DNA of 64,000 bases from NCBI GenBank assembly GCA_006386115.1, contig VFIW01000098.1, positions 62,001 through 126,000 on the forward strand. Direction: 5' to 3'. Source of the stretch: Globisporangium splendens. Its lineage: Eukaryota > Oomycota > Peronosporomycetes > Pythiales > Pythiaceae. The position numbers were made by a program, and so were the translations under genes. Position 1 is the first letter of the stretch; every line of letters starts with the position of its first letter. Below the pieces are notes generated by a model that was not told the DNA's origin, made no database searches, and worked only from the letters and a program-made list of their open reading frames with translations. Of the stretch, positions 1-64,000 are shown piece after piece.

Positions 1-2116
1 GCGAGCTCGACAGCCATCTTTGCTGAACGGTTTGCTGGCAAGAGCTGCAAAGACTGAGAGAGGAGCAATGGGCAACAACTGCAGGCGAGGATGTTCGTTG
101 TGCCGTTTTCTAGAGGCTGCAGGCTACAGAAACTGCCTGCGGTGACGCATGCTTGCTGCTCATGTCTCCGGCGAGCGAAGCGAAACGACCACATTCACTA
201 TTCCTTTTTTTAAATGGCGCTCCCAATCGCAAGGTCCACTTGATCTTTCGGGATATCTTGCTCGCTGAGATGTAGCCTAATATATCTCACTCAAAAACTA
301 AAAACGCTTGATCTTTTCTGTGCACAGCATGCAGCCACTTCAGTTTCTTCACAGTGGTGATGCGCATGGCTCCAATAATCAAAACGAGATCAAAGAGCTG
401 TGCAGCGAACTTCAAACGGGATCAAATACGACAGGACAATTTGCACAGGAAAAAAAAAACAGCGCAAACGGGCAAATTGAGACAAACGAGCCGTTCCAGA
501 GCTTTAAAATCCACGTGTACTCAGAACTGCGGTGACCAGAAGCATCATGTATCGCCATTGTGCACCGTCCCATGCAAGACGCGACCAACGAAGATGGCTC
601 TCGAAATGACTCAAGGGTCCAACTTCAACTTGACTTCAACTTGGGCTGTGCACATTTTCGTGGCACGATCCAAGACAGATGGTGTTGACAGTACGTGGTT
701 TTCACGAACATTGCACAGCGGCTATGCAGGAAACGAATGTGGCCCGGCACCCCACTGGATTTGAGTTGCATGCTGCCACTAAGCATGCGTTTAGCATCCA
801 GTCTCAGCAGTGCGGAATCGAAGGTACAGTAGTGTGCTGGTGAGTCAATGCTACTGACTTAATGCCATCGAAAGGGATTCACTCGCCATATCTAGTGTCC
901 GACAACAGCACGTGGAATTGGTGGCGACACACTGAAGAAAGTATCATGAGAAACGTGTACGTTATAAATTCTGGCAATATGTCAAACAGAGACAATCAAT
1001 TGTGGCAAGTTGCACCGAACGGTCCAATATCTATAAATTAGTATTCGATCATAAAATCATACGCACTTCGCATAAAAAGGTACAATTTCAAAATTAATGA
1101 GCTGACACAACAACGGCGGGTAGGGGAAGCGGATCCGCTAGTTGACTCAGCCTCATTTCGATCATAAAAGCGCTCATGCACAACTGTTGCTCGAGTCCGA
1201 CGTTGGGGCTGATCCGCTGCGCTTTTATGGCGAGGCATCAACGCAAAGCAGACAAACAACACGCCTCGGCACCTGCGCTGGGTGGGAAGCGCAAAGACAG
1301 CTGCAAGTGTATCTGGATGTCAAACCAGTCGCAGTCAGTGCGCAATCAGCACCAGCAATTAGCAAGAGAAAACGATATTTTCCTGCTGCTTCTTTCCGAG
1401 TGCGCAATCAGATCGTCTTCTGCCAGTGGCCAAACATCTCACTGGAAAAAGCGTACCCAACGAGTCAGCACTGCTGCAATAATACCGCGGTGTATCTAGC
1501 AGGACATGCACGCAGCACCTTCAAGCAACGATCCCTTGTCTCCGGCTTTCGGGATCCTCGGTGGGAAGAAAATCCAACGCAGCAATGCGACGAGCAGGCG
1601 AGGGGGCGACGCATTTTAATAACATCATTCGAGTTGACACTTTTAATTATGCGCGAGAGCGGGAATCGATTAGTCGGCAAGCCGTCATGCGTGCATCAGC
1701 ATTCGTATCACACAGTTCCAGCGCAAATCGCATGGGAGCAATGCAGCAGGCAGTCAAGTGGTGGACGACTCGCGATATGCATCTTTGAACGGTGCGACCC
1801 GATTGGCTGAAATGCACTCGAGGTAAGAACGTGTGCGAAATGGGACGAGCCTGACGTCCTTGTTTGAAACGGCGAAGGTCTCGTCTCAAAATACGGTTCA
1901 TTGTGAATATCTGCAGTACTGAAGAAGAGCGAGCATCATCACCTTGTTCCACATACAGTATCCAAACCTCACCTGATTTTGCGAACTGGAAAGACTCGGA
2001 ACCGCAGTCTTATTGGCTGAAATGACGCCTCATCGAGCCGTTTCGGATCTCCTCGTTCTTTTCGCGTACAGAAACCAGTCCTCGACAAAGAGCTTCTTCG
2101 CGTCCATCCTTCTTGG

Positions 2117-2148
<32 letters not shown>

Positions 2149-2396
2149 GTTTGTATCGCAGGCGTGCGGCACGCAGACAGCAGGAGCTGACCACCCACAC
2201 AGCCCATCTGCCTCTGCATCTCTCTCTTCCATACCTGCTTCTCTGTCTCGCTCCCGCCTGAATCCGGCACAATCGAGACGCCCACAACCACGCGAAGCGC
2301 ATTTCTCACCCCACGCGGCTAAACCGATCTGACGCAGCGTCGTTTCTTTGCTGGACGGCTTTAGCTTCTGGTCCGCGCAATCAAGATACCTGTCTC
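1..2396. other. no gene recognised
   Basis: I see no convincing coding region here. Open frames are short, overlap each other on both strands and show no domain or codon pattern. The right end is the upstream region of the antiporter gene and becomes pyrimidine-rich. It contains a simple CT/CA repeat (listed separately). Confidence 0.5.
2119..2148. repeat. (CT)n/(CA)n microsatellite
   Basis: An uninterrupted run of CT dinucleotides passes directly into CA dinucleotides, upstream of the antiporter gene. It is a simple-sequence repeat and probably length-polymorphic. Confidence 0.9.
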
Positions 2397-2415
2397 GCTT
2401 CCATTCTTCAATTGG
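2397..2415 (+). promoter_or_regulatory. oomycete initiator-like motif upstream of antiporter 1
   Basis: The motif CATTCTTCAATTGG resembles the oomycete core promoter element (consensus near GCTCATTYYNCAWTTT). It lies about 80-95 bp upstream of the ATG at 2495, and the same kind of motif recurs before several other genes in this window. If transcription starts here, the in-frame codons upstream of 2495 are 5'UTR. Confidence 0.45.
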
Positions 2416-2494
2416 CCAAGCAAGACGCCCCGCTGCATGCCACGGCTCCCATTGGCTGCTGCTCGGGCACTCGCTGTATTTACACAAGGCAAAG

Positions 2495-5353
2495 ATGCTG
2501 ATACAACGCCGTCAAGGGCTCCCACGGCCATTCGTCACTGCCCCCGCGGCGGCCATGGCGCTTCTTCTGCTCGCCGTCACCGCTTCTGGTGCTGTGCTCC
2601 GCGATGACAAAGACATGCTCGCCTCGGTAGCTGATGGCGGTAATGCCGAACACCGGGAGGAGCGATCTCGCGATCTGTTAACCAACACGCGGCGAGGTCT
2701 CATGTCGCGTATGCTCGCCGAGGCCACCGTCCCGTTTGCGTCGGTGGACACCATCAACGACACGCTCGCACACGGTCTCGCGTTCATCATGGTGCTGGTC
2801 GCCGCGCATCCGCTCGGGCTCTTCTTCCCGAAATACTTCAAGCTTCCGTTGATCACCGGGTACTTGATCACCGGCATCCTCGCTGGCCCGTTCATCGCGA
2901 ATTTGCTGACCAACTCGCTCGTGAATATGCTCTCGCCGACGATCAACGCCATGGCGCTGTCGTTCATCTCGTTCCAAGCTGGTCAGGAGATCTACTTGCC
3001 CGAGCTGCGGCCGCAGATCAAGGGCATTCTGCAGCTGCTGCTGATCCTGTACAGCGTCACGATGGTCATCTTGACGGTCACGATCACGTTCTTCAACGAT
3101 CCGTTCTTCTTCGACAAGTTCGACTCGAGCTGCCAATTGGCGATCGGGCTCATGTTTGGCTCGATCGCCGTGCTCGGCTCGCCCGCGACCGTCATGGCCA
3201 TCAAGATCGAGTTGAACTCAGTGGGACCGTTCACGAACCTCATGCTTGGCGCGACGATGACGGCCGAGTTCGTCGTGCTCGTGTCGTTCTCCGTGTCGCG
3301 CATCTTCTCGTCGATCTACTGCGCCAAGCTCGACATCTCGGTCGCGAACCTGTTCTTCACGATGGGAGTCGTCGTCTCCAACCTCGTCATCGGCGCGTGC
3401 ATCGGCGTGCTCATCATCGCGATCTTCTGCATCCCCGGCGGCCCAGACGACAAGGACGGACACGCTGCAGCTGTCGAGATACAAAGCCTGCGTCCTGACA
3501 AGGGCGAAGTCGACCTCGAAGCGCATACCGTGGACCCGGACAACGCGCCGCACCCACACAACGCGTACATTGAGGAAACGGATGAGTGCGACGCGCCGCG
3601 CAAGAATGCGTTCCGGCCAATGAGCGTGTTCGGTTCACTGTACTTCAAGGCGTTCCTGTGGCTCTTTATGGGCTTCCTCTTCTACATTGGTACAAACACG
3701 ATCAGTGAGGCCACGATCGCCGAGTACGGCCACTCGTGGGACGTCAAGTTCGAGCCGCTGCTCGTGCTCATGGTCGCGTCATGTCTCGCGGGCCACTACT
3801 CGACGATCCGCCACGACATGCACGTGATCCTCGATACGGCGGCGCCATACATCTTCCTGCCGTTCTTCGTCATGACGGGCGCGGCGCTCAAGCTCGACGA
3901 GGTCGTGGACGCGCTCCCGCTCATGAGTCTGTACGTGATCCTGCGGTACGTCTCGATCTTCCTCGCGTGCTACTGCGGCGGCCGCTTCGTGCTCAAGCTC
4001 ACGCCGCAGCAGTACAACAACCTGTGGCTCACGATGACGCCGCAGGCTGGTGTCGCATTGGGGCTCGCCAACGAAGTCAAGGGACTGAGTTCTGATCCGT
4101 GGGCGGCCGAGTTCGCGGCGACGATCGTCTCGGCCGTCGTCGTGAATCAGATCATCGGCCCTGTGCTCTGCGCCATTGGGCTCAGGCACGCGGGCGAGAG
4201 CCAATACGAGCGCTTGGCGGCGCTGCAGCCCAACTCTGACGACCCCGAGGCGACGGTGCGCGGGACCCTCGGTAGCAACGGAGGCTTGGGGGAGCGCGTC
4301 GGCAGCGTCGTTGTGACTGCCGGCAATGGTGATCCGCGGCCGCTGCTGCCGTTCTACAAGGTGCGTAATGCCGTCGTGATCGGCGAGGACGAAGTCGCGT
4401 TTGAGATCGCGCTCGAGCTGTCGCTCTACGGCGCGCATGTCAACGTGCCGCTGCTGGACGAGGAGCTCGCGGACAAGTGGCACAAGATGAACGAAGCGAT
4501 CCTCACGCGCTCGGCTAAGGGCGAGCTCATCTCGTACAAGAACAAACTCAAGGAGCGCAAGAAGGACGCCGAGGGGGACGACCTCAAGGGTCTCGCGGCG
4601 TCCACAGACGTGCTCATCTTCACGGGCGAGCCGAGTCGCGCACTGGAGCACGTCAAAGCCATGACGAGTCTGCTGGGCGCTAACCGCCCACGCATGATCG
4701 CCGTGATTCCGGACCCCACGTACTGCCAGCAGCTCAAGCAGCTTGGCGTGCTCACGATCCAGCCGTCTATCGCGCTCGCCAACATCGCCACGCGCATGGC
4801 GCTGCTTGAGAAGAACCTGGCCGAGTCGCTCTCGGCCGAGATCAGCACGACGTCCAACTTCCAGACCGCGGCGTACTTTATGCGGCACGACTACGAGCGC
4901 GAGGGCTCCGTGCACTCGCTCTCGGAGATGAAGCTGCAGGGCCGTCGCCTCGCGCTCGGCCGCAGTGTCGTGAACCACCACTCGGTCGACTACGACCGCC
5001 TTGCCGAGGCGCTGGTGGCCGAGAACCTGCCACTGCCGCCGCCGCCGTCGCGTGTGTCCATGTTCGGTACTTCGGCTGTGGGTCACGACCCGTTCGCCAA
5101 GCGCGGCGCCAACATGTCGGCGTACGAACACTTTGTGGTCGAGGACGATGGACTGAGCGCCGCCGGCGAAGTGTTTGACGAGCAGTTTCTCGTGAACGGG
5201 TCGCCGCGGAGCTCGAACGGCGGCAGCCAGGGCGGCGGCGGGCGCTCGCGCTCGTCTCGGATCTCGCGGCGCCGCTCGCGTTTGGGCTCGGAGACGAGTT
5301 CTGGCGGTGGGTACGTCCGCTTGCGTCGCGGTAATTCCCTCGGCAACATGTAA
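2495..5353 (+). CDS. Kef-type (CPA2) cation:proton antiporter, paralog 1
   Basis: Predicted 952-residue monovalent cation:proton antiporter of the CPA2 family, related to bacterial KefB/KefC and the eukaryotic TMCO3/KEA group. An N-terminal hydrophobic segment (about residues 20-40) looks like a signal peptide. A multi-span exchanger domain follows at about residues 88-560 with the conserved stretches FISFQAGQEIYLPELRPQ and FGSIAVLGSPATVMAIKIE. A Rossmann-like TrkA-N/RCK-type domain follows (about 624-790: NAVVIGEDE, then DVLIFTGEP, then RMIAVIPD), and the Ser/Gly-rich tail is low complexity. I chose the ATG at 2495 because the open frame upstream has no ATG and an initiator-like motif sits at about 2400. 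A close paralog lies at 9877-12606 on the same strand. K+ as substrate and organelle location are inferred from the family. Confidence 0.88.
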   Translation: MLIQRRQGLPRPFVTAPAAAMALLLLAVTASGAVLRDDKDMLASVADGGNAEHREERSRDLLTNTRRGLMSRMLAEATVPFASVDTINDTLAHGLAFIMVLVAAHPLGLFFPKYFKLPLITGYLITGILAGPFIANLLTNSLVNMLSPTINAMALSFISFQAGQEIYLPELRPQIKGILQLLLILYSVTMVILTVTITFFNDPFFFDKFDSSCQLAIGLMFGSIAVLGSPATVMAIKIELNSVGPFTNLMLGATMTAEFVVLVSFSVSRIFSSIYCAKLDISVANLFFTMGVVVSNLVIGACIGVLIIAIFCIPGGPDDKDGHAAAVEIQSLRPDKGEVDLEAHTVDPDNAPHPHNAYIEETDECDAPRKNAFRPMSVFGSLYFKAFLWLFMGFLFYIGTNTISEATIAEYGHSWDVKFEPLLVLMVASCLAGHYSTIRHDMHVILDTAAPYIFLPFFVMTGAALKLDEVVDALPLMSLYVILRYVSIFLACYCGGRFVLKLTPQQYNNLWLTMTPQAGVALGLANEVKGLSSDPWAAEFAATIVSAVVVNQIIGPVLCAIGLRHAGESQYERLAALQPNSDDPEATVRGTLGSNGGLGERVGSVVVTAGNGDPRPLLPFYKVRNAVVIGEDEVAFEIALELSLYGAHVNVPLLDEELADKWHKMNEAILTRSAKGELISYKNKLKERKKDAEGDDLKGLAASTDVLIFTGEPSRALEHVKAMTSLLGANRPRMIAVIPDPTYCQQLKQLGVLTIQPSIALANIATRMALLEKNLAESLSAEISTTSNFQTAAYFMRHDYEREGSVHSLSEMKLQGRRLALGRSVVNHHSVDYDRLAEALVAENLPLPPPPSRVSMFGTSAVGHDPFAKRGANMSAYEHFVVEDDGLSAAGEVFDEQFLVNGSPRSSNGGSQGGGGRSRSSRISRRRSRLGSETSSGGGYVRLRRGNSLGNM

Positions 5354-5862
5354 GCATCGTCTGGTTGTTTTGCTGTTTTGGCCGTTAGTTAGTTTAGAAA
5401 GAAAAGGCATGAGAAGGAGAGATAGAAAGGAATTATTAATACTTTGCACACACACACACACAGAGCGAATCTGGATGTCCATGAAGAGCAATGTGAGCGC
5501 ATGCTGTTCCATGAAGCGCGGATGTTATGGGGAATGCGGCGCGCGACAAAACAAGCCATTTCTTCCATGTCGCAAACAAATTCGTACTGTACCAACCTGC
5601 TAAGGTTTACTTCAGCCATGTTTCCCACCCATCTTCTATAACAACGGATGTCGAGGGAACTCGTCTCGATACCTAATACGGGGTGTTTGGAGCTCCTCGC
5701 CCGTCCAATTGGGTTGCGCTGTGGCCGTTTCAGTCATCCTGGCGGTCAGGACGCTGACGCAAAAGTCGCCACATTTTTCGGCGACAGGGGATGGGGACAA
5801 AGCGACTGCTTCATTTGGTGCCAGTCTCCGTTTTCCTGGTCTCACTGCCAGTTTCCTTCCTT
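5354..5862. other. intergenic with (CA)n repeat
   Basis: Gap of about 510 bp between antiporter 1 and the hydrolase gene. It holds a (CA)8 microsatellite at 5447-5462. I see no gene. The frame of the next gene is open upstream, but that part has no ATG with family similarity and precedes the initiator-like motif. Confidence 0.5.
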
Positions 5863-5876
5863 ACTCACTTCCCATC
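5863..5876 (+). promoter_or_regulatory. oomycete initiator-like motif upstream of the ICME-like gene
   Basis: ACTCACTTCCCATC resembles the oomycete Inr and lies about 40-50 bp upstream of the ATG at 5916. It supports that ATG over in-frame upstream codons. Confidence 0.4.
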
Positions 5877-5915
5877 AAGGCGTTTCCCTTCTTCTCGACG
5901 ACTGCGACACGCAAG

Positions 5916-7976
5916 ATGGCGAAGAAGCGCACCAAGACGAGCACCAGCAGACCCAATGGCAGTACCTCCGCCGCGGGAAAGCATAATGACGATACCACCA
6001 GTACGAGCGACGGTGTCCACGTGGATGAGGAGAAGATCAATGTGAACCAGAAGGATCTGGCGGACGCGTCGGCGGAGGATGTCGCGCGCGCGAGTCAGGA
6101 CGCGGTCGTGATGACGGTGCTGTCGTCGCGCAGCTCCGAGGACGAGGCGCACGACGACCACGCGGAGAATGGCGATGCGGTCGCGGCGTTTGCGGCGTCT
6201 GCAGCGGAATCTGTGCTCGCGTGGAAGATGGAGCACCACGGCGTCATGTCGCCGCATCACGATGACAACGAACATACGCAACCGAAGACCCACCGCGACT
6301 TTGCGCTTCAGTTCGCCGATAATGCGCATGCGGGTGACGATCCAGCAGAGTATGCGCATGACGACGAATCCGAGGAGGCGGTGGGGAAATTGCTCGTGCC
6401 CAACATCAAAACGTACGACTTGGACGCCAGCGCCAGCGACTTCCTCGGCAAATACATTGACGAAGAGAAGCATCCGCACCACCATCCGCACCACATCCTG
6501 CATGACGTGGTGCAATCTCACGTGGTGCCGCAGGCGTCGTCACCTGCGTCGTCGACTACCGCTGGCAGCCAGATCCCGCACAGCAAGAGTCTGATCCTCG
6601 GGGACGACGAGAACCCGGCGATCGTGCTACAGGCGTTTCCGAACAACAAAGTGGAAGTCGTCGAAGTCGTGGCCGAGCAGAGCTGGCTGATCACAAAGCT
6701 CACGGTGCAACTGCTGTGGGCGCTACGCACGTCGCATAAGTGGATCCTTTCGGCGATGCGTCTGGTCTGGTTTGTGATCTTTTTGCTGCCGCCGCTGCTC
6801 AAAATGGTGATCTACTTCTTCACCGACGCGCATATCCATCGCAACATCATTTACGGACTCAATGGACGCAACCTGCTCGATGTGTACACCGTGCCGAATA
6901 GCTCGAATGCGAATAACAACAGCAAAAGCACCACGACAACAACGACTCCGGCGTCCGAGTCGACAGATAAACGTCCTGTCGTCGTGTTCTTCACCGGCGG
7001 CGCATGGATCATTGGCTACAAGGCATGGGGCACGCTGATCGGCAAGGTGCTCTCGGCGTGTGGCATTGTCGTCGTCACGCCGGACTATCGCAACTTCCCA
7101 CAGGGAATCTTGCCGGACATGGTCGACGACGTGACCATGGCGATCCAGTGGGTCTTTGACAACGTGCATCATTTCGGCGGCGATCCAGAGAACGTGACGA
7201 TTGTCGGGCAATCTGCAGGTGCCCACATTGCCGTATGTTCGCTGCTCGAGCGCGTTGAGAAGAAAGAGCAGAGCATGCGGCATCGTCCGAGCGCCACTGG
7301 CAGCACTAACGGCCGCATTCCAATCGCGTGCGCGCCGTCGCCGACGCTTTCCACGTGCAGTCGGTTCTCACAGGCGTCCAGCGTCGCGAGCGCCGATAGC
7401 AGCAGCACACTTGCATTCTGCGTTCCGCCGACGTGGGAGCTGCACCAGGTGCGCAGCTTCATCGGCATCTCTGGTCCGTACAACATTGAGGTCGCAGTCG
7501 AGACGTTCCACCGCCATGGGTTCGACAAGAGCGTCGTGGAGCGCATCATGGACAACAAGCTCGCGTACTATTCTCCGGCACTGCGCTTTTTCGCCAAGCA
7601 AGGCGAGCCCAAGCATGGCGCACAGTCGTCGGCGCTGGACGCGTTCCCACCAGTGTACCTCTTCCACGGCACGGCCGACAAGACAGTGAGCTGGCGGTCG
7701 TCGGAGCAGTTTGCGCACGCGCTCACAGCGTGCAACGTGCCGGTGGTCGTGCAGTACTTCGAGGGCAAGTCGCATACAGACCCGATCATTGAGGACCCGA
7801 TCCTGGGCGACGACTCGCTGCTGGACATGATCCAGCGCATCATCCAGGAGTGCGCGCCGCCGCGCGACGCTGCGAACGGCAACTGCGCAGCCGCAACATA
7901 CCCGTCGGGCTACCCGGACAAGCGCTCGTACCCGCTGTGGCTCGTCAACTTGGCGCGCCGCATGAATCCATTTTAG
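5916..7976 (+). CDS. isoprenylcysteine methylesterase-like alpha/beta hydrolase
   Basis: Predicted 686 residues. The C-terminal half resembles isoprenylcysteine alpha-carbonyl methylesterase (ICME), which removes methyl groups from prenylated protein C-termini at the ER/Golgi membrane. A hydrophobic stretch (about residues 270-300: WFVIFLLPPLLKMVIYFF) precedes the catalytic fold. The oxyanion motif reads TGGAWIIGYKAWG (about 357). The nucleophile elbow is GQSAGAH (Ser about 432), the acid is in HGTADK (Asp about 587) and the base is in GKSHTDP (His about 618). Two oddities are visible. An acidic, His-rich N-terminal extension of about 260 residues precedes the membrane segment. A Ser-rich low-complexity insert (about 450-510) separates the nucleophile from the rest of the domain. 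Another carboxylesterase-type activity is possible. Confidence 0.8.
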   Translation: MAKKRTKTSTSRPNGSTSAAGKHNDDTTSTSDGVHVDEEKINVNQKDLADASAEDVARASQDAVVMTVLSSRSSEDEAHDDHAENGDAVAAFAASAAESVLAWKMEHHGVMSPHHDDNEHTQPKTHRDFALQFADNAHAGDDPAEYAHDDESEEAVGKLLVPNIKTYDLDASASDFLGKYIDEEKHPHHHPHHILHDVVQSHVVPQASSPASSTTAGSQIPHSKSLILGDDENPAIVLQAFPNNKVEVVEVVAEQSWLITKLTVQLLWALRTSHKWILSAMRLVWFVIFLLPPLLKMVIYFFTDAHIHRNIIYGLNGRNLLDVYTVPNSSNANNNSKSTTTTTTPASESTDKRPVVVFFTGGAWIIGYKAWGTLIGKVLSACGIVVVTPDYRNFPQGILPDMVDDVTMAIQWVFDNVHHFGGDPENVTIVGQSAGAHIAVCSLLERVEKKEQSMRHRPSATGSTNGRIPIACAPSPTLSTCSRFSQASSVASADSSSTLAFCVPPTWELHQVRSFIGISGPYNIEVAVETFHRHGFDKSVVERIMDNKLAYYSPALRFFAKQGEPKHGAQSSALDAFPPVYLFHGTADKTVSWRSSEQFAHALTACNVPVVVQYFEGKSHTDPIIEDPILGDDSLLDMIQRIIQECAPPRDAANGNCAAATYPSGYPDKRSYPLWLVNLARRMNPF

Positions 7977-8313
7977 ACATACCCGCATACGCACGCAGTG
8001 TGGACTAGAGCAGCGCACACGTCCTTTTATATATTTGCATAAATACGCTTTGCAGTGGCAACGCCATTGTTGTTTTGCGCGCGCGCACACACATGCATAC
8101 AAACAAACCAGCAAAAAGAGTGTCCATTTTGATTTCTTTTGTTTTTCTTCAACCCAAAATGTGTGTGCTTTATATGTTGGTAGACAACAATCAACATTAA
8201 ATACGCGTCTGCTCCCTCTCTTCCCTTTACAACTCTTTGCCTTTCTTCACAGGCTCTTCTTTCCATTGTGCTTGCTGTGCGTCCAATGCTTCATGCTTCC
8301 TGTCTGCGACTCT
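7977..8313. other. intergenic, convergent 3' ends
   Basis: Short gap between the converging ICME-like gene and the small minus-strand gene. It is AT-richer than its neighbours with a GC/CA-alternating tract near 8076-8096. I see no gene. Confidence 0.5.
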
Positions 8314-8685
8314 TTAGTGGCTGCCGCGGTTCTTGAACGCGATGACAAAGCCGATGAGCACGATCGCGACGGCACCGGCGATCATCGGCCCCGTGAACGA
8401 CGACAGCGACGGACCCTTGGCGTGCGTCTTGCCGCTCTCCGACGCCTCCGCTGTCGTCGTCGCCGTGCTCTCCGTCGCGGCGGCGATGGCGGTCGCTTCG
8501 TCGTCAGTGCTGTTGGCGGTCGAGTTGGTCACCGCTTCCGCCAGCGCGCGGCTCGGAGTCGCCGCCTCCACGTCTTGCGTCTTGAGAAGCCGCTGCGCGC
8601 CGCATGTAGAAGACAGCAAGAGACTCAGCACCACCACGAGCGCCATTAACAAGGCGGACACGCGGCGAGAACGCATGGACGCCAT
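8314..8685 (-). CDS. small secreted or type I membrane protein, unknown function
   Basis: Predicted 123 residues from the ATG at 8685. The next in-frame ATG, three codons on, is an equally possible start. An N-terminal signal peptide (MRSRRVSALLMALVVVLSLL, ending near CGAQ) is followed by a Thr/Ser/Ala-rich spacer of about 60 residues with two N-glycosylation sequons (NST, NST). A single C-terminal transmembrane segment (IAGAVAIVLIGFVIAF) and a short basic tail follow. The architecture suggests a plasma-membrane or vesicle protein with a mucin-like ectodomain. The segment after the signal peptide contains RLLK and RALAE but no RxLR-dEER pair, so I do not call it an effector. I do not recognise the family. 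Confidence 0.6.
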   Translation of the reverse strand: MASMRSRRVSALLMALVVVLSLLLSSTCGAQRLLKTQDVEAATPSRALAEAVTNSTANSTDDEATAIAAATESTATTTAEASESGKTHAKGPSLSSFTGPMIAGAVAIVLIGFVIAFKNRGSH

Positions 8686-9876
8686 CGAAATGTACAAGTC
8701 GCTTGTCGAATAGCCAACAGTTGCAGAAATGACGCGCAAGACAACGTGAGTTTCTCTTTTTTTTTTTCCTCTCTCTCTCTCTCTTTGGCGCTTGTTTCTG
8801 CTGACCCACACAATCAGTCAGGTATCGCGCGCATGTGGCGGCTTCGCTTCTCCCACTCTCTCTTTCTCCTCCGACTCGGCCATCCGCCGTTCAGACGATC
8901 GGGATGGACGCTGGAAACGGCAAGATCCTCTGCACTACTTTCCCTACCCCGTCCGCTCTCTCCAGACCTATCCACAGCTTATTAATTTGTGGGACTTGAG
9001 GTCTTTTGTCCGCTTCACCTACCCCGTCAATCACATACTTTACAAATGCCTCAGATATTCAATCAAAGAGACTAGTAGGAATAAGATTAACAATCCTCTG
9101 AATCACACTGTGTCCAAGAACTACATTGAACAGAGTGTCGACACAGAATTCTGCAGAAAACTGCACGCACGTCGAAAGCTCAACTTTTCACTCTACAAGC
9201 TCGCTCCTTCCAATCCCAAATCGCGCAAGGGCTTCCTCGCATGGAGCGGCGGAATTTACGCAGAGCGCTGCTGGAATACCACAGAAGGTTAGCTAACTGA
9301 GCGCCGTGGCCACAATCACCTGCCTTAGTCCGTTGCCAATCGCGATTCTCTTCCGCACGCGAGCGCCGTCCGCTCTCGCTATCACATCCGATTGTGGCCA
9401 GCTGCAGGTAAACACATCACGCCATCTGTTGTTTAACAATTGAACAGAACATCGGTCGTGTCTATTGACTTCCATACCAGTATAAAAGTATACATTGGTG
9501 CCAGAATGTCTTCCTTGTTGGGCCATTTGAACCATGCAAGGAAATGCTCTATACGGCAGTATACACTATTGTTTACTATACTCGGCACTGCCACTAGCAG
9601 CATTGGTGCATCTGAACTTGTGACTTTTAATCGATCCAATCAACGTGATGACCAGAGACCGGGTCGCTCTCGTGGCTCATCCCCCACCGCCATCCATTTG
9701 AGCTGCTGGTATCGCTTTCTTTGCGCTGAACGGCCGCGTCTATCCACCGCACTTTCCCCAGACGCTTTTACTTATTCTCGTACACTCGCTCGCCGTTGAA
9801 CTGGTCGATCGCCGTGAGCTCCCAGGTGTTTGTTGTCTTGATTGCCACTGTACACATTCATCTATTCGCGCGAGCC
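8686..9876. other. no gene recognised; CT-rich tract
   Basis: Gap of 1.2 kb between divergently oriented genes. A poly-T/(CT)n tract occupies about 8757-8785. Short open frames on both strands have no recognisable content. It should contain the promoters of the flanking minus- and plus-strand genes. Confidence 0.45.
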
Positions 9877-12606
9877 ATGCTGCGACTCGCACTCCTGATT
9901 GTATTTGGCGCGCTTGCTGCTTTATCTGCTATGGCGCATAGCTCTACTTATGAAGCACCACATGATAAGGCGCGGCTCCTGGAGGCAACCGCCACCACCA
10001 GTGCGGCGACAGTCGTCCCGTTCGCGACCATGGAGACCGCGGGAGACGCACTGCTGCATATCCTGGCGTTCCTGATCATCCTCGCGGCCGCACACCCGCT
10101 CGGAATGCTCTTCCCGCGGCTCTTCCGCCTGCCGCTGATCACCGGGTACCTGATCGTCGGCATCCTCACGGGTCCCTTTGTGGCCAACCTGCTGAGGACC
10201 GACCTCGTCGACATGCTCTCCAAGTCGGTCAACGCCATGGCGCTCTCGTTCATCTCGTTCCAGGCTGGCCAGGAGATCTACTTGCCCGAGTTGCGGCCGC
10301 AGATCCGAGGCATCCTGCAGCTGCTCATGGTGCTGTACACGACGGCGATGACAATCCTCACGCTCGTGCTCTGGCTCGGCGCCGGTCCGTTCTTCTACGG
10401 CATGTTCGACTCGAGCTGCAAGCTCGCGATCGCGCTGCTGTTTGGCTCCATCGCCGTGCTCGGGTCGCCCGCGACGGTCATGGCCATCAAGATCGAGTTG
10501 GACTCGAACGGTCCGTTCACGAACCTCATGCTTGGCGCGACGATGATGGCCGAGTTCGTCGTGCTCATCTCGTTCTCTGTCTCCCGCGTCGTTGCGAGCG
10601 TCTACTGCGCGAAACTCGACGTGTCATTCGCAAACCTGATGTTCACGATGGGCATCGTGCTATCGAACCTGCTCGTCGGCGCGTTCATTGGTCTCTTGAT
10701 CCTCGCGATCTTTCTGCTCCCTGGACCCAGTGCACACGGCCACGACCATGACGGCGAGCATTCTCAAGCGACCGCGATGTCCGAGCGTGACACCGCGATC
10801 CTCGGCTCGTCGACAATCAACGGTATCAAGCCACCTGAACACCACCAGCATCACGAAGCTACAAAGAGCTCTTCGTCCTTCTTCAGCTCTTTATACTTCA
10901 AGGGTTTCTGGTGGCTCTTCATGGGGTACGTGTTCTACGTCGGAACGTCGACGATCAGCGAACTCACGATCGCGCACTACGGCCACTCTTGGGACGTCAA
11001 GTTCGAGCCGCTGCTTGTGCTGATGGTGGCGTCGTGTATCGCTGGCCACCACGTGGGTATTCGTCACGAGATGCACGTGATCCTCGACGCCGCGGCACCC
11101 TTTGTCTTTCTTCCATTCTTCGTCATGACTGGCGCGGGGTTGAAACTCGATCAAGTCGCCGACGCGATCCCGCTCATGAGTCTGTTCGTGGGCTTGCGGT
11201 ACATCGCCATCTTCCTCGCGTGCTACACCACTGGTCGCTTTCTTCTCAAGCTGCCACCAACCCAGTACAACAACCTGTGGCTCACGATGACACCGCAAGC
11301 TGGCGTCGCATTGGGTCTCGCAAACGAAGTGAAGGGACTGAGCACAGATCCGTGGGCTGCCGAGTTTGCCGCGACCATCGTCGCCGCGGTGGTCGTGAAC
11401 CAGATCATCGGTCCTGTTCTCTGTGCCATGGGGCTCAGTCGTGCAGGCGAGAGCCGCGTCGCCGGTGGACAACTAGATACCGAAATGGAGACAGGAGACG
11501 GCAATGATCCTGGACGTGGATCCTTAGCTGGAGATATGCGAGGCTCAATGCTGAAGGCGCACCCAAGCATGTTCAAGGTGACCAGCGCGATCGTGGTCGG
11601 CAACGACGGCGCCGCATGCGAAATCGCGCTGCAGCTCGCGTTGTACGGCGCGCAGGTCAAGCTCCCATTGCTGAGCGACGATAAAGCGGCGCGCTGGAAC
11701 CTCGTGGTGAAAGCCATCCATGAGAGCAAGAAGAACGGAGGTCTCAACAGCACGCGAGGAGGCAACTTTGTCGAGCTCCAGGAACTCATGGTGGACAACG
11801 GAGCAACCAAGTCGGAGCAACATGAACACGACGAGGGTGCAGCCATCCGTCGGACTTTGGCTGACGCAACGTCTTCATCTGGTGGTACGGATGCGATTTT
11901 CTTTACCGGTGACGAGAACCGCACGCTAGAGCACGTCAAGATGCTGGCGGCGACCACGACCACGGCCAAGATGCCGCGTCTCGTCGCGGTTCTGGAAGAC
12001 ATGCGCTGCGTCAACGAACTGCGACGACTCGGTGTGCTCACGGTGCAGTCTGCGCTCGCGCTCGCCAACATCGCCACCCGTGTGGGTCTCTCGGACAATG
12101 CAAGCGCTTCTCAAGTGTGCGCGGACAGTTGTCCCTCGGACGCAGTCTCGAGCGCCTCATTCCTTCTAGAAAACGCGGCTGGTGCGTCAGCGATGCCGCG
12201 CGTTATTCGGGACCGCCGCCGTGTGCTGCAGCGCAATGTTCGCCAAATCCTCTCGAGCCAAGGTGTGGGCAGCTTTCAACAACACGACGGACTCCGCGAA
12301 GCGCTGGGCATGGCGCAGCTCCCGATGTCCGGAAACGTGGCACCGACGCGGCTCTCGATGTTCGGTCGCTCCAATGGACCCGAGTATTTCCTAGGCAGCG
12401 GCATGCGGACGTACCGTCCGTCCAACTTGGCAAGCGACATCTATATCATGGACGGCGGAGTGAACGGGGAAGGCGGGTACGAGCCTGGGAGTCCGACGGA
12501 CAGCGACTTTGCCACCATCGAACTCCACTCGAACCGCAGCGCCAAGGCGGTTTACAGCAGCACGAACCTCACGCCAGGCAAAGCGAAGGGCAACAGCCGT
12601 CGGTAA
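9877..12606 (+). CDS. Kef-type (CPA2) cation:proton antiporter, paralog 2
   Basis: Predicted 909 residues, clearly paralogous to the antiporter at 2495-5353. It has a signal peptide (MLRLALLIVFGALAALSAMA), an exchanger domain at about residues 55-515 with the same FISFQAGQEIYLPELRPQ and SIAVLGSPATVMAIKIE stretches, and a Rossmann-type nucleotide-binding fold from about 570 (SAIVVGNDG, then DAIFFTGDEN, then RLVAVLED). It differs by a His/Asp-rich cytosolic-type loop (HGHDHDGEHS, about residue 287) that could bind metal, and by a different C-terminal tail. The ATG at 9877 is preferred because the signal peptide starts there; the codons upstream have no ATG. The two antiporters are separated only by the hydrolase and a small gene, suggesting local duplication. 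Confidence 0.88.
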   Translation: MLRLALLIVFGALAALSAMAHSSTYEAPHDKARLLEATATTSAATVVPFATMETAGDALLHILAFLIILAAAHPLGMLFPRLFRLPLITGYLIVGILTGPFVANLLRTDLVDMLSKSVNAMALSFISFQAGQEIYLPELRPQIRGILQLLMVLYTTAMTILTLVLWLGAGPFFYGMFDSSCKLAIALLFGSIAVLGSPATVMAIKIELDSNGPFTNLMLGATMMAEFVVLISFSVSRVVASVYCAKLDVSFANLMFTMGIVLSNLLVGAFIGLLILAIFLLPGPSAHGHDHDGEHSQATAMSERDTAILGSSTINGIKPPEHHQHHEATKSSSSFFSSLYFKGFWWLFMGYVFYVGTSTISELTIAHYGHSWDVKFEPLLVLMVASCIAGHHVGIRHEMHVILDAAAPFVFLPFFVMTGAGLKLDQVADAIPLMSLFVGLRYIAIFLACYTTGRFLLKLPPTQYNNLWLTMTPQAGVALGLANEVKGLSTDPWAAEFAATIVAAVVVNQIIGPVLCAMGLSRAGESRVAGGQLDTEMETGDGNDPGRGSLAGDMRGSMLKAHPSMFKVTSAIVVGNDGAACEIALQLALYGAQVKLPLLSDDKAARWNLVVKAIHESKKNGGLNSTRGGNFVELQELMVDNGATKSEQHEHDEGAAIRRTLADATSSSGGTDAIFFTGDENRTLEHVKMLAATTTTAKMPRLVAVLEDMRCVNELRRLGVLTVQSALALANIATRVGLSDNASASQVCADSCPSDAVSSASFLLENAAGASAMPRVIRDRRRVLQRNVRQILSSQGVGSFQQHDGLREALGMAQLPMSGNVAPTRLSMFGRSNGPEYFLGSGMRTYRPSNLASDIYIMDGGVNGEGGYEPGSPTDSDFATIELHSNRSAKAVYSSTNLTPGKAKGNSRR

Positions 12607-12912
12607 GGCTCGCGTCCGCGTTGGTTCAGTGCAATTGAGGTTGGTATTTATCACGTGGGTGTGCGCCTACACGTCACTGTGTTGGTGCGTCTCGCTTTGA
12701 TGGACACTCCAGTTGGTAGGCCATGGTAATATGTGTCATAGGGTAAGATATGGTTGTCCCCATCTTGAAGTACCGTATAGGGTAAAATGATGTGAAGTGA
12801 TTGAAATATGTTGGACGAGTATCACGCAAACGCGGTGTCGGTTGATGCGAGTCGGAAAAAATGAGCAGGGTCTCATTTTCTCCCCATCACTTGCACTTTC
12901 GCCTCTCTCTTC
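12607..12912. other. intergenic
   Basis: Gap of about 300 bp. A degenerate direct repeat of the type ATAGGGTAAxATATG/ATAGGGTAAAATGATG occurs near 12738-12793. I see no gene. Confidence 0.4.
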
Positions 12913-13325
12913 ATGATGGCGACTCCAGCACCAGCGACGCACGGCATGAAGTTCTGCTACTTGGGCAACTCGGGTCTTCTCGTATCCACGCTCTCGTTCG
13001 GTGTGATGGCGTTCGGCGACAAGCTCAACGGCGACACGCATACGATATGATGGTCAAGGGCTTCCAGGGCGGCGTCAACTGCTTTGACAACGCGGAGGTG
13101 TACGGCATAGGCAAGTCCGAGACGATCATGGATGAGATCATCAAGAAGGGTGTGAAGAATGGACCTCGTGCTCAGCACCAAGATGTTCTTTGGCACGAAG
13201 ACCAACCCGGGGGTCCGAGTGACCAAGGATTGAGTCGCAAGCACATCATTGAAGGCGTGAAGGCGTCGCTCAAACGCCTCGATTCGACTGCAACCCGGTC
13301 TTCTATTTATCAGAGTCGCCTCGTC
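12913..13325 (+). pseudogene. aldo-keto reductase (voltage-gated K+ channel beta-like) pseudogene
   Basis: The first frame opens with an ATG and reads MKFCYLGNSGLLVSTLSFG..., typical of the N-terminus of Kv-beta-type aldo-keto reductases. It hits a stop near 13040. The similarity continues in another frame (YDMMVKGFQGGVNCFDNAE, then GIGKSETIMDEI), moves again near 13150 to a frame reading MDLVLSTKMFFGTKTNPGV, and returns near 13230 with LSRKHIIEGVKASLKRLD. At least three frame changes occur within 400 bp. The sequence then ends about 130 residues into a family of about 330. It is a dead, 3'-truncated copy. Confidence 0.82.
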
Positions 13326-13653
13326 GGCGCAAACGCACTGAATTAGGTGATATCTGTGATTGCTTCCCGCCAAGGTTACAAACGCGTTCATTCCTTTTCA
13401 GAGGGTTCGCCATTGTTCAAAATCCTACTGTGTTAACCTGTAACATTTCAAATATGATCGACTATAGCTTCATAGAGGATGCCAGCTGCAAGCAGGTTTC
13501 AGAGCGAACCAAACACCAGACTCCTGTCTTTTTGATTTGCAAGTCGCATGCGGCAGGAGCACATTTCCAAATCCGCCTTCCCATCAAACACCGACCTCAA
13601 GCTTCCACTCTCCTTCCTCTCGTTGTCTGCGTGCAGTCCCCACTACTACAACA
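13326..13653. other. intergenic before DLH copy 1
   Basis: Gap of about 330 bp between the reductase remnant and the first dienelactone hydrolase. The right part is pyrimidine-rich, as expected of an oomycete promoter region. I see no gene. Confidence 0.4.
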
Positions 13654-14424
13654 ATGAGCTGCTGTCCCGTGAACTCGGAGCCGCCGCTCGCGACGGTCGG
13701 CGGCACCACCGGCACCATGCGCACGTTCGGCCAGACGACGTTCTACGCGGCGGGACCGGCGACCTCGCGCGCGGGCATCCTCGCGTTCCCAGACATTTTT
13801 GGCCCCTACAGCGGCCGCACCAAGCAGGATGCAGACAATCTGGGTAAGCTCGGGTACGCCGTCGTGCTCGTGGACCTCACGGACGGCGACTGGTTTGACG
13901 ATGGCGACGCCTTGCGCGAGCGCATGCCCGAGTGGAATGCCAAGTACACGTACGAAGAGTACCTGAGCGTGCGCATTAACGACGCGATCGCGTACCTCAA
14001 GACCGTCGCGAACGTGGAGCATATCGCGGGCTACGGGTACTGCTTCGGTGCGTGGGTCGGCGCTCGACTCTCTGTGCTGGACGAGCCTGTGCTCCGCGGT
14101 CATGTCTCCTTCCACCCATCCTGGATCCGCGAGAACTCGATCAACGGCGACGGAGCCGTCGAACGACTCACGGAGCGCATCAAGGTGCCGCAGCTCCTGT
14201 TGTCTGCGTCGAACGACCCCGATTTCATCAAGGCAAACGGCTCCGTGCACAAGATCCTCTCGGGCAACCCTGCGATTGCTGCGCTCAGCGACGTCGTCGA
14301 CTTCCCAGATGTGAACCACGGCTGGGTGAACCGCGGCGACCTCGAGAAGCCCGAGGTGAAGGCGGCAGTCGCCAAGGCGTGGCACGTGGCAGTGAAATTC
14401 TTCCAAACTGTTTGCCCAGTGTAA
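13654..14424 (+). CDS. dienelactone hydrolase family protein, copy 1
   Basis: Predicted 256-residue single-domain alpha/beta hydrolase of the dienelactone hydrolase (carboxymethylenebutenolidase) family. The nucleophile is the family's cysteine in GYGYCFGAW (Cys about 130). The acid lies in ASNDPDF (about 190) and the base is His in DVNHGWVNRGD (about 222). No signal peptide or introns are visible, so it is probably cytosolic. I chose the ATG at 13654 because its MSCCPV start is shared with the copies at 16182-16952 and 19022-19789, and all complete copies are 768-771 bp. It is the first of five copies in 6.2 kb and the most divergent of them. The natural substrate is unknown. Confidence 0.88.
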   Translation: MSCCPVNSEPPLATVGGTTGTMRTFGQTTFYAAGPATSRAGILAFPDIFGPYSGRTKQDADNLGKLGYAVVLVDLTDGDWFDDGDALRERMPEWNAKYTYEEYLSVRINDAIAYLKTVANVEHIAGYGYCFGAWVGARLSVLDEPVLRGHVSFHPSWIRENSINGDGAVERLTERIKVPQLLLSASNDPDFIKANGSVHKILSGNPAIAALSDVVDFPDVNHGWVNRGDLEKPEVKAAVAKAWHVAVKFFQTVCPV

Positions 14425-14727
14425 AAGCAACGTGAATGAATGTATTTGCCCTGTCACGCGCAAATGGCCCCCAAGCTACTGAGATTGTGATCATTCGTTA
14501 ACAACAATTGAAGCCCGGTATTCTTTTCTCTGCAGAATGTAATGCTACTGATGCAGTATGTCCTTGTTACATTATTGCTGCAGATTGTTCCAAGCTGAAG
14601 GACCAAAACACCAAATTACTCACTGCTGGCATAGAAAAATGGCAGTAATTCCAATAAATCGAGATTGATCCTACGAGTTATCAGGTCGCCAATTGAAGCT
14701 ACAGGTGCGCAGTACGCCTAAGTGTGT
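14425..14727. other. intergenic between convergent DLH genes
   Basis: AT-rich gap of about 300 bp between the 3' ends of DLH copies 1 and 2. I see no gene. Confidence 0.5.
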
Positions 14728-15498
14728 TTACTGTGGAGCCACCTTCCGAAAGAACTCGATCGCTTCGTGCCAAGCTTTGTCGACCGCCGCCGCAACGGCC
14801 GGGTCGGACAGGTTGCCGCGGTGCACCCAACCGTGGACCATGTCGGGGAAGTCAATGGCCTTGCTGTACTCACTGGTCTCTGGTTTTCCCGCGAGAATCT
14901 GAATCACGGTGCCGTTTTCACGCACAAATGCGGGGTCGTTGCCAGCAGCCACGAGCACTTGTGGCACCGAGATCCGCTCAGCCATCTTCTCTACGGCTCC
15001 GTCGCCGTTAAAGACGTTCTCGGTTGCCCACGACGGGTGGAACGACACGGCACCCTTGATGATCGGATCGGGTAACGCCGACTGACGAGCGCCAACCCAG
15101 GCTCCCCAGCAGTACCCGTACGTCGCGATGCTCTCCACGGCGAACTCGCTGCGGAGGTACTCGATACCATCCTGGACGCGTGCTGCGAGTACTTCGTCGA
15201 AGGTGAATTTGTTGCGCCAGGTGGGCAGATCTGCCGTGGTTTCTGGAGTCAGGTAATCTCCGTCAGCCATGTCGACGACCGCGATGGCGTAGCCCAGTTT
15301 CGCGAGCGCTTCGGCATCCGACTTGGTGCGACCACTGTCGAGACCAAAGATGTCTGGGAAGCCGAGGAGCCCGACCTTCGCCGTCGCATTGGGCTGCGCG
15401 ACGAACATGGAGGTGTTGTGGAATTGGATCATGGATCCGGCGGCTCCACCCACGCCTGCGAGAGCTCCGATCGAGTTGGGAGGGCACGGGGTTGTCAT
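14728..15498 (-). CDS. dienelactone hydrolase family protein, copy 2
   Basis: Predicted 256 residues, colinear with copy 1 along its whole length. It retains Cys in TYGYCWGAWVGA, the acid in AAGNDPAF and His in DMVHGWVHRGN. It starts MTTPCPP rather than MSCCPV. The ATG at 15498 fits the family length and lies about 50 bp downstream of an initiator-like motif. It appears intact and is arranged tail to tail with copy 1. The truncated copy at 17227-17862 is most like this one (GDYLTPET/DLPTW region and YGYCxGAWVGARQSAL). Confidence 0.88.
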   Translation of the reverse strand: MTTPCPPNSIGALAGVGGAAGSMIQFHNTSMFVAQPNATAKVGLLGFPDIFGLDSGRTKSDAEALAKLGYAIAVVDMADGDYLTPETTADLPTWRNKFTFDEVLAARVQDGIEYLRSEFAVESIATYGYCWGAWVGARQSALPDPIIKGAVSFHPSWATENVFNGDGAVEKMAERISVPQVLVAAGNDPAFVRENGTVIQILAGKPETSEYSKAIDFPDMVHGWVHRGNLSDPAVAAAVDKAWHEAIEFFRKVAPQ

Positions 15499-15549
15499 GT
15501 TCGAGGCACTAGGCGCGTGTGAACTGGATTTCGTGTGACGGCGAAAGGT

Positions 15550-15565
15550 CCAATTGAGGAATGAC
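15550..15565 (-). promoter_or_regulatory. oomycete initiator-like motif for DLH copy 2
   Basis: Read on the minus strand the site is GTCATTCCTCAATTGG, a good match to the oomycete Inr, 52-67 bp upstream of the ATG at 15498. Confidence 0.5.
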
Positions 15566-16181
15566 GAAAGACGTGGTGAAGACACAAAGTGTGACTTCCT
15601 GCATCTCTTCAGATCTCGGGGTGCGAGTGTGTGGTGGCCATAATCATCGGTGATGAGTGCGGGAAATTAAAAGTTCAATCCAGCATTGCATTCGTTGAAG
15701 TCGAGCAGAAGACTGTAATGACAGTGAATGGAAACCAAAATCCTAGCGCACTGGATATTGTGCTCGTAAGAATGAGGCAAACAGTGGTCTCTCAGACACG
15801 GGGATTAGTAGAAGGCCGTTTTATGGGATCTGTTAATCAGATGCATTCAAATCGCATCTGAGTCGGCAAATATGCACTATTTATCACTGCACCGTGTGCG
15901 AAGAGAGAGATGGTCTTTCTACATTTGCAGCACGCCAAAGACGCTGAGGAAACTTCTTACGCCTGAGGCTCCACACTGACACTCATCGCGACGCTCACGA
16001 AGCTTGTGACTCTAGAGGCTCAGCTGCTCGCTGGTTGAGGCAGGAGATACGAGTGTGGTCACGTTTTTCTGGGCATTGTACTGGATCAGCAGATGCAGCA
16101 AGTTTATACGCTTGTTGCTGATACAACGTGAAAGCGACGCACTTCAGATACTGAAATATAGAACTTGAATTGTGCTGGCAG
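15566..16181. other. no gene recognised
   Basis: AT-richer stretch of about 600 bp between two minus-strand DLH copies. Short open frames have no recognisable content. Confidence 0.5.
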
Positions 16182-16952
16182 TCACTGTGGAGCGACTGTC
16201 TTGAAAAACTCAATTGCATGATGCCTGGCCGTTGCAACTCTGGTCTTCACCTCTGGCTTCTCCACGTCGCCTCGATTCACCCACCCGTGGTTCATGTCTG
16301 GGGAGTCGATCATCTTGCTGTGAGCGCTCGTCTCGGACTTTTCCGACAGAATCTTGATCACACTGCCGTTCTCACGCACAAAAGCTGGGTCATCGCCAGC
16401 AGCCAACAGAAGCTGCGGCACCGTGATGCGTTCGGTCAATTTCTCGGCTGCTCCTTCGCCGTTGATCATGTTTTCAACGCGCCACGAAGGGTGGAACGAC
16501 ACGTTGCCCTTGATAATCGGGTTCGGCAAAGCAGACTGGCGCGCGCCAACGTAGCTGCCCCAGCAGTAGCCGTACGAAGCGATACTCTCGACGTTAAACT
16601 CGCTCTGGAGAAAGTCGATACCGTCTTGAAATCAAGCTGACAGAATGTTTTCAAAGGGGTTCCTGGCAAGCCACTCACCTATTTCTGGCAACGTCTCGGG
16701 GGTCAAGTAATTCCCATCAGTCAAGTCCACAACAGCGACCGCGTAGCCCAGCAACGAGAGGGCCACTGCATCAGCTTTGGTGCGGCCACTGTCGGTGCCA
16801 CACACATTTGGGAACCCGAGGATGGCGATCTTGGTGGCACCAGTGGGCGGTACAGCGGTGAATAGCGAGGTGTTGTTGAATTTCCTCAGCTTGCCGAACG
16901 CGGCGGCAGTGCCCAGTACTTCAGGGAGAGCGGTCACGGGACAGCAGCTCAT
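16182..16952 (-). pseudogene. dienelactone hydrolase copy 3 with one in-frame stop
   Basis: Full-length (771 bp) minus-strand copy beginning MSCCPVTALP and ending KTVAPQ. It is colinear with intact copies except for a TGA at 16632-16634. Both halves are in the same frame, so this is a nonsense change, not a frameshift. Copy 2 has Arg at the aligned position (AARVQDG), so a CGA-to-TGA transition is the simplest explanation. The stop falls before the nucleophile region (YGYCWGSYVGA), so the product would be inactive. The 3' half is almost identical to copy 5 (19022-19789) while the 5' half is clearly diverged. Programmed readthrough is an alternative that I cannot exclude. Confidence 0.82.
16245..16610. 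repeat. near-identical tract shared with DLH copy 5 (19085-19450)
   Basis: This 366-bp block matches 19085-19450 with only about ten differences, and about 240 bp in its middle shows none. The flanking parts of the two genes are much more diverged. This points to gene conversion between copies 3 and 5. Confidence 0.8.
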
Positions 16953-17226
16953 CTGGTGCAGTACAGTTCAAGCAGGCTGCTAAACGCAGATTGAGATGCG
17001 AGAGGAGAACGGATTTTAGCGACCAGCGAGATGGTGGGAGATGCAGCAAATTCGAGTGGTTACATTCGTGAACAACCAAGAGCCAAGTGTTACATGTACT
17101 GTCGTACTGCAGTGTTGGGCAAATGCCTTTCATAGCCGCCTCAAGCCACTAGCATTTCGGGTAAACCAAATCATCGCCAATTTCGCGTGGACCTCCTGGA
17201 ATAACACAAAACGAGAACAAAACAAA
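16953..17226. other. intergenic between DLH copies 3 and 4
   Basis: Short gap upstream of both the nonsense copy (minus) and the truncated copy (plus). I see no gene. Confidence 0.4.
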
Positions 17227-17862
17227 ATGGCCGATCACCTCTACTTGACTGTGGACACGATTGGGGATCTGCCGACCTGGCACAAGAATTATCCGTGGGA
17301 AGAAGTGTTTGGAGAGCATGTCCAGGATGGTATCGAGTATCTCCGAAGCGAACTCGGTGTGAAGAGCGTCGTTGCGTACGGCTACTGCTTGGGTGCCTGG
17401 GTTGGCGCTCGTCAATCGGCGTTGTCCGATCCGGTCATCAAGGGTGCCGTGCCGTTCCATCCGTCTTGTGGATTTGAGAACGACTACAATAGAGAAGGAG
17501 CCGTGGGAAAGCTTACCGAGCGCATCAGTGTGCCACAGGTGCTGATGCCTACTGGCAACGACCCTGACTTTGTGCGTGAAAATGGCTCCGTGAGCCAGAT
17601 TCTCGCCGCCAACCCGGCCATCAGCGAGCTCAGCAAGGTCATCGATTTCTCCGATATGGTCCACAGTTGGGTGAACCGCGGCAGCCTCTCCGACCCGGCC
17701 ACCGCGGCGGCAGTTGCCAAGGCCTGGCACGAAGCGATCACGTTCTTCTACAAGGTGATCCCACAGCAGCGATATGAACGTGCTCGTCTGTGTTTGTTCA
17801 GAGAAAAAAAAGTGCTTTTTGGGGTCAGACATACTGGCTTAAGATACTACAATGTTGTCTGA
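17227..17862 (+). pseudogene. dienelactone hydrolase copy 4, 5'-truncated with lost stop
   Basis: Similarity to copy 2 begins only at the internal segment aligned with its MADGDYLTPET stretch, so the first 80 or so residues (first strands of the fold, SGRTK region) are missing. The nucleophile (YGYCLGAWVGA), the acid (TGNDPDF) and His (DMVHSW) remain. The family stop after KVIPQ is replaced by a Gln codon, and the frame runs about 35 codons into unrelated sequence. An ATG happens to fall at the truncation point, so a short protein could be made, but it could not complete the fold. It is probably a pseudogene. Confidence 0.72.
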
Positions 17863-19021
17863 TAATCCTACAGACTGATTGACGTAAAATGGCTGCAGTT
17901 CGCATTCGTGGGATCAGATTTGTCATTGGAGCCAACACGTTGTCGCTTGCGGACGTCGTATGCAGCAGAAAGCAGCGGCGAACTTCGTTTGTCATGCCAT
18001 GTGCATCAATCGCAAATAAAGATCTCCCTTGCAGTGGCCCGCAAACACCTGACAAACCCGCTGAACTTGTACAACATCGTCTCGTGGACGCTGGACAAAT
18101 GCTTTACATGATTCGCGATCCGGACAATCTGCAATGCACATCAGTGGATCAATCACTCCCGCTTGCTTGACATCCTCTGGACAGAAGATATTATTCATTT
18201 CCTCGACCTCTTCTCTGCTCGTTGTCTCTTCGTCGCTTCAGATGCGCCTCGCAGTCGTCTGACGCCCTCTGTAGTGCAGTGCAGGTGAAAGCTTCGTCAT
18301 CACCGTGTACATCGAGCATGCGAAGGCAATGCATGCTCGGCTGGCACGTCCAAGTACAAAAACGAACTGCACCCCCAAGCCACACCGCCCGCTCTCAAAG
18401 GCACTTGCTTCACATCCAGGGGGCGAGATCTCTTTGCTTTCAATAATTCGGAGATGAAGAGTTCCAACCTATTGCCTGCAGCGAGAAAATAGAGATCAAC
18501 CTCCAACTCTGCACCAACCAGTGATCCGTGGTCAGTGGTTCTTGCCCAGCGATAAGTTCGAGACAACATGTCAGCTCGAAGCCCCACAGAAAGAGATCGA
18601 ACCGCGTATTCCGAGTCAACGACTCGCTCCCAATACTCACAAAACCTGAACCCACTCACGCCTGACGCACCCTTGGCAAACCTACGGCATAAACGATCGG
18701 CGTGGTTTAGTCTCAGCACCAGCACGACTTGCTTCTCTTCACCTCCATATGGCAAATTCTGAAGGGAGAGCGTAAGTCCAAATTTTTCCATTGAAGGAGA
18801 AACCATCATTTTCTTTGTATCTGGTGAGCGAATGCGATGCTTTCTTTGTTCAGTTACATCAAAATGACGCAATTCGACATCTAATTGTCGCTCACACAAA
18901 ACCATTTCCTTCAGCGCACATACTCTTGCAATGAGGCAGCTTCATTTCAATTGATCTTTTTGCTATTTTTTGACAGCGGCATTGCCATAGTGACTAGACT
19001 GGTCACTAACTGCATCTTTAT
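17863..19021. other. no gene recognised
   Basis: Stretch of 1.16 kb between DLH copies 4 and 5. A plus-strand segment near 18010-18111 (ISLAVARKHLTNPLNLYNIV...) and a minus-strand open frame of about 200 codons (18300-18905) look mildly protein-like. Neither shows a domain, a splice context or a family I recognise. They may be old gene remnants. Confidence 0.4.
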
Positions 19022-19789
19022 TTACTGCGGAGCCACCGTCTGGATAAACTTGAGCGCCGTGTGCCACGCCTTTGCGACCGCAGCCTTCACCTCTGGCTTC
19101 TCCACGTCGCCTCGATTCACCCACCCGTGGTTCATGTCTGGAAAGTCGATCACCTTGCTGTGAGCGCTCGTCTCGGACTTTTCCGACAGAATCTTGATCA
19201 CACTGCCGTTCTCACGCACAAAAGCTGGGTCATCGCCAGCAGCCAACAGAAGCTGCGGCACCGTGATGCGTTCGGTCAATTTCTCGGCTGCTCCTTCGCC
19301 GTTGATCATGTTTTCAACGCGCCACGAAGGGTGGAACGACACGTTGCCCTTGATAATCGGGTTCGGCAAAGCAGACTGGCGCGCGCCAACGTAGCCACCC
19401 CAGCAGTAGCCGTACGAAGCGATGCTCTCGACCTTGAACTCGCTCTGGAGGAACTCGATGGCGTCCTGCAAGTGGACCGAGAGCACATCTTCGAAGGTGT
19501 TCTTCGCGAGCCAGTTGCCGAATTCCGACATTCTCTCTGGCGCCATGTAGTCGCCGCTGGTCAGATCCACGACGGCAACGACATAACCGAGTTGCGCAAG
19601 CGCCTCAGCATCGGCCTTGGTGCGGCCGCTGTTGAGACCGAAGATGTCTGGGAGCGCGAGGAGACCGACCTTGGTGGGAGTCGCCGGCTGCGCCACGAAG
19701 AGCGACGTGCTCTTGAACTGCTTGGTGGTGCCGACGACCGCGGCGGCGCCTTGCACGGCAGGGAGGGCAGTCACGGGGCAGCAGCTCAT
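19022..19789 (-). CDS. dienelactone hydrolase family protein, copy 5
   Basis: Predicted 255 residues, starting MSCCPVTALP and ending IQTVAPQ. It is intact, with Cys in SYGYCWGGYVGA, the acid in AAGDDPAF and His in DMNHGWVNRGD. The ATG at 19789 matches the start of the other copies and has an initiator-like motif 24-40 bp upstream. The 3' half shares a near-identical tract with the nonsense copy 3. The antisense strand is also open for a long distance here, which I take as a GC-driven shadow. Confidence 0.88.
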   Translation of the reverse strand: MSCCPVTALPAVQGAAAVVGTTKQFKSTSLFVAQPATPTKVGLLALPDIFGLNSGRTKADAEALAQLGYVVAVVDLTSGDYMAPERMSEFGNWLAKNTFEDVLSVHLQDAIEFLQSEFKVESIASYGYCWGGYVGARQSALPNPIIKGNVSFHPSWRVENMINGEGAAEKLTERITVPQLLLAAGDDPAFVRENGSVIKILSEKSETSAHSKVIDFPDMNHGWVNRGDVEKPEVKAAVAKAWHTALKFIQTVAPQ

Positions 19790-19812
19790 GCTTGTTGCTT
19801 GTGGGTACTGGC

Positions 19813-19829
19813 GGTGGTTGAGGAATGCG
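19813..19829 (-). promoter_or_regulatory. initiator-like motif for DLH copy 5
   Basis: On the minus strand the site reads CGCATTCCTCAACCACC, resembling the oomycete Inr core CATTYCTCAA. It lies 24-40 bp upstream of the start codon. Confidence 0.35.
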
Positions 19830-20296
19830 GCCGTCGGACAGGGACGGCGCCTCTGGCAAGGCGAGTGGCTGGAGGGATGCGCTGGCAGAGCGGATGTGTG
19901 TGCAGAAGGCAATGCCAGGGTTCGTGTCGACTGATGCGGCAACATGGGATGGCATGCAGTGATTCCGTAATCCGAGGCTGCACAGTAAACGCCACTTTGA
20001 CTGGAGCAACAGTGCAACATCCACAATTTAACTGGTGCCAATTGGTTATCGAAGTGTACAAATATTTGATAAATGTATACTTTATAGAACACATTATTAT
20101 ACTTTTAACTATAACATACAATGTTAGAGGATACCGTATTAAGAATTACAGCAGTGAATGAATACTGAATTGAAGTTAAAGAAGTACGTTATGGAGGAGT
20201 GCATTGCATTTGCAGTTGAGACGAGGTGCACACGAAGATGGTTGCTGCCACGTGTGACTTGCCGCTCAGCTAGGGAGCTAACGGGTGCATTCGCAT
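19830..20296. other. intergenic
   Basis: Gap of about 470 bp, GC-rich on the left and AT-rich around 20040-20180. I see no gene. Confidence 0.5.
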
Positions 20297-21088
20297 TTAT
20301 GCCAGTAGAACAGTCCATACGTCGGTCGATGCCTGCTCCGTTGTCGCCGCTTGCAATTTGCAATTCGTGTTGCTGCGCCTGGCAAACCCCACGATCGTCG
20401 TATTGGCATTCAGCAGTGGCGTGGACACCGCGTCGGACACGTTCCCCCACGTGGACAGCGCTTCCGCAATAGACGTGTTGGACGCTCTGGTGCTCAGCAG
20501 CGCGAACACTTGGTCGTGGAATCCGAATCGCTCGGCACTTGGTTCTTGGTGGAGCTCTGTGTTCGTTGCTGGCGGCAAAGATGGTGGACACGCTTTCACC
20601 ATCTCGTTCGCTGCGAGAACCAACCGCGCGTCCAGTGCAAGCCGCGGTTTGTTGTACGCTACGCGGTAGAAATTGAGCACTTGGAGCATGGACGCCGCGT
20701 CTTCTGCACTAAGACCGTCGTCGTTACTGCTTTTTCTGAGGGCACCTGTGTCAAAATCGACCCCGTTGACCTCGTCCACCGTGAACTTGTCCTTCACGAA
20801 GCCGCAGTTCGACACCGTGCTCGCATACGCTTGACCCTCGCGTCCCTGCTTGAGCCAGCACGTCCCCCCAAGATACGCCGTCCACGTCCAGTGCGTGCAG
20901 CCATCGACGATTGTACAAATGCCGCCGCAGTGCTCGCTCGCCGCCTGCTGGTTGATGAGGTCGTGGCCGTGGAAGTCGCAGCCCAAGTCCCACGACACGC
21001 GACCCGCGCTGCCGTCGTGCCACGCGTGCGCTGTGGCGAGCAGCAGCGCCGCCACAAGTGCGCACATTTGATCTCGGCGACTAGCCAT
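20297..21088 (-). CDS. secreted PAN/Apple plus CAP (SCP-like) domain protein
   Basis: Predicted 263 residues. A signal peptide covers about residues 1-22 (cleavage near TAHA/WHDG). A PAN/Apple-like Cys domain occupies about 28-85 (DLGCDFHGHDL, CGGICTIVDGCTHWTW, GGTCWLK), a fold that commonly binds carbohydrate or protein. A CAP/SCP-like domain follows from about 130 (MLQVLNFYRVAYNKPRLALD, then LVLAANEMVKAC), of the short YkwD-like type rather than the long animal CRISP type. Several N-glycosylation sequons occur near the C-terminus (NTS, NVS, NTT). A secreted apoplastic or cell-wall role is an inference. The ATG at 21088 is favoured because the signal peptide starts there. No intron is evident. 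Confidence 0.75.
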   Translation of the reverse strand: MASRRDQMCALVAALLLATAHAWHDGSAGRVSWDLGCDFHGHDLINQQAASEHCGGICTIVDGCTHWTWTAYLGGTCWLKQGREGQAYASTVSNCGFVKDKFTVDEVNGVDFDTGALRKSSNDDGLSAEDAASMLQVLNFYRVAYNKPRLALDARLVLAANEMVKACPPSLPPATNTELHQEPSAERFGFHDQVFALLSTRASNTSIAEALSTWGNVSDAVSTPLLNANTTIVGFARRSNTNCKLQAATTEQASTDVWTVLLA

Positions 21089-21673
21089 GTGATTCTGTAT
21101 GTTGCGTGAATGTTGACAAGTGGAATGCCGCGTTTATCCCAGTGGTTTTATCCACATCAAGGTCCCAATGGCAGTGTACTGTAATGATTACCTTCCGTAT
21201 TCGAATACGGAAGCAATTTACTCAGAATCAGGTCGGAAGGTAACGATTACACAACGTAATAAAAAAAAGACACTTGGAAAAGAAGTACGGCAGATCTACA
21301 GAACAATGAAAGCTTCCGTTTTGAGGTCGTTTCATTAAATTCTGGAAAAGCAGCCCCCCCAAGAAGCAACCACACGCATACATCGTTCCCGCCTCACGTT
21401 AGCAGCACAAGACATTGTTCGCATAAACTGAGGTGTGCATTGTTGTGTGTGGATTTGTCTATTGATGTGTGTGGTCACTTGACCTTGGCAATTAGTTATC
21501 ATTTCTATTGTATATGCGTGTTGTTAATGCAATCGAAGCGCGTACTGCCCATCACTGCGCAAGGTCGCCACCGCACTTGAGACTGCATGATCTCCGCCGT
21601 GCTTCAGACTGCAAGAGGCTCGATGCGCATGGTCGCCGACGCGCCTCACCACTGCTGTCCTCGAGATCGACAC
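21089..21673. other. intergenic flanking the retrotransposon
   Basis: About 585 bp between the CAP gene and the LTR. It contains a perfect palindrome at 21192-21213 nested in a larger imperfect inverted repeat. I see no gene. Confidence 0.5.
21192..21213. repeat. perfect 22-bp palindrome
   Basis: The half-site CTTCCGTATTC is followed immediately by its exact reverse complement, giving a 22-bp dyad centred on TTCGAA. A second, imperfect inverted pair (GATTACCTTCCG on the left, CGGAAGGTAACGATTAC on the right at about 21232-21250) lies around it. Confidence 0.9.
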
Positions 21674-22323
21674 TGTAAGAGGGCGCTGTTCACAACAGTC
21701 CCTCAAACACGGCACACACGCTTGTGCCAGAGGAAGCGATCTCCCGACTTGGAGGGAGGAAGAAGACTTGAGGGCTTGGAGGAAAATTTGCAACTGAATT
21801 GAAAAGGTTATGGTTCCTGTCGCTACTTACAAATGAACCCCAAGGGATCCTACACGTTTTATAACTAAAACCTAAACATGCACAATAAAACCTATGAATC
21901 TGATATATAAAACCTTGGGTACACTGAGGTTGAACCCACGGGATCTTCGAGAAGCTTGAACTTGAAGTCCCGTGGAAAATTCCCTGCAAAGTGATTGGCT
22001 ACAGCCACTCACTTTAGGTGGCAGAGACACGTCGGTCTCATCACCAGTGCAGTTTCCCAAGTAGGAACCATCACTCAGTACTTGATTAGTACATGGATGT
22101 CATCACTCTGTACTGATTAGTACATGTGAACAACATTCTGCACTGATCAGCACAGAGAGCGCTCGTGACGTCATGGGATGACGTCACATGTGCATGTGGG
22201 GACTGTCGTACTGTAATCCCTTTGTTAATTGTCTCTCCACAATGCACACTGAAGGTGGTGTGTGGCACACTAGATCTGGGAACAGATCCACCTTCATGTA
22301 ATGGCTAGGTATAGCCCATTACA
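21674..22323 (-). repeat. 3' LTR, full length (650 bp)
   Basis: The LTR is bounded by TGTAA...TTACA, a 5-bp terminal inverted repeat shared with the other two LTR copies in the window. One end forms a hairpin-like dyad (ATGTAATGGCTA with TAGCCCATTACAT). Inside are three diverged dyads of the type GTACTGATTAGTAC and two perfect CRE octamers. The inserted LTR at 26974-27622 is a close match in inverted orientation. Confidence 0.9.
22166..22186. promoter_or_regulatory. paired CRE sites (TGACGTCA x2) in the 3' LTR
   Basis: Two perfect palindromic TGACGTCA octamers sit at 22166-22173 and 22179-22186, 5 bp apart. TGACGTCA is the classical binding site of CREB/ATF-type bZIP dimers. The same pair is kept in the inserted LTR. 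They lie about 215-235 bp upstream of the antisense ORF. Confidence 0.6.
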
Positions 22324-22340
22324 TCATCCCCTCCTTAAAG
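22324..22340 (-). other. polypurine tract next to 3' LTR
   Basis: Read on the element's sense strand, AAGGAGGGGATGA directly abuts the 3' LTR. This is the expected place and composition for the plus-strand primer of reverse transcription. Confidence 0.7.
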
Positions 22341-22380
22341 TCACAAGTACCTTGCGTACTTTTGCAGACCTTTCGGAGCA

Positions 22381-22396
22381 GTTCACTTTCCAATCG
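22381..22396 (+). promoter_or_regulatory. oomycete initiator-like motif before the antisense ORF
   Basis: GTTCACTTTCCAATCG closely resembles the motif before PLD gene 1 (GCTCACTTTCCGATTG at 57382). It faces the antisense ORF and ends only 3 bp before its ATG, so the 5'UTR would be very short if transcription starts here. Confidence 0.4.
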
Positions 22397-22399
22397 GCC

Positions 22400-23467
22400 A
22401 TGAAGCGACCAAGTGACCAAGTGAACCAAGATGAAGAACGTCCTTTGCCCAAGCGGCAGAGAACGGTTCCAGAACTCTTTGACGTTACCTCCATTCTCAA
22501 CCGAGATGGAGACAAGGAGTTCTACATGGAACGTTTCTTCAGTTGGCGTCGGATCAACAACCGTGATCCGAACCAACCCATCGCAGCCCAGAGAGACTCA
22601 TGGCGAACATTTGTTCGTCTTGAGAACGAGAACCAAATGGAGCGTCTTCTTCGTCGCGGCAACGCTCGTGCCGAAAGAAGAACTCCTGCTGACGACAGAG
22701 CGAATCCCAGCTCTGGTCGTCGTAGTGTCGCTCCTGGCGACGCTACAAGTGGTTCTCGTAGCTGCGGACCACGTCGGGAACATCAGACTCCATCGTCTGC
22801 CGTGGTTCCCACGTGTCCGAGCTCGGTGGATATCCACGCCACCGAACTCTGTAGAAGCGTTGATGGTTCAACCGCTTCTTTCCTCGACGATGAGTCGGCC
22901 GATCCTCATGATCAACAATCGACTCAACCACCCAGCGATGCTCTCCCTGAGAGTCTAACAACGGGGGTGGGGCTGAACGAGAAAACGATTGAGCGACTCT
23001 GGAAGTGGAAGAGTGCTCATCGCGGGCAAATCGAGGCTTTGCAGCAGCGTTGTTCGACGCTTGAGGAACGCTGCGAGAGTCTCGAGAACCTTGTCGCCGA
23101 TCACGAGTCGAGGATCGATGATCTGACAGAAGGTTCTGCCCAGTGTTCGGCTTTGGAGTCCCGTTTCGAGGAACGGTTCCAACAGGTTCAGGACGAACTT
23201 GTTCGACTCCGGAAGAACGAGAAGTCTCGTGAGTTGGCTCACGATCGCCTTTTGCGCTCTGTGGAAGAGGCAGGTTCGGCTTTTGAGGTACTTCGTGGTG
23301 AGTACCATTCTCGTCTTCAAGCGCTGGAGTCGGTGAAGGACCAATCCTTCGACGTCCTGCAACTCTTGTACGCCGAGAAGAATCTCCAGAGCGACGAGCT
23401 GTTTGCTCTTCGCAATCAAGTGGAGAAGCTTCAAGATCAGCTTGATCGTTTGCGGAAGATCTCGTAG
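22400..23467 (+). CDS. antisense coiled-coil ORF overlapping the pol 3' end
   Basis: Predicted 355 residues on the strand opposite to pol. The first 114 codons lie beyond the pol stop and include a bipartite nuclear-localisation-like sequence (KRPS at the start, PLPKRQR about 15 residues later). A charged segment with aromatics (EFYMERFFSWRRINNRD) follows. Codons about 115-190 lie opposite the chromodomain and are low complexity. Residues about 191-355 form a long, convincing coiled coil (IEALQQRCSTLEERCESLEN, later LRNQVEKLQDQLDRLRKIS). The stop codon lies just where the conserved integrase C-terminal module (GRLKPYLP) ends on the other strand. No homolog is known to me. The alternative is an unusually long GC-driven shadow, but the regular heptads and the basic N-terminus argue against that. 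Confidence 0.6.
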   Translation: MKRPSDQVNQDEERPLPKRQRTVPELFDVTSILNRDGDKEFYMERFFSWRRINNRDPNQPIAAQRDSWRTFVRLENENQMERLLRRGNARAERRTPADDRANPSSGRRSVAPGDATSGSRSCGPRREHQTPSSAVVPTCPSSVDIHATELCRSVDGSTASFLDDESADPHDQQSTQPPSDALPESLTTGVGLNEKTIERLWKWKSAHRGQIEALQQRCSTLEERCESLENLVADHESRIDDLTEGSAQCSALESRFEERFQQVQDELVRLRKNEKSRELAHDRLLRSVEEAGSAFEVLRGEYHSRLQALESVKDQSFDVLQLLYAEKNLQSDELFALRNQVEKLQDQLDRLRKIS

Positions 23468-25770
23468 GATCCGCTGATCCGCTTGGAAGGTAAGGCTTTA
23501 GTCTACCCACATAAAATGTCGGGTGTAGACGCATGCGTGTAGGTGTGTCTAGCGTGTAGGCATCACCATTGCATTTCACTACCTTGAACGGTCCAATGAG
23601 CCTTGGCAGAAGCTTCGAGCTTCCCAAGTTGGACACTGCATGTTCAGGCAGGTTCGCCGTGCTAAGCAATACAAGATCATTGATCTTATACACTTGCTTG
23701 TTCTTCCTTCCGCTCTTGTCTGCTTGTTCCTTTTGCAGATCCTGAGCCTTTGCGATTGCGTCTCGAACAAACCTCACAACGGCTTGTCTCCTCACAACAA
23801 AGTCATCGACTTGCTGTGCCTCACGACTAGTGATGTCGTTGAGGGGTTTCATCGAGTCAAAGTTGGCTTTTAACTCGACAACAGCATTCAGGTCATACGA
23901 CGACTGCGGCTTATTGCCTTTAGCCGTAGTCCCTCCCCCACTTAAGGTAGAGACCTCACCCATTATGGAAGCAGGCACTCGAGGGTGAATGCCATAGTTC
24001 ACATAAAATGGAGAGTGACCTGTCGAGACATGTGTGGAGTTGTTCAACGCAAACTCGGCAAGAGGGAGAAACTCACTCCACTCTTTGAAAGACGTTGCGT
24101 AGCTGCGCAACACGTCTTCGAGGACACGATTCACTCGTTCAGTTTGACCATCCGTTTCAGGATGTGCCGCTGTTGACATGGACAACTTGGTGTCCAGAAG
24201 TCCGAACAGTGCACGCCAAAACTTGGACGTAAACCGAGTGTCACGGTCAGACACGATCTCAACGGGCAGGCCATGCAGACGGAATACGACGTCTACAAAG
24301 ACCTTGGCCGTCATTTCGGCTGAGATCTTGTCCGAAACCGGCGCAAGATGGACCATCTTGCTGAATCGGTCCACAAACACAAGGATGCCATTGCGTCCGT
24401 GTTTGTCTCGAGGAAGTCCGAATATGAAATCCACACTCACAGACTTCCAACTGTCCGATGGGACAGCCAATGAACGAAGTGGTGCCTGTGCGGAACCAGA
24501 AGGTTTCGCTCGTTGGCAGATCTCGCAAGTCCTCACATACTTGCGCACCCACTTGTACATGTGTGGCCAGTAGTAATCCCGGGAAAGACTGAGAAACGTT
24601 TTCTCACGTCCGAGATGGCCACCCGAAGGACTGTCATGATACTCATACAAGAGTCGATGACGCAGACCTTCGTCGTTGGGAACAACAACCCTTGCTGTAT
24701 CCCCTTGTTCAACCGCATAGTACAACAACCCATTGTGTACTCGGAAGCGGTGAACTCGCGACCTTGTGCGTGACGGAAGACCTTGCAGTGCTTTGTCCGA
24801 AGGGTCCTTGAAGTGCTTCAACAAGTCTTGACATGTTTCGTCAGACTTGTACCCTTTGACGATCTCTTCTCGCACTGTAGTCGTTGCTTGCACTGCGATC
24901 GCTTGAATGTCTTCACAGAGTCGACACGCTCCGTCCGTGTCTTCACTCTTGGTCTTCGGATCGTAATCCGGACGTCTTGACAGCGCATCGGCTAAGATGT
25001 TCGTCTTGCCTGGCTTGTAGTGTACAATAAAGTTGTACTCTGCAAAGAAGGAGAACCATCTCGCCATTCTTTGCGACAAATGAGGAGTCTTCACTGCCGT
25101 ACGCAGCGACGCATGATCTGTGTAGATCGCAAAGCACTCCTCACCAAGCAGGTAGACACGGAACTTGACCAAAGAATACTTCATCGCCAGAAGTTCTTTG
25201 TCATGAACTGGGTAGTTCCGTTCTGCGGGTCGGAGTTGTCGTGACTGATACGACACAACTCGCTCATGACCCTCATCATCGTGTTGCATCAACGCGCAAC
25301 CGATGGCATAGTCGCTTGCATCGCAAACCACATGAAAAGGCTTGTCGTGGTTTGCAATTGCCAGCACGGGAGCTTCTCGCAGACTCCTCTTCACTTCGGC
25401 AAATGCCATTTGATGGTCACTGGACCACTCCCACTCAATGTCCTTCTTCAGGAGCTGTGTGAGCGGTTGCACCAACGCTGCATAATTGCGCGTGTACTTG
25501 TGCAAGTAGTTGGCCAGACCCAGCCATTGTCTCAGCTGTTTGACATTCTGAGGCACAGGCCAATCGTCAATAGCTTTGACCTTCTCCGGATCAACTCGAA
25601 CGCCATGCTTTCCCACAAAGCAGCCGAGAACGGGGATCTCTGGTGCAAAGAATATGCACTTCTTCAAGTTTGCGTAGAGTTTGTTCTCTCGCATGACCTG
25701 GAAGACTTGACGAAGATGATCGAGATGAACATCGACATCAGATTTCCCATTCGCGGCCTTACTGTGAACG
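22743..25770 (-). CDS. pol segment: RNase H, integrase, chromodomain
   Basis: Open frame of about 1000 codons downstream of the RT frameshift. It begins with the end of the RT thumb/connection (NKLYANLKKCIF). RNase H follows with its acidic residues in CDASDYAIG, HDKELLA and YTDHASL. The integrase has an HHCC zinc finger (HDSPSGGHLG, later CEIC) and a D,D-35-E core (SVDFIFGLP, IVSDRDTRF, TERVNRVLE). The GPF/Y-like C-terminal module reads LIGPFKVV and GRLKPYLP. A Ser/Arg/Pro-rich linker of about 170 residues leads to a chromodomain at the C-terminus (WVVESIVDHE, then YRVRWRGYPPSSDTWEP), which in this family directs insertion to marked chromatin. Linker and chromodomain overlap the antisense ORF. 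Within this segment the frame is intact. Confidence 0.9.
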
Positions 25771-26973
25771 AAATATCGTCAAAGTAACTCGGTGCAAACC
25801 CTCTCAATGGACGAAGTAGATTCGTGACCATCCTATTGAAAGTCGCAGGAGCGTTCTTCAGTCCCTGTGGCATCACTAACCATTCCCACAGCATACCACT
25901 CGGGGTACTCACTGCAGTTAGTGGTACATCATCTTCGCGCATTCGAATCTGATAGAACCCATCTTTCAGATCGATAGCACTAAAGAGAGTGCTGCCAACC
26001 ATTCCATCAAGGATCATATCCTTGCGTGGAACCGGAGTTTGGGCTGGAATGGTAGCGTCGTTCAGCTTGTTGAAGGCGTGAACGATGCGCCAACCACCAG
26101 TTGCCTTCTTCACACAGAAGGTTGGGCTACAATGTGGAGACTTGCTCTCTCGCACATGCCCAGCCTTGGCACGTTGCGCAAAGAACTCGTCGATCGCAAC
26201 GACTTGTTCTCTTGGCAACGGCCACTGTCGTGTGATACAATACTTCGTGCCAGGAAGTATGTCAATCTCATGACGAACGCCTCTATCGAATGGCAGTTCG
26301 TCCGGCACCTTGTCTGGGAATATGTCCTCATATTCCTTGACAAGTTCATACACGGGGTTCGTCTTGAGGGCGTCCCACGACTGCTCCTCGAACCTCTCCT
26401 TCCGTGTCTTCTCATCGAACACTTCAGCCTCCGTTGCTGATACCGTGTTGATGTCTTCTGCATCGTCAACATCGACGATCATGCAGACCTGCGAAATTTC
26501 GCCTTTCGCTAGGCTACGCTTCAGCGTCTTCTTGCTCATCCACGGCAAGGAAACCAAATCTTCAACAGAGCTTGGAGGATTTTCAATCTTCACGTGACGG
26601 ATTATATCCACGTCACCATCTTCATTGTAGACCGCGATATTCGCAAACTCGCTTGAAATGTCTTGTGCTTGGACACTTCCTTCGTCACCGTAACTTGTAC
26701 CTTGATCAAGAGCACACGGGACACTCTTCTTGCTGGTCTTCTTCTTCTTCTCTCGGGATGGCTCTTCGGCTCTTTTCCCATTTGTTTCTTCCACGCACAT
26801 CGCCTCACTCTTAGGGTCGATGGCAAAGGAGACAGTCTTTTGTTGGCGCCTGACTGCTCCACCTCCAGCAGTCTTCTTCAAGATGGGTACCGCTCGTGAA
26901 CATGGGGGGCCATCGCACACCGCAATATCACGAGGGTCATCTGGGATCTCTTCCACAGATGTATACACCCACA
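25771..26973 (-). pseudogene. pol segment: reverse transcriptase, frameshifted
   Basis: About 400 codons cover the protease-RT linker and RT fingers and palm. Visible motifs are CITRQWPLPREQ, HCSPTFCVKKATGGWR, FSAIDLKDGFYQI, MPQGLKNAPATFNR and the catalytic YFDDI. Immediately after YFDDI one base is missing relative to the expected frame (within the T run near 25771-25776), so translation leaves the pol frame and stops about 35 codons later. The upstream end is truncated by the reverse-oriented LTR at 26974-27622. The ATG at its very start is created by the LTR's last base and is not a natural start. Confidence 0.85.
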
Positions 26974-27622
26974 TGTAATGGGCTATACTTAGCCATTACA
27001 TGAAGGTGGATCTGTTCTCAGATCTAGTGTGCCGCACACCACCTTCAGTGTGCATTGTGGAGAGACAATTAACAAAGGGATTACAGTACGACAGTCCCCA
27101 CATGCACATGTGACGTCATCCCATGACGTCACGAGCGCTCCCTGTGCTGATCAGTGCAGAATGTTGTTCACATGTACTAATCAGTACAGAGTGATGACAT
27201 CCATGTACTAATCAAGTGCTGAGTGATGGTTCCTACTTGGGAAACTGCACTGGTGATGAGACCGACGTGTCTCTGCCACCTAAAGTGAGTGGCTGTAGCC
27301 AATCACTTTGCAGGGAATTTTCCACAGGACTTCAAGTTCAAGTTTCCAGAAGATCCCGTAGGTTCAACCTCAGTGTACCCAAAGTTTTATATATCAGATT
27401 CATAGGTTTTATTGTGCATGTTTAGGTTTTAGTTATAAAAGCTGTAGGATCCCTTGGGGTTCATTTACAAGTAGCGACAGGAACCATAAGCATTTCAATT
27501 CAGTTGCAATTTTACCTTCAAGCCTCAAGTCTTCTTCCTCCCTCTAAGTCGGGAGATCGCTTCCTCTGGCACAAGCGTGTGTGCCGTGTTTTGGGGACTG
27601 TTGTGAACAGCGCCCTCTTACA
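26974..27622 (+). repeat. LTR inserted in reverse orientation inside pol (649 bp)
   Basis: Near-identical reverse complement of the 3' LTR at 21674-22323, again bounded by TGTAA...TTACA. It lies between the protease and RT coding segments of the element. No internal sequence accompanies it, so it behaves as a solo LTR. If 5 bp were duplicated on insertion, the net gain (654 bp) would keep the frame, but the flanking pentamers I read do not match, so clean transposition is not proven. It retains the paired CRE sites and the terminal hairpin. Confidence 0.85.
27111..27131. promoter_or_regulatory. paired CRE sites in the inserted LTR
   Basis: TGACGTCA occurs at 27111-27118 and again at 27124-27131 with a 5-bp spacer, as in the 3' LTR. 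Both octamers are unmutated although other positions differ between the two LTRs. Confidence 0.6.
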
Positions 27623-28147
27623 CGTTGTTACACGGCTCAAGTCAACATCGCGTGACTTGTCAACGGAGATCTTCATCTTCATCCAGTCAATGCTAGGTTG
27701 GAAACGCTTCAGCCACGGCATGCCAAGGATGATGTCAAACTTGTCATCGAGGTCGAGTAAAATGAACTCGTCTTCACCTCGGAAATCTTCACACTTGATT
27801 GACAAGCGCACCACGCGCTTTGGCATCTTCACAGTCGACCCATTCGCCAACCGGACGATCATCGTCTTGTCTTCGTTCGCATCAGACACGAAGACACCGT
27901 GCCTGACGATCACTTCATTTCGAAGAAAGTCGTTTGACGCACCAGTGTCAGCCAAAGCTCGTAGAGGCGTTGCAATACCGTCTACATGAACCTTGTGAAC
28001 GATCAAACTCGACGTTTGACTGACACTCTTCTCACTCACAGTGGAAACTGCATGTGCTTCATGCACATAGGGGCCAGAGTCCTGTGTCTCCACAACATCC
28101 ACAGTCCTCTTTTCGAGCCCAGTAGGAGGCCCCGCCCCTACTGGTCG
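27623..28147 (-). pseudogene. retrotransposon aspartic protease segment
   Basis: Frame of about 170 codons downstream of gag. It carries the aspartic protease signature ALADTGASNDFLR and the second hallmark DIILGMPWLKRF, as in Ty3/Gypsy proteases that process Gag-Pol. It has no ATG of its own. Its frame is -1 relative to gag and is already open across the gag stop at 28138-28140, so expression by -1 frameshifting is likely. The 3' side is cut off by the reverse-oriented LTR, after which the open frame continues into LTR sequence. Confidence 0.85.
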
Positions 28148-29181
28148 TTCCCGTTTTCTGACCTTTGGGGACGCTCGAACCGACGGCCGCGATCGAAGTT
28201 GTTCGAGCGCGAACCCTGTGTCGTTTGCCGATCAGGCAAAGACACTTTGCAGTTCCGAGCGAAGTGACCCACTTTTCCGCAACGGAAACACTTCCCATCG
28301 TTGCGAGGACACTCATTTCCAGACGTCGAAACAAACGAAAGGTCCATTGGCTCCGGACCACTTGTTTGCGTCGGGGTGTGTCTTGCTTGTCGGACTTGGA
28401 AGCATTGGATCTTCGCTTGCTTGATGCTGAAGTCTCCATGAAGCGCAAGGTTGATAGCATCTTCCATCGACTGGGGGTACTCGCGGAACAATTGCGTTCT
28501 CACGGGACCGTCGTTCAACCCCTTCATGAACGTCACGACTTGAGCAGCGCCGTCGATCGGATCACTGACGATACTTGACACCAAATATCTCGCTCGTTGC
28601 GCATACTCATGGAGATCCAAGCGACCTTGACGTAGCTCCAGGAATTCCGCTCGTGCACGGAACTCACACTTCGGAGGCTCAAACGCTTTGCACAATTCGG
28701 TCTTGAAGTTGTCGTAGCTGTGAAAGCAGTTTGGATCAGCCAAACGCTTTCCATACGCCCAACTCTTTGCGCGACCTCCGAGCTTCGACATGGCGTACGC
28801 AACCTGCTGATGCTGGTTGTGCAGCTGAAGAGCATCGATTGCTGCGACCAACTCGACGAACCAGCGAAGCAGCGGTTCGCGTTCGCCTCCTTTGTACGTC
28901 GACACGTCAAGTTTCAACGGAAGAGCCCGGGTCGATGAAACAGGAGTTGCGACCTGTTTCTGGGTCGCCGTGACTTTATTGTACATGAAGTTGACGGCCG
29001 CGTTCTTCTGGTCCTCCGGAGACGCCGATCGAAGCAGACTGACGACAGCAGCCTCTCCGATGACATCTCGCATGCGCTCAAGCGCCATCCACTCATGAGA
29101 AGACAAGTGAGGGAAATCATCAATAGTCAACTCGACAGTTTCCGGTACCGCTGGACCGAGTGGGGTTCCTGTAGCATCCAT
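28138..29181 (-). CDS. retrotransposon Gag with CCHC zinc knuckle
   Basis: Intact 347-codon ORF from the ATG at 29181. The central region has the retrotransposon gag (UBN2/capsid-like) pattern, with a conserved segment around AFEPPKCEFRARAEFLELRQ and a following tract HEYAQRARYLV. A single CCHC zinc knuckle (CFRCGKVGHFARNC, about residues 297-310) is followed by a basic Ser/Arg/Asn-rich tail. It forms the particle and binds element RNA. No breaks are seen, making this the best preserved gene of the element together with the integrase segment. Confidence 0.9.
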   Translation of the reverse strand: MDATGTPLGPAVPETVELTIDDFPHLSSHEWMALERMRDVIGEAAVVSLLRSASPEDQKNAAVNFMYNKVTATQKQVATPVSSTRALPLKLDVSTYKGGEREPLLRWFVELVAAIDALQLHNQHQQVAYAMSKLGGRAKSWAYGKRLADPNCFHSYDNFKTELCKAFEPPKCEFRARAEFLELRQGRLDLHEYAQRARYLVSSIVSDPIDGAAQVVTFMKGLNDGPVRTQLFREYPQSMEDAINLALHGDFSIKQAKIQCFQVRQARHTPTQTSGPEPMDLSFVSTSGNECPRNDGKCFRCGKVGHFARNCKVSLPDRQTTQGSRSNNFDRGRRFERPQRSENGNDQ

Positions 29182-29284
29182 GTCTTAGACAAGGATGCTC
29201 GCAGGGTCTTCAGTCTTGGACAGGAATGCGCGAAGTGCTCAAAGCCGCTTCTTCAATCCTTTCTTGACTTGGTCGCTGGAAGGA

Positions 29285-29302
29285 CCGCTCGAAGTGCTAC
29301 CA
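29285..29302 (-). other. putative primer-binding site
   Basis: On the element's sense strand TGGTAGCA begins two bases inside the 5' LTR. The first eight bases match the complement of a typical initiator Met-tRNA 3' end (…TGCTACCA), and the match weakens after that. Position and TGG start fit a tRNA-primed element. Confidence 0.5.
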
Positions 29303-29304
29303 GG

Positions 29305-29498
29305 TGTAAAAGGGCGCTGTTCCAAACAGTCCCTTAAACACGGCACACATGCTTGTGCCAGAGGAAGCGATCTCCCGACTTAGAGGGAGGAAGAAGACTT
29401 GAGTACTTGAAGGAAAATTTGCTCGCTGAAGGTGATTTGTGTCACACTAGATGTGGATAGATCCACCTTCATGTAATGGCTGGTTTTAGCCATTTTAC
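29305..29498 (-). repeat. 5' LTR with large internal deletion (about 194 bp)
   Basis: It is in the same orientation as the 3' LTR. It matches the first about 125 bp (TGTAAAAGGGCGCTGTTC...) and the last about 70 bp (...GATCCACCTTCATGTAATGG), with about 450 bp missing between. The lost part includes the CRE pair and all dyads. Its outer end is degenerate (CATTTTAC instead of CCATTACA). Confidence 0.8.
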
Positions 29499-31537
29499 TT
29501 TGCAGGATGAATGTAAGCAAAGCAAATTTTGAAGAAGAAATCTGCTTAGTAGTTGTTTGCCGCGGTAGTGACTCCTGTCAGTCGGTGACAATATCAGCAC
29601 GCTGACCACACTCAATAGAATTGTCGGTGGGTCGTGAGCCAGCTTGTAGTACTCTGCCCCAGAAGGAGTCACACTCCTGTTGGCGGTTGCCGATTTCCAT
29701 CGTCGTAATAGACAAAATGTATCGGACAGACACGTAGGACACCTCCGAGTCGATGTCGTCAAACAAAGGGACAGACAAATTCTCATCCACCATTTGCGCA
29801 TGTATCGCTCTTGGAATCTCTTGCCGTCAGACCTTGGACTCCGTTAAAGCTGTCATTCGTCATTTGATTATTTTGGCGCATCTCTCAAGCAAAATTTCAT
29901 TCATACCCCTCAAAGCGCACCTGCGCAGCGCGTTTGATTCGTCGGCGACGCCATCGTGCTTCCTGTATATGTCCCAATCCCGCTGAGCGCTTGACGCTCT
30001 GTTACAGATCGGGCAGTAATACCGCACTATCACGTTCACACGCATGATCCTCCACGTTGATCCAATATCCACTGGACACGAGGGCGACCTTCAATTTGCC
30101 GCGACGATTGACACGACCGTCGGACCTGGTGTTGGCAAACTCAACGGGTCTCCGAGTTCCTGGCTTCAGGTGCGCGAACATGTTGAAAAGACGTGGAGAC
30201 GCGGTGGGCTTGAAAGGTTGCTGTTGAGCGGCGTGCTTGGAGGTCGTTAGCTTCGACGAAATAAAACGGAGAATGAGCAGGCACCCGGGTGCAAGCTGCG
30301 GCTGAGCCTAATTATTGACTGGCGCGAGATTGGGAAAAGGTGGTTTCGTCCTGCAACTTCGTCATCCGAAGCTGTCACTGTTGCGAGGAAACCTACCAGA
30401 TTTTGCACAGCAAATGCACACTTGCTCGTCCCGACCCTGTCCTGGCCAGATTATCTTGTAACTTTAACGAGCGATCGACACGTTTGCGTGTACGTGGTAA
30501 TGCTGATGCACGCAAAACCGCTGTCACGGTCATAACACACAAAGGTTTATCTAAAACAGAGACACGGTTTTCTCGCTCCAGTCGTCCGTTGTGGTGAACA
30601 CCTAATACAATCACGCAGACAGTGCCACGACTGATCGTCATGGGACACAAAGAATACTTCCTGTCGCTTATTTGGATTTTAAGTGTGTAGTTCCGGTACA
30701 CGGCTCACAGCTCTCTGCAGTTGTACTTTAGGCAGAGCACGTCGCGTTCAAATTCTGACCTTAACCAAACACGCTTCATTCACGATTGTCCTGCTCGTTA
30801 TGCTGCCGCTCCTGTCCTCTGCGATGAGATGTCGACAAGACGGACACGGTGGCGTCCTCTAAGTCATCCGTCCACGTCAACATAGGTTGTTGTAGCTGGT
30901 GCTGTTCTACGTTCCCTAATTCGTTATTTTTGCGTGTCGTCATGACGTGCATGTATACTGGTCACGATCATATTCTGCTTCGAGTTCCAACAATTAAGTT
31001 TGCACATGTTGCGTTTGGTTATCCAGATTCTGCGGGCATCCATCCAGCGAATCGTGGGACGTGGTCCAGCGCCACTCTGCTCAATCAGGTGGGCTTCGGG
31101 GGTACTCACTACTGGAAAACCAAGCCGGAGCAGATGCTGTGGCGCACTCGTCAACCTGAATACTTCTGTCAGCTACGTTTTTGAGAAGCCGCGTGCATTC
31201 GTCCGTTTCGAAGGCATCAGGAGGACTTGCATATTGAAAGTGCAGTCACTTTTTCGACACGAGTCGTTTGTCTTGCTATCTTTTGTCTCCAGATCGATCA
31301 TTTTTGGATCGCTCGACCGTGTAGATTCTCATGTCATGCAATTAGGCGCGTCTGTGAGAAACTACAGTCTGATCGGCAGCAATCGCGCCGCCCCTATCGG
31401 ATTGACGTGAACTTTGTTCAATTTCAAGACACAGAGCGTGACACCCAGCGTTGCATCTGTAGCAGCACACGCGCCGTAAAACAGATACAGTAATTTCATC
31501 ATTGATTCTGGTGCTTCAGCTTAATTTCATCAGATGT
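29499..31537. other. no gene recognised
   Basis: Two kilobases of AT-richer sequence. Two minus-strand segments (about 29860-30060 with YYCPICNRASSAQRDWDIY, and 29578-29793 with NLSVPLFDDIDSEVSYVSV) look protein-like. They have no ATG in a good context, are separated by stops and match no family I know. They may be relics of a transposon or of a host gene. Confidence 0.4.
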
Positions 31538-32942
31538 TTATGAGTTCACCTTGAACACAGGACCAACGACTTGAGCCTCCCAGCGCAAGCTGATCAGGAG
31601 CGCTTCGAGCATCCAAAAGTCGGCCATCTCCGGCGTCGCGTTCGGCGCAAATCCCCCGAGATCCATTTGGCAGTGCTCTTTTGTCGCCCCGACCTCACTG
31701 AACATGACCCAAGTGAACATTTCCATCCACACCGAGTCGTCGTCGATCAACGAAGCGCCATTTCCGTCAGGAGCTGATAGTGAAGATGATACAACGGGAA
31801 GATACCGCGCACGATCAATGCTCTGCAAAACGATCATGTATCCCGATTCGGTATGGTAGCGGGATAAGAGGAACAACGACTTGGCCACTCTTGTACTGTT
31901 TGGAAGTTGCAGCGTGCGGTAGAACACCACGTTGTCGTCGTCAACCTGCTGCACCAAGTCGACCTGCATCGGAATATTGGACGAATACAATCCCGTGAAT
32001 GTGTGAGGCGAGGACAGAATCGTCCACGATTTGCTCGACAATTCCAGCGCGCTCCGCATGTGAAACAGCTTTTGCGACGAGAACCGGAACTGGCCGTTGA
32101 CGGTATTTCGGTACTCCTGCCACCCGTGCACGGTTGTCCCTGCTCTGCCGTGGCCGCCTCCGCGTTTCAGGAAAGCAAGCATTTCATTGTAGGCGCTAGA
32201 GTTGAGCTCTGCGCACTCGGTCGACGTCATGGGTCTTGAGAGTGTGACGCGGCTCGTCTGGCGCGCGAGCATCTCTACTGAGCCAACATCATAGTCAAAC
32301 ATGGTTGCTTCAGCAAGTAACTCAGCATCGTGGTCAGTTTCGTTCTACTCTGGGCACAATAAAGAGATCGCACACGTTAGAACTCAGCAAAATGTCCCAC
32401 ATAAATACATAAGCGCTTCTTTTCCTCACATCCATGTCTTCGACGCTCTGCTGAAGTCGCCGCTGAAACGCGAAGAAGCGGCCGACAGCTTTCTTGAGCT
32501 CGCTGTTCTCCTGGCGCAGCGAATCGCGCACATGGGAGAGCGCCATGATCTGGTCCACCACACCGCTCGAAGGGACCGGAGCGGCTTTGGGGCTGCTCCG
32601 AGGTGCATCTTGAAGAGCTCCAGACGCTGTTGGGTCACCTGCAGCCTCAGCGTGTCGAGTTCGGTGCTGTCCAAGCGCTTGCTTGTACTTGTGCTCCAGC
32701 AGTTCGCACTCCACTTTCAACGCACTCACCGCTTTCTATTCCGAAACAATGCAGCAATACAGTCACTACGCACCACTCACGCAGCGCCATAGACAACAAC
32801 AGTGGCGTACCACGCGCTTGTAGTAGCTGCGCTTGGCATGCTGCCGCTGCCGCTCTCGCTTCTCTTCGGTAGTCGCAGCCACGGCGCCAGCAGGTGTCGA
32901 AGAAGAAGAGGAGGAGGAGGACGACAACGACGGTGATGCCAT
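31538..32942 (-). CDS. bZIP-like protein with START-like domain, gene 1
   Basis: I model three exons: 32811-32942, 32430-32735 and 31538-32320 (minus strand; GT..AG introns of 75 and 109 bp), giving about 406 residues. Exon 1 is Ser-rich and ends in a basic region RERQRQHAKRSYYKRV. Exon 2 supplies a coiled coil (SALKVECELLEHKYKQAL) and a second one (LRQENSELKKAVGRF). Exon 3 is a START-like (SRPBCC-type) domain, GWQEYRNTVNGQFRFSS..., ending LEALLISLRWEAQVVGPVF. Compared with canonical bZIPs, the invariant Asn is Gln and the invariant Arg eight residues later is Tyr. Likely a nuclear regulator, possibly ligand-responsive through START; this is inference. Some oomycete relatives are annotated as M96 mating-specific family; I cannot confirm that link. 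Confidence 0.75.
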
Positions 32943-34777
32943 CGTTGTAGTCTCGTCTCGTAGCAACAGATAACGCAGTCGAAGGCTGAGGCGCGACGGC
33001 GGCTGCTGCGTAGTGGCAATCGAGGAATCGCGTGGAATGTCTGACGACAATAGGGCTGATGTGGATGTTTACGAAGCGCGCCAAGAACAATCGCGTCAAT
33101 CGGTTATTTCTTCCTACATGCAGCCTTTATTAATGCATAATACTATAAAAATAACATCACGATTAATCCACAGGTAATAATAATCATTATGAAAACATAT
33201 GTTTGTGCAGTTTGATCAACTGCTTCTAACTGTAAAGTAGAGGTAGACTGCAGTTGTTCGGTGTCACTTGACCTGTCAAATAGCCTATTGCTGTTCCTCA
33301 TCGTGTGGGTGAAATTCTTATGGCAGCTGACACACACAATGATTTGATGTGTCAGGGCATTTGCTCCGTGTTTACGTGGCTACCAACAACGCATCGCGCG
33401 AACTATCAAGTGCCGCCTCCTCTTGCTCGAAACAGTGCGGTCAGTTTGCAGTTCGAGCGCTAAAGCCTACTTCGTCAAGGTGTGAACATCGTCCGCTTGT
33501 CTCGAATGACGAGTTCTTCTCGGCGCAGATTATCAGGTCGGCGAGCGAGCTTGAGCCGATCCACTGCATTACTGTATCTACTCTGGGCAAGGCAACAATC
33601 AAGTGGCAGCGCAACGAGTCAATCGACTCAGCATTATCATTTTACAGAACTCGCATTGAAGCCAGGGTGGCATTTTAACACCTAGAAAGCAAACATGGTG
33701 GTGGAGTGAGGGAGCAACAGTAATTCGGGCATGAATCCAGGAAGCTGGCACTCCGCGACGATCTGCGACAATGACAACTGATCGTGGGAGCTCAGGCACT
33801 CGCGCATGTTCACGAGCGCGCTTTCGCCCTCATTTTGTAGGGTTCCAACCAGAGGCGCATCAAACGGGTTGCCAAGCTACTACCCAACATATCTCATTAC
33901 GATCTGAATCTCAGACGAAACCACTTCCGTCAACCGAAAAGATGCGTGTACACTGTGTGCCTTTCGGGGTATTTCTCCCCTCCCGTCGTTTTTCTCAGAT
34001 CGATCCACGTCTGCAAATCGCCTTGTGGCTCCACATCGTTCGGATCAGGCAGGCGTGCCCGCCATCGTTGAGTTCTGCGATCCTAATCGCGATTTGACTG
34101 CTCGTCTGCTTGCTCATATCAGGCGGACAGTCAGTAATGGAGACCGCCGAACGAGTCGCCATTGCATTCATCACGAGGGACAAGCCCAGAAACCACAGGG
34201 AGAACGAGTCGATGTGGCATGTGGGATTCAGGCAACATGGACTGCAAAAAGCGCCAAATTCGAAAAACCCAGCGCCAAAATTTCCGCCAAGCCAGCTGTT
34301 TTCGAACAGCAAACATCGTGAAACCCAGCTGGACTGACGCCACGATGTTTATGTGCCTCTATTTATTTATGTTTAGCCCCAAATTTTCTGCTTAGGGTTA
34401 TATAATCTCTATTTGAATGACCTTCTATACTCTATGTACTGAGATACGCGAGCGCAGCAAAACGTAGCCACATGACATCCCACATGGCTCGAGCGAAGAG
34501 TGATTCCGGACCACAAAGATCGGGACCAAAAAATCCAACGGAGCTGTTCCCTTGGACGAAGGAAGAGCTCCGCTGCTTTGTGTACGTCGTGCACATGCAA
34601 CGAGCTTCCTCTCGCTACTTGCGCGGGCTCCGTACACTAACGGATATGAAAATGGATTTTTATCTTCGGCTAATTCTCCAACGCCGGTGTGAACAAGGTG
34701 ATGCCCTGTAACATGCGCAACTGTTAGAGAAAAGTCTGGGTATGTGTGCGGTGGGAATGTGACATGGTTGCGCGTAC
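32943..34777. other. no gene recognised
   Basis: Apart from the upstream region of gene 1, about 1.7 kb of sequence without a recognisable gene. It is AT-rich around 33110-33330. Short frames near 33349-33690 and 34000-34340 show no family features. Confidence 0.45.
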
Positions 34778-35748
34778 CTTTTTGTTTGAGTCGAGGAGGA
34801 TGCGGAGCCGGCCCTGGTTCTTCATGTAGTACTCGTCGGCGAGGCGTCGTAGCCGCTGGTTCTCCTTCCGCAGCGATTCCTTCACCGTGAGGCTCTGGAT
34901 GTATAGGTCGCTGAGTTTGCTTGCATCTCCGTCTTCCTTGTCCCCACCCTCGTCCTTGTTGTTGCTGCTTTTTTGTCGAGCTTGGATCGCGGCGTGGAAC
35001 TGCTGTTCCAAGTTCTGAACTTCCTCTCGCAGCGACTTGATCGTGTTCTATAGCTCGCACATACATATAGGTTGACATTAGAATCTTCAAGCATAATAAA
35101 CTTAAATATATGTTGACCAACACGTACGATCTTCTTGTAGTAGCAGCGCTTGACGATCATGCGCTGCTTGGCGCGTCGGTCGGAGTCCGTTGCCTCGGGG
35201 AACAGTGAGCGCGTGCTCCGCTTCTTCGATTGTGTTTGTGCGTTGCTTGCGTCTTCCTTTCCGCTTACATGCTCTTGTTTCATCTCACCTTCCACATCGT
35301 CTGGGTTGGTGAGGTTCTCGATTGATAAATGGCGGGTCCGTGGGGATTTCGTGCTGACTGGCGACGAGCTGAGTGCAGTCGGCGACCGCTTCGAGTTGAG
35401 CTTGGCCATGGATCTAGTCACAGAGTACAGGAGGAACGGTCAGCTTACATGCATATACATCAGAACTCACGAGAAATAACCACTGAGGAGACCCACTTAC
35501 CGCAAGGACAGCGCATCGAGCAGCGAGGATGCATAGTGCGTCGTCTCACTGAGTCGCCCCGTGTCGTCGGCGCCAGACGAGAACCCGTCGTCGCCTTCGT
35601 GGCTCTGCTCGTAGGCGTGGGCAGATATCGCGCGCCGCAGTTTGAAGCTGCTGTCGTATGGCGCACCGACGATCTGCGCGACTTCTTCTTCGTCGCTGTT
35701 GTCGCCGGCAGTGTTGCTGTTGTTGAGCAGATCCGAGATGCGCATCAT
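34778..35748 (-). CDS. bZIP-like gene 2, START domain absent
   Basis: I model three exons on the minus strand: 35501-35748 (MMRISDLLNN..., acidic), 35128-35413 (Ser/Lys-rich, ending in basic region RRAKQRMIVKRCYYKKI) and 34778-35047 (coiled coil NTIKSLREEVQNLEQQFHAA, then LTVKESLRKENQRLRRLADE). Phases agree (248 + 286 + 270 bp). After LLDSNKK a donor-like GTACGC follows. The next acceptor would lead into a frame that stops after about 11 codons (GITLFTPALEN). Family members continue here with the START-like domain, so this copy has lost it or is a pseudogene. The basic region has Gln at the Asn position and Tyr at the Arg position. Confidence 0.6.
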
Positions 35749-38683
35749 CGTGACTGTTATGCTGTGTGTGTTTGCTGTTTCTGCGGACTGGGTCGTTGTT
35801 TGCTGGAATGCTGTTGTATATTGCGTGCGTCTTGTGAACGACTGCAATGGGGAGCTGGTGTCGAAGTGTGTCTTGAAAACCGGATCCGGGGCAGCTGCTG
35901 CAGGGTCTACGGGAAGGATATCGAAACTCAAGACTCGACGTGTATCTCACTTGGGAGATTGGGTTGTGAGGGTCTGGAAGGACACGCACACCCACCCCAT
36001 CGGGTACGGGACTCCCGTGCGGATGATGGATTGCTTGTCGCGACGGATCTCTCGAGCCGACCGGTCACTCACCGCGTAACTCACGTCCCTTGCTGACTGG
36101 ATGCACAAGATCTGCGACCGTCCGTCTGTCTCCCACCCAAAGGATCTCAAGAGCGTAGTCCGCCCTCGGCCAAAAAAAGCCGCCACGCGTGACTCACACC
36201 AAGTCAAGAGGCAAAGACGCTTTTTTGGTGCCGTCCCATCGTACGGCGGTTGGTCCATTGAGCCAGCAGCCTCATAAGCGGAGAGTGGGTCCGTGCAACC
36301 GAACATGATGGGAGCAGCCAGGCCAGACGGCGTCAACTCCATCTGAGTGCTGCGTTGTGTTTGTTATGCTGGCAGTGTGGTAGGCGGCGACGAGCACACG
36401 ATCCGCGAAACCAGGTGCGAGTAATACCGTCCGTTTTCCAAAATACGATGCGACTCACTTCGGTCAAACGAATCTGCACCGTGTTTACAAATGTGGTCTC
36501 TGAGCACCGAGTTTTCGAATATAGCGCACTGTCTAACGTCGCTTTCGCAGTCGGACTGCTCGTCTCTGCACGCTGAAGTGTAGGTCTGTAACGGCTTTTG
36601 CTTCTCAGACACACGAACATGAAATCGCTCGTGCCAACAGCGCAAGTTGTGTCGTTGTGGCCGTTGCAGAGTTGGACATTAATCCCAAAAGACAATCGAC
36701 GGCAACTCTCGTTTCCAATGGGCAAAGCTGTCCATAAGCATTCAATTCACAAACAGAGAGACTGGCGATTAGCAAGCGGCTGTTACACATGCGCGCGATC
36801 GCACTCTCCGTCTCGGAGGCACTCGAACGAAAGTGAAAAAATTGGGAGCGTCTCATACCTGCGCCGCTGTTCAGGGAGGATGACTAGTAGCAGAAAGACG
36901 GTTTGGCGTGAGTAAGGAGGCGGGTGGATGCACCAAAACGATGTTGGTTCAACGCTGGTGATGGATCATGGCTCCAGTGGGTCTCGACTCATGACGTAAT
37001 GCTTGAGCCTCATATCATTTCCGCGCTCTCGACGCGTTTGACACGGTGTCGCCGTTGATGAGGGCGACAACGAGGCTCGGGTGATGGAAGCAGTGCCCTG
37101 TCCTGTCCTGTTGTGCTGGTTACGCAAGTGCAATCTTTCTTCTCAACTTTGAATCTTACGCAGCCAGATCAGTATGACAGTCGTCACAGAGCGTATTGCA
37201 CACAAAGAGCTGCATCCGTTCTTGCCGTCATTGCGGTGTGATCTGCGTCATATATCCAGCACAGACGTACTGTGTGTTGCTCACAAATACGATCGCACCA
37301 CAGTACCAAGATGTGGTTTTCCCGGTCTGACGTATCGCACCGAAGTGTCAAGCAGCATTAGCGTATGTGTCATGGAAGCAAAATGAGACAACAAGCGCGG
37401 CTTTTAAGATGTGCATACGGCTCGTACACCGAACACTTTAGCCAGTCAGCCACATGAGCGCAGGCTACAAAATAATCACATGTTTACTCGACTGAGCCAC
37501 AGCCACGCACGCACCGAAGATGTCAAGAGCTTGGCAAATATTCACGACAACATGGCGATAGGTGTCTTGCGCCGAAACGTATCTTGTGTGGCATCAGAGC
37601 GAAAAAAGAGATGGATTTCAGTGTACAGTAGCGCCACTTGATCGCCTCACGTGTGTAACGTGGACAGCCACGTTTCGCCAAGTTGACAATGGGCAACGAC
37701 CGGACGGCAAAGGCGAAATGGCTCCGCTCCACTGCCACATGCAGACTGTTCACTCACCATGAAGCAGTAGCTGAAGTGCAGCGTGGAGGAATGGATACAG
37801 GCACGCGTCTGCAATGTGGATCGCAAAAAGAGACGAGGGCGAGTTAGGCTGCGCTCAAGTTCAACGAGACTGCAGCGTTACGCACCCGTTTCTCAACCGT
37901 TACTCACTCGAACTGGCTCTCTGGGAGTGAAAAAGCACTGCCAACAGAGAGCATTCGCAAAATGAAAGACTCGGCCATTTGCACTATTGATTTAACAATG
38001 CAATTAGTTTCTAGGGTGATTTGTAAACTTGGCAATGGTGTTCATTTTGAAGAAACGCATTACAATATGAACGATACTATTGATTGTTTGGATCATCAAA
38101 ATAAACAGTAACGACTGTGTGCATCGTTATATAAAAAAGAAAGAGTGTTAAGGTGAACACAGCGTGTTCTGGCCCCCATTCTGAACACTCTCAACGTGAT
38201 TTGGTCCGCCCGACAGTACCGTGCACACCGCAGCAGCTCTCGTCCTTTTTGTCAGGTGAAATGCCCTCTATCCTCCCTCGTCGCATTCATCATTTCCCCC
38301 ATAAATCCGACGTGAGCGCCTCAGCCTCATCACGCCAGCCTCCAGCGCTGGTGTGAGGGCAAACTGAACCGACGACACCGACATTCCAATAGAACGCTCG
38401 GACACAGCGAATCAGCACGTGACTCATCCCATGTGCGCTTTCTGTCATGCGCCGTTCCCTTCTGTCCCACAACAGTGTGGCTCTTCTATTTTTTACTTTT
38501 TGTCAGACCTCGAGTTAGCTCCAGAAACGCGTTCTTTTAGGCTCAATTCGCTGTCTGGCACCGAGTGGCATCCGCTAAATCATACCTATCACTGCGCAAG
38601 CGGCGTGTTGGCGGCCGATTCCACGAAATAAATCCAGTGATCAAAGCGAAAAGAGTGTGGTGTGAGCAGGACGCTCGTTGAGA
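35749..38683. other. no gene recognised
   Basis: Nearly 3 kb. A minus-strand frame from an ATG at 36342 (MELTPSGLAAPIMFGC..., followed by a possible donor at about 36204) could be an orphan first exon, but nothing recognisable follows. The rest shows no supported gene. Confidence 0.4.
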
Positions 38684-40106
38684 ATGAACTTTGCGGCAGA
38701 GCGCGAGCTCGCGGCAGCAGTGGCCGCGGACCACGAGCCGCTCGCGTTCATGGACTTCCCCACGGCGCTCAAGCTCGACTTCGTGGGTCTCGACATGTCG
38801 CCGACGCACGTGGACCACCACACGCAGCTCCTCCAGCAGCAGCCAGCAACAACAACAACAACAGCTACAAGCAGCCGCGCGCGACCTGCAGCGCCGGTGT
38901 CGGACGCCGACCAGCGCGCCAAGAACCGACTCATCGTCAAGCGCTGCTACTACAAGAAAATCGTATGGAGCCTCTGCTCTTTGCTGTGTGCATGAGGAGC
39001 TACGTTTGGAAACACTGAGTCTGTACATGTGCTTGTGTGTGTAGAATACACTGAACGATCTCCGGAGCCAGATGGAGCGAATCGAGGCCGAGTACAATGC
39101 GCTGCTGGCCAAGCGCCACGAAGACGCCGCGAAGCCGACGCCAGCGGCGGCCTTGAGCCCTAACACCAATGGTTCTCCATACACACAGACCTATCGCACA
39201 GCACACGACGCGTACGTGCACCTGATGCTCGTGAAGAACGCTCTGCAGAAGGAGAATCGCGAGCTGCGACGCCTCGAGGCGCAGTACCTGTCCATGGAGA
39301 AGCAGATGACGCAGCTGTTCAACGCCGAGTCGAAGGCGATCACACAGGCGATGCAAGCCCACGAGTACAAGCGCCGCCACGCATCCGTCACAATCGTGCC
39401 GCTCACGGTCGACGACTGCCTCGAGATCGCGTCGGCCGCGTACCAGGAGATCCTCAAGTTCCGCCAGAGCAAACGCCTGCAGTCCACAGGCGCGAGCATC
39501 CTTGGCTGGCGCGACAGGTACAAATGTGTCGAGAACGAGCGGCTCATGTTCTCGCTGGACAAGGTGTTCTACGGCCACACCATGGACGATCTCTCGCGGC
39601 GGACGTGGGAGGTGTTGTCGAACCCGCGGCTGCTGGAAAAAACCTACTCGCCCAACGTCGACGTGCACTTCCAGATCGTGCAGCGCGTGAGCGAGGACTC
39701 AGTCGTGTACTACCACACGCTCGAGCGCGGTCAGGCAGACATGCGCATCCACGCGCTCGTGCTCGCCACGCGCGTGGACCTGGGTGACGGCAGAGGCTGC
39801 ATGATCCTCTTCCGCGGCCTGGACCCGAACCGGTATCTGCGCAGCGAGACGGAGAACGGCACGCGCGATCGCCGTGGACGCACCAAGCTCGAGCCCCAGA
39901 AGGAGAAGATCTGGATGGACACGTTCACTTGGGGCATCTTCGAGTCTGTGGGCGAGTTCGGCGAACACTGTCGAGACGACTACGGCGGCGTCGTCGAAGG
40001 TACGAAGCTGGTGAATGCCGCGTGGTGGATGCTCGAGACGCTCATGATCGCGCTGCGGTGCGAGGCGCAGGTCGTGGGTCCTCAAGTCGTCCTAACCGCG
40101 TCCTAA
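38684..40106 (+). CDS. bZIP-like protein with START-like domain, gene 3
   Basis: Two exons, 38684-38962 and 39045-40106 (82-bp GT..AG intron, phase 0), give about 446 residues. Exon 1 has an acidic/hydrophobic N-terminus, a Gln/Thr tract and a basic region QRAKNRLIVKRCYYKKI. Exon 2 starts with a zipper (NTLNDLRSQMERIEAEYNAL), then a second coiled coil (LVKNALQKENRELRRLEAQY). The START-like domain runs from about residue 205 (GWRDRYKCVENERLMFSLDK, ... MILFRGLDPNRY, ... WWMLETLMIALRCEAQVVGP). Here the Asn of the basic region is present, but Tyr replaces the Arg at +8. This is one of the best preserved members and a good reference for the cluster. The start is the first ATG. Confidence 0.82.
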
Positions 40107-40376
40107 GCTTGGGATGTTTGAGAAACGAAAGCAAAACGTGGTTTTGTGATTTTGTCGGGTCCTTTGGGTGTTTGTGTACATGTGCGTGGTGCCACTGGAC
40201 ACTTTTAACCTTTAGTATGATCTTGGTGTGATACTGCTTGCAAGTCATTGCCGTGGCGTTGCTCTGTTGGCGTTCTACATTCGCACAATCCGGTTCTGGT
40301 TTCGTGAAGAAAGCCCCACATCTTGATTGTGTTGCAATTAATTCATTCAGTAATGCTAGCATGCATGTTTTCGCGC

Positions 40377-41999
40377 TCAGTCCTGCGACGGCAGAAGACG
40401 AGCAGGCCCGATGGTCATGGCTTCCCAGCGTACAGCGACCTGCATGAGCTCGATCATCCACGCGTACGCGTTCGCGTCGACGACCATGGACGCGAGCCCA
40501 GCGAACGTGCAGCTCAGTCCCGACGTGTCTGGAGTGTATTCAAGCCTACCACGAGCGCACGCAAACAAGAATCCGTTAGTCGAGAACGTGTGCAGCACAA
40601 AGGGAGAGAGAGAGAGAGAGAGAGAGATGTACCAGCAGAAGAGATCGTTCCACACGACTCGGCCCAGGCACTCGTCAAGCGACGAATCCTCGACGACCAT
40701 GGCCGCGTGGTCCAGGCTGCGCACCAGGATCAAGTACCCATGCGCGGTCTGGAACCGCGAGAGTAAGATAATCGTCTTGACCGTCACACGCTCGTTGTTC
40801 GAGTTCATCGTCGAGTGCTCGTGGACCCGCACGATGTTGTCGTCGTCGATGCGTTGCAGCGTGCGGCACTTCATGCCGACAGCGTCCGAGTACAGGCTTG
40901 CGAACCGCTCGGGGTTGCGCACGACACTCCACGAGAGCGCAGCCATTTGGTCGGCGCGAAAGTTCGCGATGTGCTTCTCCACGTAGAACTTGAGCATGTT
41001 ATCCTGCACGAGCTGCAGGTTGTCCCAGCCGCACACTTTGCCGCCGTTCGTGAACACGTTCTTGGTGCGATCAAAGGCGCGCAAGTCATCCAGCGACCGG
41101 TTGCGTAACTCGATGCACTCGGCGTGACTCAACTGCTTGATCTTGATGCTGCCCGGCAATGGCGCGACAGTCACTTGCTGCAGCCTCTGGAGGCTCCGCT
41201 GGATCCGGTTGAACTCTTGTTCATGCTGGAAGAGGATCCGCCGCAGCGTGTCGTTCTCGCGCTCGAGCGTCTTGATGACGCGCTCCAGCTTGGCCATGCG
41301 CGCCATGATCAGATCCCTCGATGCGCTCGGGGAGTGCGCGCACTGGTGACACACTCTGCTGCCGCGTGCAGCCAGGATCGATTGCAGTGTGGCCTCATAC
41401 TGCGCCATTTCGGCGCGCAAGCTCGCCAGTCGTTCCTGCGAACATGCCGCACATAGGAAGATACGAGCATGAGTTAAGTCGCAAAGCGCGGCGGTAACCA
41501 AACGCAGACGTACCAGCTTTCGGTAGTACATGCGTCGAACTTTCAAGCGATTGCGCTCGCGTCGCGCCTCCTCTTCCGGGGAATAAAGTGATCGCTCGTG
41601 GGTATCGCTGACGCTCTGTTCTGTGCTGGTTAGAGCCCTGCGCGTGCTCCCCGCCGACGCGGTGGATCGAGCCCCCGCGGCAAGCGTCGTGTCCCCTGCT
41701 GCTGCTCCCTCCGGAATCATGTCAACCACCATTGCCACCACATACGACTCAATGTCCTGCTCGAACAGCTGCGTCTCGTCCGTGAAGCCACCGGCACGCA
41801 CGCGCGTCGGCTTGGCGGGCGTGGCGTCGCCTCTGAGTGCAGGATCCCATAGACCCAGGACGTAACTCTCTTCGTCTGCGTCTGGCTCGTGACTGCCGCG
41901 ATGACGCTGCCACTGCGTGTCCTCGCCGCCCAACGGGCTCGGTGGCGCCGCAAGGGCACTGGAGCGCGTGCAACCGCGGGGTGTCGACAAGCGCGCCAT
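40377..41999 (-). CDS. bZIP-like protein with START-like domain, gene 4
   Basis: Three exons on the minus strand: 41514-41999, 40633-41435 and 40377-40545. The two introns (78 and 87 bp) contain no in-frame stop, so an unspliced frame reads through. They are supported by GT..AG ends and by position: the first falls right after the basic region (RERNRLKVRRMYYRKL), as in the other genes, and the second at FCW, as in the gene at 45264. The predicted product is about 485 residues. It has an N-terminal extension, an Asn-containing basic region with Tyr at +8, coiled coils (ERLASLRAEMAQYEATLQ; MARMAKLERVIKTLERENDT), then a START-like domain ending MIELMQVAVRWEAMTIGP. The ATG at 41999 is preferred. 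The second intron contains a (CT)n tract. Confidence 0.8.
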   Translation of the reverse strand: MARLSTPRGCTRSSALAAPPSPLGGEDTQWQRHRGSHEPDADEESYVLGLWDPALRGDATPAKPTRVRAGGFTDETQLFEQDIESYVVAMVVDMIPEGAAAGDTTLAAGARSTASAGSTRRALTSTEQSVSDTHERSLYSPEEEARRERNRLKVRRMYYRKLVRLRLVTAALCDLTHARIFLCAACSQERLASLRAEMAQYEATLQSILAARGSRVCHQCAHSPSASRDLIMARMAKLERVIKTLERENDTLRRILFQHEQEFNRIQRSLQRLQQVTVAPLPGSIKIKQLSHAECIELRNRSLDDLRAFDRTKNVFTNGGKVCGWDNLQLVQDNMLKFYVEKHIANFRADQMAALSWSVVRNPERFASLYSDAVGMKCRTLQRIDDDNIVRVHEHSTMNSNNERVTVKTIILLSRFQTAHGYLILVRSLDHAAMVVEDSSLDECLGRVVWNDLFCWYISLSLSLSPFVLHTFSTNGFLFACARGRLEYTPDTSGLSCTFAGLASMVVDANAYAWMIELMQVAVRWEAMTIGPARLLPSQD

Positions 42000-42820
42000 T
42001 CCCAGAGTGCGTCTCTGCTGGAGGTGGCCACCATCGTGCACCAAATTGAAGCTGCATGAGAACGGCACGCCAGGTCACTGGGGTCAATCTCGTGTTTGAA
42101 ACACGGGAAAGGACAGATTCACCTTTTTATTCAAGTTTTCGGTTCTTGGAATACTCAGTAGTGGGGACGAAGCCCCGTTTTGTGTTCTGAGTATTTTGCT
42201 TCTGACGATGATGTGGCAACATCGTCGGTACCCACTTTGATGAGCAAACATTGCTTTTTGTCTTTTCTGTATGCGGCGTCGTTGCATTATGGTGCAAGGC
42301 AGAGAGCGAGAAATGCCGCCTTATTGCATTTATTTAGAGTTATGCCCTCGTTCTTTTTCGTATCATTATGGTGCGCTTCCGCGGCATTTTTCATGCAGCT
42401 GACCTTCCATTTCGTTGCCCAGAGATCCCTCGCCGTCTCGTTCGTCGTTTGGGTTGTTAACTCCATTGGGCGACAGAAATGGTCCACTGCTGCTCTCTCA
42501 TGCCACCAACTGCATGCCGAGTGGTGCCGAAATCGGTGGCAAAAGAAAAGCACGCACTCTCTCCTCCTCCATTTCCAGACATAGAACTCGATCATAAATG
42601 GAGGGGTATTAAATTCAGACAGAGACTTTCCTGTTTAAATCATTCAATAGTCCATGAACTGTCCAATTATATAGCTTATCACAGGTCTCTGAAAAAGAAG
42701 GTATATTTTTGAATGGAAGGAACGAGCGATTGCAGTGCTGGAGGACGACTCGTTCCATAAAATCTGGCGTCTCGCGTTGTCTGTGCGTCCTCAGACGTCC
42801 ACTTCGGATGCGCATGGGCA
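42000..42820. other. no gene recognised
   Basis: About 820 bp between gene 4 and the SDR gene, AT-rich in 42600-42720. I see no gene. Confidence 0.5.
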
Positions 42821-43621
42821 TCACGGACCGATATCGGGAAACAACTGCTCGTCGCCGTCGAAGCGCATGTAGCGGCGGTCACTGTGCACGACGCGCAGGC
42901 AGCGTCCGGCGTTCGACGGTTCGTTCACGATGGCGGTGAACGCCGCGACGATCTCGGAGAGCGCGATGAGGCCGTCCTGCTGACTCGTGAGCTCCGGGAG
43001 CGTGGCTTCGGCGAGGCGTCCCATGTCAGTATCGGCGAAGCCCGGACAGAGCGCCACGACGCGGATGTTGTGGCTCGCCTTCAAGTGGTAGAGCGACCGC
43101 GTGAGGCTCACGACACCCGCCTTGGCTGCTGCGTACTCGGGCAAAAGCGGCACGGCGTACAGACCCGCGATGCTAGCGACGTTGACCACGACGCCCTCCT
43201 TGCCTGGTGGCAGCAGCTTCTTGAAATGATCGACTGCGACTTGCGTGCCGCGCATCACGGCGACAAAGTTGATCTCGACGACGCGGCTCCAGTTCGTCGG
43301 AGCGCCGTCGTTGTAGAACGTCAGGTCGGCGCCGATGCCAGCGTTGTTGACGAGCATGTTGACCGGCGCGTCGTCAAAGTGCGTGCGTGCATGGTCAAAC
43401 GCAGCACCGAAGCTGTCGGTATCGGTCACGTCCTGACGTATCCAGCTCACGCGCTTGGCGCCGTACTTGTCCGCGAGCACCTTGGCCGTCGCCTCTACTC
43501 CTTCCGTGTTGATGTCTGTGATCAGCACTTTACCACCGTCCGCCAGGATCGTGTCCGCGAACGCTTTGCCGAAGCCTCCGGCGGCGCCCGTGATGATCGC
43601 CACGGACCGTGCGAGCTCCAT
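42821..43621 (-). CDS. short-chain dehydrogenase/reductase (classical SDR)
   Basis: Predicted 266-residue NAD(P)-dependent oxidoreductase. The dinucleotide-binding motif TGAAGGFG is near the N-terminus, and an Asp at the end of the second strand (LITDIN) suggests NAD preference. NNAG, the catalytic Ser in VNVASIAG and YAAAK (Tyr and Lys) follow. It has no signal peptide or intron and is probably cytosolic; the substrate is unknown (15-hydroxyprostaglandin dehydrogenase-like enzymes have this form). The ATG at 43621 lies just downstream of a CATTTCCTCAACAC initiator-like sequence. The first about 490 coding bases plus 50 bp upstream are duplicated in inverted orientation at 47414-47954. This is the complete copy. 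Confidence 0.88.
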   Translation of the reverse strand: MELARSVAIITGAAGGFGKAFADTILADGGKVLITDINTEGVEATAKVLADKYGAKRVSWIRQDVTDTDSFGAAFDHARTHFDDAPVNMLVNNAGIGADLTFYNDGAPTNWSRVVEINFVAVMRGTQVAVDHFKKLLPPGKEGVVVNVASIAGLYAVPLLPEYAAAKAGVVSLTRSLYHLKASHNIRVVALCPGFADTDMGRLAEATLPELTSQQDGLIALSEIVAAFTAIVNEPSNAGRCLRVVHSDRRYMRFDGDEQLFPDIGP

Positions 43622-43671
43622 TTGGACGTGTGTTGAGGAAATGCGCCTGTGCAGTTGAGAGCGAGTGCGCG
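43131..43671 (-). repeat. inverted duplication, SDR block, copy 1
   Basis: 541 bp that match 47414-47954 in reverse complement with a single synonymous difference that I found (Gly GGT versus GGC near 43530). It covers the SDR promoter and the coding region up to just before the active-site Lys. Confidence 0.85.
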
Positions 43672-44234
43672 AATGGCGCACCTGTGCCTGCAGACGACTG
43701 TCCAGTATGCACATAGAGTAGTATTCCTGATCTGCTACGGCGACTGCAGTTGTCTGGCTTGCCGGCGTGATTGGCGAGCGTGTGCATGTGCGTTGGGGCA
43801 TCCAAGGTATTGCTTGAGCTCCTTCCGACTTGGACCTCGGTGAGCGCAAGCTTTTTATTCACTTTTACGCAATGTGGAACCTATCAGAGAATTTGAAGGA
43901 TATTGTGCTTTACACGTTTTCCACTGTAATAATTCTCATGGAACAAATGGTGTACAGGAGTATATCAATTCAAACAAGAAGGCAATTGACGGTAATTTAG
44001 AGCAGAATGTCGAAGGGATGATTTGGATCAGTGCCCACCATTTATTTGAATGCATCCCAAGCTTCATCGGATACGTTCGTGCTTTGCTGTTGGTGGCAAT
44101 GGAAGATGCACTTTGGGCTGCTGATGCCAGCAACAGAGCGTCCAAAGGAGAATAGACATGCAACTTGTGCTTTATTCTGAAACACTGAACACTCTGCTCA
44201 CTGACGCAACGGCTGTTAACGTTGACACAAATGC
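43672..44234. other. no gene recognised
   Basis: Gap of about 560 bp between the SDR promoter and the broken bZIP copy, AT-rich near 43860-44000. I see no gene. Confidence 0.45.
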
Positions 44235-45044
44235 TTACATGACCAAGTCGAGTGCCTGGATGTGGGCGCTGGCAGATCCCACGTGTCCCCAGTTCACCAG
44301 GAGCACCACAACTCTGAGGTTCCAGACGTTCGCAGTGTCTCCAACGACTGACGCGAGTAGCATACGTCGAATCAATGCCTTGCTGTCGCTGTTTCTCCAA
44401 TACTCCGGTTCGCTGGTCGGCGAACACAACGTGCTCGAGCCGTGTGTGGAACCGCTCGTGCTCTCGCGAGAGTTTCCGCAGCGCTCTGTTCTCCTTCTGC
44501 AGCTCGTCCTTGATCCTCGTGAGCCGAACGTACAGGTCCCGCAGCACACTGAGGCCGCCCGTCGGGTCTCCCTGCTCGAAATCCACTTCCCCACGCGCGA
44601 CTTGGACCTCGAACTGCACCGACACGCGCTGAAGCAGCGTCTGGTACTGGGTCTGGAGCGTCTTTTCCAGCTTCCGCAGCTCGCTCAGCGCATTCTAGAA
44701 CAGCACAGAGAGTGAGCGCGCATAAGGCATGAAACACCATATAACACTACACATATCAATAGACGATATAGACGCACGAGCTTCTGGTGGTAGGCGCGCT
44801 TGACGAGGATCCGGTGCTTGGCTCGCTTCGCATCGCTCGGGAACACGAAGCGCGTCTGGAGCTCGTCGTCCAGCGAGCATGACGCCACTGGCGACGAAGC
44901 CGCGCCTGCATCAGCACCAACTGCAAATGAGGAGGAGGACGAGGGAGAGTCAGAGGACGCGGACGTAGTGTCCAGAAGCAGCAGCTTGCCGCGCATGTGC
45001 TCCATGCACGACGGCGGCGGCGGCAGCAGAGGCGGCGACGCCAT
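44235..45044 (-). pseudogene. bZIP-like gene A, broken copy
   Basis: Exon 1 (44778-45044; MASPPLLPPP... to basic region RAKHRILVKRAYHQKL) and the first part of exon 2 (from 44694; NALSELRKLEKTLQ..., to about 44360) are almost identical to the intact gene at 48739-50117. At 44360 the match stops abruptly. What follows is only the last about 40 codons of a START-like domain from a different, diverged family member (SVVGDTANVWNLRVVVLLVNW), in another frame. Most of the START domain is therefore missing. It shares a 219-bp head-to-head intergenic region with the gene at 45264. Confidence 0.8.
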
Positions 45045-45418
45045 GAGGAGCAAGATTCTCAAGTTCTTCCCTCTGCTGATGCCAGGAGATTAATAACTTC
45101 TGGTCGGTGGCATCGTGTGGTTGCAGAGGTCGCTATTGCCACCGACTGTATACAGAGTGATGGTGTATTTCTCAGATCTGAGACGACAGGATGATGCTTC
45201 AACTGCCCTACTCTTTTAATTCGAACGGGCCATGAGAGCGAGCGAGGAGCTGCAGAAGCGAACATGGCGCGTTCGACGCGCATGATGGAGTGCGAGCGCG
45301 GCGAAGGCGACAGCAGCGACGGAGTGGAGAAGGGGTATCCGTGTAGCCTGTCGCCTTGCGATGGCGACACGGCAGTCGGCTCAGGGTACGAGGACAAGGG
45401 CGGCGCGCCGACAGCGAA
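44360..45418. repeat. inverted duplication, divergent bZIP block, copy 1
   Basis: This stretch covers the 5' part of gene A, the 219-bp shared upstream region and the first about 52 codons of gene B. It is the near-identical reverse complement of 48368-49423. One amino-acid difference visible in A is Ala versus Thr in the TTSxSS stretch. Confidence 0.85.
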
Positions 45419-46921
45419 GCCACGACGCAGTGGCCGCTCGGCACTCAAGCGCACCATGAAGCATGATCTCAGCAATAGCTTGTACGCGCCGGCGCCTTCC
45501 CGTGGCAGTGTATCGTCGCGACTGAAGGCTGCAAAGACAAGAAGTAAGAGGGAGGCTGTCGCGAAACGCGAGCTCGACAAAGCAAAGAACTGCATGAAGC
45601 AGAAGCGATGCTACTACAGGAAACAAGTCCGTGTGTTTTCTTTTGGTCGTTTCGGTGAGGAGGTCAGCTGAAGGTCTCACATATGCACCGGTGTTGTGAA
45701 TTGTCTACTTTCGATAGGAACGCATCAAGATGCTGCGCGCGGAGAAGCAAGCGCTGCAACAGCAATACGCCAGGTTACTGGAAGCGAACCCCGAGATGCA
45801 CCCGACCCGATTCCTGTCTCTAGTGCAGCACCCAGATGAGGACGACACCGGTGCTGAAACCAAGCCAAAGCGCGAGAAGGTGGAAGCCATCACCGACCTA
45901 AAATTCGTCGAGTTCTACCTGCGAGAGCAAAACCACTGGTACTCGCAGACATTGGACAAACCGGAGGAAAGGACTGAGAAGTTCCTCAATGCATTGCTCC
46001 CCGAACTGGAGTCATTAGCTCTAAGCTCTACCTCGAGACGCCGCAAGTATCAGCAGCTGCTGCAGACCGAACACCAGTTGGCGACACGATCGCTGCTGTC
46101 TTCCACGACGCGCCTCACTGCCAATGACTATAGGTTGCTTCTGTACGAAGTGCAGCATCGGATCAGCAAGCTGGTGCAAAACGAGCATTTCCGCAGCTTT
46201 CAGAGAACTGCTGGCGGCTGGGAAGCAAGTCGTAGTGTTGATGGCGCTTTGTTTCAGTGGTCGATGCGAAAGCGGATGTGTGGTCACAGTGCCGACGAGG
46301 TGGCTCAAAACACCTGGAAGATTTTGACGGACCCAGAGCGCTTGGAAAAGTTGTGTCCTCCCCATGTGTGCATGACGTGCCGCGTAGTCCACGTAGTGGA
46401 CAGCAACAATGTGGTTCTGCTGCTGCAATTTCATAGGATGGTGACTGAGTGCGGTGCAGCTCGAGAGCCTCTGACTGCAACGACGCCCGACGCCACTGCG
46501 CTCTCGCTCGTGTCGTTCTGCAAGACCGAGAGAGGGTTCATTACGATAATGCGCGGACTGCCGCGCGAAAGCAAAGGCGTTCTCGAGGCAACCCTCCCGA
46601 GTACCACGATCCAAACAGACTCGTCCTGCGAAGTGTGGACAGATGTCTTTTGCTGGTGAGCTGAGCATGTCTCCTTGTCGGCTTCTCCCCCATACATCTA
46701 TGATGCTGATTGCGATCTCTTTCGTTCTTTATGCATGACGTAGGATGGAGAATGAATACGAAGGCGAGCATACTCTGTGCAAGTTCTCTGGGAGCGCGCC
46801 AATCATTGGAAGCAATGCGAGCTCCTGGAATCTCGAAGTGCTGATACTCGCGGTGAAATGGGAGAACATGGTGCTTGGTACCGAGCTGTCCGCGCTCGCC
46901 TCCAGCAACTCGACTCGGTAA
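45264..46921 (+). CDS. bZIP-like protein with START-like domain, gene B
   Basis: Three exons (45264-45626, 45718-46655, 46744-46921) with phase-consistent GT..AG introns give about 492 residues. Exon 1 ends in a basic region KNCMKQKRCYYRKQ; Asn is present and the +8 Arg is Tyr. Exon 2 opens with a zipper (ERIKMLRAEKQALQQQYARL), has an acidic spacer and most of the START-like domain, and ends at FCW. Exon 3 completes it (LCKFSGSAPIIG..., ILAVKWENMVLG). It is divergent from gene A across 219 bp. A truncated, inverted copy of its 5' end lies at 48368-48519. It is one of the more diverged members, but no break is seen. Confidence 0.75.
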
Positions 46922-47413
46922 GCCAACGCTATGCAAGTGTTGACCTACGTGTGGAAAATCGAATGCTGCTACAGTGTCAAGCCTTCCAGATCTTGGCTGC
47001 AGTAAGTAGGAGGCTGAAGATGAGCAGGACGCTTCTTGCTCCAAGAAGAGCGCAGACCCATGGGACACCGCTCCCCTTCTCATACTCTGCCGAGTACCTG
47101 ACAAAGCAGAGGCACTCTTCGCAATCAATGCAGCACCTTGAAGGCAATTTGATGTTTCCCTCGGAAACCCTCTGTTTGACATCCTTTTTGATCGCATACC
47201 CAACCGTATTGCCGTTGTTCTAATCAAATGTTGACACTGGAAATAACATGTCAAATTGAATACTAGCTCCTTTGCCTGATACCGTGTGCACCCAGCTTCG
47301 ACTAAGCAACGCAGAGGTCCAGAGTCTCAGACATCTCAATCTGATGTACCGCTCCAGCCACTCGCCCTCACCTGTAGCTCCTGAGCATGTCTGCACACCA
47401 AGCACACGCTACA
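46922..47413. other. no gene recognised
   Basis: About 490 bp between gene B and the duplicated SDR block. An open frame continues after gene B in another phase, but I see no family features. Confidence 0.45.
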
Positions 47414-47954
47414 CGCGCACTCGCTCTCAACTGCACAGGCGCATTTCCTCAACACACGTCCAAATGGAGCTCGCACGGTCCGTGGCGATCATCACGGGCG
47501 CCGCCGGAGGCTTCGGCAAAGCGTTCGCGGACACGATCCTGGCGGACGGTGGCAAAGTGCTGATCACAGACATCAACACGGAAGGAGTAGAGGCGACGGC
47601 CAAGGTGCTCGCGGACAAGTACGGCGCCAAGCGCGTGAGCTGGATACGTCAGGACGTGACCGATACCGACAGCTTCGGTGCTGCGTTTGACCATGCACGC
47701 ACGCACTTTGACGACGCGCCGGTCAACATGCTCGTCAACAACGCTGGCATCGGCGCCGACCTGACGTTCTACAACGACGGCGCTCCGACGAACTGGAGCC
47801 GCGTCGTCGAGATCAACTTTGTCGCCGTGATGCGCGGCACGCAAGTCGCAGTCGATCATTTCAAGAAGCTGCTGCCACCAGGCAAGGAGGGCGTCGTGGT
47901 CAACGTCGCTAGCATCGCGGGTCTGTACGCCGTGCCTCTTTTGCCCGAGTACGC
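47414..47954 (+). repeat. inverted duplication, SDR block, copy 2
   Basis: Reverse-complement copy of 43131-43671, beginning about 50 bp upstream of the SDR start codon and ending abruptly in codon space just after the active-site Tyr. Confidence 0.85.
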
Positions 47955-48060
47955 GGCAACAGTTTGCATTTCATCTCTATGGCATGGAAGCACTCTATTG
48001 ATAAGCGTTCAGTGTGAGTACAATGGCTTCCAGAGAATTTGCACAAAGAGTACTCGTTGA
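47464..48060 (+). pseudogene. SDR gene, 3'-truncated duplicate
   Basis: The first about 164 codons are identical in sequence to the SDR at 42821-43621 (TGAAGGFG, NNAG, VNVASIAG, PEYAA). At 47954 the match ends. The frame runs about 35 codons into unrelated sequence and stops at 48058-48060. The catalytic Tyr is retained but the Lys of YxxxK and the whole C-terminal third are missing, so no active enzyme is expected. Near-identity with the parent means the event is recent. Confidence 0.88.
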
Positions 48061-48519
48061 ACTCAACATCGTGTTCACTTTCCATCCTGCAGCATAGCAG
48101 CAATGCCTCAGACAGCACATGTGAGTACGGGAATCGAAACTATAATAGAAAAACTCCTTAACCGCAAAAGAGATCCGTCCACACTTGGCACAGCGAGTCA
48201 CTGTCAATCGCGGATTTCGGAAACGCTGTTTCGACAGCTAGTTTCCTTTCGTGCGGTACCTCGCACATTATCGTCATAAACCCCTTCTCGACCTTGAAGA
48301 ATGGCAACAGCGAGTCGGTATTCGCGCGTGATGTGGTGGTGGCGAGAAGACCTGGAGTGAATGCTTTGCTGTCGGCGCGCCGCCCTTGTCCTCGTATCCT
48401 GAGCCGACTGCCGTGTCGCCATCGCAAGGCGACAGGCTACACGGATACCCCTTCTCCACTCCGTCGCTGCTGTCGCCTTCACCGCGCTCGCACTCCATCA
48501 TGCGCGTCGAACGCGCCAT
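48024..48519 (-). pseudogene. chimeric bZIP remnant: gene B 5' end fused to START fragment
   Basis: From the ATG at 48519 (minus) the sequence is gene B's first about 50 codons (MARSTRMMECERGEG...). At 48368 it switches, out of frame, to the late START region of another family member (FFKVEKGFMTIMCEV, then SLCQVWTDLFCG). The family's last intron follows, then MESEHDVEFNEYSLCKFSGS, breaking off near 48024. That START piece is clearly diverged from gene B, so it is an older paralog (called D here). The basic region, zipper and most of START are absent. Confidence 0.75.
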
Positions 48520-49423
48520 GTTCGCTTCTGCAGCTCCTCGCTCGCTCTCATGGCCCGTTCGAATCAAAAGAGTAGGGCAGTTGAAGCATCATCCTGTCGT
48601 CTCAGATCTGAGAAATACACCATCACTCTGTATACAGTCGGTGGCAATAGCGACCTCTGCAACCACACGATGCCACCGACCAGAAGTTATTAATCTCCTG
48701 GCATCAGCAGAGGGAAGAACTTGAGAATCTTGCTCCTCATGGCGTCGCCGCCTCTGCTGCCACCGCCGCCGTCGTGCATGGAGCACATGCGCGGCAAGCT
48801 GCTGCTTCTGGACACTACGTCCACGTCCTCTGACTCTCCCTCGTCCTCCTCCTCATTTGCAGTTGGTGCTGATGCAGGCGCGGCTTCGTCGCCAGTGGCG
48901 TCATGCTCGCTGGACGACGAGCTCCAGACGCGCTTCGTGTTCCCGAGCGATGCGAAGCGAGCCAAGCACCGGATCCTCGTCAAGCGCGCCTACCACCAGA
49001 AGCTCGTGCGTCTATATCGTCTATTGATATGTGTAGTGTTATATGGTGTTTCATGCCTTATGCGCGCTCACTCTCTGTGCTGTTCTAGAATGCGCTGAGC
49101 GAGCTGCGGAAGCTGGAAAAGACGCTCCAGACCCAGTACCAGACGCTGCTTCAGCGCGTGTCGGTGCAGTTCGAGGTCCAAGTCGCGCGTGGGGAAGTGG
49201 ATTTCGAGCAGGGAGACCCGACGGGCGGCCTCAGTGTGCTGCGGGACCTGTACGTTCGGCTCACGAGGATCAAGGACGAGCTGCAGAAGGAGAACAGAGC
49301 GCTGCGGAAACTCTCGCGAGAGCACGAGCGGTTCCACACACGGCTCGAGCACGTTGTGTTCGCCGACCAGCGAACCGGAGTATTGGAGAAACAGCGACAG
49401 CAAGGCATTGATTCGATGTATGC
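48368..49423. repeat. inverted duplication, divergent bZIP block, copy 2
   Basis: Reverse-complement copy of 44360-45418: 5' end of gene B (minus), the 219-bp shared upstream region and the 5' half of gene A (plus). The match ends at 49423, where gene A continues intact on this side. Confidence 0.85.
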
Positions 49424-50117
49424 CACCATCATACCCATGGATCAGGAAAGTTGCGACGAGGTGATTCGTCGTGCGTATAAATCGGTGTTGGCGTTCAGGG
49501 AGAGCAAGAACGTGCTCACTCTCGGTTCCGAGGTATTTGGGTGGAGCCACAAGTATCGCTTTGAGAACGACGACTGCCACTTGCAGTACTCGATCTCCAA
49601 GACGTTTCCGTCGCTGTCGGCGTTCGAGCTCTTGCAGCGCAGCTGGGAGATCATGACGAGCGAGAAATCGTACCAGGAGCTGCACTCGACGTCATTGACG
49701 TCGCACCTCCACTTGATCCAGAAGCTCAACGACGACAATCTCGTTTTCTGCCGCGTCATGCGGCGCAACCACCAGAAGACGCTGTTGAAAACACTGCTGG
49801 TGGCGTCGCGGTTCCAAGTTGAGAACGGATTTATCGCGGTGTTCCGCTCAATTGACCACAGCCGCATCCTGCATCAGAATGTAGCGGATGAACAGGACGA
49901 GCAGGACGAGGAACCCTATCGAGTCGTGTGGCTCGACATGTTTGCGTGGACGTTATTCGAGGACATGGACGATGGCAGTGTGCGGTTCGAGTTTGGCGGC
50001 AAGATGCCGCACCATTCGTCCGACAATGCCCACTTTTGGATGATGGAAGTGCTGCTGATGGTGCTGCGATGGGAAAACAAAGCCGTGGGTCCGATCTTCA
50101 CACTCACGCGAGGCTGA
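48739..50117 (+). CDS. bZIP-like protein with START-like domain, gene A (intact copy)
   Basis: Two exons, 48739-49005 and 49089-50117 (83-bp intron, phase 0), give about 431 residues. Exon 1 has a Pro-rich start, a Ser/acidic tract and a basic region RAKHRILVKRAYHQKL. The invariant Asn is His and the +8 Arg is Tyr. Exon 2 has a zipper (NALSELRKLEKTLQTQYQTL), a second coiled coil (RIKDELQKENRALRKLSREH) and a complete START-like domain (GWSHKYRFENDDCHLQYS, ... IAVFRSIDHSRI, ... MEVLLMVLRWENKAVGPIF). It is the functional counterpart of the broken copy at 44235-45044. Exon 2 has exactly the same length (1029 bp) as that of the gene at 50250-51494. Confidence 0.82.
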
Positions 50118-50249
50118 TTCTGTTGATTTTGGCGTCAGGTTGCTGCGATGGAAGAAGAATAACGAGCAAAGGCAATAGGCATGGTTTTACCCTTCAAGCC
50201 TGCTTTTGAAATCCTGACCGTGTCTAGTTTAATTTATATACAAAAAGTG

Positions 50250-51494
50250 TCACATCGTGAGCGTGATCTGGGGGCCGACAGCCATCGTTTCCCATCGCAG
50301 CGCGATGAACAGCACCTCTTTGAGCCAAATGGTGGTCGTCGTGGAGCCGCCAAAGTGGAAGATGCACGACTCCGGTCCGGTGTCCTTGAAGAGCACCCAG
50401 ATGTATTTCTCGACCCAGATCTCCTTGCGCACCTGCTGCGCTGTCAGCAGCGTCCTTGTTTCCTCGATCACCTGGTTGATCTCGTCCTCCTCAAAGTGCA
50501 CGAGGTCCTTGTTTATCGACCGAAAGAGCAGCATGTAGCCTTCGTCGATCTTGAGCCTCGCGAGCAGGAACACTGTCTTCACATTAAGCTCCGAGCCTTC
50601 CGCTTTGATCGTGCGATAGAGCAGCAAAGTGTCTTCGTTCACATACTGCAGCACATGGAACTCGACATTTAAGGACGGTGTGTAGATCTTTGGGAAGTTC
50701 TCTGTCGAGGAGAAAATGTCCCAGCTGCGCTGCAGCAGATCGTACGCCGAGATGCTGACGAAATGCTTTTCGAGCGCAAACTTGAGCTCCTCGCCCTGCA
50801 CTTTGCGCTGATCGGTCCATCCAAACACGCTCACGCCTGTGCTGAGCTTGCCAGGCGCGTGCATGAAGCGCATGATATCGTCGCGCGTGTCAACGATCAC
50901 CTTCGAGTACTCGGCATCAGGCAGCGGGCGGATCCGGTACGGCATCGAGACTGTCGCGAACTGCGCCTCCGTGTTGAGCAACTGGTGCACGCGACCTTCG
51001 ACTTTCATGTGCCCGGCGCTGATTTGGTACAACTCGCCGTTTTCGCGGCGCAACTGGTTCTTCGTGTCGGCCATCGCCAGATATTTCTGCAGCAAGTGCG
51101 TCTGCTTGGGTGGCTCGAGCATCTCGGCGCCTGGACTCGTGTTCCTGATGCTGGAAGACGCATACGGAGCCATTGACTGCGTGTCGACTGGAGAAGAGCT
51201 GGGACTCTTGCCCGTGAGCAGCGCTGCGTACTGCTGCTCGAGGGAATCGAGCTCGCTCCGCAGCGACTCGATCGTGTTCTACGATAACGCATTCACACAC
51301 AAAAAAAGAGAAATGTGTAAGGGAATATAAAGAGAAGATTCAGCTCAGTCCACCTCATAGGGAAGCACATGCGGACGTACGATCTTCTTGTTGTACGACT
51401 TCTTCACGTACTCGCGGTGCTTGAGGCGCTTCTTGTCCGCGAGGCTCAGTGCTGGCGGCTTGACCGCGTCGGCATCATTCTGCTTCTCCGCCAT
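50250..51494 (-). CDS. bZIP-like protein with START-like domain, gene C
   Basis: Two exons on the minus strand, 51381-51494 and 50250-51278 (102-bp intron, phase 0), give about 380 residues. Exon 1 is very short and consists almost only of the basic region (KKRLKHREYVKKSYNKKI), with His at the Asn position and Tyr at +8. Exon 2 has a zipper (NTIESLRSELDSLEQQYAAL), a second coiled coil (ADTKNQLRRENGELYQIS) and a START-like domain (GWTDQRKVQGEELKFALEKH, ... MLLFRSINKDLVHF, ... KEVLFIALRWETMAVGP). It converges tail to tail with gene A. The ATG at 51494 (MAEKQND) is the first in frame after upstream pyrimidine-poor sequence. Confidence 0.8.
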
Positions 51495-52673
51495 GGCGAC
51501 TTGGAAAGCGTGGCTTCTATTACAAACGTGTGACGGTCGCCAGCAGCTGCGCTGAGAGCGGCGCTGGTCATGCACGGCGCGGTTACGGCACGGGTGGGGA
51601 TGGGTGGGGCGGCGTCTCTTTCGCCGTGCGCATAAATGGCCACGCGCGCACTCCGTTCGTCCTTGTTGAGCGCCTGGAAGCTACGTGTTAACGCAGTCTT
51701 TGCTTTGTGTTGGTGTCTGTGAAACGTGAGTTACGCCGCGAGCGTACCCCTACTGCAAGTAATTTATATCTTACCATGGTTTAAAAATATCGTATCCTGG
51801 ACTGTCGATGCTTGGCGCTGATCAGTCTGCAGTTTCTTTCGTCGACGAAACCTCTGTGGAAACCGCAAGAGGACCACTCTGTCAAACACAAAGAAAGGTT
51901 TTGTCGAATAGTAAAATGCGTACTGCAGCCTCAAGTCTTCGCCAAGCGGCCATCTGTAGACTGAAGGGAATAGCCTCTGTACTCAGCGCCGCAACATGTA
52001 TTAACCACGGCAAAAAAGCCTGTATGCAGCGAACGCTGACTCGCTGCACAAGCTGTATATGTTTACAAAAGGGATTCGACGGACCAAAGAACGTACCCGA
52101 CATTTATACTTGCTCTGTACGCTGTGAAAAGTAAGCTTTGGAAACATAAAGGCTGATGTTCGTACCTTTGATCACTCAGCAGAACAGGCGCAGGGTGCCA
52201 TTTATAACTCCTCTACGGATGATGGCAGACACGAAATTGGACCTGAGAAACTGAGATGGAACCGCTCAAGTTGTTGATCTTGCATGGTTCGTGCAGCTGG
52301 CGCATATCGTCTCGATTTGGATTTGGCCAACCTCGTGAAGCCAGCCCTTCGACTAGAGAAGCATATGTTACCGGTATTTTTCATTGAAAAATTGAGTTGC
52401 TGAGGGTGATTTGCAGCTTCACGCTTTTTTCTCTTTCAGTGTGTTTTAAACAGCCACTTGCTCGTGCCACCGACTGTCTTGAATCAGTTAACGAGAGCGG
52501 ATCTGTACACTGGAAGAGATCGCTGCTCCGCTGTCCGCCCTCCGTCCCCTTCCCCGTCCGCTCCGCCCAGTGGTCTTCATCATTGCGAGGCCGTCTAAAC
52601 GCGCAAGTTCAACTGCTGCAGGCGGCAGTGCGCGGAATAAAAGGAAGAGAAGCGAAGACGTGCTCTCTGCATT
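51495..52673. other. no gene recognised
   Basis: About 1.2 kb between gene C and the CoA transferase. I see no supported gene. The right end becomes pyrimidine-rich and holds the promoter of the next gene. Confidence 0.5.
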
Positions 52674-52690
52674 CGCTCATTTCCCAATTG
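52674..52690 (+). promoter_or_regulatory. oomycete initiator motif before the CoA transferase gene
   Basis: CGCTCATTTCCCAATTG is the best match in the window to the oomycete Inr consensus (GCTCATTYYNCAWTTT), 35-51 bp upstream of the ATG. Confidence 0.6.
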
Positions 52691-52724
52691 CGCGCTCAGC
52701 TGATATCCCAGATCCCCAGAAGCC

Positions 52725-54865
52725 ATGCTGATGCTGCGCCGCTCCTCAGTGCGTCTCGCCGTGCGTGCGGAAAAGCGCTGGATCGGACAGGTACCAAGTG
52801 CACCATCGCCTTCGAATTGTCTTTCTTGTGTGCATACAGCGTGACTATTACTATAGACGTAAGGTGTGGGCGGCTAAGATTGCGCACGCGTGCTAACCGT
52901 GTAAATGGTGTATGCGCGCATGTAGGAAGTTTCGCGTCGATGGAACCACCACAAGGTGTACCCTGATGCCGACGCTGCGGTCAAAGACATCCCGACTGGA
53001 TCGAAATTGTACGATACTGCTCACAAACTGTTCTTTGTCATTGTGTGTGAGTGTGTGGATATGGACTTACGACTCGCGCTGCGATGCCTTTGCCGTGTAG
53101 GGTTGTCGGCGGGTTTGGATTGTGCGGAATCCCAGAGAACAGCATCCAGGCGCTTGTGAAGCAGGTACGAGTCCGCAAAACGATATGATACGATGACTTT
53201 CCGTGCAGTGACGCTGATCTGTTTTATGCACTTTTTGTATGTAGGGAGCGAAAGAACTGACGTGTGTGTCGAACAACGCCGGTGTCGATGACTTCGGTCT
53301 CGGTCTGCTCCTTCAGACTCGCCAGGTGCGTGGCCATACTATTTGCACAAAGGGTGACTTTATATGAGCATGATCTAACAGTTTATTGCTGATATTCGTC
53401 GTTGCTGCCACAGATCAAACGCATGATCTCGTCGTATGTTGGCGAAAATGCGTTGTTTGAGAAACTCTACCTGACTGGAGAGTTGGAAGTTGAGCTCACA
53501 CCACAGGTACAACTATTTCATGCCACTAATGCCTGATAGATCATTTCTTGTACTGACCAATGCAAACATTGCGTTCATTCAATAGGGTACGTTGGCCGAG
53601 CGCATTCGTGCGGGTGGCTCCGGGATTCCAGCCTTTTTCACTCCAACTGCATATGGGACCGTGATTCAGGTACGAACATGTTGCAATTGGCAATCGGTGT
53701 GCTGTATCAATTCTATCCGTTGCCAACGGCTAAACAAATGCTTACTGTCGAGCAGGAAGGTGGTTTTGCCATCAAACTGAACCCTGACGGTACGACGAAC
53801 ATCCCGAGTCCACCACGTGAAGTTCGTACTTTCAATGGCCGCAACTACGTGATGGAGGAAGGCATCACGGGCGATTACGCGCTGGTGAAGGCCTGGAAGG
53901 GAGACAAGGACGGGAACCTCGTCTTCCGCGGCACGACGCGCAACTTCAACGTCGACGCTGCCAAGGCGGGTAAGATCACGATTGCGGAAGTCGAAGAGCT
54001 CGTGGAACCAGGTGAGATCCATCCCGATGAGATCCACGTGCCAAGCGTCTTTGTGCAACGTATCTTCAAGTCGAAGAATCTCGAAAAGCGAATTGAGCGG
54101 CTGACGCTCTCCAACAGCTCGGTAAGTCAAGTATTGAGCACATCTACTAGCCTTTATTCACGAGTCTTACAATGTGTCGTTACTTTGCAGACCTCCCAAG
54201 CCCGTGTCTCGCCAGACCGTGAGCGCATCATCAAGCGTGCTGCGAAGGAGTTGAAGAACGGGATGTACGTGAATCTAGGCATTGGTTTGCCAACGTTGGC
54301 ATCCAATTACATCCCAGAAGGTGTGAAGGTCGTGTTGCAGAGTGAAAATGGACTCTTGGGCATGGGTCCATACCCAAAGGAAGGCGAACAGGATCCAGAC
54401 CTCATCAACGCCGGCAAGGAAACTGTGACGTACTTGCCTGGGTCATCCACTTTCTCGTCCTCGGATTCGTTTGCGATGATTCGCGGCGGCCATATCCAGC
54501 TCACGATTCTCGGTGCGCTTCAAGTTGCTGCGAATGGTGACCTGGCAAACTGGATCATTCCTGGAAAGATGGTCAAGGGCATGGGTGGTGCCATGGACTT
54601 GGTTGGTAGTGGAAACCGTGTCGTCGTGACCATGGAGCACAACGCCAAGGGCAACGGCATGAAGATTTTGAACAAGTGCTCGCTACCGTTGACGGGCAAA
54701 GGAGTCGTGAACACCATCATCACAGAACTCGGTGTGTTTGATGTTGTACCTGGAAAGGGGCTCGTGCTTGTCGAGATTGCGTCGACGACCACGGTCGAAG
54801 AAGTGCGCGCTCGTACGGAAGCTCCGTTTGAAGTCTCGCCTGATCTCAAGACCATGGACGACTAA
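52725..54865 (+). CDS. succinyl-CoA:3-ketoacid CoA transferase (mitochondrial)
   Basis: Transfers CoA from succinyl-CoA to acetoacetate in ketone-body use. I model eight exons: 52725-52790, 52926-53008, 53101-53164, 53245-53325, 53414-53506, 53586-53669, 53756-54121 and 54191-54865. All have GT..AG borders and consistent phase, giving 503 residues, close to the family's about 520. The N-terminus [19 protein letters not shown] is a typical mitochondrial presequence. Family landmarks in order are [35 protein letters not shown], the catalytic Glu in [14 protein letters not shown] (about residue 331), MIRGGH and [14 protein letters not shown]. The seven introns are notable beside mostly intron-poor neighbours. 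No break is seen. Confidence 0.9.
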
Positions 54866-55152
54866 GTGTGTAAGAAAGCGTGGGGTTGTTGCATTTAAAG
54901 TAAGGGCTAAATGAAATGAACTTGCTTGACCTCGTCCTGGGTGTCCGTAGACATGCTGCTTTCTGTAGGGCTGACGGGCTTGAAGACATTAAAGAAAGCA
55001 GCACAAGACAAGAAAACCAGGACAGGGTCTTAGGAGACTATTTTTACCGAACGGGAAGCTTTTGCCAATGCTCCGACGCACGAATCCTCACTCCACAGCA
55101 TTTCTCGATTTGCTCCTTTGCGCAGAAACTCAAGATCCGATAGCTAGGCACG
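54866..55152. other. intergenic
   Basis: Short gap downstream of the CoA transferase. TTCTCGATTTGCTCC near 55103 could belong to the next promoter, but the match is weak. Confidence 0.4.
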
Positions 55153-55431
55153 ATGGCCGCCGCCAAGAAAGACATCAAAGAGATCGACTATGTGTCCAAG
55201 GAAGCCAACCTCACGTCTCAAATCGAGAGCGAGCGCCAGGCGGCCAAGCGCTGGTGGGACGAGTACGGCTACTGCTATCTGGAGAACGGGAAGCTCGAAG
55301 ACTTTACGTACGACAATCGCACCCAGGCGCTGAAATGCTCGTCTTGCCGTCGATGCTTCGGTTGCGCTCGTTGTGAGCGATTTCATCGACTGTGCGCGTC
55401 CGGGGTACTGGCGCATCCCTCAAGCATGTGA
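55153..55431 (+). CDS. small hypothetical protein, probably 3'-truncated
   Basis: The ORF starts at an ATG in a good context (CACGATGGCC) and encodes MAAAKKDIKEIDYVSKEANL and RQAAKRWWDEYGYCYLENGK, ending the protein-like part at about TQALKC (codon 61). The remaining about 30 codons (Cys/Arg-rich) are out of frame with ankyrin-like coding sequence that occupies the same bases. The gene therefore seems cut at about 55,335 and joined to another gene's fragment. I do not recognise the family; the charged, Trp-rich helical segment suggests a small structural protein. Total 92 codons as it stands. Confidence 0.45.
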   Translation: MAAAKKDIKEIDYVSKEANLTSQIESERQAAKRWWDEYGYCYLENGKLEDFTYDNRTQALKCSSCRRCFGCARCERFHRLCASGVLAHPSSM

Positions 55432-56209
55432 GAAGAACGACCTCCGCCTTCTGCAGCGATTGACAGCGTGCGAATCTCCAAGCATCAACCAGCACTACAA
55501 AGCGTACCTTGCCAGATGCGGTCTCCTTCACGCAGTCAAGCACGACAGCATGGAGATGATCCGTTGGGTGCATGTGTATTGTCCTGCGACGCATGTGCTC
55601 GAGGCGATGAAAGAAGCTGTGAGCCTTGGGAATTTGCGCGTCATGACATGGATTGCAGACAACTACGAGGAAATTCAGTGGGGCACCAGCTACGGAGAGG
55701 CTGCAGCGCAAAATCAAGACTTAAAAGCGCTTGAGTGGATCAAAGCACGTCGCCCGGAGTTTCTATCTACCGCAATGAGAACTGCAGCATCTTGCAGCCA
55801 CTTCGAGATCGTCAAGTGGCTTCACGCGAATGTGCAAAACGAAGATTATGGTATCGAAGAAGCTATCGAAAGCGGTCACTTAGAAATCATAAAGTACCTA
55901 TGCAAGCACGACGAGTACACCTTGGATAATTGGTACGATCGCATCACTGAGACCGCAGCAGGAGGGCATCTGGACGTCATTCAGTGGCTTCATGCAAATA
56001 ACTTGTCATCGCGTTCGGAGCAGGAAGAAGAGCGCGAAGCGAAAGCACCAAGACCTCGCCTGAGCTTTGAGCAGCGTGGTTTCTTCCTATCCGCGTCTTG
56101 TCCGGTTGCATTTTGCAAACTTGGACACTGTAGACGCTCTGACGGCCATGTGATCCATTTGAAGTCTGGGATGAGAATCAACTTGACGCGGATGGGTTCA
56201 GTCTACTGA
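55334..56209 (+). pseudogene. ankyrin-like repeat protein fragment, 5'-truncated
   Basis: The open frame begins directly after a TGA at 55331-55333 and has no suitable ATG at its start. From about 55373 it reads like the degenerate ankyrin-type repeats common in oomycete genomes. Recognisable units are AASCSHFEIVKWLHAN, AIESGHLEIIKYLCKHDEY and TAAGGHLDVIQWLHANN, with about 33-residue spacing and a Trp-Leu-His core. After about 55990 the repeat pattern is lost and an acidic/basic tail continues to the stop. It is probably a 5'-truncated, decayed member fused to the preceding gene's end. Internal ATGs (for example near 55551) could start a shorter product. Confidence 0.55.
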
Positions 56210-56387
56210 ACGAAGAAAATAAACCGCCCCCTGATTTTCTTTTTTAGCAGCATAATCTGCAGAGCGAGTGAACCCACTGAAGACACCAAGTGCTTGTGCT
56301 CTTGACGTCGTGGTCTCAAGCAAGGTTCATGCTTATTTTCGCTTTGGACTCTGGTTACAGAGTTGCAGTTAACGAGAAACGAGCAGC

Positions 56388-56762
56388 ATGCCACGGAGTT
56401 TCGCTGCTTCAACGATGGCGCTGGCTGTGCTAGCGGTTGCTGCTGTATTGGTTGGATTCGTAGTGCATGCAGAAGGCAGCGCCGCTCAAAATGGAGTGAA
56501 TTGTCGGATGCTCGGCGTCGAAGTTCTGCATTTGCCAGCCATGCTGCCTATGCAAAGTCTGCGCAAATTCACGAAGCTCACTGGCGAAACGTACGATACC
56601 CTGGCAAAGCTGAAGATCGTCGACGCTGCCAACCAGCTTGACATCGCCGCGAAGAGCTCCGGAACCACCATCGAGCCTCTGAAACTGGACGAAAATGCCT
56701 ATTTCGCAGCGCACAAGAGCGACCAGGTTCACGGTCTCGTTGATCCGCTTGACACTTGTTGA
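56388..56762 (+). pseudogene. PLD-like gene remnant with large internal deletion
   Basis: ORF of 124 codons. The start encodes a signal peptide (STMALAVLAVAAVLVGFVVHA) and GVNCRMLG as in the complete PLD-like genes downstream. The Cys motif of the family (CxCQPCxxC) is present in another frame, so a frameshift lies between. It then jumps directly to the C-terminal about 65 residues (LRKFTKLTGETYDTLAKLKI, ... DAANQLDIAAKSSG, ending VDPLDTC). Both HKD catalytic motifs, about 470 residues, are missing. It is either a dead copy or a short secreted protein; I favour dead copy. Confidence 0.75.
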
Positions 56763-57381
56763 AGTGACTGACTGTGCATGCAGCTGGAGAGCTCTTTTCG
56801 CCCAACTTGAGTTGTGTGGTAGACCCAATTCTAAAGTAACGGACACATTGATGTCGTTTTGGGCTGATTGGATGCCCAAATTAAGCGAATCGAGTGGCTC
56901 CTGATTTATCGGCTTTGGATGAGTTCAAACTCGTGCATGAAATTGATGATGTGCGCAGCTGCGCCGCGAGCCAAGAGATGCGATCGCCTCAGGATTGTCG
57001 CCACAGTGCAGCGTGGTTTGTCTCTCTTTGTCTGTGCTGTGAACCTCCTCACCATAGCCCAGCAGTTACACCAGCGCATCACGAGGAAAGTACATATTGA
57101 CATCGTTTTATAGAGGGCTTCAATTATTGAGGGGAGAGTCTTTCTTTCGAGCTTCAATTGTTACGAATCGAGTTGTAGAAATCATATATGATACTATTAA
57201 TTTAAACGCTGCATTCGTTTATGAGAGAGTCGATTTGTCCGCTGATTACTCTCTCTCAACACTCATTATGGGAGGTCCCCACATGGCTACGACTGATTTC
57301 CCTGTCGTGTGAGAGAACTCGCGCCGAGCTGATTGGCGGACCTCAGCTGGAGAGTGGGCGAGAGCGCTCATGTAGCAGGCG
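56763..57381. other. no gene recognised
   Basis: About 620 bp between the remnant and PLD-like gene 1. I see no gene. Confidence 0.5.
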
Positions 57382-57397
57382 GCTCACTTTCCGATTG
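57382..57397 (+). promoter_or_regulatory. initiator-like motif before PLD-like gene 1
   Basis: GCTCACTTTCCGATTG resembles the oomycete Inr and lies 40-55 bp upstream of the ATG at 57437. Confidence 0.5.
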
Positions 57398-57436
57398 CTT
57401 GCGTCCGCGATAGAGCCGCTTCCTCCGTAAGATACG

Positions 57437-59254
57437 ATGGTGAACGTTCGCTCCGTGGCGCTCGCGCTCCTAGCGACGGCGACGCCGCTGCACCAGGTGC
57501 TCGCCAAGCGCGAAGCCATCAACTGCCGCTTCCTGGAGAACCCGATGAAGATGACGCTCAACCTGTGCATCTGCCAGCCGTGCCACATGTGCGAGTTCCA
57601 CTTCTCGCACTTCGGCTGCGGACTCATTGACTACCCAGAGATGGACGAGTCCGACGGCTCGGACGTCGTCATTGAGCAGCCGATCCTGGACCTCGACAAG
57701 TGGTTCCTCACCAGGGACGAGATCATGGCTGCACGCGGCGGATTCCCGCGTGACGACCTGCAAGTGTACTCGACAGGCAACCACATCACGACGTTCTCGG
57801 CCACGAACGAGTACTTCCACTCGTTGTACATGGATCTGTCCACGACGGGCGTCGACGACCGCATCTTCCTTACTGGATGGAGCGTCGCCGATGTGCCATT
57901 CGAGCCACTAATCGATCCGACGGGCTCGTACTCGGGCTTTGAGACGATCTTCGCCAGCGCCGTCGAGCGCGGTGCGAACTTCAATGCGCTCGTATGGAAC
58001 AACGTTCTGGAATCCCAGCAGAACGTCCAGGTGCGGGACTTCATCAACGGACTCCCGCCGTCCGCGAATGGCGGCAAGGCGCTTTTCATCTTTGACGACC
58101 GTCTGTCGTCGTCCGCATCGGCTCATCATCAGAAATCCGTTGTCATCCACCGCAAGGACACGCAGCTGGTCGCGTACCTCGGTGGCGTCGATCTCACCTA
58201 CGACCGGTGGGATACCAACAATCACAACAACATTGCGTTGCGCAAGCGCGCAGGGATCCAGAAAGGCAACAATGGCTGGTGCGATGCGCACTTGCGCATC
58301 GAAGGACCTGCGGCGAAAGATGTGGCTGCCAACTTCCTCGGTCGATGGAACTCCAAGACCCTGCCATCGCAAGATCGCATGGACTACATCATGGACTTTG
58401 ACAACCCGCCGTACGACCCGTTGCCGCCACTTCCGCCTACGCCAGCTGACATTGACTCGGAAAAGCAAGGCCAGCACAACGTCCAGATTGTGCGTACCTT
58501 TAGCTGTCTGTACAAGAACTACGAGTTCGCTCCAGATGGCGAAGTGACACTCTTCCATGCACGCATCAAGGCGATTCGCAACGCCAAGAACTACATTTAC
58601 ATTGAAGACCAGTACTTCGTGCTTGTCCCTGAGTTGCTGGACGAGCTCTTGGCCGTGCTGCCGCAACTGCAGCGTATCATCGTCGTTGTGCCTCGACCTG
58701 AGACCCAAGCAGCACTGGCTGGGTACGAAAAGTACATGTTTGACAACGTCGTGCCGATCCAGAAGAGGTACCCGAACAAATTCCAGTTTTACGCGACCAA
58801 GGAGAGCCGTGCCATCTACGTCCACACCAAGCTGGTGATCATCGATGACGTCTACCTCTCCATCGGCTCGGGTAACTGGAACCGTCGCAGTATGACCTCG
58901 GACTCGGAGATTGGTGCGAACATCGTGGACGACGAAGTCACAGTGAATGGAGACGGTCTGCTGGTGACCAAACTGGCACTCGACTTCCGTCTCCGCAAGT
59001 TCTCTGAGCACACGAGCGTGAGCTACAACGACCTAAAGAAGATGAAGTTCATCGACGCAGCCAACAAGTTTGACGCCTCGGCCGAAGACCCGCTGACGAC
59101 CATTGAGCACCTCGAGCTCATCGAAAAGCCGTACTTTGCCACGTACGCGAGCGACGTGGTTCGCCAGCAAATCGACTCACAGGACGTCTGCTTCCCGCCA
59201 GCAGGAGTCATGGCCACGAGACCGACTCCGCAGACGCAGACCACCACTGCTTAA
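57437..59254 (+). CDS. secreted phospholipase D-like protein 1
   Basis: Predicted 605 residues, no intron. A signal peptide (VRSVALALLATATPLHQVLA) is followed by a Cys-rich segment (CICQPCHMCEFHF...GC) and two HKD-type half-sites. The second is canonical (VHTKLVIIDD...IGSGN, about residue 462). The first is HHQKSVVIH with GG at YLGGVDL (about 229); its usual Asp is His. It belongs to the PLD superfamily of phosphodiesterases; oomycetes carry several secreted PLD-like families lacking PX/PH or C2 domains. Lipid hydrolysis outside the cell is a family-based inference. The ATG at 57437 is fixed by the signal peptide and the initiator-like motif. Confidence 0.87.
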   Translation: MVNVRSVALALLATATPLHQVLAKREAINCRFLENPMKMTLNLCICQPCHMCEFHFSHFGCGLIDYPEMDESDGSDVVIEQPILDLDKWFLTRDEIMAARGGFPRDDLQVYSTGNHITTFSATNEYFHSLYMDLSTTGVDDRIFLTGWSVADVPFEPLIDPTGSYSGFETIFASAVERGANFNALVWNNVLESQQNVQVRDFINGLPPSANGGKALFIFDDRLSSSASAHHQKSVVIHRKDTQLVAYLGGVDLTYDRWDTNNHNNIALRKRAGIQKGNNGWCDAHLRIEGPAAKDVAANFLGRWNSKTLPSQDRMDYIMDFDNPPYDPLPPLPPTPADIDSEKQGQHNVQIVRTFSCLYKNYEFAPDGEVTLFHARIKAIRNAKNYIYIEDQYFVLVPELLDELLAVLPQLQRIIVVVPRPETQAALAGYEKYMFDNVVPIQKRYPNKFQFYATKESRAIYVHTKLVIIDDVYLSIGSGNWNRRSMTSDSEIGANIVDDEVTVNGDGLLVTKLALDFRLRKFSEHTSVSYNDLKKMKFIDAANKFDASAEDPLTTIEHLELIEKPYFATYASDVVRQQIDSQDVCFPPAGVMATRPTPQTQTTTA

Positions 59255-59787
59255 GAACGCCAGCAGGTGGCAAGAAGTCGAAGTTGTGCTCATTTAACAA
59301 GAGGAATGCATGGAGTCTGTTGCAGTGTTTTTGATTTCTGGTTGGTTGCACAACTGACAAATGACACGAGCATCACTCTTGCTACTCAAAACTCAGAGAG
59401 CTGAATATCCAAAAATAAGAGATATTGGGACACCCAGATTAATATTTGAACAAACAACGTGCCTAGAAAAAAAGAAACCAACCCATAAAACCCAAGTTAA
59501 TGCATTCCGAAAAGTACCCAAATCAGGAGGCATTGTTTACACACAAGCCCTCAACCGTGGAATGTTCCTGGATCTGGTGAAGCCACATGCAGCTGCGTGT
59601 CCTGGCCGTTGTGTGCGAAGATTAACCAACGGCAGCAGGACAAACGACAAGGCTGCGCGTGTGTCTCAAGCGATTAACGACCGTGGATATTTCGCTCCTC
59701 CCATCCCTCTGCGCCTCATTCACGGCGTCATCGCGTGAGCTGAGGTCTGGCAGCGTCATCCACCTCTGTGAACCTCGTCGCTGCTTC
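59255..59787. other. intergenic
   Basis: About 530 bp, AT-rich on the left, between PLD-like genes 1 and 2. I see no gene. Confidence 0.5.
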
Positions 59788-59802
59788 TTTCATTCCCCAA
59801 CT
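59788..59802 (+). promoter_or_regulatory. initiator-like motif before PLD-like gene 2
   Basis: TTTCATTCCCCAACT resembles the oomycete Inr core and lies about 53-67 bp upstream of the ATG at 59855. Confidence 0.4.
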
Positions 59803-59854
59803 CGCCGGCTCCAGCTCAGAAGGGTCCTTTTGGCCAACAAGACTCACAATCGGG

Positions 59855-61654
59855 ATGGTGCGAGTGAACACGGCTCGCTTGGCTTCTTGGCTCATGCTCT
59901 TTGTCGCGGCTGGCGCCCCCAGCGCCTCTGCGCACGTCGTACCCCGCTCAGGCGTGCACTGCCGAACGCTGGAGAGCGCCTTGGAGATGATCAAGGAGCG
60001 CTGTCTGTGCCAACCTTGCCACCTGTGCGAGATGAACCTCGATAAGGGCGGCTGCGCGTTGATCGAGACGCCAGGCATGGATCTCTCGGACGGCTCGGAT
60101 GTCGAGATCGAGCAGCCGTTGCTGGAGCCAACGGACTGGTTCTTGAGCAAGGACGAGATCACCAAGTCACGCGGAGGTGTCCCACGTGACGACCTCTCCG
60201 TGTTTTCCTCGGGCAACCAGGTGACTGCGTTCGCGGCATCGAGCGAGTACTTCCAATCGGTTTTCGATGACATTGAAACCGCGGGAGCTGGCCACCGCAT
60301 CTTCCTTACAGGCTGGAGCGTGGACGAAGTGCCATTCAAGCCGCAGGAGGACCCAACGGGCGAGATCTCGAGCTTCGGCAAAGTATTTGGCAGCGCGATC
60401 GCACGTGGCGCCAACTTCCACGCGCTCGTGTGGAGCAACTTGCTGGAGACCGAGCAGAACGTGCAAATGCGCGACTACTTGCACAACCTCCCGCACACTG
60501 AGGGTGCCGGCAAAGCACACTTCATGTTCGACGACCGGTTGGTCGCCGCCATTTCGTCGCACCACCAGAAATCCGTGATCATCGAGCGCGAGCACGACCT
60601 CGTCGCGTACGTCGGAGGCGTCGACCTGACTTCGGACCGGTGGGACACGATCCACCACAACCAGGACCAACTGCGCGCCGACGCTGGCATCCAACGCATC
60701 TACAACGGATGGGTGGACGCCCATGTGCGCATTGTCGGTCCTGCGACCAAGGACGTCGCTGCGAACTTCCTCGCGCGCTGGAACTCCAAGACCAAGGCGT
60801 CGCAGGACTTGCTCGACGACTACCTGAACTTTGAGAACCCCGACCATGGCGAGATTCCCGTGGGCACGTGCGCGCACGACCCGGAGCGCGATTCTGCGCA
60901 CACTGGTACCCACCACGTGCAAATCGGACGAACGTTCAGCTGCGAGTACAAGAACTACGAGTTTGCACCCAAGGGCGAGCGCACGATCTACGAGGCGCGC
61001 ATCAAGGCCATCCGCAACGCCAAGAACTACATCTACATCGAAGACCAGTACTTTGTGCTCGTGCCGCAGCTTCTGCAGGAGCTCCTCCAGGTGCTCCCGC
61101 GTCTGCAGCGCATCATCGTCGTCGTGCCTCGTCCTGATTCGTCAGCGACGCTCGCCGGGTACGAAAAGTTCATGTTTGACAACGTCGAACCGATCCAAAA
61201 GATGTACCCGAACAAGTTCCAGTTCTACACGACGAAGAAGAGCCGCTCGATCTACGTGCACACGAAGCTCGTGATCATCGACGACGTGTACGTGACCGTG
61301 GGCTCGGCCAACTGGAACCGTCGCAGCATGACGTCGGACTCGGAGATCGCCGCCAACATCATCGACGACGAGCACGTGCAGTCCCCTGATGGCATCACCG
61401 TCAACAAGTTCGCGCGCGACTTCCGCATCCGCAAGTTCGTCGAGAAGACCGGGCTCTCGTACGAGGCGCTCGACGCCATGACGTTCATGGAGGCTGCGAA
61501 CGCGCTCGATGTCGCCGCCGAGACCGAAGACACGATCATTGAGCCCATGGAGCTCGACGAGAAGTTCTACTTTGCGGCGTACAGCAGCGAGCACGTGCGC
61601 GAGTTCGTCGACGCCGAAGATATTTGCGAGGAGCCTGTCAAGGACGAATTGTAG
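59855..61654 (+). CDS. secreted phospholipase D-like protein 2
   Basis: Predicted 599 residues, closely related to gene 1 along its length. It has a signal peptide (ARLASWLMLFVAAGAPSASA), a Cys-rich segment CLCQPCHLCEMNL, a first half-site HHQKSVIIE (about 235; Glu where Asp is usual) with YVGGVDL, and a second half-site VHTKLVIIDD...VGSANW (about 468), canonical. Conserved flanks such as KNYIYIEDQYFVLVP are shared by all three genes. It is more GC-rich at third positions than gene 1. The frame is open upstream without an ATG in a signal-peptide context, so 59855 is preferred. No break is visible. Confidence 0.87.
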   Translation: MVRVNTARLASWLMLFVAAGAPSASAHVVPRSGVHCRTLESALEMIKERCLCQPCHLCEMNLDKGGCALIETPGMDLSDGSDVEIEQPLLEPTDWFLSKDEITKSRGGVPRDDLSVFSSGNQVTAFAASSEYFQSVFDDIETAGAGHRIFLTGWSVDEVPFKPQEDPTGEISSFGKVFGSAIARGANFHALVWSNLLETEQNVQMRDYLHNLPHTEGAGKAHFMFDDRLVAAISSHHQKSVIIEREHDLVAYVGGVDLTSDRWDTIHHNQDQLRADAGIQRIYNGWVDAHVRIVGPATKDVAANFLARWNSKTKASQDLLDDYLNFENPDHGEIPVGTCAHDPERDSAHTGTHHVQIGRTFSCEYKNYEFAPKGERTIYEARIKAIRNAKNYIYIEDQYFVLVPQLLQELLQVLPRLQRIIVVVPRPDSSATLAGYEKFMFDNVEPIQKMYPNKFQFYTTKKSRSIYVHTKLVIIDDVYVTVGSANWNRRSMTSDSEIAANIIDDEHVQSPDGITVNKFARDFRIRKFVEKTGLSYEALDAMTFMEAANALDVAAETEDTIIEPMELDEKFYFAAYSSEHVREFVDAEDICEEPVKDEL

Positions 61655-62461
61655 ACGCTGGTTGCGCGGACTTTGAAGCCATTACGCTCATATGTGCCAC
61701 AAGCAACAGTGAAAACATGAATATTGAACTTGCCTTTTCGATCCTTCATTGATGTTTTGCATGCTGGACTGTCACGCTATCCACGTTTATAAACCGATCC
61801 CAGCTTTCAACGAATTCACCAAGATGGGACCTAAAAGTGGAGCGCACGCTGACCAACGTGAGATCGTTCGTTCCTCCATGATTCTCATTCATTAGGATGA
61901 GTAGAAGGACCAGACAGGACTCTCAGAACAAGAACGTGCGGATAATGGGAGAAGCACAGCATCCTTTCCGAGAGTCCTAGTGCATCAATATGAGAGGAAA
62001 AAAGGTAACCAACGCAAGGGAGGCAATTTCTGTATTATAGTGTATATAGAAAGGTCTGGTATATCAACGAATTTGTATAATAAAGAGGAAGTCGTAGGAG
62101 TGTCAGCAACTCGGCAACCGCCTCCATGCACCGTCTCGGCTGGAGAAGGGGGATCACTTTTCGAAACCACGCGAAATACCCAGCTGAGCGCCAGCGATCA
62201 CCTGCCGCACGTTTGCCTTCCTCGCGTCAGCGCACCCTTTCGATTCACCTAGAAGATAAATTTTGAATCCAAGTCGAGAGAAAATAGGCGCAGTATCCAG
62301 AATGCGAGTGAGAAACGGACGTGTCGTTCGGATCATGCTGTTAGTCGCTTGCTATTTTGCATTTGCTATTTTGCGTTGCTCACAGCAGAACCAGCCGGCA
62401 AAGCAGCAACGCGAATATTCCACAAGGATTTCACTAAAGGCGCTTGATTTTGCATTCAAGC
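61655..62461. other. no gene recognised
   Basis: About 800 bp, AT-rich around 61980-62110, between PLD-like genes 2 and 3. I see no gene. Confidence 0.5.
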
Positions 62462-64000
62462 ATGATGAAGGTACTGCGTCATTCCGTCGTGACCAGTGTT
62501 GCGTTTGTGATCGCCCATGCCGCCAATGCAGCCCATGCTCAGACGGCGATGCGAGCTCACCGCCAAGGTGTGATCTGCACGCGGCTTGATCCAGCGCTCA
62601 CGATGGACGAGAAACTGTGTCCGTGTCGACCCTGCCACATGTGCGAGCTCGACACCACGCAGACCTCATGCGTACTGATCCCGACTCCCGGAATGGACTT
62701 GTCCGATGGCTCCGACGTTCCTGTGGAGCAGCCAGTCACAGACTTGGATTTGTGGTTCTTGACCGAAGACGAGATCACGGCCACGCGCCGTGGCATCCCA
62801 CGCGATGACTTGGCTGTGTACTCGACCGGCAACAAGGTGTCGGCATACGTCGCGCCAGAAGAGTTCTTCAATGCCGCATACAAGGATATCCAAGCAACGG
62901 GTCCTGGTGACCGCATCTTTCTCACATCCTGGACGGTGGACAATACGCCGCTGGATCCTCGAAACGATGCCAATGGAGACACGACAGGCGCTAAAGCGGT
63001 TTTCGCCGACGTCGTTGCACGTGGCGCTCAGTTTTACGCGCTAGCACACGTCAACTATTGGGAAAAGGAAGACAACCTGGACATGAGAGACCACATCAAC
63101 GCGCTGCTGCCTTCGCCGAACGGCGGCAAAGCGCGGTTCCTCTTTGACGATCGCAAGGCTAGCGAGGGAGACTCGCACCACCAGAAGACTCTCGTCATTG
63201 AGAACGAGAGCAGCGTCGTCGCCTATGTCGGTGGCATCGATTTGGCTGTTGACCGCTGGGACAACTTGATTCACAACCAGACGTCTGGTTGGATGGATTG
63301 CCATTTGCGCATCGCTGGTCCGGCTGCCAAGGACGTGTCGACGAACTTTCTCACGCGCTGGAACTCGGAGGCGAGGATCGGCGCCTTCCTCTCGGGCGAA
63401 TTGGCAGATTTCATCAACCCAGAGTACTGGCACTTGCCAGTGTTTCCCCGCCCTCCGCCTCAACAGTTTGGTCAGCACAGCGTCCAGATCGTGCGGACGT
63501 ACAACCCGCAGTACGCAAAGTACGAAGGCGCACCGAAAGGTGAGCAGTCCCTCTATGAAGCGCGCATCAAGGCGATCCGGAACGCGAAAAACTACATTTA
63601 CATTGAGGACCAGTACTTTGTGCTGGTGCCAAGGTTTCTCGAGGAGCTCCTGAACGTACTTCCCGGGCTGCAGCGCCTGATTGTCGTCGTCCAGCGCCCC
63701 GGCAGCGACGAAGAGTACGCGCCATACAAGCGACTGCTCCACGAAATGGCGGCACCCATCCAGATGAAGTACCCGAACAAGTTCCAGCTCTACTCGACGA
63801 AAGAGCGACGGAATATCTACATCCACACAAAGCTGGTGCTCATCGATGATGTGTATGTGTCCATCGGTTCGGCGAACTGGAACGACTGCAGCATGTTCTC
63901 GGACGCTGAGCTCAATGCGAACGTCGTCGACCGCAGGCTCGTGGACTCCGCTGACGGCATCCTCGTCACGAAACTTGCACTTGATTATCGAATTCGAAAG
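62462..64000 (+). CDS. secreted phospholipase D-like protein 3 (partial at window end)
   Basis: 513 codons are visible and the frame is still open at the window edge. The start MMKVLRHSVVTSVAFVIAHA is a signal peptide. The Cys-rich segment is CPCRPCHMCELD. The first half-site is HHQKTLVIE with YVGGIDL (about 238), and the second is IHTKLVLIDD...IGSANW (about 453). By comparison with gene 2, about 80 residues should follow. It is the most diverged of the three complete genes, for example WNDCSMFSDAE where the others have WNRRSMTSDSE. Confidence 0.85.
   Translation, partial: MMKVLRHSVVTSVAFVIAHAANAAHAQTAMRAHRQGVICTRLDPALTMDEKLCPCRPCHMCELDTTQTSCVLIPTPGMDLSDGSDVPVEQPVTDLDLWFLTEDEITATRRGIPRDDLAVYSTGNKVSAYVAPEEFFNAAYKDIQATGPGDRIFLTSWTVDNTPLDPRNDANGDTTGAKAVFADVVARGAQFYALAHVNYWEKEDNLDMRDHINALLPSPNGGKARFLFDDRKASEGDSHHQKTLVIENESSVVAYVGGIDLAVDRWDNLIHNQTSGWMDCHLRIAGPAAKDVSTNFLTRWNSEARIGAFLSGELADFINPEYWHLPVFPRPPPQQFGQHSVQIVRTYNPQYAKYEGAPKGEQSLYEARIKAIRNAKNYIYIEDQYFVLVPRFLEELLNVLPGLQRLIVVVQRPGSDEEYAPYKRLLHEMAAPIQMKYPNKFQLYSTKERRNIYIHTKLVLIDDVYVSIGSANWNDCSMFSDAELNANVVDRRLVDSADGILVTKLALDYRIRK

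Follow-up and report, generated by a model that had tools for sequence, protein, structure and literature searches.

The window analysed here is a 64 kb stretch (contig C3, 62001-126000) of the genome of Globisporangium splendens (53.3 Mb in 195 contigs). Its minus strand carries a Ty3/Gypsy element: the 3' LTR is followed by a polypurine tract and, beyond this, by pol ORFs encoding reverse transcriptase (RT), RNase H, integrase, an SH3_Tf2-1 domain and a chromodomain, and by a gag ORF. Pfam matches to RVT_1, RT_RNaseH, rve, Chromo and Retrotrans_gag, together with the flanking LTRs, place it among the chromodomain-bearing Ty3/Gypsy elements. Opposite the 3' end of pol, on the plus strand, lies an open reading frame of 355 codons (Table 1); the upstream in-frame ATG at 22301 falls inside the LTR. 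The window also holds a minus-strand ORF at 20297-21088, presumably encoding a secreted CAP/SCP-type protein.

Table 1. Coordinates of the element, the antisense reading frame and nearby signals (window positions, except where pol residues are given).
Feature	Position	Strand	Evidence
Antisense ORF, 355 codons and stop	22400..23467	+	ORF listing, copies, selection, reshuffle null
Basic NLS-like stretch near N terminus	22442..22462	+	Sequence only
N-terminal three-helix domain, residues 24-92, pol-free, conserved	22469..22675	+	AlphaFold2; omega
Low-confidence part of the model, residues 93-183, largely opposite chromodomain	22676..22948	+	pLDDT <50 over most; omega 1.13
Predicted long helices/coiled coil, residues 184-206 and 208-354, opposite pol linker	22949..23461	+	pLDDT, heptad power, omega 0.44
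pol ORF: RNase H, integrase, SH3_Tf2-1, chromodomain	22743..25694	-	ORF listing and Pfam
SH3_Tf2-1 of pol	pol residues 673-735	-	Pfam
Chromodomain of pol, residues 921-982	22749..22934	-	Pfam PF00385; pol omega 0.44
pol linker, SH3_Tf2-1 to chromodomain, residues 736-920	22935..23489	-	Near neutral as pol sequence
Polypurine tract	22324..22336	-	Sequence; purine run in 20/20 aligned family representatives
3' LTR, outer limit approximate	21674..22323	-	Repeat pairs
5' LTR of window copy, internally deleted	29305..29498	-	Repeat pairs
Initiator INR (YCAYTYY), TCACTTT	22383..22389	+	Predicted start 22385, 15 nt before ATG
Two TGACGTCA sites (CRE) in LTR, starts 22166 and 22179, 13 nt apart	22166..22186	.	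Sequence

The first-pass annotation of this DNA had described a plus-strand frame that overlaps the minus-strand pol by about 725 bp, leaves 114 codons pol-free, sets first codon positions against each other and ends near the end of the integrase module, and the coordinates agree on each point. Codons 1-114 fall in the interval that separates pol from the LTR, the overlap of 725 bp places about two thirds of the ORF opposite pol, and the stop is close to the SH3_Tf2-1 domain. The phase computed from the coordinates sets antisense position 1 against pol position 1, position 2 against pol position 3 and position 3 against pol position 2. Antisense position 2 therefore faces the pol wobble base and antisense position 3 faces pol position 2, so that the two proteins make opposite predictions on which base may vary.

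A protein search of the genome with the antisense product gave 114 matches of 85-100% identity, 89 without an internal stop and 25 with stops; other query proteins led to a second family, about 58-61% identical, and to intermediates. Eighty loci were fetched and eight duplicates dropped, leaving 72 copies, mostly top-scoring and hence biased towards intact frames, of which 64 have no antisense stop and eight have stops. The two remaining frames on the antisense strand contain on average 6.7 and 20.2 stops in these 72 copies. In the same phase, the 300 codons past the ORF contain a mean of 14.7 stops (none of 58 copies is open there), and in the window itself 25 stops fall within the 743 pol codons outside the overlap. 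The stops in the eight copies mark no subfamily on the tree. At antisense codons 69 and 73, CGA has become TGA in two and four copies, respectively. No two of these copies are nearest neighbours on the tree, and the C-to-T changes appear to be recurrent. An extra pol stop lies within the overlap in six of the 72 copies and the ATG is missing in two; set beside the eight copies that have antisense stops, these numbers indicate that the two frames have been preserved to a similar degree in the overlap.

The openness of the frame was compared with reshuffle nulls in which synonymous pol codons were redrawn with the ORF's own stop left out (20,000 trials each). Codons drawn from the rest of pol gave a mean of 6.3 antisense stops and a stop-free frame in 14 of 20,000 trials, and codons permuted inside the overlap gave a mean of 8.3 stops and no stop-free frame in 20,000. 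Sixty-six of the 72 copies have at least 200 unbroken pol codons, and in 65 of these the antisense frame is stop-free over that stretch, a number that permutation over the 66 copies reached in 2 of 32,500 trials. The frame is thus open beyond what pol constraint would lead one to expect, the comparison that the annotation had called for, and the related copies are for the most part stop-free, the opposite of the stop-riddled copies that it had named as a refutation.

Selection was measured as omega, from substitutions counted by parsimony on a tree of the 72 related copies. With p-values that treat changes as independent and are too optimistic, omega of the antisense frame is 0.42 in the pol-free part (246 N and 220 S changes; binomial p ~3e-20); opposite the chromodomain it is 1.13, and 0.44 for pol (p 1e-9); opposite the linker it is 0.44 (p 7e-28), and 1.55 for pol. 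The other frames range from 1.19 to 2.07 in the pol-free part (the shadow frame, which shares the wobble base, has 0.59), from 0.67 to 2.04 opposite the chromodomain and from 1.19 to 1.63 opposite the linker (shadow frame 0.55). For codons 1-78 the antisense value is 0.43 on internal and 0.44 on terminal branches. Windows of 30 codons locate the switch of constraint, and the switch back, at residues 121-180. When each frame is conditioned on change in the other, the values for the chromodomain are 0.43 (internal) and 0.32 (terminal) for pol and 0.71 and 0.62 for the antisense frame; for the linker they are 0.54 and 0.40 for the antisense frame and 1.07 and 1.01 for pol. From these conditioned values, the amino acids of the linker are nearly free to vary for pol but not for the antisense protein.

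The same switch is visible in the variability of antisense codon positions 1/2/3, averaged over 15 family representatives, which is 0.16/0.15/0.25 in the pol-free part, 0.10/0.16/0.08 opposite the chromodomain, and 0.14/0.12/0.25 and 0.13/0.09/0.24 in two segments opposite the linker. The most variable antisense position thus moves from 2 opposite the chromodomain to 3 opposite the linker. Family A alone gives the same pattern; the little-diverged family B alone gives a weaker one, and its last coil segment has no excess at position 3 (0.016/0.019/0.015). Both frames are open in related copies and each is selected somewhere in the overlap, as befits an overlapping gene pair. Judged by these substitution patterns, the antisense frame is almost certainly a selected protein-coding gene.

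The predicted protein was modelled with AlphaFold2 on an alignment of 22 sequences (overall pTM 0.30). Helices are predicted at residues 39-52, 61-76 and 80-92 (block pLDDT of about 80-91), and the N-terminal domain modelled alone has a pLDDT of 76. Most of residues 93-183, facing the chromodomain, have a pLDDT below 50. Two further helices, at residues 184-206 and 208-354, have a pLDDT mostly above 95 (block pLDDT 86-98 from residue 191), giving about 170 confident helical residues opposite the pol linker. Residues 191-355 have a strong 3.5-residue periodicity, which was reached in none of 2,000 shuffles. The confidence profile and the periodicity thus agree with the low-complexity sequence opposite the chromodomain and the heptad coiled coil opposite the linker that the first-pass annotation had read from the translation. 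It had named a lack of conservation of the 114 pol-free codons as a further refutation, and these codons are conserved and under purifying selection. Its suggestion that the structured parts of each protein face the disordered parts of the other is upheld by the selection and confidence profiles. A Pfam scan of the antisense protein gave no family above the cut-off, and structure comparison gave no clear relative, the N-terminal three-helix domain matching no known fold; function is consequently not indicated by homology.

Conserved signals precede the gene. The oomycete initiator is described in the accessible text of PMC3599244 as YCAYTYY with transcription starting at the A. An INR lies at -17 from the ATG in 68 of the 72 copies and is absent there in four; it lies outside the LTR, with the polypurine tract on one side and the ORF on the other, and the roughly 40 nt between INR and polypurine tract differ between families. 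A single match to this motif means little because the window contains 90 and 66 matches per strand, and it is the fixed place across families that counts as evidence. On this basis the antisense gene probably has its own promoter at the INR. Within the LTR, TGACGTCA occurs as a pair; its four occurrences in the 64 kb window are all in two LTR copies (the 3' LTR and an inverted LTR at 26973-27622). Among 71 loci with enough upstream sequence, the pair is present in 57, a single site in 11 and none in three, and the pair is kept inside diverged LTR sequence. Both the Inr-like motif and the paired CREs, noted earlier in the window copy alone, are therefore conserved between families with diverged flanks.

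The antisense protein has 82 protein matches, the most distant with 44% identity across 99% of the query, and its profile has 86. All records with an NCBI name come from G. splendens, and nearly all of these are called 'hypothetical protein'; the remaining records carry generic names or none and are on short contigs from other sources. No host homologue was present among the protein and profile matches, and neither the antisense protein nor pol had a relative among the viral contigs searched. Among the pol relatives, 120 of 223 matches were listed, and 118 of the 120 allowed the SH3-chromodomain distance to be measured. All of P0087-P0092 have a distance of exactly 173 residues and linkers 33-90% identical to that of the window; P0093 and P0094 have linker similarity, at a distance that could not be measured. 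The other 112 measured proteins of the list have distances of 36 to 225 residues (one also 173) and no significant linker similarity. Dipeptides that would force an antisense stop number 15 versus 36 in shuffles when the pol tails of 101 of these 120 proteins are counted, and 409 versus 323 in an upstream control stretch; with related sequences and a count above zero, this depletion is a hint only.

A dual-coding fit was used to ask whether an antisense protein and a pol protein can share one DNA in the observed phase (19 metagenomic antisense proteins against the 120 listed pol proteins). Two of the 19 gave near-complete fits, P0078 with P0092 (235 of 235 residues) and P0047 with P0090 (235 of 237), where the median best scores over the 120 pol proteins were 9-12. 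Each of the remaining 17 gave a partial fit, and its best pol protein was in every case a member of P0087-P0092. The complete fit of P0078 implies that the overlap is also present in a metagenomic element whose antisense protein has diverged to 44% identity.

The sister pol family P0178/P0152, with a gap of 83-85 residues, was tried as a negative control and rejected in that role, since it has a same-phase antisense ORF and so counts as support. This family (pol P0178) is the nearest other chromodomain family followed, and the ORF is present at loci L081 and L082. A genome search with the sister antisense protein gave 41 matches of at least 340 residues, 28 without a stop and many in open frames of 565 codons. 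The pol-free N-terminal domains of the sister and main families align with an hhalign E of 9.4e-5 (probability 58.7, score 30; at most 17 in 60 shuffles, 10.7 reversed), and the sister domain appears to be homologous to that of the main family. A longer alignment reaches E 4e-7 and probability 92.8; it spans the chromodomain-facing part and so is not independent of pol. Dual coding of the sister coil gave a good fit only to P0152 and P0178, both from G. splendens, among the 120 listed pol proteins. A third family, represented by one degraded copy (L083 and L084), has the motifs FYIDLF, QAWxAFV and C-x6-C-x7/8-C-x2-C and a coil-like stretch in common. With homologous genes or motifs in each, the antisense gene probably predates the main, sister and third families. 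The cysteine motif, present in the sister (L081 270-1400 (-)) and third-family (L083 511-999 (-)) proteins and absent from the window protein, is possibly metal binding. Diverged loci at C19:99724, C151:53567, C115:61363, C63:28707 and C71:99106 contain open frames of 465-614 codons that match the sister protein; further families likely carry such an antisense gene.

Comparison of copies and relatives establishes that the frame is open and selected, that pol is the constrained protein at the chromodomain and the antisense product the constrained one at the linker, and that the arrangement is kept in diverged relatives. We propose that this selected frame opposite the 3' end of pol has its own initiator and encodes a coiled-coil nuclear regulator of the element, a prediction that, taken whole, we hold on balance to be probable. 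The transcript would start from the conserved INR, which lies beside the polypurine tract and close to the 3' LTR but not in it; the basic N-terminal stretch would take the protein to the nucleus, and the long helix would oligomerise. The protein would then feed back on transcription from the CRE-bearing LTR, as HTLV-1 HBZ does, without being a bZIP protein. The pol linker sequence would be a by-product of the antisense coiled coil, and pol would need only to stay open as far as the chromodomain. Considered separately, the role of nuclear regulator of the element is predicted tentatively, at somewhat less than even odds; by analogy with HBZ, transcription through the CRE-bearing LTR is the most likely single route for it. 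A broader proposal, with a chance just short of even, is that the gene belongs to an old, undescribed family of oomycete antisense regulators, with several diverged lineages in one genome, in which the coil dictates the pol linker and which, acting through the paired CREs of the LTR, would be a convergent counterpart of HBZ. Our odds for the selected gene, its own promoter and the nuclear regulator rest mainly on the selection profile.

Two other explanations would do without a functional antisense protein or make it secondary. A long antisense frame could be fortuitous, open only through the amino-acid and codon constraint on pol; length alone proves nothing in this window, where a 366-codon antisense ORF at +19061..20161 faces, in a different phase, nearly all of the 356-codon ORF at 19022-20092 (-), which we take to encode a dienelactone-hydrolase-like protein. 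Moreover, the draws of codons from the rest of pol leave the frame open rarely yet not never. The permutation nulls, in the window and over the copies, count against a fortuitous frame, as do the many stops in the same phase past the ORF, and it is already refuted by the selection on the 114 pol-free codons and the reversal at the linker, where constraint bears on the antisense protein and not on pol; we give it next to no weight. Alternatively, the antisense transcript might act as RNA, through dsRNA, silencing or interference with sense transcription, with the protein secondary, and antisense transcripts of other retroelements may do so according to the accessible text of PMC7264820. Against this stand the codon-shaped selection in the antisense frame, in both the pol-free and linker parts and apart from the shadow frame that shares the wobble base, and a protein alignment that reaches 44% identity over its full length, so that we regard an RNA role as quite improbable.

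The remaining alternatives accept the protein and concern what it does or where it came from. Instead of acting on transcription, it might serve integration or nuclear entry, either as a partner of the integrase and chromodomain or by importing the pre-integration complex. The NLS-like stretch and the long helix predicted to oligomerise would suit such a role, nuclear entry and accessory-protein functions are discussed for plant antisense ORFs in the accessible parts of PMC7264820, and nothing specific counts against it; we consider it a minority possibility, rather unlikely as matters stand. The order of events may also have been the reverse, the antisense gene being the older resident, perhaps captured, and pol having later extended across it to the chromodomain. 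A pol linker that is near neutral as pol sequence and fixed in length in the lineage would fit this, as would the N-terminal domain common to the sister family, but chromodomain pol proteins without linker similarity are common among the listed oomycete matches and no host homologue of the antisense protein is among the matches. We think this order of events unlikely; it concerns origin only and is compatible with the proposed nuclear regulator.

Antisense ORFs are known from plant Gypsy elements (Grande gene23, RIRE2 and the TRP28 proteins of Retand) and from fungal Boty, where they lie near the 3' LTR and are kept in most copies; Grande makes a nuclear product from a gene with a promoter of its own (accessible parts of PMC7264820 and PMC11963269). 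Like the G. splendens ORF, these are near the 3' LTR, conserved in most copies and without an assigned function, and the conserved INR supports a predicted promoter of its own here too. In the cases described there, however, the ORF is placed downstream of pol and ahead of the 3' LTR (within 2.9-6.6 kb of sequence in Retand), the position that characterizes aORF-3R, whereas the G. splendens ORF is mostly opposite pol, with only codons 1-114 in that interval and 725 bp overlapping pol; the word 'overlap' does not occur in the accessible text of either paper. Retand's TRP28 (PF04195) has no match in the antisense protein at E <= 1. HTLV-1 HBZ is nuclear and lowers 5' LTR expression (accessible parts of PMC10186651 and PMC8227390). 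As outlined there, it resembles the G. splendens gene in that it overlaps a sense gene in antisense at the 3' end, has a coiled coil (predicted here) at the C terminus and goes with LTR sites for CREB-type factors. It differs in that the bZIP_1 score of the G. splendens protein (E 0.45, 11.1 bits) is below the cut-off of 27.6, with no sign of a sequence relationship. HBZ-type transcripts start in the 3' LTR; the putative start here, predicted from the conserved INR, would be just outside it. As defining features such as the bZIP and TRP28 domains are lacking, we do not assign the gene to the HBZ family or to the plant aORFs.

HIV-1 ASP is likewise an antisense ORF opposite a main gene that was first predicted from sequence (PMC7835632 and PMC8781085, as far as accessible); its position, host and protein are unrelated, and the G. 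splendens ORF differs in having a pol-free third and dozens of copies, which allow a clean selection test. Chronos resembles the present element as an oomycete Ty3/Gypsy element with a chromodomain at the end of pol, and the word 'antisense' does not occur in the accessible text of its description (PMC5348765). It has an extra RNase H of archaeal/plant type, which was not found in the three scanned ORFs of the element (pol being interrupted in the window) or among the domains of P0087-P0092. The literature searched on antisense ORFs in oomycete or overlapping Gypsy elements, largely outside subscription journals and in part as accessible text, contained no pol-overlapping oomycete case. Antisense accessory ORFs as such are already known, in Gypsy elements of plants and in HTLV.

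Antisense overlapping genes are rarely demonstrated, and a 2021 review of viral overlapping genes, in its accessible part, briefly notes two experimentally validated antisense cases (PMC8227390). In this high-copy element the copies serve as dozens of natural replicates and the pol-free part as a control, and constraint passes cleanly from one strand to the other, so that the sharing of one DNA stretch by two proteins becomes directly measurable. If the protein is a regulator as proposed, HBZ-like accessory regulators arose independently in oomycete retrotransposons. Many G. splendens records named 'hypothetical protein' are products of the antisense reading frame.

The element copy in the window is probably dead, since RT and the remainder of pol are in different frames and the 5' LTR is internally deleted, yet its antisense ORF is open. 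About 456 nt are missing from the middle of this LTR, including the CRE pair, and the two surviving pieces match the 3' LTR at 92% and 84% identity. The inverted LTR copy at 26973-27622, between the RT and protease regions, is 96% identical to the 3' LTR and is probably a solo LTR inserted later. At the LTR edge (window 22294-22325) lies a near-palindrome, CATGTAATGGC...GCCCATTACAT, which is conserved between families.
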